Positions 1-22,968 of a stretch of 22,968 nucleotides of DNA are shown here, in pieces. The notes below the pieces were generated by a model. That model worked only from the letters and a program-made list of their open reading frames with translations, was not told the origin of the DNA and did not search any database. Origin of the DNA: a virus. The position numbers were made by a program, and so were the translations under genes. Numbering within the stretch: position 1 is the stretch's first letter; each line of letters starts with the position of its first letter. The DNA lies in IMG/VR virus record IMGVR_UViG_3300021961_000675, positions 1-22,968 of that record; one strand, written 5' to 3'.

Positions 1-1992
1 GGTATATCTTAATCTGATGTTAACACCATTATCTGTTGACCATAAACTTTGAGAATAATATCCTGTATCTGTTGGTAACCCGGTTGTTTTAAATCTAAAT
101 TCTACAGCTTGAGGATTATCACTTAAAGAATTCCAATCTGTATTTAATTCCCAACTTGAAGTTATGTATGAAGACCCACTAGTATAAAAAGCATAATTAT
201 ATTCATTTTGCCAATTATCAAAAGTATTTTTATCTTTATCTTTACCTCCAAATTCATTAATTCTTAAAACAGTATCGGGAACACCAAAAGTATTAATTAA
301 AGATCTTAAACCAGCAACAGTTCCTTTAGTTTTAAGTAAATAAGGTAAATTATTATATATACGTTTATATTGTTCTTTATTAATATCATCTGTAGGCATC
401 AATGAAGATGTAGATGAAGCAGTAATATAAGTTGTTATATATTGAAGGAAAGATCCTGTTGGTACGGGGTATTGAGTTGTGGTAAATGGTAAGTTATATA
501 AACTACCAGACGATGTTAAACCAATTAAACCTTGATATACATCATTAGATGAAAAATTGTTTTGATAAATATTAACACCAGCATCTCTTAAAATATCAGC
601 AACCAAATCTTTAGAAACACCATAAGTTAAACGGTTATCTGAATCAAACTTGGTAGTAATATTTTGTAAATAAACAAAAACTTCATCAAAAAGTTGACCT
701 ACCATTTCAACAAATAATTCAAATTGAGCATTTTCACTATCTTCTCTAATATACGAAGGAATAGCTAATACTAAAGAATTATTGTTTTCTGAATCATAGT
801 TTTCTGCTACTAGAGACTGAGAAGAAAACCAGGTAAGTCCAATAGTTGAAGTTGTTGTTACATTTGTATAAGGGGGAGTATTTCCCGTTTTAGGCCAACA
901 AGTTGAACCGGATTCGTAATACAAATAATACTCATATCCATCAAATCCAGTAATAATTTCATCAATTTTGTTTTGCCAAACTATATTACTAGAGGAAACA
1001 TATTGAGAAGTACTAGAAGGCCCATTAGACAAACTAGCGCTATAATTGTATTTTTCTAATAATTGTAATTTGTAATAAAAATTTTCTAATCTTGTTTGTG
1101 CTGATGAAAAATGGATAAAATTAGAATAATCAGAATAATCAATATTAATTTCAATACCTGTTTCTACTAATAAACTATTTAATTGGTATTTTAAACTTCC
1201 TGTTCCTTGAGAAAGGGAGGAAGTTGAAGAAGTTAAAGCATTATAATTAGCATAAGCTGTAGAATTATTTATTTGATTCTGAATATTTAAATTAAAATTG
1301 GGTCCTTGTAAAGGAATACCAGGAACTTTAGAATCAAAAATAAAAGATATATTTACTTTATAGGCTACAGAATTGCCTACTTGAATTACAACCCAACATA
1401 GTGAGTTTATATCAAATTCTTGAGGAAGAGCCTCATATAATTTAATAAGTACTGTAGGGTTATCTGGGTTTGAAGTATCTAGTAAAGCATTATTAGCAAT
1501 AACCAGTCTATTTTCACCAAAATCTAAATAAAAATCATAGTAACTTCCAGTAGAATTTTGTATATTAGATATTAATTCTTGAGCTGAGGATATTACTAAA
1601 GAATTAGGGATTGAAGTAGTGTCTAATCTTATTTCTGTTCTATCGGAACTAATTTGAGATATAAAATATACTCTTTGAGGAGTAGATCCTAATATAGGAC
1701 TAACAAAATTATATAATAAATTATATTCTCCTTCATCAATACCTTGAGAAAGCAAATCATTTTCAGGATCAATAGTTACAATACCATTATTAATAGAATA
1801 TTGAGGGTAGTTATTGATATAAGAAACTAACTGATTATTAGAGTCATATAAAGAAAACTCGATAACATCTTTTGAAGGGTCGAATTGGGTTTGAACATCA
1901 AAATTAGTAATTAAAAAAGCATCACTAAGTGAATAGTCTTGATAATCAAAAACTTGAGCGGTTGTATTATTAATATTAACTATTCTTTCCAT
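1..1992 (-). CDS. Baseplate wedge protein, P2 gpI/T4 gp7-like, with LamG-like domain (3' end outside window)
   Basis: An open frame of 664 codons starts at 1992 and has no stop before the window edge, so the protein is incomplete at its C-terminus. Residues about 490-590 resemble the P2 gpI (Tail_P2_I) family: an acidic helical stretch followed by the motif LPYLLKTKGTVAGLRSLINT at about residue 545, then GVPDTVLRINEFGG. From about residue 620 the phrase AVEFRFKTTG looks like the start of a LamG/concanavalin-type beta-sandwich, a common carbohydrate- or receptor-binding module. In P2 and Mu the gpI-type protein works with the gp6/J and gp25/W proteins, whose homologues lie just upstream, so a wedge role is likely. 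The start overlaps the preceding stop as TAATG. The first 450 residues are Asn/Ser/Thr-rich beta-type sequence that I do not recognise. The family link is from remembered motifs, not a search. Confidence 0.72.
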   Translation of the reverse strand, partial: MERIVNINNTTAQVFDYQDYSLSDAFLITNFDVQTQFDPSKDVIEFSLYDSNNQLVSYINNYPQYSINNGIVTIDPENDLLSQGIDEGEYNLLYNFVSPILGSTPQRVYFISQISSDRTEIRLDTTSIPNSLVISSAQELISNIQNSTGSYYDFYLDFGENRLVIANNALLDTSNPDNPTVLIKLYEALPQEFDINSLCWVVIQVGNSVAYKVNISFIFDSKVPGIPLQGPNFNLNIQNQINNSTAYANYNALTSSTSSLSQGTGSLKYQLNSLLVETGIEINIDYSDYSNFIHFSSAQTRLENFYYKLQLLEKYNYSASLSNGPSSTSQYVSSSNIVWQNKIDEIITGFDGYEYYLYYESGSTCWPKTGNTPPYTNVTTTSTIGLTWFSSQSLVAENYDSENNNSLVLAIPSYIREDSENAQFELFVEMVGQLFDEVFVYLQNITTKFDSDNRLTYGVSKDLVADILRDAGVNIYQNNFSSNDVYQGLIGLTSSGSLYNLPFTTTQYPVPTGSFLQYITTYITASSTSSLMPTDDINKEQYKRIYNNLPYLLKTKGTVAGLRSLINTFGVPDTVLRINEFGGKDKDKNTFDNWQNEYNYAFYTSGSSYITSSWELNTDWNSLSDNPQAVEFRFKTTGLPTDTGYYSQSLWSTDNGVNIRLRYT

Positions 1993-2336
1993 TATATACT
2001 TCCGGAGGTTAATTGGGTTATAAGATCAAGGTTTTCTTGTCTTAATTGAGTAACTTCATCAATTAAAGCTTGTATTGTTTCCTCATCACTTGAGTTTTGT
2101 CCAATATATAATTGACTTGTTTTTATAAGGTATTCATGAGAATTTGTTTCTCCAAACTTAGGTATCTGATAGAATATTTCTTGGTAATTATTAAAAAATT
2201 CTGCTGTTGAAATTGAGGGAATTGAAACGGGATCAACAGGAGCCGGAGTAACTAGTTGAGTAAAAGAAGTATCAATAACTCTTTCATATTGATTTTTTGC
2301 AAATACTAATTTACTTAAAGGAATTTGATTAGCCAT
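1992..2336 (-). CDS. Small virion-associated protein (hypothetical)
   Basis: This 114-residue protein lies between two baseplate genes and overlaps both neighbours by one base (TAATG junctions), so it is translated as part of the tail operon. The first 60 residues are rich in Pro, Ser and aromatic residues. The last 30 (about 82-112) form a predicted heptad coiled coil with the run IDEVTQLRQENLDLITQL. There is no signal peptide or membrane segment. I do not recognise the family. Its place between the DNRLRE-like protein and the gpI-like protein suggests a small wedge-assembly or connector component, which is inference from position only. Confidence 0.7.
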   Translation of the reverse strand: MANQIPLSKLVFAKNQYERVIDTSFTQLVTPAPVDPVSIPSISTAEFFNNYQEIFYQIPKFGETNSHEYLIKTSQLYIGQNSSDEETIQALIDEVTQLRQENLDLITQLTSGSI

Positions 2337-3472
2337 TATCCGTTAATTACTTTAAAATAATATTGATCACTAAACACTTGTGTTGTTCCCCCTATATTAC
2401 TTTGAATTAATATTTTATAATATCTCTCTGGTTGGAGATAATTCATATGTAAATCAAAATAACTAGACTGTGAATCAGCGCTTAATTTAGTATAAGTTTC
2501 ATCAAATTCAACTATAAATTCATTAGTTTCTAAATCCTGGATAGCATAATAAGAAGCTGTTGGTAAATAATAGTTGTTTAAATAAACAGAACTAGTAGTC
2601 CATATCTGTTCAGGGAATTCAGGTCGAGCATTTATCCTAAATCTGTTTACACTTTCACTATAAAAAACTCCAGCATTTTGAGCAACGTTTACTGTTGCGG
2701 GTAATGAGTTTAAAATTGTTTGAGTTGAAGATCCTGTATTCCAAGTAAAATCATCCCAACTAAATTGTAAAGCTGGAGGGTAAATTGTATTTGTGTCTAC
2801 AGAAAAATATTTTAATTCGGGTTGATAATTTTTATTATCTACCCATTCTGTTCTTTGTTTTAAAATAAACCCATAATTGGGGAATTGTGGAGCTCTTGAA
2901 GCTGAAGGATACCAAGCATCTATGGTATTAGTTACATCTAAATTAAGATCTTTATTTTCTCTAAAACTAAAGGTAACGGAAGCCGAATATGATGGATTTG
3001 GCCACCAAACACCTCCTCCGGGTGGGACCCAATAAGCCCAAGAAGCAGTAGCTGCTGCTGGGATAGTAGCTGTCCATTTATTACTTCCAGAGATATCTTG
3101 CCAAATCCAAGAAGTACCATCACTTGAAACGGGTTCATCTAAGTATCTACCTGTTCCCATTGACCAGTTTTTAGCTACGGGAAAACAATCTACAGTAGTA
3201 TCTACTCCCAATCCAGTAACAGTAGATACAAAACATTGTAAATTAGATTTCCAACTTCCAGAATCATATACACCTTGGGGGATTTTATTTAATACAGATA
3301 ATATATCTTCCTCTGAAAATTGTATTAAGAATCTACTAACTTGAGGATAGGCATCAGCATAAGCAAAAGTTGTAAGAGTTGCTTCAACTATTTCATCTAA
3401 TCCTGTATTCATACTAGGAAATAAGGAATATAGGGTTGCGTCTTTTTCAGGGAATATTTTAAATACTGCCAT
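2336..3472 (-). CDS. Virion structural protein with DNRLRE-like domain
   Basis: This 378-residue protein follows gp6 by 10 bp and abuts the next gene. Its first 130 residues resemble the DNRLRE/CBM96-type beta-sandwich: FPEKDATLYSLFPSMNTG near the N-terminus, SRFLIQFSEEDI around residue 46, and a GTGRYLDEPVSSDGTSWIW segment around 107-125. The region after that is Trp/Tyr-rich and beta-type, with Pro-Gly-rich loops around 150-160. Such proteins are known as surface or cell-wall-associated modules; here the position in the baseplate cluster points to a peripheral baseplate or fibre-attachment role. The identity of the domain is moderately sure, the virion location is inferred from context. Confidence 0.75.
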   Translation of the reverse strand: MAVFKIFPEKDATLYSLFPSMNTGLDEIVEATLTTFAYADAYPQVSRFLIQFSEEDILSVLNKIPQGVYDSGSWKSNLQCFVSTVTGLGVDTTVDCFPVAKNWSMGTGRYLDEPVSSDGTSWIWQDISGSNKWTATIPAAATASWAYWVPPGGGVWWPNPSYSASVTFSFRENKDLNLDVTNTIDAWYPSASRAPQFPNYGFILKQRTEWVDNKNYQPELKYFSVDTNTIYPPALQFSWDDFTWNTGSSTQTILNSLPATVNVAQNAGVFYSESVNRFRINARPEFPEQIWTTSSVYLNNYYLPTASYYAIQDLETNEFIVEFDETYTKLSADSQSSYFDLHMNYLQPERYYKILIQSNIGGTTQVFSDQYYFKVING

Positions 3473-3482
3473 TTTGTTTTTA

Positions 3483-5345
3483 TTATAAAGGTACTATTCG
3501 GCCTTGGATATCGGTATTGGGATATTTAACTTCAAAAATACTAGGATCCAATGAAGGATAAATTACATTAGCTTGAGTAGCTCCAGAGATATTATAAGCA
3601 TATTTTGAATATCCTAAACTCTCTCCTACTAAATTGTTAATATTAATGTTTTTAACTGTTTGTACTCCTTCAATTTTATCTAATAAAACATAAATATCTC
3701 TTAGTACAATAGGTTGATTAATTTGCCAATTATCTACTCTAAAATATTCTCTTAAAGCAGCTATACATTTTGTTAAAATTTCATTACTATTATACTCAGG
3801 TAAAACAATTATATCAAAATTTACTCCAATATTAATAATAAAAGCATCTTTAATATTAACAGAATCATTTACCATTCTATATTGAGATAAGTATGTAGTA
3901 ACGTTTTGTTTTAAAGCAACGGAGGCATTGGTTAATTGATTGTCTACGTTATAAGACAATATATATAAGTCTAAAACGGATTGAGATTCACCAGCGGATA
4001 ACGATTGAGCTTTGGTAGGTTCAATATATGCCTTTGAAACAACTCCATACTTAGCCGGCATTGAAAGTGCTCTAACTAAATAATCATTTTGAGTTACGTT
4101 ACGTAATTGTGTTGCAAAGTTAGCAGAAGCATTTTGTCTAATTTCTTCAATTGTATCTCCATCACCCCCACCATCTGCTGCTGAAGGATTAATTACTGAA
4201 AGGCTACTAAATACTGTATTTGCGGTAACGGTATTTAGGTTAAAATTTAAAAATGAAGGAGTGCTATTTAACTGAGTTAAAGTATTAGCAGCCACATTTG
4301 CTTCTACACCCCCACCAGTTAAATATCTAACTGTTAGAGTAGTATTTGAAGGTGCAATACCATACGTTTTAGTAAATAAAAAGTTATCAGGAGCAAAAGC
4401 GGTAGTAAGTTTAGTTTTTTCAAAAGGTAAACCAATACCCACATTATTAGGATTAGGGGTGATTTCTTCATCAGTATCTAAAACAGTTCCAGCTCCGAAT
4501 TGAAGTTGAAGAGAACTAGGATTAGTTACACGAGTAGAAAATCTACGTTGTACTTTATCTAATTTTAAAATATAAGGGGTATCTCCAGAATATTGTGATA
4601 AATTAGGATCATTAACGTTAGTATTTTTTATAGAATTAAATACCATTTCTTGACCTAAATAAGGAACTTCATACCATTCTTCTCCAGTAGTATCATCTAT
4701 AACATCTAATATTCCTATAATTCTATCATCATTGATGCTTACTGTTGAAAAAGAAACAGGAGCTCCAAAACTAAAAGAAGTAGTATTAATTGTAGCCGAT
4801 ATAGCTTTTCTTCTTTTTCTTAATAAGAAATAAGTAGGGTCTCCATTACTATCAACAGAATAAACAGTAACTTCGGTAATATCCCCTGAACTAGAGATTG
4901 AAAAATCTATGGGATCTTCTACAATAAAACTTATATTACTATTATTAGGACTATTTACAGTTGAATTTTCAGGAATAAAAAGAGCAAAATCAAAATCAGG
5001 AGTTATATTACCTGAGGTTCCTTTTCCTGGTATTTGTTGGTAAAAATCTAAAACAACCGTAGCAGTTTGAGTTACATTTGGTTTGTAACCAAACATATAA
5101 GCCAACTCATATAAATTATTAGGTTGACGAGCGTATTGTAAGAAGTTTTCTTGGATTTGGTTATCCATGTAGAAAGATAATACATCCCCTACATAAGCAG
5201 CCATCTCCATAAACATCATACCTGGGGATGTTGGGCTAAAGTCTGTATAAGTAGTTGGGAAATAAGTTTTAGCATAGTCAATAAGACTTGCTCTTAACTC
5301 TGTAAAATCTTTATTAATGTACTGTATGTTTTTCTTAGTAGCCAT
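3483..5345 (-). CDS. 6: Baseplate wedge protein gp6 (baseplate J family)
   Basis: At 620 residues this is close to T4 gp6 (about 660). The N-terminal 100 residues carry the pattern of phage gp6/J proteins: INKDFTELRASLIDYAK, then YVGDVLSFYMDNQIQENFL, then a FGYKP motif. The central and C-terminal parts (about 370-600) carry the baseplate-J region, with EEIRQNASANFATQLR followed by DYLVRALSMP and the C-terminal INQPIVLRDIYVLLDKIEGV block. gp6 dimers join neighbouring wedges and form the inner ring around the hub, contacting gp25. The gene overlaps the upstream gp25 gene by one base, the classic gp25-gp6 pairing. The start gives MATKKN and is coupled to the gp25 stop. Confidence 0.9.
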   Translation of the reverse strand: MATKKNIQYINKDFTELRASLIDYAKTYFPTTYTDFSPTSPGMMFMEMAAYVGDVLSFYMDNQIQENFLQYARQPNNLYELAYMFGYKPNVTQTATVVLDFYQQIPGKGTSGNITPDFDFALFIPENSTVNSPNNSNISFIVEDPIDFSISSSGDITEVTVYSVDSNGDPTYFLLRKRRKAISATINTTSFSFGAPVSFSTVSINDDRIIGILDVIDDTTGEEWYEVPYLGQEMVFNSIKNTNVNDPNLSQYSGDTPYILKLDKVQRRFSTRVTNPSSLQLQFGAGTVLDTDEEITPNPNNVGIGLPFEKTKLTTAFAPDNFLFTKTYGIAPSNTTLTVRYLTGGGVEANVAANTLTQLNSTPSFLNFNLNTVTANTVFSSLSVINPSAADGGGDGDTIEEIRQNASANFATQLRNVTQNDYLVRALSMPAKYGVVSKAYIEPTKAQSLSAGESQSVLDLYILSYNVDNQLTNASVALKQNVTTYLSQYRMVNDSVNIKDAFIINIGVNFDIIVLPEYNSNEILTKCIAALREYFRVDNWQINQPIVLRDIYVLLDKIEGVQTVKNININNLVGESLGYSKYAYNISGATQANVIYPSLDPSIFEVKYPNTDIQGRIVPL

Positions 5346-5752
5346 TAGGTAAAGGTAATATTAATATTGTCTGAGATTCCTGTATTGATAATACTATATG
5401 TTAATTCTACATTTACTTGATAAATATCAGGATTGCTAAATATATTTAATTCCTGCACATTTATGTTAGGGAAATATACATTTAACTGAGATTGGATATC
5501 TTGTTTTAATCCTTGTAAATTATTTTCGGCTATTTGTTGAAAAATAAATGCTCTCAAATTAGCACCAAATGTAGGATTTAAATATCTTTCTGGTTGGTTT
5601 GTTAAAAAGAAATTGATTAAATTATTCCTAATAGCGTCTTTTGTAGTATAAGTAGTTTTAAATACTCCTGGGGAGTTGAAAGGTAAATTAATCCCTACAC
5701 CTGTTCCAGGTTTAAAATCTATAGGGAATATTTTTTTAGCTCCAAAAGCCAT
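5345..5752 (-). CDS. 25: Baseplate wedge protein gp25 (GPW/gp25 family)
   Basis: The 135-residue length matches the family (T4 gp25 is 132). The conserved element QPERYLNPTFGANLRAFIF at residues 53-71 contains the Glu-Pro-Arg type signature by which gp25-like proteins contact the tail sheath and nucleate its polymerisation. An N-terminal segment with GTGVGINLPFN and a C-terminal beta region (VNVELTYSIINT) complete the fold. The gene overlaps both the 132-residue gene upstream and gp6 downstream by one base, consistent with stoichiometric co-translation of wedge proteins. Confidence 0.92.
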   Translation of the reverse strand: MAFGAKKIFPIDFKPGTGVGINLPFNSPGVFKTTYTTKDAIRNNLINFFLTNQPERYLNPTFGANLRAFIFQQIAENNLQGLKQDIQSQLNVYFPNINVQELNIFSNPDIYQVNVELTYSIINTGISDNINITFT

Positions 5753-6150
5753 TATTTTTTCATCATTGCCATTATTTGATCTAATCCTACACTACCTTCT
5801 GGTAAACCGCCTTCAGGTCCTTTTGATCTAGGATTAAAATCTCCAGCATAAGCTGTTGATATTGTTCCACCTTTTTTTATTTCACCTAAAATGCCAGAAA
5901 ACATATCTCTACGTTCTTGAGCAGTTAATTGTCTAGGATTGCTTAATTCCGGTTGGGCATAAACATCTTTAGATTCTGATATAGTATTAGGATTTTCAAT
6001 ATTAGTCGGTACATTGGAACGAGCGGCATCTGAAAGGATAGCTTTTAAATCGTCTTGAATAACGGCTTCTAAAAGAATATCTTTTAATTCTTCTTGAATA
6101 GCCTCTTTAACAGCTTCTTTAATTAGTTTTTTGAATTCTGTTGGTTTCAT
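5752..6150 (-). CDS. Hypothetical structural-operon protein with helical N-terminus
   Basis: This 132-residue protein begins with an amphipathic Lys/Glu-rich helix (KLIKEAVKEAIQEELKDIL, residues 8-26) of a kind often seen at the start of small phage virion or scaffold-like proteins. A Gly/Pro-rich C-terminal half with GGLPEGSVGLDQIMAMMKK follows. It is the only gene in the tail operon preceded by a visible gap (29 bp), which holds a TTATAAATATT motif. It overlaps gp25 by one base. No known family is recognised; a tail-assembly role is inferred from position. Confidence 0.72.
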   Translation of the reverse strand: MKPTEFKKLIKEAVKEAIQEELKDILLEAVIQDDLKAILSDAARSNVPTNIENPNTISESKDVYAQPELSNPRQLTAQERRDMFSGILGEIKKGGTISTAYAGDFNPRSKGPEGGLPEGSVGLDQIMAMMKK

Positions 6151-6153
6151 TAG

Positions 6154-6164
6154 TTATAAATATT
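6154..6164 (-). promoter_or_regulatory. AATATTTATAA motif (possible late promoter core)
   Basis: On the minus strand the 29-bp gap before the 132-residue gene reads AATATTTATAACTAATG. The same 11-mer occurs upstream of the 111-residue gene and of tRNA-Thr. It resembles the T4 late consensus TATAAATA only on the opposite strand. Only three bases separate it from the start codon, which argues against a normal promoter here. Confidence 0.25.
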
Positions 6165-6179
6165 AAATAATTACAAAAT

Positions 6180-7781
6180 TTATTGATCATTTATGGTTAT
6201 GGTTTCTATGTATTCCCATTTATTGCCATCCCACTTATAAATGTCTTCGGCTTGACCACCACCAAGTACTAAAGCTCCTTCTTCACCTATAGTTTTCCCC
6301 AAATATCCTAAGGGGTCTGGATTACCTGGAGGGGTTTGGGTTTGGGTTTCAATTTTACGAGGTTTTATAGGAGGTGTATTGACTGGTAAAGGATCATATA
6401 CTGGGGGGACAGGATTAATTGAAAGATTATCTTTATCTATTATACGTTTAAGTTCATTAATTAATGTTTGATTGTTTGTAGTAAAAGATAATTCAGTTTG
6501 AATCATTACAATTCCTTCAGTTGTTTTACCAATTGCTCTTCTGCGGGTTGTAGTAGGAGTATAGGGAACTTCTTCAATTTCTATAATAAATCCTTTATAT
6601 CCTATCTGATTAGCTGTTTGTTGGGCTTGTCTTTGAGCATTAGCTAAGGAATTAATAGAATTGGCTGTTGGTGTTAAATTAGGATTTAACTGACATATGT
6701 TAACATATATATCTATAACATTTAACAAGTTTTTAACTCTTAAAATATAAACAGATAATACAGATATTACTAATGCTGAGCTGCTAATAGTTCCGGTTAA
6801 TTTAGATAATCGAGAATTACCTTCTTTATCAAAAGTTATTTTACGTATAAAAGTTTGAGCATCATTTAAAGCAGCGGGTACAGCTCCTGGGGTTACAGGA
6901 AGTAGTTTAGCAGCTGCTGAAGCTATAATAGCGGCGGTATCTACTGCTGTTATAATTCCTAAAATAGTATTTAAAAAATTAGAGGTACCAGTTATTGAAT
7001 TACCTAATTTATCTATTTTATTTCCTATATTATTAAGAGATTGAACAATATCATTTCTTAAAGTTATTAATTGGGTTAAAACAGCATCTGAGGGGCATAT
7101 GTCTATATCTAAAGCTCCAAGTTGATCCATTATTAAAGTTCGTTGTTCTTCAGTAATAGTTAATGAATCTTTATTTTTCTTTTGTTGAATTATAGGTTGA
7201 GCTATAGTAAGTACTTCTTGAGGAAGATACTTTTGCATTAAAGATTGAATTGAAGGTTCAATAATTTGGGGGATTTGTGATCCTAAAGCAAATATTAAAG
7301 GAGGTAATTTTGATGCTCCTTGAGGTTTTTGATCATCAGGGGTAGCACTTTCTATAATATTAGCATCAACTGTTTTTTCTTCAGCTTGAGCCATTTGTTT
7401 TTGAACAGTGGCTTGTTCTGTTTGTCTTTGTTGTTCTAACTCTGGTGGGGTTTGAGTGGGTTGGGGAGGAGTTGGGGCTTTTAATTGTATAAAACTTACA
7501 GTTTCATCAACATGAGGTTGTATAACTGCTCTAAGCAAATTTATTCCATCTATAATTTCTCTTTCGGAAGTCCATTGATTTTCAAATTGTTTATTACTAT
7601 ATATACCTTCAGGAGTTAATGGAATAAGAGGTTCTAAATATGCTTTGAGGTTTGGAGTGATATTAGATAAATCATATATAAAATACCAACCACTAAATAC
7701 ACCCCCATCTATATCAATTACTATAGAACCTTTAGGAACTCCATTAAGTAAAAGTTGATAAACATATGAATTTTCAGTCAT
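6180..7781 (-). CDS. Large tail-operon protein with hydrophobic segments
   Basis: This 533-residue protein lies between the gp5-like spike and gp25 groups and overlaps gp5 by one base. Residues 1-95 form a compact alpha/beta region. Residues 100-160 are a Pro/Gln-rich linker (TPPQPTQTPPELEQQRQTEQ). A coiled-coil-like stretch near 240-265 precedes two hydrophobic segments: about 268-300 (ILGIITAVDTAAIIASAAA) and about 333-360 (ALVISVLSVYILRVKNLLNV). The C-terminal 150 residues include Pro-rich repeats. No family is recognised. A hydrophobic hairpin in a tail protein is typical of tape-measure or tail-tip proteins that enter the host membrane, but the length is short for a tape measure in most myoviruses (T4 gp29 is 590). 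The function is open. Confidence 0.78.
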   Translation of the reverse strand: MTENSYVYQLLLNGVPKGSIVIDIDGGVFSGWYFIYDLSNITPNLKAYLEPLIPLTPEGIYSNKQFENQWTSEREIIDGINLLRAVIQPHVDETVSFIQLKAPTPPQPTQTPPELEQQRQTEQATVQKQMAQAEEKTVDANIIESATPDDQKPQGASKLPPLIFALGSQIPQIIEPSIQSLMQKYLPQEVLTIAQPIIQQKKNKDSLTITEEQRTLIMDQLGALDIDICPSDAVLTQLITLRNDIVQSLNNIGNKIDKLGNSITGTSNFLNTILGIITAVDTAAIIASAAAKLLPVTPGAVPAALNDAQTFIRKITFDKEGNSRLSKLTGTISSSALVISVLSVYILRVKNLLNVIDIYVNICQLNPNLTPTANSINSLANAQRQAQQTANQIGYKGFIIEIEEVPYTPTTTRRRAIGKTTEGIVMIQTELSFTTNNQTLINELKRIIDKDNLSINPVPPVYDPLPVNTPPIKPRKIETQTQTPPGNPDPLGYLGKTIGEEGALVLGGGQAEDIYKWDGNKWEYIETITINDQ

Positions 7782-9037
7782 TATACTGTATAATTATATT
7801 TGGACTTTAAGTTATTTAAATTAGCCTGTAGAGCATTTAATGAACTTACTAATTGGGCAGCCGCTATTCTCATTCCTGATAAATCTGCGGGGTTAGAAGA
7901 TACTGTAGCAGTAGTACAAACAGTAGCAAAAGCTGACATATTAGATATTAATTGGTTTAATAAATTGACTGTTTGATTACCTAATAATAAGGGTTCATTT
8001 GCTGATTTAGAACCAATATAAACATTTCCTGATTGGAAAGTAATGGTTGGTGTATCAATATTGACTCCCTCAATAGCATTTAAATTAATAGATTTATTAG
8101 AACTTAATAATAAATGATCATCTGTTGTATTAAATACTAATCTACCAGAATTTATAATTACCTGTTTACCAGCGTATTGATTTGGTACTTGAGGAGCATT
8201 GTTTTTATAACTAAAATAGTTAGTTGAAGAAGCGTTTAAAGGTACTTTTTGTGTACTTGTTAAATAAATAGAAGCTTCATCATTATTTATATTTTCAGTA
8301 ACAGGAATCCAACCTTCATCAGATTGTTTACCTTGTCCATTTCTAATAATAGTTATGGGATCTCCGGTAAGTCCAACAGTAGACCAATTATTTAAAGGAA
8401 TTAGTGGTAAAACTTTAGTAGTAACCGTTGAACCTATTCTAATACTATTACCCCATCTTCCTTCATATATTAAATCTCCTTGGTAAGGTTGAATTGGGTG
8501 GATATTACCACGTTCTTCAAATGTACTTCCTAATTCAATTTCTGTAGATTGATTTGTTACTTTTCTAGGACTACCTGCTTGCGTTTGATTATAATCTTTT
8601 TGTTGAGATTCTGGAAGTCTATCAGGGAAAGTAGGGTAGGCATTATGGTGTGGGTGGTTCCACATTGCTACAGGACATATATAATATTGATTAGTAAGGG
8701 TTGAAATCCCATTTCTTTGAGGCCTACCCCCCATTTCCGTAGAAGGTAAAGTTACAATCCAAACTATTTCTTCTAAAACAGGAATATATTTTATATTTCC
8801 AAAATAGGGTTTTGCTGCTACTGGAAGGCTAGGTATGGTTATATCTTCATATAAGATGGTTCCAATTCCATTCCATTTTCCATAGTATTCAAATAAGGGG
8901 TGAGTGTCATCTAAAATTACATCTTTTACTCTTCCAGCAGTATATGAAGTAGGAGATGCTGTTATCCCATTAGGAGATTGAGCAACCACATTATTAACAA
9001 CAGGGGTTATATTATTAGGCGCCTTTACTCCTCCCAT
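7781..9037 (-). CDS. 5: Baseplate hub/spike protein, gp5-like (OB-fold and beta-helix, no lysozyme domain)
   Basis: Residues about 34-110 match the OB-fold region of gp5-type proteins in T4-like phages: AGRVKDVILDDTHPLFEYYG, WNGIGTILYED and KYIPVLEEIVWIV. A second conserved block at 185-235 (GDLIYEGRWGNSIRIGS, DPITIIRNG) is typical of these hub proteins. Residues about 288-350 form short repeating beta strands (INSGRLVFNTTDDHLLLSSN) expected for the C-terminal triple-stranded beta-helix spike. T4 gp5 carries a lysozyme domain between OB fold and helix; nothing like it is seen in this 418-residue protein. It would trimerise at the centre of the baseplate and pierce the outer membrane. Both ends overlap neighbours by one base. 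Confidence 0.85.
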   Translation of the reverse strand: MGGVKAPNNITPVVNNVVAQSPNGITASPTSYTAGRVKDVILDDTHPLFEYYGKWNGIGTILYEDITIPSLPVAAKPYFGNIKYIPVLEEIVWIVTLPSTEMGGRPQRNGISTLTNQYYICPVAMWNHPHHNAYPTFPDRLPESQQKDYNQTQAGSPRKVTNQSTEIELGSTFEERGNIHPIQPYQGDLIYEGRWGNSIRIGSTVTTKVLPLIPLNNWSTVGLTGDPITIIRNGQGKQSDEGWIPVTENINNDEASIYLTSTQKVPLNASSTNYFSYKNNAPQVPNQYAGKQVIINSGRLVFNTTDDHLLLSSNKSINLNAIEGVNIDTPTITFQSGNVYIGSKSANEPLLLGNQTVNLLNQLISNMSAFATVCTTATVSSNPADLSGMRIAAAQLVSSLNALQANLNNLKSKYNYTV

Positions 9038-9372
9038 TATTTTTCTCCTTTTAAATCATTCATTGCTGCTAACAATTGTTCTTTTTCTTCATCAGAAATA
9101 GTTAATGAACCATCAGCGGCTTGAGTCTGCATAGCACGTTGTGCTAAAGCAGCCATTTTAATTAATAAATCATCGTTTTTAACGCTAATTTCCATATATT
9201 CCTTAATTAAAGGAACTACTAAAGTAGCATCACCAATATCGGAAATTAACGGTTTTAACTCATTTATAAGAGCTGAAACTTGTTTATCCTTTTTTTGTTG
9301 GTTGGTATAAATTTCCTCTAAAATATCGGAAAATTTTTTCTTACCAAATACTATGTTATCGAATTGTGACAT
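9037..9372 (-). CDS. Conserved T4-like phage protein, first gene of tail operon
   Basis: This 111-residue helical protein starts MSQFDNIVFGKKKFSDILEE. The segment ELKPLISDIGDATLVVPLIK (residues 39-58) and the NDDLLIKMAALAQRAM stretch resemble a small conserved protein I associate with baseplate clusters of marine T4-like phages, though I cannot name it. It overlaps the gp5-like gene by one base and follows the late sigma gene after a 33-bp gap, which makes it the first gene of the structural run. A role in baseplate assembly is inferred. Confidence 0.75.
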   Translation of the reverse strand: MSQFDNIVFGKKKFSDILEEIYTNQQKKDKQVSALINELKPLISDIGDATLVVPLIKEYMEISVKNDDLLIKMAALAQRAMQTQAADGSLTISDEEKEQLLAAMNDLKGEK

Positions 9373-9390
9373 AAATATACAATTAGTTTC

Positions 9391-9401
9391 TTATAAATAT
9401 T
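9391..9401 (-). promoter_or_regulatory. AATATTTATAA motif at head of tail operon (possible late promoter)
   Basis: The only gap between the late sigma gene and the structural operon (33 bp) contains AATATTTATAAGAAAC on the minus strand, about 19 bases before the start codon of the 111-residue gene. Position fits a late promoter recognised by a gp55-like factor. The motif is A+T-rich and near-palindromic, so its direction is ambiguous, and no TTGG-N19 element is present here. Confidence 0.4.
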
Positions 9402-9405
9402 GAAA

Positions 9406-10113
9406 CTAGAAATTTGTATATCCGTGTTCTAAATAAAATATATAATTGTCTTTAAAAATGTCGTAAAGTTGATTAGCTATTTTAGTAATTTTAGGGGTTT
9501 TAGCATCAACTTGTTCACGGATATAAATGTAAAGTGCCTTTTTATTAAAGACATCTAAATTTTCTCTTTTTCTAAATAACTCAAGAATAGCATCTGCTAT
9601 TTGAGCATCATCACCTTTTGGGAATAATTCAAATATATGTTTAGTACAATATTCTGTAAATAAATCTATAAAATCAGAGAGTTTGTCCGTTGCCGATTGT
9701 TCATCTATATGGTAAGAATGATTTTCATCTTCTTCTAAAACTTCAACAGGAGCTGTTTCAACTCGTTTTTTATAATTTTTCTGGTTAGATAAAATCAAAT
9801 AACGTTTGGCAATTGTACCAAAATAAGAATATGCCTTAGCTCCTTTACTTTGGTCATATAAATGAATTTTGTTTAAAAGGAATGTAATTACCTCATGTTG
9901 TAAATCTTCAATATTATCTACCTCTGTGTAATAAAATTTAAAGGTGTGAATAATATTTTCGGTAAGTTTGAAGAAAGCATAGTGAATTTTTTCACTATAA
10001 AGTCTACTTCTTTGAGCAGGGTCAGTTAAACTATTATATAATACTATAGAATCTTCAGTTTCTTGAGTAAAGTATTGTACCCCCTTTTTCTTTTTCGTCA
10101 TTACTAGTTCCAT
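9406..10113 (-). CDS. 55: Late-transcription sigma factor, T4 gp55-like
   Basis: This 235-residue protein contains a region-2-like sigma segment at about residues 66-110: DNIEDLQHEVITFLLNKIHL, then YDQSKGAKAYSYFGTIAKRY. T4 gp55 keeps this part and lacks a full sigma region 4; this protein likewise has no helix-turn-helix I can see at its C-terminus. It would replace the host sigma on RNA polymerase to fire late promoters. The start at 10113 is preceded by AAGGAGAT seven bases upstream, one of the few good Shine-Dalgarno sites in the window, and overlaps the previous stop as TAATG; an internal ATG at 10101 is less likely. It lies at the end of a unit headed by a host-type promoter and directly before the structural genes. 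Confidence 0.85.
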   Translation of the reverse strand: MELVMTKKKKGVQYFTQETEDSIVLYNSLTDPAQRSRLYSEKIHYAFFKLTENIIHTFKFYYTEVDNIEDLQHEVITFLLNKIHLYDQSKGAKAYSYFGTIAKRYLILSNQKNYKKRVETAPVEVLEEDENHSYHIDEQSATDKLSDFIDLFTEYCTKHIFELFPKGDDAQIADAILELFRKRENLDVFNKKALYIYIREQVDAKTPKITKIANQLYDIFKDNYIFYLEHGYTNF

Positions 10114-10391
10114 TACTTGATCTCCTTAATGATGAAGGAATTCAAAATTGTTTGAATTGATTTAATTTGTTCAAAAACAAAACCTACCTCATCATCGGAT
10201 TTAAAAGAACCTTTGTAATCTACTTCTTGTAATTTTTTGTCTGCTTGTTCAATGGTTTCAGAAATCTTATTTAAATAAGACATGTAACCAGATAAAATGT
10301 CTTCTTGTCTTTCGTTCTTACGTAAGAGATTAAAGGTCGTGAATCCAAGGGTCACGACCAATATTGAAAGAATTACAATTGCTAATATCAT
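10113..10391 (-). CDS. Small membrane-anchored conserved phage protein
   Basis: This 92-residue protein has one N-terminal transmembrane segment (residues 2-23, LAIVILSILVVTLGFTTFNL) followed by a soluble helical part facing the cytoplasm or periplasm. The C-terminal motif KSDDEVGFVFEQIKSIQTIL looks like a small protein family of marine T4-like phages that I cannot name. It overlaps the HD-hydrolase gene by four bases (ATGA) and the gp55 gene by one base, so the three are co-translated. Function unknown. Confidence 0.78.
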   Translation of the reverse strand: MILAIVILSILVVTLGFTTFNLLRKNERQEDILSGYMSYLNKISETIEQADKKLQEVDYKGSFKSDDEVGFVFEQIKSIQTILNSFIIKEIK

Positions 10392-11173
10392 AAATTATCT
10401 AATAGGTTTTTTAACCCCTCACTCTTTACAGTATTTAAAGCTTTAGCTTTTTTATCTGTTGTGACAGGTGTTGATTTCTTTCTCTCTAAGGTAAATACCT
10501 TCTTTGAGTCCTCCACGCTACCCTGCAATTTTGGTAACCATTCACGTTCAAACTCAATACGAGCAGCCATTAAGTCGGCTTGATGTACAATATAAGGAAG
10601 TGATGTACGTGGTTTTTGTTCTGGCATATAAGCCATTAAATACTTCTTATTTGCCTCATCATACAAACCATCATGAGTCTGAATAGTGATCATTTCATTG
10701 AAAGTATATTGAATACCATGAGATTGAAGTAAGAATAAACCACGGTCGGGAACTGAGGCAAATGGAACTTTAGTATTAAACATATAGTCCTCACCTAACT
10801 TTTCACGTCTCCAATTGTCAGTCTGGGGGATATATGATTCTTGAGTTTCATCTCCCATTTTACCTAAATCATGATTTAAGGCAGAGAATACAAGTTCCTC
10901 TTTAGTGTATGTAGTTAAATCGGCTCCCATTTGACCCCACAAATCATGTAAATGAAGGGCACAAGTGATAACACGATTAACGTGTTCTACATATCCACCT
11001 GGGAAGGCATTATGGTATTCTTTTTTATGAGCAGCGGGCATCAACATTAGACGCTCACTATATTTTTCATAAAATGACTTAAGTGCTGTTCTACGAGGTT
11101 CAGAAATATGATCCTCAATAAATCCCATCAGGTGCAACCAGTTTTGTTGAATTTCTTCAGCAGTAAGATTCAT
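10388..11173 (-). CDS. HD-domain phosphohydrolase
   Basis: This 261-residue protein has the metal-binding signature of HD hydrolases: H64 in FPGGYVEHVNRV, the H101-D102 pair in ALNHDLGKMGD, further histidines at 152 and 167 (SHGIQ, THDGL), and D200 in VHQADLMAAR. HD proteins cleave phosphate esters or nucleotides; likely substrates for a phage enzyme are dNTPs or signalling nucleotides, but the sequence does not settle this. It sits in one unit with a coiled-coil protein, a membrane protein and gp55. The C-terminal 50 residues are Lys-rich and outside the domain. Domain call is firm, substrate unknown. Confidence 0.85.
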   Translation of the reverse strand: MNLTAEEIQQNWLHLMGFIEDHISEPRRTALKSFYEKYSERLMLMPAAHKKEYHNAFPGGYVEHVNRVITCALHLHDLWGQMGADLTTYTKEELVFSALNHDLGKMGDETQESYIPQTDNWRREKLGEDYMFNTKVPFASVPDRGLFLLQSHGIQYTFNEMITIQTHDGLYDEANKKYLMAYMPEQKPRTSLPYIVHQADLMAARIEFEREWLPKLQGSVEDSKKVFTLERKKSTPVTTDKKAKALNTVKSEGLKNLLDNL

Positions 11174-11176
11174 ATA

Positions 11177-11377
11177 TTAACGAATTGATGTGTTGATTTC
11201 TCCAGGTGAGAATGGTTCTTGATTAATAAAAACTTTAGCGTCCCCTAAAAGCTCTCTCATTTCATTCATGAGTTCATTTATCTTTTGCCAATCGTTACGA
11301 CGTAAAGCCAGGTTCAATTTCTCAATCACCCCCTCTGTTTTCTCAATCCTTCTAATTATTATTTCTCTGTTTTTCAT
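11177..11377 (-). CDS. Small coiled-coil protein
   Basis: This 66-residue protein is almost entirely helical for residues 5-48 (IIIRRIEKTEGVIEKLNLAL, then INELMNEMRELLGDAK) and ends in a Pro-containing tail. It is the first gene after the 11.4-kb promoter, three bases before the HD-hydrolase gene, and so heads the unit that ends in the late sigma factor. No family recognised; such small coiled-coil proteins next to gp55 could be transcription or replication accessories, which is speculation. Confidence 0.72.
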   Translation of the reverse strand: MKNREIIIRRIEKTEGVIEKLNLALRRNDWQKINELMNEMRELLGDAKVFINQEPFSPGEINTSIR

Positions 11378-11400
11378 ATTTTCTTTTTTACCCTGTGGTT

Positions 11401-11431
11401 GGAATATAATATTGGAATTAAATTACTCCAA
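11401..11431 (-). promoter_or_regulatory. Host-type promoter, TTGG-N19-TATATTCC
   Basis: On the minus strand TTGG (11431-11428) is followed by exactly 19 bases and TATATTCC (11408-11401). It lies in the 60-bp gap before the 66-residue gene and belongs to the window-wide promoter set. It would transcribe the coiled-coil, HD-hydrolase, membrane protein and gp55 genes, placing the late sigma factor under a host-type promoter. Confidence 0.72.
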
Positions 11432-11437
11432 GCTTAG

Positions 11438-11878
11438 TTAAAGAAGTCTTTGTACTTCGTCGAGAATCTTTTTAAGATGTGCACATTTTTCGTATTCTTC
11501 CTTTTCCTGGAAGTATAAAATGGTTTCATTTAATGTTTTTGGTAAGGATTCGTCAATTACCATATTGATTGATTCTTTATGAGCATCCAGGCTTGGGTCG
11601 AATTTTGAAGCATAATACCAAGCTCTTTCGTAAGCAAGATCATCTCCAACCAAATCCAGGTCTGATAAGTTAATTTCTGGATCTGATTTTTCTAAGAAGG
11701 AAACGATTTTTCTTTTAAATAACTTATGATTCAGTATTAATTTTTTAAACATACCTAACCAATAAGCGGGATGTTCTTTAAAATCAATAACAATGATTTG
11801 TGAATCCTCTTTTATTTTATCTTCAGAACCAGAATCAAATAAGCTAAATATCTTACTGATGTCCATATATCCATACAT
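11438..11878 (-). CDS. Hypothetical protein with UVR-like C-terminal motif
   Basis: This 146-residue acidic protein has a C-terminal helix pair, LYFQEKEEYEKCAHLKKILD (about residues 120-139), that resembles the UVR motif of UvrB/UvrC and McsA, where it mediates protein contact. The rest is not recognised: residues 20-60 contain an IIVIDFKEHPAYWLGMFKKL stretch, the middle an acidic DLDLVGDDLAYERAWYY stretch. The start could be the first ATG or that at residue 5. It stands alone between the lysis cassette terminator and the 11.4-kb promoter. The UVR similarity is suggestive only. Confidence 0.7.
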   Translation of the reverse strand: MYGYMDISKIFSLFDSGSEDKIKEDSQIIVIDFKEHPAYWLGMFKKLILNHKLFKRKIVSFLEKSDPEINLSDLDLVGDDLAYERAWYYASKFDPSLDAHKESINMVIDESLPKTLNETILYFQEKEEYEKCAHLKKILDEVQRLL

Positions 11879-11955
11879 ATGGGCGCCATAAAAAATTTAT
11901 ATAGCGCCTATATTAAACGATAAAATAGTTTACGATAATTGTATCGAAACCGCAA
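11879..11955 (-). promoter_or_regulatory. Leader with GGCGC/GCGCC inverted repeats, possible promoter
   Basis: The gap before the 146-residue gene is A+T-rich but holds two G+C blocks in inverted orientation, GGCGC and GCGCC, separated by about 17 bases that include TATATAAATT on the minus strand. The arrangement could be an operator around a promoter or an RNA hairpin just upstream of the start codon. No TTGG-N19 promoter is found here. Confidence 0.35.
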
Positions 11956-11975
11956 AAACCGCGTTAATAACGCGA
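11956..11975 (-). terminator. Probable terminator after endolysin gene
   Basis: Directly after the endolysin stop the minus strand reads CGCGTTATTAACGCG followed by GTTTTTG, a 6-bp G+C-rich stem with a 3-base loop and a five-T tract. It is the natural end of the lysis cassette. The T tract is interrupted by G at its start, so strength is uncertain. Confidence 0.6.
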
Positions 11976-12641
11976 TTATAATGATTTTAACATCTCAACC
12001 ATTTTAGGATGAGGATAAATATCTACTTTATCAGGTCTAACTGAGTTGTGAGTAAATACACCTTTTTCTCCTTTGTATGCACGTGGTGTTAAATCAAAAA
12101 TGTCTTCGTTATAATCTAAGGGAATATTGTAAACTTCTCCCCAATAAAGTAACAATTGTTTTGTAGACTCAATTTGAGCGTCTGTATAATTGTGGTAATA
12201 TTTGTAACCTTTAAATGGAGTATCTAATTCACATACTTCATCAGCAGGAACTTCACCTTTTACATAATTATAAAATTTACCATTTTTTAAAGTTAAATTA
12301 CCCCAATTACAAATTTCGATACCAATAGAGTATTTATCTAACTCTTTATATGGTAAACCCATAGCAGCAAAAAACTTAGATTTACATCCTAAATGATATG
12401 CCCAATACTTAGAAGAGTAACCTTGTATTATTTCTCCATCTTTTGTATTTTTCCCTTTTCCAGAGATTGAGATACAAGTGGCGATTCTTCCTTGTTTATC
12501 TTGAGCCCACCACCTAAATACAGCTTTACCATCTGGGTTGCCAGCTGTATGGTGCAAATAAATTTGCTTTTTAGTATACTGTGTTTTATAGTATTGATTT
12601 TCAGGGAAATCAACCTGCGTTATCTTCGGTAGAGTTGCCAT
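11976..12641 (-). CDS. Endolysin: N-acetylmuramoyl-L-alanine amidase (Amidase_2)
   Basis: With the start at 12641 (MATLPK) the protein has 221 residues, the size of single-domain Amidase_2 endolysins. Zinc-binding residues are visible: H30 in the LHHTAG motif, H198 in THNSVRPDKVDIYPHP, and D207 in the position usually held by Cys or Asp. SIGIEICNWGN at about 105-115 is the conserved core strand. The enzyme cuts the bond between MurNAc and the stem peptide at the end of infection. A longer frame begins at 12677, but the first 12 codons have no homology-like features and lie inside the upstream gene; the chosen start still overlaps it by 32 bases. There is no signal peptide, so it depends on the small membrane proteins upstream for export or release. 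Confidence 0.9.
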   Translation of the reverse strand: MATLPKITQVDFPENQYYKTQYTKKQIYLHHTAGNPDGKAVFRWWAQDKQGRIATCISISGKGKNTKDGEIIQGYSSKYWAYHLGCKSKFFAAMGLPYKELDKYSIGIEICNWGNLTLKNGKFYNYVKGEVPADEVCELDTPFKGYKYYHNYTDAQIESTKQLLLYWGEVYNIPLDYNEDIFDLTPRAYKGEKGVFTHNSVRPDKVDIYPHPKMVEMLKSL

Positions 12642-12843
12642 TGGTTTTAGGTACAAATTTTTCAACAACAGTTCCAAAAACAGTAGCTATTGTTAAATAC
12701 TCAACAGCAGCTAAAGCTTCAGGTTTATGTTCTTCTTTACAAATAAATAAAAATACAACTAATGAAACAAAGCCAACGGTACCAAGCACACGTTTGTGCG
12801 AGGTACCTTCATTGTTGGCAAACATGTTTTTTAGAAAGTTCAA
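12610..12843 (-). CDS. Small membrane protein of lysis cassette (holin-like)
   Basis: This protein of 77 residues (TTG start at 12843) or 71 (ATG at 12825) has two hydrophobic segments: about 22-35 (GFVSLVVFLFIC) and about 46-62 (AAVEYLTIATVFGTVV). They are separated by a short charged loop with KEEHKPE. The N-terminus MNFLKNMF is amphipathic. The TTG start lies three bases after the previous stop and gives the N-terminus I would expect for such proteins, but the ATG cannot be excluded. The position between another small membrane protein and the endolysin supports a holin or antiholin function, to let the amidase reach the wall. Confidence 0.72.
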   Translation of the reverse strand: MNFLKNMFANNEGTSHKRVLGTVGFVSLVVFLFICKEEHKPEALAAVEYLTIATVFGTVVEKFVPKTNGNSTEDNAG

Positions 12844-12846
12844 GGT

Positions 12847-13008
12847 TTATTTTTTAACTAAAACAGACCACAAACCACCTACTAAAGTGATCAAAGCACC
12901 GCTTAATTCCATAGCTGTAGCTTCGTCTACTAAACCTTTGGCTACTAAAATACCACCAAAAAATGTTAATGTGTGACGTAATACGCCTAATACTTGTTCT
13001 TTGTTCAT
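12847..13008 (-). CDS. Holin-like small membrane protein, 53 residues
   Basis: Translation of the minus strand from ATG at 13008 gives 53 residues ending VLVKK. A charged start MNKEQVLGVLRH is followed by a hydrophobic segment (LTFFGGILVAKGLV), a short acidic turn (DEATAMELSG) and a second hydrophobic segment (ALITLVGGLWSVLV). This two-helix layout with a basic tail is typical of class II phage holins. It is the first gene of the lysis cassette, directly after the tRNA-unit terminator, and 3-21 bases before the next gene depending on that gene's start. A holin role is inferred from topology and context. Confidence 0.78.
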   Translation of the reverse strand: MNKEQVLGVLRHTLTFFGGILVAKGLVDEATAMELSGALITLVGGLWSVLVKK

Positions 13009-13031
13009 AATATTTAATTTTAAATTGTTGA

Positions 13032-13042
13032 TGATAAATATG
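13032..13042 (-). promoter_or_regulatory. CATATTTATCA motif before lysis cassette
   Basis: Immediately after the T tract of the terminator the minus strand reads CATATTTATCATC, a relative of the AATATTTATAA motif found at the head of the tail operon, 24 bases before the holin start codon. Late promoters are expected in front of lysis genes. Similar A+T-rich strings also occur inside genes, so support is weak. Confidence 0.35.
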
Positions 13043-13075
13043 TAAAAAAAGGTCTACCTTAAAAAAGATAGACCT
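13043..13075 (-). terminator. Rho-independent terminator of tRNA unit
   Basis: On the minus strand AGGTCTATC and GGTAGACCT form a 9-bp stem (one G-T pair) around a loop of eight A/T bases, followed by a run of seven T. This is the strongest terminator in the window. It separates the tRNA unit from the lysis cassette. Confidence 0.88.
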
Positions 13076-13085
13076 CTTAATTGTA

Positions 13086-13112
13086 GCTCAAAGCATCTGA
13101 CTGCGTTTGAGC
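13086..13112 (-). other. Hairpin overlapping 3' end of tRNA-Gly
   Basis: GCTCAAA and TTTGAGC pair perfectly with an inner GCA/TGC extension and a six-base loop. The 5' arm begins in the last two bases of the tRNA-Gly acceptor stem. It may assist 3'-end processing of the tRNA or compete with the acceptor fold. There is no T tract, so it is not itself a terminator. Confidence 0.5.
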
Positions 13113-13182
13113 GAGAAACCAGGTTCGAACTGGCGACCCCAACCTTGGCAAGGTTGTGCTCTACCAACTGAGCTACTCTCGC
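13110..13182 (-). tRNA. tRNA-Gly (GCC)
   Basis: A full cloverleaf of 73 bases: acceptor GCGAGAG with TTCTCGC, D arm GCTCAGTTGGTAGAGC, anticodon stem CAACC/GGTTG with loop TTGCCAA (anticodon GCC), T arm GCCAG-TTCGAAC-CTGGT. The 3' CCA is not encoded (CAA follows the discriminator T). It is the last tRNA of the array before the terminator. Confidence 0.95.
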
Positions 13183-13184
13183 TT

Positions 13185-13560
13185 AAAAAGGGTTCAATGA
13201 CGGGGTTTAACTTAATTAATTAAAAGTAATCCTTTCCAAGAGATTTTCTTAAAAATTCTACTTTACGATTTGTTTCCTCTAATTCTCTAGATATATTATC
13301 ATATAATTTATCAACACGAGAATCAATTTTACCATTAACTTTATCTAACTCACGGTAGATATTTCCGTTTTCTTCATTTCTAGAACGATGAACTTCTGAT
13401 ATTTCACGTTCTAGATAACTTAATTCATTGACTTTTTTATTTGACTTTAGTACTACATAAACTAACACAATAGTGCTAACTAACACAATACCCAAACCAA
13501 AAGCTAAAATAATTTCCATTTTTTATTTCCTTTCTTTTTTTATGTCAAAGAACCCTTTTT
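13185..13560. repeat. 17-bp imperfect inverted repeat bounding a gene within the tRNA array
   Basis: AAAAAGGGTTCAATGAC at 13185-13201 and GTCAAAGAACCCTTTTT at 13544-13560 are inverted copies matching at 15 of 17 positions; the outer 11 are perfect. They enclose only the membrane/coiled-coil gene and lie directly against tRNA-Gly and close to tRNA-Arg. They could form a long-range RNA stem, or mark a mobile or exchangeable cassette. Confidence 0.6.
13220..13519 (-). CDS. Membrane-anchored coiled-coil protein inside tRNA array
   Basis: This 99-residue protein has an N-terminal transmembrane helix (residues 3-24, IILAFGLGIVLVSTIVLVYV) and then about 70 residues of charged heptad coiled coil (DKVNGKIDSRVDKLYDNISR, ELEETNRKVEFLRKSLG). 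The topology resembles small phage inner-membrane proteins such as inner spanins or superinfection-exclusion proteins, but no family is recognised. The start has an upstream AAAGGAAAT, a fair Shine-Dalgarno. It lies between tRNA-Arg and tRNA-Gly and is bounded by 17-bp inverted repeats. Confidence 0.75.
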   Translation of the reverse strand: MEIILAFGLGIVLVSTIVLVYVVLKSNKKVNELSYLEREISEVHRSRNEENGNIYRELDKVNGKIDSRVDKLYDNISRELEETNRKVEFLRKSLGKDYF

Positions 13561-13563
13561 TGG

Positions 13564-13637
<74 letters not shown>

Positions 13638-13698
13638 ATATTAACCTAGGAGGGGTCGCTATTGCAATGCATGGGACCTAGATTAAAAATGTTTTTTG

Positions 13699-13772
13699 TG
13701 GGCCTTCCTGGATTCGAACCAAGCACCGGCTGATTATGAGTCAGCTGCTCTAACCTAATGAGCTAAAGGCCC
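13699..13772 (-). tRNA. tRNA with CAT anticodon (Met or Ile2)
   Basis: Cloverleaf of 74 bases: acceptor GGGCCTT with AAGGCCC, D arm GCTCATTAGGTTAGAGC, anticodon stem GCTGA/TCAGC with loop CTCATAA, T arm with GGTTCGAATCC. The anticodon CAT fits elongator Met or, if the C is changed to lysidine, Ile (AUA). The GGGCC start resembles bacterial Ile2 tRNAs; without a test of identity elements both remain possible. CCA is not encoded. Confidence 0.93.
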
Positions 13773-13811
13773 TGAGACAAATGGCGAAATTCGTCTCTGT
13801 CTTCAGTGGCG

Positions 13812-13896
13812 CGGAGAGAGAGGGATTCGAACCCCCGGACCTGTTACAGTCATCAGTTTTCAAGACTGGCGCATTCGACCGCTCTGCCATCTCTCC
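13812..13896 (-). tRNA. tRNA-Ser (TGA)
   Basis: An 85-base type II tRNA: acceptor GGAGAGA with TCTCTCC, anticodon stem CAGTC with loop TTGAAAA (anticodon TGA), a long variable arm (GATGACTGTAACAGGTC) and T arm GGGGG-TTCGAAT-CCCTC. CCA is not encoded. It reads UCA. Confidence 0.95.
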
Positions 13897-13999
13897 TATT
13901 GGTAGCGAATAATTTGCGATTATTCATTTCTACTTCTGAATATGTTGATTAAGTTAACATCACAACAGGAATTTCATTTTCGTCTAACTACCACCTTAG

Positions 14000-14072
14000 A
14001 GCCACAAGCCGGACTCGAACCAGCGACCATCTGATTACAAATCAGAAGCTCTACCAACTGAGCTATTGTGGC
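14000..14072 (-). tRNA. tRNA-Thr (TGT)
   Basis: Cloverleaf of 73 bases: acceptor GCCACAA with TTGTGGC, D arm GCTCAGTTGGTAGAGC, anticodon stem TCTGA/TCAGA with loop TTTGTAA (anticodon TGT), T arm with GGTTCGAGTCC. CCA is not encoded. The AATATTTATAA motif lies just upstream. Confidence 0.95.
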
Positions 14073-14079
14073 TAATTTA

Positions 14080-14090
14080 TTATAAATATT
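14080..14090 (-). promoter_or_regulatory. AATATTTATAA motif upstream of tRNA-Thr
   Basis: The same 11-mer as at the head of the tail operon lies 7 bases before the mature 5' end of tRNA-Thr, downstream of a GTTCTTTGACATAA string that recurs before the gene at 13519. It may be a promoter or an RNA-processing signal. Confidence 0.3.
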
Positions 14091-14121
14091 ATGTCAAAGA
14101 ACAGACTACGTGAGTCTCCGG

Positions 14122-14207
14122 TACTGCTGGCCGGGATCGAACCGGCACGACCTTTTCGGGTCACGGGATTTTAAGTCCCGCGTGTCTACCTATTCCACCA
14201 CAACAGC
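14122..14207 (-). tRNA. tRNA-Leu (TAA)
   Basis: An 86-base type II tRNA: acceptor GCTGTTG with CAGCAGT, anticodon stem CGGGA/TCCCG with loop CTTAAAA (anticodon TAA), variable arm TGACCCGAAAAGGTCG, T arm CCGG-TTCGATC-CCGG. The discriminator is A and CCA is not complete (CCG). It reads UUA, the dominant Leu codon in the neighbouring genes. Confidence 0.95.
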
Positions 14208-14213
14208 ATATCT

Positions 14214-14411
14214 TTATAGAGCTACATCCCATTCATCTGCTCCTACTTGTAGACATTCTAGAAGCGATGCTTTAGGAAAGCTTTCTTTATGTTTGAACGC
14301 TGAATAAACTACTTCAAGTTGCAAATTATAATAATCGGCTCGTGCTAAAATTTTATCACACTGATCATTAAACATTGATTCTTGTTGTGCCATTTCATCT
14401 ATTTCATTCAT
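14214..14411 (-). CDS. Small hypothetical protein heading the tRNA unit
   Basis: This 65-residue acidic helical protein (for example DQCDKILARADYYNLQLEVV) ends six bases before tRNA-Leu and would share its transcript. The promoter's -7 box ends only four bases before the first ATG. The mRNA would therefore be leaderless, or translation would start at the internal ATG of residue 7 (MAQQESMF, 14393). No family recognised. Confidence 0.7.
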   Translation of the reverse strand: MNEIDEMAQQESMFNDQCDKILARADYYNLQLEVVYSAFKHKESFPKASLLECLQVGADEWDVAL

Positions 14412-14415
14412 ATCG

Positions 14416-14446
14416 TTAATATAATATATGGTTTTAAATAAGCCAA
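14416..14446 (-). promoter_or_regulatory. Host-type promoter, TTGG-N19-TATATTAA
   Basis: On the minus strand TTGG (14446-14443) is followed by 19 bases and TATATTAA (14423-14416). It lies between the DUF932 hairpin and the 65-residue gene, and would drive that gene and the whole tRNA array down to the terminator at 13.05 kb. Confidence 0.72.
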
Positions 14447-14451
14447 GCTTA

Positions 14452-14479
14452 AGTACATTCCCTTATGCGGGAACGTACT
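14452..14479 (-). terminator. Hairpin over the 3' end of the DUF932 gene
   Basis: AGTACGTTCCC and GGGAATGTACT pair over 11 bp with one G-U, and the six-base loop GCATAA contains the last sense codon and the stop of the DUF932 gene. There is no T tract after it, so it is a stability or read-through-limiting hairpin rather than a canonical terminator. Promoter 14.43 kb follows within six bases. Confidence 0.55.
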
Positions 14480-15266
14480 CAAGAGCCAAATCATACAACT
14501 TTTCATTCAACTCCATATCTTTTTGGAAATTCTTAATTTTACGAGCTTTACGAGTTTTAACACCATATTTGTAATTAAATTCTCCATGAACCAATTTTTC
14601 TTGGATCACGTTATAAATTGACCACAAATCAGAGCCTTTATCTTCACTACGTTTTGCGGTAAGCAAATCGTTCAAATCAACATCAATACGAGTCATTTCT
14701 TCTTCATTGAAACGAACCTCAAGAGCTTTTTTAGCAAAATCAAGAGCTTGTTCTTGATTCAACTCAACTTGACGGAACTTATTCAATGATTCAACAGTCA
14801 AAGGCAATTTTTCAACCATTGCTTTAATAGTGTTTTGCAACTCATCAAATGAGTAACCATAATGTCTAATTTTCATGTTTTCAAACTCACGAGAAGAAAC
14901 AACCAAACCATTTTCACAAACCATACGGAACAAACCAGCAGTAAAAGTAAAGGCATTTTTACCATCATGTGAATTGGTCAACAAGATTTGAGGAAATACG
15001 TTATCACCATCTTCAGCAGTGATTTGAATATCGTTGTTACGGAATACAACCAAGTGTTTTTGGTAACCTACACTCTTACGAGCACGAACTTCTTTAGCAT
15101 CAACAACCCCCCAACCTAGGGCAGCCATATCGTCAATAATTTTATCCGTAGAAATGTGAGCATATTTGTCACTAGTTCCAGGAGCACCTTTAGCAGTAAA
15201 GATTGAAGGGGCTTGTTTACGGATTTGATCTTTTGAAATGAATTCGGAATTTTTAATGTTTAACAT
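14463..15266 (-). CDS. DUF932 family phage/plasmid protein
   Basis: This 267-residue protein matches the DUF932 pattern (phage/plasmid-like TIGR03299 group): a FTFTAGLFRMVCENGLVV block at about residues 105-122, an HYGYSFDELQNTI helix after it, and a C-terminal LWSIYNVIQEKLVHGEFNY followed by a basic TRKARKIKNF stretch. The biochemical role is unknown; members are found on phages and plasmids across bacteria, often among early or replication genes. The gene has its own promoter about 30 bp upstream and an 11-bp hairpin around its stop. The start (MLNIKN) follows an A-rich leader ending AAGAGTTATG. Confidence 0.87.
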   Translation of the reverse strand: MLNIKNSEFISKDQIRKQAPSIFTAKGAPGTSDKYAHISTDKIIDDMAALGWGVVDAKEVRARKSVGYQKHLVVFRNNDIQITAEDGDNVFPQILLTNSHDGKNAFTFTAGLFRMVCENGLVVSSREFENMKIRHYGYSFDELQNTIKAMVEKLPLTVESLNKFRQVELNQEQALDFAKKALEVRFNEEEMTRIDVDLNDLLTAKRSEDKGSDLWSIYNVIQEKLVHGEFNYKYGVKTRKARKIKNFQKDMELNEKLYDLALEYVPA

Positions 15267-15296
15267 AACTCTTATTTTTTATTTTTTTCTATGTCG

Positions 15297-15327
15297 TGAA
15301 TATACGAAGGGGATCCTGCGGAGCCAA
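15297..15327 (-). promoter_or_regulatory. Host-type promoter, TTGG-N19-TATATTCA
   Basis: On the minus strand TTGG (15327-15324), 19 bases, TATATTCA (15304-15297), then an A-rich leader to the DUF932 start at 15266. The -33 box is preceded by a palindromic T/A tract (TTCTTTTTAAAAGAA) that also holds the stop codon of the upstream gene. The 23 bases 15322-15344 are identical to 16893-16915. Confidence 0.8.
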
Positions 15328-15334
15328 ATTTCTT

Positions 15335-15634
15335 TTAAAAAGAATAACCTTCTTCTTCAGCAGTTTCTTCATCAATAAAAGTCCATTCAAATTGACAATC
15401 ATCAAATCGATCTTCTGCTTCCCACAAAACTTTATTAACTTCATCCATATCTTCTTCATAAACCATCATAGAATATTGGCTTGTTTTTTCATACCCATCT
15501 GTTTGGCTACCCAAATACTCAAATCCTAAGTATACGTTATCTAAGCGTTGTTGTAACATTTCATCCACTTCGTCATCGATCATTGTACCATAATCAAAGG
15601 TAAGCGATAATATAAGGTAGTTTATACTTTTCAT
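15335..15634 (-). CDS. Small acidic hypothetical protein
   Basis: This 99-residue protein is strongly acidic, ending with FIDEETAEEEGYSF. A beta-type start (INYLILSLTFDYG) precedes two acidic helices. The length and charge resemble many small early phage proteins that bind host enzymes or mimic DNA, but no family is recognised. Its stop codon lies within the upstream A/T tract of the next promoter. A weaker promoter candidate (15.69 kb) precedes it. Confidence 0.72.
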   Translation of the reverse strand: MKSINYLILSLTFDYGTMIDDEVDEMLQQRLDNVYLGFEYLGSQTDGYEKTSQYSMMVYEEDMDEVNKVLWEAEDRFDDCQFEWTFIDEETAEEEGYSF

Positions 15635-15674
15635 TTTCTATTTTAAATTTGCCCGAGGGTTTTTTCTACTTTAC

Positions 15675-15705
15675 TTAATATGTCTATACGTATATACGAT
15701 TACAA
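15675..15705 (-). promoter_or_regulatory. Weaker promoter candidate, TTGT-N19-CATATTAA
   Basis: On the minus strand TTGT (15705-15702) and CATATTAA (15682-15675) are 19 bases apart. Each box departs from the local consensus by one or two bases. As with other promoters here, the stop codon of the upstream gene overlaps it. It would serve the 99-residue gene at 15634. Confidence 0.45.
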
Positions 15706-16215
15706 TGGATCAAACATATGTCCCATTTCCTCGATTAAATATATGGCATCTTCATTAGGAATGTCAAAAAATTCTCTATCGTTGCGAAATCTACAATAAT
15801 TAAGTTTAGCGTGTAGAGCTTGTTCAAAATCATAGGGGCGAGAACATTTATAAAAATAAGCAAGTTCCCAATCAACAACAACTCCAGCATTATTAATCTG
15901 TTGAAGGCGTTTTTCAGGACGGTTAGTGGTCATACCTATTTTACATTTACCCGGGTATTGTTTATTAATGAGAACATAAACGTATCCACCAAGTCCATTT
16001 TTACGTGATTCGTCTTCGTTATGAATACCTATATGGCGGAAATACAATACATCCTCCCACCCATCATCGGCTGGAAAGTTCGGATTAGTTGAGGGTACTC
16101 GTGTATAATGAGTAATAGTTCCCATCCGTACTCCCCCCATTCCGTCGCTCTTGAGAGCAACCTGGATATATTGGGGGTTGTTTAGAATTTGGTCGGAAGA
16201 AAGGAATTGGCTCAT
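15700..16215 (-). CDS. GIY-YIG nuclease-like protein (T5orf172/MUG113 type)
   Basis: Residues 76-165 of this 171-residue protein carry the features of T5orf172/MUG113 GIY-YIG domains: GGYVYVLIN (first strand), CKIGMTTNRPEKRLQQIN with the catalytic-type R103, E131 in DFEQALHAKL as likely metal ligand, and NDREFFDI at about 145-152. The first 70 residues are a separate unrecognised segment ending GWEDVLYFRHIGI. Stand-alone GIY-YIG proteins in phages act as homing endonucleases or in host DNA attack; this sub-family is not well characterised. There is no DNA-binding NUMOD module, which argues against a classical homing enzyme. Confidence 0.82.
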   Translation of the reverse strand: MSQFLSSDQILNNPQYIQVALKSDGMGGVRMGTITHYTRVPSTNPNFPADDGWEDVLYFRHIGIHNEDESRKNGLGGYVYVLINKQYPGKCKIGMTTNRPEKRLQQINNAGVVVDWELAYFYKCSRPYDFEQALHAKLNYCRFRNDREFFDIPNEDAIYLIEEMGHMFDPL

Positions 16216-16233
16216 AAGTGTTTGACAAACTTT

Positions 16234-16533
16234 TTATATAAAGAGATCCTCATCATCGTCATCGTCCTCATCTTCCCACCAATCGGGGGAGATGATTCCT
16301 CGGTTGATGAGGTCCTCACCTAATATTTCTCCTAAAGCTCTAATATCATCGTCAATATTGGCTTCCCATCCTAAATCAATTAGTTGAATTTGGATTTCTC
16401 TCATTTCCATGTCGGTAGGTGAGTTCCAAAAATCATCATTGGCGACCCAAAGATCACCATATAGGATTTCGGCCATTTCGGTTAGAATTTCTCTACGTTC
16501 GAGAAGCTCCTGGATTTCCTTATTATTATCCAT
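16234..16533 (-). CDS. Acidic hypothetical protein with Asp/Glu tail
   Basis: The first ATG of the frame is at 16533 and gives 99 residues (MDNNKEIQELLERREILTEM); a longer frame uses a TTG nine bases upstream that I do not favour. The protein is helical with a very acidic end (WWEDEDDDDDEDLFI). It overlaps the preceding small membrane-protein gene by eight bases. Function unknown; the acidic tail could bind basic proteins or mimic nucleic acid. Confidence 0.72.
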   Translation of the reverse strand: MDNNKEIQELLERREILTEMAEILYGDLWVANDDFWNSPTDMEMREIQIQLIDLGWEANIDDDIRALGEILGEDLINRGIISPDWWEDEDDDDDEDLFI

Positions 16534-16690
16534 CAATCCCAAAAGCGCGATTTGCTAAAAAACTACCGAACTCAAAGCTTGCCATAAACAAACCTACTAC
16601 ACCAACGGGGATGTTTACAAAGTTGCTAGCGATGAACAAACCCAAACCAATGCAACCAAAAATAATGTTCTTTTTTTCTTTCTTATTCAT
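16526..16690 (-). CDS. Small membrane protein, 54 residues
   Basis: Translating the minus strand from ATG at 16690 gives MNKKEKKNIIFGCIGLGLFI and then a second hydrophobic part (NIPVGVVGLFMASFEFGSFL), ending FGIDG: a basic start and two likely membrane segments. It follows the promoter at 16.72 kb with the leader AATAAAGGTTATG that recurs before several genes here. It overlaps the next gene by eight bases. No family recognised. Confidence 0.72.
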   Translation of the reverse strand: MNKKEKKNIIFGCIGLGLFIASNFVNIPVGVVGLFMASFEFGSFLANRAFGIDG

Positions 16691-16709
16691 AACCTTTATT
16701 ATTATGTCG

Positions 16710-16740
16710 TAAATGTACGAACTGGATTTTAGGATTCCAA
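16710..16740 (-). promoter_or_regulatory. Host-type promoter, TTGG-N19-TACATTTA
   Basis: On the minus strand TTGG (16740-16737), 19 bases, TACATTTA (16717-16710), then 19 bases to the start codon at 16690. The -33 box lies inside the last codons of the upstream 43-residue gene, so coding and promoter sequence overlap. It would drive the 54-residue and 99-residue genes and perhaps the GIY-YIG gene. Confidence 0.75.
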
Positions 16741-16860
16741 CCCTTTTTTTAAAATTTTGAAAATTTTTTCAACTACCCAAGCAATTGCTTTGATGATTTG
16801 CTTAAATACCCAATATATGGTGTACGTGTAGGCGAATATTCTCCAAATAATCATTAACAT
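16729..16860 (-). CDS. Small amphipathic/membrane protein, 43 residues
   Basis: ATG at 16860 opens a frame for a 43-residue peptide: MLMIIWRIFAYTYTIYWVFK, then a Lys-rich amphipathic helix (WVVEKIFKILKKGLES). It is aromatic and hydrophobic at the N-terminus and basic at the C-terminus, as in membrane-active peptides. It follows the promoter at 16.88 kb closely: the -7 box ends only seven bases before the start codon, so the transcript is nearly leaderless. Its 3' end carries the -33 box of the next promoter. Confidence 0.62.
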   Translation of the reverse strand: MLMIIWRIFAYTYTIYWVFKQIIKAIAWVVEKIFKILKKGLES

Positions 16861-16867
16861 AACGATG

Positions 16868-16898
16868 TGAATATACGTATATCCTTTCCGATAGCCAA
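16868..16898 (-). promoter_or_regulatory. Host-type promoter, TTGG-N19-TATATTCA
   Basis: On the minus strand TTGG (16898-16895), 19 bases, TATATTCA (16875-16868), with the same palindromic T/A tract upstream as the promoter at 15.31 kb. Unlike most others it is preceded by about 310 bp without genes, not by a gene end. It would drive the 43-residue gene. Confidence 0.78.
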
Positions 16899-17209
16899 AT
16901 TTCTTTTAAAAAGAAGAGATTTTGTTTTACGGATTTTTAAAAAATTTTCCCTATATGGAACTTTAAATATGTTGTGGGGGTAGTATAGTAATAGTATATT
17001 CGTATATACCTGTCGATGGGTTAGAGTTATATTCGATCTATTTTTACATCTAAGTCCTTTTTTCCGCGTATCCACATGGTAATGACAACAGCGCGCGTGG
17101 TGCCATAGTACGCATATATTACGTACGTACGCGTCACCCCATATGTACATATACAGGCAGTACGCCACCAGGGCGTACCACCATATAATAAAATAAAATA
17201 AAGGTTCTT
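16899..17209. other. Gene-free stretch rich in palindromes
   Basis: No credible gene is seen here on either strand. The stretch is visibly richer in G+C than its surroundings at 17060-17180 and holds several palindromes: GTACGCC-ACCAG-GGCGTAC (17160-17178), ATATGTACATAT (17141-17152), ACGTACGTAC (17121-17130) and a GCGCGC block near 17092. A direct repeat AAAGGTTC occurs twice near 17201-17219. A plus-strand promoter-like sequence lies at 16972-17002. It could encode a structured RNA or be a replication or regulatory site. Confidence 0.5.
16972..17002 (+). promoter_or_regulatory. Possible plus-strand promoter, TTGT-N19-TATATTCG
   Basis: On the plus strand TTGT (16972-16975), 19 bases and TATATTCG (16995-17002) match the promoter form used on the other strand, differing only in the last base of each box. 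It points into the palindromic gene-free stretch and diverges from the promoter at 16.88 kb. No plus-strand gene follows, so a non-coding or antisense transcript would be its product. Confidence 0.4.
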
Positions 17210-17434
17210 TTAAAGGTTCACACCCAATTCGAGGGCACGTTGTTGGATTCGACCACGATCGAATTCACTCATCTCATCACCGTACATTTCGTACGAGCGT
17301 TCATACACATCCCTCATTTGTTCAAACTGGGATTTATCAATATCAGTATAGAGCATCTGTCCGATCAGATATCCCCTCATCATTCCCACCACACCAGCAG
17401 CGGTCATGGCTTTTTCTATCCATTGTTGTTCCAT
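17210..17434 (-). CDS. Small hypothetical protein, 74 residues
   Basis: This soluble protein starts MEQQWIEKAMTAAGVVGMMR and continues with charged helices (DKSQFEQMRDVYERSYEMYG, then RGRIQQRALELGVNL). It is the third gene of a unit that begins at the 17.74-kb promoter, two bases after the 34-residue membrane peptide gene. No family recognised. Confidence 0.72.
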   Translation of the reverse strand: MEQQWIEKAMTAAGVVGMMRGYLIGQMLYTDIDKSQFEQMRDVYERSYEMYGDEMSEFDRGRIQQRALELGVNL

Positions 17435-17436
17435 AA

Positions 17437-17541
17437 TTACGAAAATATATTATACAAACCTATTACAATAACAGACCCAATCGCTAGGATTCCTACCATA
17501 TAACCTAGGGCCACGAACGTATCTTCTACTAACTTTTTCAT
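17437..17541 (-). CDS. Membrane peptide, 34 residues
   Basis: Translation from ATG at 17541 gives MKKLVEDTFVALGYMVGILA and then IGSVIVIGLYNIFS before TAA: a short charged start and one long hydrophobic helix. It follows the preceding gene as TAATATG, the same junction as found before the 25-residue membrane peptide at 21.6 kb. Its size and layout suggest a single-pass membrane peptide that modifies a host membrane protein or envelope state; no family is known to me. Confidence 0.68.
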   Translation of the reverse strand: MKKLVEDTFVALGYMVGILAIGSVIVIGLYNIFS

Positions 17542-17542
17542 A

Positions 17543-17710
17543 TTAAAATCTATAACCTATTTTATCCATTTCTTGTTTTAACTTAGCCACGGACTCAATC
17601 TTGTCCCAAGCCAATTGGGTTGCCTCCTCAATTGATTTACCTAACGATATATGAAAATTGAATGTGGCGTTAAATAATACTTTTTGTGGTGATGTCAATT
17701 CTTTACTCAT
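17543..17710 (-). CDS. Small hypothetical protein, 55 residues
   Basis: ATG at 17710 opens a frame for MSKELTSPQKVLFNATFNFH followed by a helical, charged part (IEEATQLAWDKIESVAKLKQ) ending MDKIGYRF. It is the first gene after the 17.74-kb promoter and uses the leader AATAAAAGTTATG. The composition and helical pattern are those of a folded protein. No family recognised. Confidence 0.7.
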   Translation of the reverse strand: MSKELTSPQKVLFNATFNFHISLGKSIEEATQLAWDKIESVAKLKQEMDKIGYRF

Positions 17711-17724
17711 AACTTTTATTGATG

Positions 17725-17755
17725 TGAATGTACGAACAATATTTCAGGGAGCCAA
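17725..17755 (-). promoter_or_regulatory. Host-type promoter, TTGG-N19-TACATTCA
   Basis: On the minus strand TTGG (17755-17752), 19 bases, TACATTCA (17732-17725), then 14 bases to the start codon at 17710. The stop codon of the upstream 191-residue gene ends three bases before the TTGG box, in an A/T-rich tract. It drives the 55-, 34- and 74-residue genes. Confidence 0.8.
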
Positions 17756-17757
17756 AT

Positions 17758-18333
17758 TTATTTTAAAGAGCTTCTGTAACGGTAGTGATAAATCTGAACA
17801 TAACCACCACACAATGTTCCGAATGTCTTGAATTTCATTCCGTCTACATCGGCAGTAACCTCGGCACCATCACCACCTACACGTACCTTAATATTGCTGG
17901 CAGTCATGTTATCATGGATGTGCTTACTCAGGGCACGGTTTAATTTCATCATATTGCTGGCAATGAAATCCTCACGGAAACGAGCTTCCCAATTGGCCCC
18001 CAACATCATACGGAGCTCATTAACCAACATTACTTCTTCCTTATTCATGAAGCGACGTGAACCATTGTATCCGGGCTCATAACTTGTAGGCAATACAAAT
18101 TTGCTCAACTCACTATTCCAGGTATGGTGGCGAGTCAAGAAAACATATTTTTCAACACTACTGTAAGTTTCAATACTGTTGTTGTACCTATTTATAATAG
18201 CGTTTCCATCAACTGTCATCCAAGCCAAAAATGCATCCTTACGCTCGTGCATTTCTTTGATTTGCTTGTCGGCCAATTGTTCAACAATAATTTTGGCTTC
18301 TTTTTGTATGTGAATTAATGCATTACCTTTCAT
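17758..18333 (-). CDS. Hypothetical phage protein, 191 residues
   Basis: This basic protein has two parts. Residues 1-135 are helical (KEAKIIVEQLADKQIKEMHE early; LRMMLGANWEARFREDFIAS in the middle). Residues 145-191 are beta-type (IKVRVGGDGAEVTADVDGMK, then a Tyr-rich GGYVQIYHYRYRSSLK end). No family is recognised. It is the sole gene between the promoters at 18.37 and 17.74 kb, with the leader AATAAAGGTTATG. Codon use and composition match the neighbours. Confidence 0.78.
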   Translation of the reverse strand: MKGNALIHIQKEAKIIVEQLADKQIKEMHERKDAFLAWMTVDGNAIINRYNNSIETYSSVEKYVFLTRHHTWNSELSKFVLPTSYEPGYNGSRRFMNKEEVMLVNELRMMLGANWEARFREDFIASNMMKLNRALSKHIHDNMTASNIKVRVGGDGAEVTADVDGMKFKTFGTLCGGYVQIYHYRYRSSLK

Positions 18334-18358
18334 AACCTTTATTTATACTTTAACACCG

Positions 18359-18389
18359 TGAATATACGAACGAGGGGTCGGGGAGCCAA
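18359..18389 (-). promoter_or_regulatory. Host-type promoter, TTGG-N19-TATATTCA, with upstream palindrome
   Basis: On the minus strand TTGG (18389-18386), 19 bases, TATATTCA (18366-18359), then 25 bases to the 191-residue gene. A 19-bp palindrome lies exactly 21 bp upstream of the TTGG box, the same distance as at the promoter at 20.55 kb. Confidence 0.82.
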
Positions 18390-18410
18390 CCCTTTGTGAA
18401 ATTTTTTGTC

Positions 18411-18429
18411 ATTTGGAATAATTCTAAAT
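18411..18429. promoter_or_regulatory. Palindromic putative operator/activator site
   Basis: ATTTAGAATTATTCCAAAT (minus strand) is an imperfect palindrome with one mismatched pair, followed by GACAAA. The same element occurs at 20591-20609. Its centre would be near -68 relative to a start seven bases after the -7 box, a place where class I activators bind. Confidence 0.55.
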
Positions 18430-18455
18430 GAAAGTATATATTTCTTTCTCTATGT

Positions 18456-18502
18456 AAAGGGTTGGGGGCTCGGGGAAAAGGGGTTAATACGGGCCAACCC
18501 TT
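18456..18502 (-). repeat. Inverted AAGGGTTGG repeats around a C-rich loop
   Basis: AAGGGTTGG (minus, 18502-18494) pairs with CCAACCCTT (18465-18457) across a 28-base pyrimidine-rich loop. It follows the long small-gene operon and could slow or end its transcription, though no T tract follows. GGGTTGG also occurs in the promoter at 18.37 kb and, inverted, near 18573. Confidence 0.45.
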
Positions 18503-18507
18503 GTACC

Positions 18508-18588
18508 CTATCCCCGTACCACCTCGTTCCACATACCCTCGAACACACCATAACACGTTCCACCCACAACATAGGGTTGGTCATCCAT
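18508..18588 (-). CDS. Possible 26-residue peptide at end of operon
   Basis: ATG at 18588 lies directly after the TAA of the preceding gene (TAAATG) and opens a frame for MDDQPYVVGGTCYGVFEGMW ending NEVVRG, followed by TAG. The direct junction is like others in this operon and the composition is protein-like, but it is short and has no recognised relative. It might equally be a chance frame. Confidence 0.4.
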   Translation of the reverse strand: MDDQPYVVGGTCYGVFEGMWNEVVRG

Positions 18589-18888
18589 TTAATTTACTTC
18601 CACCGATTGCTCCTTATCGCCACTATCCCTATATGCCTCCTCATTCAATCGTTTATATTCCTCAGGTGTGACTCCCTTCATCAACATATATGCCTCGAAA
18701 TCGATATCCAAGTGTCTCCATTTATCCGCCCACTCACGTATCCATTCCTGTCTGTGTTTATTGAATTCCTCGTATGTCATATTTCTAAATATATTATCTG
18801 GATTATTATTTCTCCCCCCATGAGAGTTGGTGCGGGAAAGGATCCGCCAGTCCTCATCATCCAAATACTCAAGGGTTGCTTTGTTCAT
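18589..18888 (-). CDS. Hypothetical charged protein, 99 residues
   Basis: A highly charged, Trp-containing helical protein: EYLDDEDWRILSRTNSHGGR near the start, FNKHRQEWIREWADKWRHLD in the middle, GVTPEEYKRLNEEAYRDSGD near the end. There are no membrane parts. It is among the last genes of the operon that begins at 20.52 kb, five bases after the 51-residue gene. No family recognised. Confidence 0.74.
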   Translation of the reverse strand: MNKATLEYLDDEDWRILSRTNSHGGRNNNPDNIFRNMTYEEFNKHRQEWIREWADKWRHLDIDFEAYMLMKGVTPEEYKRLNEEAYRDSGDKEQSVEVN

Positions 18889-18893
18889 TTTAT

Positions 18894-19049
18894 CTAATAT
18901 GCTATTTCATCCTCATCGTCCCATTGTTCTCTCCAGTACAGGAGAAAGTCGTTTAGGACAGCTTTGCTTTCATCATAATTTTTATCATCATAGCTTTCAA
19001 CATCGTTGAGGTATACTTTGATCATTTCTTGTATTACGTCTAGGTTCAT
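18894..19049 (-). CDS. Small acidic protein, 51 residues
   Basis: The start is placed at 19049 because this ATG overlaps the TGA of the preceding membrane-protein gene (ATGA); the frame runs further upstream to 19097, but that part lies inside the neighbour. The product (MNLDVIQEMIKVYLNDVESY, ending WREQWDDEDEIAY) is acidic and helical. No family recognised. The ATGA coupling suggests a dose linked to the membrane protein. Confidence 0.72.
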   Translation of the reverse strand: MNLDVIQEMIKVYLNDVESYDDKNYDESKAVLNDFLLYWREQWDDEDEIAY

Positions 19050-19396
19050 TTCCAGAATATTTGTATTAGTACGATAAGTAAAGCCAAAGATAAACATACT
19101 ATAGTTTTTATAGTCAATGGTTCCTTAAAAATCAACCAGCTTCCAATCGCAAAAACAATAGCGCCTAATCCAAAACCAATCAAACGTTGAGGCCATATTT
19201 GTCCATTAAATGCTACTGTCATCATTTTAGCATAATACATCCATATCATTGAGACTGGAACACCCAACAATGCTAGTGCCCAATAATGTTTGTTCCAACT
19301 AGGCCATTTGATTGGTCCTTGTAGTTGTAGAAAGGTGACAGCTTGGATTATTAGTCCAAGTATCACCCCCCACAATACTAGTAGTCCATTTATCAT
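19046..19396 (-). CDS. Four-helix membrane protein, DMT/SMR-like
   Basis: This 116-residue protein has four hydrophobic segments at about residues 3-24, 39-58, 70-90 and 97-115. Its C-terminal half, RLIGFGLGAIVFAIGSWLIF followed by KEPLTIKTIVCLSLALLIVL, recalls the last helices of EamA/DMT transporters, with Glu-Pro in the conserved place. Size and topology match small multidrug resistance (SMR) proteins, but the typical membrane Glu of helix 1 is not present. It overlaps both neighbours by four bases (ATGA). A phage could use it to alter transport or membrane potential; this is inference. Confidence 0.75.
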   Translation of the reverse strand: MINGLLVLWGVILGLIIQAVTFLQLQGPIKWPSWNKHYWALALLGVPVSMIWMYYAKMMTVAFNGQIWPQRLIGFGLGAIVFAIGSWLIFKEPLTIKTIVCLSLALLIVLIQIFWK

Positions 19397-19677
19397 GGAA
19401 CAGGAGTTTGTGTTTTAACTCGGTCGAAAATACTATCGGTACGAATAGCTTGATTTTTGTTGTACTCACGTAGTACATTAGTCAAACTATCTGTTACTTG
19501 GATATTTTTTTCCACACAACACAAAACGGAATCCGTTTCACTTAAAGTTGAATCTACACGCTCAAATAATTCTTCTTGATTGTTGATTCTTGAGTTAGTT
19601 TCCACTACCTCCCTAATGGCTAGAGCAATAATTACAATTACTCCAATCCACAATACTATATTAATATATTTTCTCAT
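19393..19677 (-). CDS. Membrane-anchored coiled-coil protein, 94 residues
   Basis: An N-terminal transmembrane helix (residues 4-22, YINIVLWIGVIVIIALAIRE) is followed by an extended hydrophilic coiled coil with adjacent cysteines at about 53-54 (SVLCCVEKNIQVTDSLTNVL) and a Pro-containing tail. The layout resembles inner spanins, but the gene is 6 kb from the lysis cassette and has no o-spanin partner. It overlaps the genes on both sides by four bases. Function unknown. Confidence 0.72.
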   Translation of the reverse strand: MRKYINIVLWIGVIVIIALAIREVVETNSRINNQEELFERVDSTLSETDSVLCCVEKNIQVTDSLTNVLREYNKNQAIRTDSIFDRVKTQTPVP

Positions 19678-19862
19678 ATTCCAAAACTATAATCTTCCCA
19701 ACCAGCATCTGTTTCAGCTTGGGAATCGTCCCATTCTAGCTCTTCATTCATTTCATCTATGATTTGTTGAGCCTCATCTTCATCAACCCATATTCCATCC
19801 TGTATATTAGGAAAGTAATACATGCTGTCTATTGTATAAAAATCTTTAAGACTGTACCTCAT
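19674..19862 (-). CDS. Small acidic protein, 62 residues
   Basis: Starts MRYSLKDFYTIDSMYYFPNI and is very acidic afterwards (WVDEDEAQQIIDEMNEELEW), ending with an Asp/Glu- and aromatic-rich tail. It overlaps the previous gene by 17 bases and the next by four (ATGA). Such acidic small proteins recur in this operon; no family is recognised. Confidence 0.7.
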   Translation of the reverse strand: MRYSLKDFYTIDSMYYFPNIQDGIWVDEDEAQQIIDEMNEELEWDDSQAETDAGWEDYSFGI

Positions 19863-20091
19863 ATTGTTCTACTTGTAATTTTAAACTACCATATCTCTCT
19901 AGCACCAATAAATCAAATATTGTTTCAACACCTTGGTATGTGTTGTCAAGTGGTATTACTGGTGTATCTGGAGCTAATTTCCTATATAGATCATTTCTCC
20001 ATATAACAGCTACTTTACCATTTCCAGTTCCCATACGACGAGCAATCTCAATTACCTCATCACCATATTCAATTCCAAATGTTGTACTCAT
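19846..20091 (-). CDS. Hypothetical protein, 81 residues
   Basis: A compact mixed alpha/beta protein: FGIEYGDEVIEIARRMGTGN, then KVAVIWRNDLYRKLAPDTPV and an amphipathic end (IFDLLVLERYGSLKLQVEQY). It lies three bases after the 86-residue gene in the operon starting at 20.52 kb. No family recognised. Confidence 0.72.
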   Translation of the reverse strand: MSTTFGIEYGDEVIEIARRMGTGNGKVAVIWRNDLYRKLAPDTPVIPLDNTYQGVETIFDLLVLERYGSLKLQVEQYEVQS

Positions 20092-20094
20092 ATC

Positions 20095-20355
20095 TTAAAA
20101 ATTTGCTACTTTAGAAATAATATCTGCTACCTGATCTACAGGAACCCATCCCATAACCTCAGTACCATCTAGAACTGGAGTCAAATTATCATCTTTATCC
20201 AAAATAAACCAAGTGTCCTCATTGTCCCAAATAGCTACCTCAGCAGAATCAGGACCACTATGACTTGTTTTACCACACTGAACACTAATAGTCATTTTGT
20301 TAGAGAAGGTCATATGAAAACCCTCGTTGAAATCGTTTTTAACTATATTAATCAT
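20095..20355 (-). CDS. Hypothetical protein, 86 residues
   Basis: The start is set at 20355 (MINIVKNDFNEGFHMTFSNK) because it follows the AATAAAAGTTATG leader seen before other genes here; the frame extends to 20394 without such a signal and into the gene upstream. The protein is beta-rich (TISVQCGKTSHSGPDSAEVA, then WFILDKDDNLTPVLDGTEVM). No family recognised. It is the second gene of the operon under the 20.55-kb promoter. Confidence 0.73.
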   Translation of the reverse strand: MINIVKNDFNEGFHMTFSNKMTISVQCGKTSHSGPDSAEVAIWDNEDTWFILDKDDNLTPVLDGTEVMGWVPVDQVADIISKVANF

Positions 20356-20366
20356 AACTTTTATTT

Positions 20367-20522
20367 TTATCCAACCATTATTTCTATTAAACAATCACAA
20401 ATCCAAGCTTTATCATAGATTTGTTTTGCAGTACGTTCAACAGCCATAGCACTAGAACAATCATTGGTGGAGTAAATATCTTTAATCTCACCATTTTTAA
20501 CTACTTTAACTATATATCTCAT
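20367..20522 (-). CDS. Small hypothetical protein, 51 residues
   Basis: ATG at 20522 opens a 51-codon frame: MRYIVKVVKNGEIKDIYSTN, then a helix (SSAMAVERTAKQIYDKAWIC) with three cysteines in total, ending IEIMVG. It is the first gene after the 20.55-kb promoter and has the leader AATAAAGGTTATG. The beta-beta-alpha pattern fits a small folded domain. No family recognised. Confidence 0.7.
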   Translation of the reverse strand: MRYIVKVVKNGEIKDIYSTNDCSSAMAVERTAKQIYDKAWICDCLIEIMVG

Positions 20523-20538
20523 AACCTTTATTATGCCA

Positions 20539-20569
20539 TGAATATATGAACTAGATCTCAGGAATCCAA
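20539..20569 (-). promoter_or_regulatory. Host-type promoter, TTGG-N19-TATATTCA, with upstream palindrome
   Basis: On the minus strand TTGG (20569-20566), 19 bases, TATATTCA (20546-20539), then 16 bases to the start codon at 20522. A 19-bp palindrome lies exactly 21 bp upstream. It drives the longest small-gene operon of the window, down to about 18.5 kb. Confidence 0.82.
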
Positions 20570-20590
20570 CCTCCTTTAAAAGTATTTGTC

Positions 20591-20609
20591 ATTTAGAATG
20601 GTTCTAAAT
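20591..20609. promoter_or_regulatory. Palindromic putative operator/activator site
   Basis: ATTTAGAACCATTCTAAAT is a perfect palindrome of two 8-base arms around three bases, followed on the minus strand by GACAAA. The copy at 18411-18429 has the same spacing to its promoter. It could also act as a short hairpin after the 55-residue gene, four bases away, but no T tract follows. Confidence 0.58.
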
Positions 20610-20613
20610 AATA

Positions 20614-20781
20614 TTATTTTGCTTTTACTACTTTAGGTAATGTTCTGAATGAACATACGCTTCGACCATTAATTAGAGGCATTCCATGTTCATCATAATC
20701 GATGCTTTTCACTTCAATTTTTTTATTTTTGAAGCGCCCCATAAGAATAGTGTCACCAATTTTTACATCTAATTTAATCAT
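20614..20781 (-). CDS. Conserved small phage protein, 55 residues
   Basis: ATG at 20781 gives MIKLDVKIGDTILMGRFKNK, then KIEVKSIDYDEHGMPLINGR and a basic end (SFRTLPKVVKAK). The pattern of a GDTIL start, a GRFKNK turn and an INGR...FR end resembles a small beta-barrel protein often seen in myovirus genomes, which I recall but cannot name. It follows the sugar-kinase gene by nine bases and is likely in the same transcript. Function unknown. Confidence 0.72.
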   Translation of the reverse strand: MIKLDVKIGDTILMGRFKNKKIEVKSIDYDEHGMPLINGRSVCSFRTLPKVVKAK

Positions 20782-20790
20782 ATACTTTAT

Positions 20791-21582
20791 TTAATTAAAT
20801 AACTCACTCTGAAATTCAATATCCGGAATTGCTACACCTTTTTTATTTACTACATTAGCACATACTTTATTAGCAAATTTAATTGCCTCAGGTATGCTTC
20901 GTGACAAATAAAATTTTAAGATAAAAGCAGCAGTAAATGTATCTCCAGCTCCACTCACATCAATAGTGTCTTGTGGGTTTGGACTTGGGTATATTTCATC
21001 TAAATACTTTACACCTTTAGCCCCTAATGTAATCAATACTTGTCCTACTAAATCGTTTTCAATACCAAAGTTTTTCAACCATTCAACCTCATTTAATTTT
21101 ATAAATGTAGCGTGTTTAACTTTATTTGGTTGTAGTGTTTTTTTAGTATCAATAATAGACAATTTAGCCAAACTCAATATCTGTTCAATGTTATCAAAAC
21201 CCAAATATCCTTTATTGTAATCTGAAATAATAACAATATCGGATTGTGAAATGGTTTCACGTTGTGATGGAGATAGAAAACCAATATTATTAATAGACTT
21301 ATCTTCACCTTCATCCAACCTCATAATCATGTGGTTAGTTTTATTGTGAACAAATCTAGTTTTAGTAATTGGATTTGTTTGATGCCAAAACACTACTTCG
21401 TATTTGTCTTCGGGCAACAATGCTTTTAGATTAGAAACAACATTACCCGCCATACCTTGGTTTTCAACTACTTCAGTTGGATTCAAAACCGGAACTGGAG
21501 CTTCAGGACACAACCTATTTATGTTACCATAAACAAATCTATCTAATCCTAATTCTCCTATAACTAATATTTTAATTTTCAT
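20791..21582 (-). CDS. PfkB-family sugar kinase, HldE/RfaE N-domain-like
   Basis: From ATG at 21582 the protein has 263 residues. It follows the heptose-7-phosphate kinase pattern: ILVIGELGLDRFVYGNINRL, then CPEAPVPVL (residues 25-33), GMAGNVVSNLKAL (43-55), NHMIMRLDEGED (83-94), ISDYNKGYL (119-127) and the ATP/anion-hole motif DVSGAGDT with catalytic D214. HldE's N-terminal kinase makes heptose-1,7-bisphosphate on the way to ADP-heptose for LPS. The protein is about 50 residues shorter than the usual domain. It is coupled to a 25-residue membrane peptide by an ATGA overlap. The frame continues to 21603 in the same direction, but that start lies inside the peptide gene. Substrate specificity is not provable from sequence. 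Confidence 0.87.
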   Translation of the reverse strand: MKIKILVIGELGLDRFVYGNINRLCPEAPVPVLNPTEVVENQGMAGNVVSNLKALLPEDKYEVVFWHQTNPITKTRFVHNKTNHMIMRLDEGEDKSINNIGFLSPSQRETISQSDIVIISDYNKGYLGFDNIEQILSLAKLSIIDTKKTLQPNKVKHATFIKLNEVEWLKNFGIENDLVGQVLITLGAKGVKYLDEIYPSPNPQDTIDVSGAGDTFTAAFILKFYLSRSIPEAIKFANKVCANVVNKKGVAIPDIEFQSELFN

Positions 21583-21656
21583 TTCTTTTTTCTCACAAAC
21601 CATAAAAATGCCACAACCATTACATTGATAAATAATATGGTTATAGCAAATTTCAT
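21579..21656 (-). CDS. Membrane peptide, 25 residues
   Basis: ATG at 21656 opens MKFAITILFINVMVVAFLWF followed by VRKKK and TGA: a single hydrophobic helix with a basic end. It follows the previous stop as TAATATG and overlaps the kinase start as ATGA, which is strong positional support for so short a frame. It may anchor a partner or simply couple translation of the kinase. Confidence 0.62.
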   Translation of the reverse strand: MKFAITILFINVMVVAFLWFVRKKK

Positions 21657-21657
21657 A

Positions 21658-21972
21658 TTAATCTACTTTTACTTTATGGTATTCTTCCCAGTTACTATAC
21701 TTTAAACCCCACATCAAATTTACCATAGCCATTTCTCGTTCAGCCAAGCGTTTATTTAATTTAAGGTTCTTACGTAGGTAATTTTCACCCCATTCTCTCC
21801 ATTCCTCACTTTGTTCAACGGTCATTGTCCATTGTGTGTACCAATCTTCCACCCCTACAACATCATCATAAGTTACATCATGGCCTGCAATAATAAACAT
21901 TTGATTAATTAAATCAATTACTGCTTGTTCGCGTTTTTGTTCTCGTGTTAATCGTTTGCGTTTAGTTTCCAT
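21658..21972 (-). CDS. Conserved hypothetical phage protein, 104 residues
   Basis: Starts METKRKRLTREQKREQAVID, then MFIIAGHDVTYDDVVGVEDW, WYTQWTMTVEQSEEWREWGE and a C-terminal MVNLMWGLKYSNWEEYHKV. The AGHDVTYDDV and MTVEQ elements resemble a hypothetical family of T4-like phages I recall without a name. It overlaps the upstream gene by 25 bases. All-helical, Trp-rich, no membrane part. Function unknown. Confidence 0.76.
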   Translation of the reverse strand: METKRKRLTREQKREQAVIDLINQMFIIAGHDVTYDDVVGVEDWYTQWTMTVEQSEEWREWGENYLRKNLKLNKRLAEREMAMVNLMWGLKYSNWEEYHKVKVD

Positions 21973-22322
21973 AGTTCGTATACTGAATTGAGTGTGTTAA
22001 ATTTAATATAATCCTCTCTCTCCTCCACGATTTCTGTTATTGAAGTTGTTAACCAAGTAAAACTCATTCGGTGAGGATCTAAAATACAAGATCTACCAAT
22101 AGCAGGTTCATCATGTTTTTCTTTAAACCTACTATCTTCACCCCATTCAATCCATCCCATTTCTCTTCCATAGTGTGTTAAACCATCTCGTTCACGAACT
22201 AGTTTATACTTAGCGTTAGCATTAGGGTCACCAAACAATAATTTACCCATTTCATCATCCATTTTTAGATTCCCATTCTCATCCTGAGTGAGGAATATTT
22301 TATCTTGTTTAATTTTGCTCAT
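21948..22322 (-). CDS. Conserved hypothetical phage protein, 124 residues
   Basis: A beta-type protein with the segment IGRSCILDPHRMSFTWLTTS (about residues 75-94), followed by ITEIVEEREDYIKFNTLNSV. The DPHRMSFTWLTT block looks like a conserved element of a phage protein family of unknown function. It overlaps the 208-residue gene by 14 bases and the next gene by 25. There are no membrane segments. Confidence 0.76.
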   Translation of the reverse strand: MSKIKQDKIFLTQDENGNLKMDDEMGKLLFGDPNANAKYKLVRERDGLTHYGREMGWIEWGEDSRFKEKHDEPAIGRSCILDPHRMSFTWLTTSITEIVEEREDYIKFNTLNSVYELWKLNAND

Positions 22323-22935
22323 CTTCTTTATTTTGTAATTTCTCTAATTGCTCTTCAAGGTGCTTAATATCACTAAACACAATTTCAGCATCGGGGTCAG
22401 GTTCATACATAGCAATGTCTCGCATTAGTTTAGCTCTGTATCCTTCATTATAGTATCCTTGTTCAATCCAATCAGCTAAATTCTGTAAATGATCAGGTCC
22501 TGAAATTGAGATACGCAAGTCATAATCACACCATTTAGTTTTCCAATCCCAAAACATAATACCTTTAGTCAAGCGTCTGTGTAGGTAATGTAATCTAAAA
22601 TTACGAACACGAACCAATGATTTATCATTTCCAAACACATGTAGGAAACGTAAAAACCATCTTGGACACCATTTTGGTTTTGCCTCATAATCCATTGCTA
22701 ATACAAGTGGTCGAAGCACTTTATTGAACTCACTACCCTTATAGAACGTGGCATTCAAATATCCATACTTGTCCTCTTCAGTTGGAAAGAAAATATAACG
22801 AATATCGCTCCATTCTAAATTACGGGTGGTAATATACTTCATCTTACGACCCTTCCAAAATAAAATAGTGTATTTCAAATCCTCCAAACGTTGTTTGAAT
22901 GTTCTATTATCTTTTACTTCAAATTTGCTTCTCAT
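22309..22935 (-). CDS. Conserved hypothetical phage protein, 208 residues
   Basis: This basic, aromatic protein has FLRFLHVFGNDKSLVRVRNF and HYLHRRLTKGIMFWDWKTKW in the middle (about 95-135) and DLRISISGPDHLQNLADWIE near residue 140-160, then a helical acidic C-terminus. The middle blocks look like a hypothetical family I have seen in T4-like phages, but I cannot name a function. It overlaps the downstream gene by 14 bases. An internal ATG at residue 32 is possible but not favoured, since the upstream gene ends two bases before the chosen start. Confidence 0.76.
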   Translation of the reverse strand: MRSKFEVKDNRTFKQRLEDLKYTILFWKGRKMKYITTRNLEWSDIRYIFFPTEEDKYGYLNATFYKGSEFNKVLRPLVLAMDYEAKPKWCPRWFLRFLHVFGNDKSLVRVRNFRLHYLHRRLTKGIMFWDWKTKWCDYDLRISISGPDHLQNLADWIEQGYYNEGYRAKLMRDIAMYEPDPDAEIVFSDIKHLEEQLEKLQNKEDEQN

Positions 22936-22937
22936 AA

Positions 22938-22968
22938 TTAATCTTCTATTTCTTCACCCCACTCAGTT
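22938..22968 (-). CDS. 3' end of a further gene (partial)
   Basis: The frame ending in TAA at 22940-22938 reads TEWGEEIED before the stop and continues past the window edge. The stop is two bases before the next start, the same tight packing as elsewhere, and the acidic ending is like other small proteins here. Too short for any call on function. Confidence 0.5.
   Translation of the reverse strand, partial: TEWGEEIED

Follow-up and report, generated by a model that had tools for sequence, protein, structure and literature searches.

Two 19-bp palindromes in a phage DNA fragment were each set at one fixed distance upstream of a promoter, and the same site recurred in helical phase in related phages, in unrelated phages and in host genomes. 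The palindromes are judged, with confidence somewhat above even, to be sites for a host-encoded regulator of the Fur family that activates phage promoters, most likely the Fur of Bacteroidota. The identity of the motif, its fixed and helically phased spacing, its conservation, the parallel in the host and the near-absence of a Fur gene from the phage records were all shown computationally.

The window, that is, the whole stretch of 22,968 nucleotides that was analysed, is an IMG/VR fragment with nearly all of its genes on the minus strand. It encodes a baseplate wedge protein with 46% identity to its counterpart in Flavobacterium phage immuto, six tRNAs and a DUF932 protein, and has promoters with the -33/-7 boxes of Bacteroidota; by inference, the window most likely belongs to a T4-like phage of a Bacteroidota host. 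Positions 9406-10113 gave a weak sigma-70 region 2 match (E 0.0016) and a match to late sigma PHROG 234 (E 0.034), and the predicted product is, on these weak matches, a possible T4 gp55-like late sigma factor. A phage-borne PfkB-type sugar kinase gene was present at 20791-21603. The parts of the two palindrome promoters and the promoters of the same type without a palindrome were as follows:

20591-20609, minus (coding) strand: palindrome ATTTAGAACCATTCTAAAT, a Fur-box-like operator; perfect 8-3-8 with 8/8 arm pairs, centre at about -66
20588-20590, minus strand: GAC immediately on the promoter side of the upper palindrome
20566-20569, minus strand: TTGG (-33 box) of the upper promoter, 21 bases from the palindrome
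20539-20546, minus strand: -7-like box TATATTCA of the upper promoter
20367-20522, minus strand: first ORF downstream of the upper promoter, 51 aa, without a family match
18411-18429, minus strand: palindrome ATTTAGAATTATTCCAAAT, with 7/8 arm pairs, centre at about -66
18408-18410, minus strand: GAC after the lower palindrome
18386-18389, minus strand: TTGG (-33 box) of the lower promoter, 21 bases from the palindrome
18359-18366, minus strand: -7-like box TATATTCA of the lower promoter
17758-18333, minus strand: 191-aa ORF downstream of the lower promoter; its homologue in contig G008 also has a palindrome at 21 bp
17725-17756, minus strand: same-type promoter without a palindrome (TTGG start 17755)
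16868-16898, minus strand: same-type promoter without a palindrome (TTGG start 16898)
15297-15328, minus strand: promoter of the DUF932 gene (TTGG start 15327); palindrome absent here and present in 13 relatives

Both palindromes were directly followed by GACAAA and separated from TTGG by exactly 21 bases, in agreement, for coordinates and sequences alike, with an earlier note on this DNA; the -7-like box TATATTCA started 44 bases after the palindrome in both promoters. In flavobacterial sigma-A promoters TAnnTTTG lies at -12 to -5 (PMC9723704), and because the -7 box was taken to span the same positions here, the centre of the palindrome was placed at about -66. The earlier note had put it near -68. 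The same note had the other promoters of the window without the palindrome, which was true of the three further promoters found. Taken alone, the window made a moderate case for the palindrome pair, with shuffled sequence expected to yield a perfect 8-3-8 palindrome about 1.2 times and an equally similar pair present in 1/60 shuffled windows; significance was supplied by the relatives.

Related phages were collected by pattern scans of IMG/VR for (a) the palindrome with the 21-bp distance and (b) the promoter alone, with many contigs in common, and the related set comprised 24 contigs (1.24 Mb), some of them chosen on spacing. Palindromes in these contigs were linked to a promoter in 24/24 cases when exact, 22/23 with one mismatch and 6/10 with two mismatches, and the spacing to TTGG at all 52 linked sites was only 21 or 11 bp, one helical turn apart. 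A spacing-blind scan for ATTTAGAAYNRTTCTAAATGA, the consensus of 62 sites of the phage family, returned 37 distinct sites, 35 linked to a promoter (22 at 11 bp, 11 at 21 bp, 1 at 20 bp and 1 cut off yet visibly at 11 bp) and 2 unlinked. Many unlinked copies, or loss of the spacing in relatives, would have refuted the earlier proposal that an activator site, set at a fixed distance, singles out some of the promoters. Unlinked copies amounted to 1/47 (one mismatch at most, related contigs) and 2/37 (spacing-blind), and the spacing was kept or shifted by exactly one helical turn; the proposal was supported, with activation itself inferred. An unlinked one-mismatch copy (G010:31344-31362) overlapped the start codon of MKKADNFDTKQW..., a placement shared by no other near-exact copy.

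The promoter of a KaiC/RecA-like ATPase gene had the site at 21 bp in seven contigs and at 11 bp in two, and the orthologues differed by exactly 10 bp, as predicted by a face-dependent contact. Other genes downstream of the sites were DUF932 (13 contigs), a near-leaderless 46-aa basic protein and the 191-aa gene of the window; since the DUF932 promoter of the window lacks the palindrome, membership turns over. The 46-aa basic protein (MMKEQDKFNGLSKGQVKQIIRRNMITR...) followed sites of the 11-bp class (G010, G013, G041, G042, G053 and others) and had no match in Pfam. Among cultured or named relatives, Flavobacterium phage immuto, Microcystis phage Mel-JY01 and LR756508 had no copy of the palindrome with one mismatch or fewer and were thus of no use for the comparison. 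No cultured match resulted from tblastn with the 191-aa gene of the window or with two genes that lie behind sites in other phages.

A scan of viral contigs for the bare palindrome added 109 further distinct sites, which were pooled with two scans requiring a downstream TAnnTTTG into 161 non-redundant pairs. The distance from palindrome to -7 box (d) peaked at 14, 34-35, 44-46 and 54-56, with almost none at 24, and had a period of about 10.2 bp (Rayleigh 0.49 for the 161 sites, at most 0.26 in 300 random sets). The position of an activator site, upstream of the -33 box and in helical phase, was thus met both in the relatives (11 or 21 bp) and elsewhere (10.2 bp). A letter-permuted palindrome gave 3 contigs, as compared with more than 120 matches for the real palindrome, and chance origin of the link between palindrome and promoter was ruled out by this control and by the relatives. 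The d 14 class was mostly upstream of longer, structural-looking genes and the d 34-55 classes mostly upstream of short ORFs. Unrelated contigs of about 50 kb (G381, G383, G386, G405, G409 and others) had two to three copies each, one copy being flanked by two divergent promoters, one at d 14 and the other at d 34. Searches of the literature for Fur boxes in phages turned up nothing comparable to these sites.

The exact 19-mer ATTTAGAATNATTCTAAAT is, as reported in one study, the Fur box predicted for Riemerella anatipestifer (Flavobacteriales), where purified Fur gel-shifted promoters with putative boxes and the box was described mainly at iron-uptake genes under repression, no more than 100 bp from the start codon; the box had itself been predicted from degenerate sites (PMC5609570). 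The window copies, which have 8/8 and 7/8 arm pairs, matched the flavobacterial Fur box ATTTAGAATTATTCTAAAT, with a variable centre. The sequence of 19 bp is the same in R. anatipestifer and in the phage, but the phage sites stand at a fixed upstream distance in phage promoters and have an added GA. A palindrome scan of GTDB genomes, with 80 loci read, located copies beside Fur-family genes and, judging by a reading of translations, also beside putative rubrerythrin, katG, hemA and nqrA genes. All six Fur-family genes tested beside genomic copies were PF01475 by Pfam, varied Fur-family genes in other phyla were adjoined by similar palindromes, and a Fur homologue was present in 57/60 Bacteroidia genomes tested. 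Autoregulation of host fur by the palindrome was rejected, with only 2/30 Fur genes having a palindrome upstream.

The core palindrome followed by TAnnTTTG at 42-60 bases was present in 49/395 Bacteroidia genomes (none with the reversed control), and d was 43-46 or 54-57 in 53/59 host sites. Most of the 30 host loci read had a downstream cytochrome c of about 420-480 aa, with 5-6 CxxCH motifs (multihaem) in the four that were counted; by reading, this cytochrome was assigned to the first gene of an alternative complex III operon (act-like). Genes downstream of host sites also included nqrA (PF05896) and one called sdhC-like on resemblance alone (a 120-aa piece without a Pfam match). Proximity of the motif to host genes linked to iron or respiration was met by the cytochrome c, nqrA, sdhC-like and periplasmic binding protein genes. 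The phases were the same in host and phage, and loci L700-L729 together with other Bacteroidia form a candidate respiratory regulon across the phylum.

In the proposed mechanism, a host Fur-family regulator would bind one face of the helix at about -66, and in relatives at -56 as well, and would touch RNA polymerase, perhaps through its alpha subunit, raising initiation. The targets would be some of the phage promoters, in other respects ordinary promoters of the host sigma-A type; the same geometry is apparently used by the host upstream of respiratory genes, and phage genes would thereby be tied to the iron or respiratory state of the host. Fur as the binder, activation and the part of the polymerase touched were all inferred, without binding or cell data. 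A host regulator already working with host RNA polymerase would explain that unrelated phages, with no Fur gene in 65/66 records and no regulator gene in common at blastp level, have the same site and phase. Activation was inferred over repression because the sites are phased and lie upstream and because the targets are respiratory.

The GA next to the palindrome was not accounted for by Fur alone and remains unexplained. It was present on the promoter side of the palindrome in 62/62 sites of the window's phage family, where TGA at positions 19-21 was invariant and shifted together with the palindrome at both spacings, and two promoters retained the promoter-proximal half-site alone, again at 21 bp. 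Only 2/160 flanks of genomic (host) sites had GA, and the flanking bases thus did not match those of host sites; nearly all sites of other phages (109 distinct sites) were without it. Scans for the 21-bp class did not require GA and those for the 11-bp class partly did. With GA present in the phage family and lacking at host sites, the binder may differ from Fur.

An activator encoded by the phage could read the palindrome plus GA and mark a temporal class of promoters, in which case the site would be Fur-like and the protein phage-made; this is unlikely, although it retains some weight from the GA that is invariant only in the window's phage family and from two proteins. A winged-helix protein of 93-106 aa was encoded directly downstream of a palindrome promoter in contig G001 (16072-16350) and in the unrelated L387 (near 3446), and downstream of a decayed palindrome copy in G010 (62524-62802); it is the best candidate for a phage factor, a candidate that would be autoregulated, but was found in few contigs. 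The other, of 214 aa, occurred in 12 contigs and has a segment that resembles a helix-turn-helix (own reading, no Pfam match). Against a phage-encoded activator, the same phases were present at host genes and no regulator gene was common, at blastp level, to the phage groups sharing the site: when the proteins of 15 further phage contigs were clustered against those of the T4-like set, the only ones shared were one of 131 aa, an HNH-like one and a few more. A phage-encoded Fur was not found save in one record of 66, as a PF01475 gene was absent from 65/66 phage records (0/16 and 1/50 with the gene), all of them fragments. As most of the contigs were incomplete, the analysis may have overlooked a factor encoded by the phage.

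Another host regulator of respiration, either a PerR- or Irr-like member of the Fur family or an unrelated dimer, could also read the palindrome and activate, and this possibility was considered quite doubtful. The sdh genes of R. anatipestifer were iron-responsive in a fur mutant too; it is thus not shown that Fur itself activates genes of this kind, and another Fur-family member or respiratory regulator could be the real activator. The respiratory host targets and the similar palindromes beside varied Fur-family genes of other phyla are compatible with such a regulator, but the 19-mer is identical to the flavobacterial Fur box and no further candidate was found.

Fur is chiefly and classically known as a repressor, and some host copies of the palindrome overlap the promoter, e.g., that of a periplasmic binding protein gene (L659, d 8). 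Host Fur holding phage genes low in iron-replete cells through a repressor operator was nevertheless regarded as very improbable, as the phage site stands clear of the -33 box, upstream of it and in strict phase with the helix, and repressors that overlap promoters need no phase. The reading of the palindrome as an intrinsic terminator, or as a hairpin in the RNA of the gene upstream, was rejected with hardly any reservation, for although the copy at 20591-20609 starts 4 bp past a stop codon (20614) and a stem is possible, no T run follows the palindrome, folding was no better than that of shuffles (z 0.21 and -1.21) and the phased spacing was locked to the promoter and not to the upstream gene.

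Several known systems resemble the phage arrangement in part. Boxes of the PerR and Irr type (Fur superfamily; 7-1-7 inverted repeat TTAGAATNATTCTAA) are mostly repressor sites; they have the inverted repeat in common with the phage site, but no phased distance to a phage promoter. The class I and class II sites of Escherichia coli CRP, at -41.5, -61.5, -71.5 and -82.5, likewise differ by whole turns between allowed positions, with one turn omitted, whereas the phage positions are -36, -56, -66 and -77 and both sequence and protein are different. In the middle promoters of T4, with the mot box at -30, an activator site likewise singles out some of the promoters of a T4-like phage, but the palindrome is not at -30 and MotA is encoded by the phage. 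At the Fur-controlled stx1 promoter of Shiga toxin prophages host Fur likewise acts on a phage-borne promoter, but there one prophage cargo gene is repressed, without a phased upstream site at core genes.

What is new is the probable nature of the site, as a Fur box of the host lying at activator distance, together with the fact that it recurs both in phages and at respiratory genes of the host throughout the phylum. The evidence was evenly balanced for the broader proposal that many unrelated Bacteroidota phages use host Fur as an activator, with boxes phased at -36, -56, -66 and -77 that copy the layout of host respiratory genes and with expression gated by host iron and respiration. If this is true, Fur or a close relative would be an activator of class I and class II style throughout a phylum, and there would be a link between iron supply and infections by common aquatic phages.

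In many promoters of this type (L312, L319, L056, G008:43054 and others) the TTGG box was contained within an inverted repeat, e.g., GGGGTGGCTTCGTCACCCCTCTTT. The example at 18359-18395 of the window (GGGTTGGCTCCCCGACCC) folds as a 7-bp stem, and these repeats have the look of a terminator that sits between the two promoter boxes (-33 and -7).
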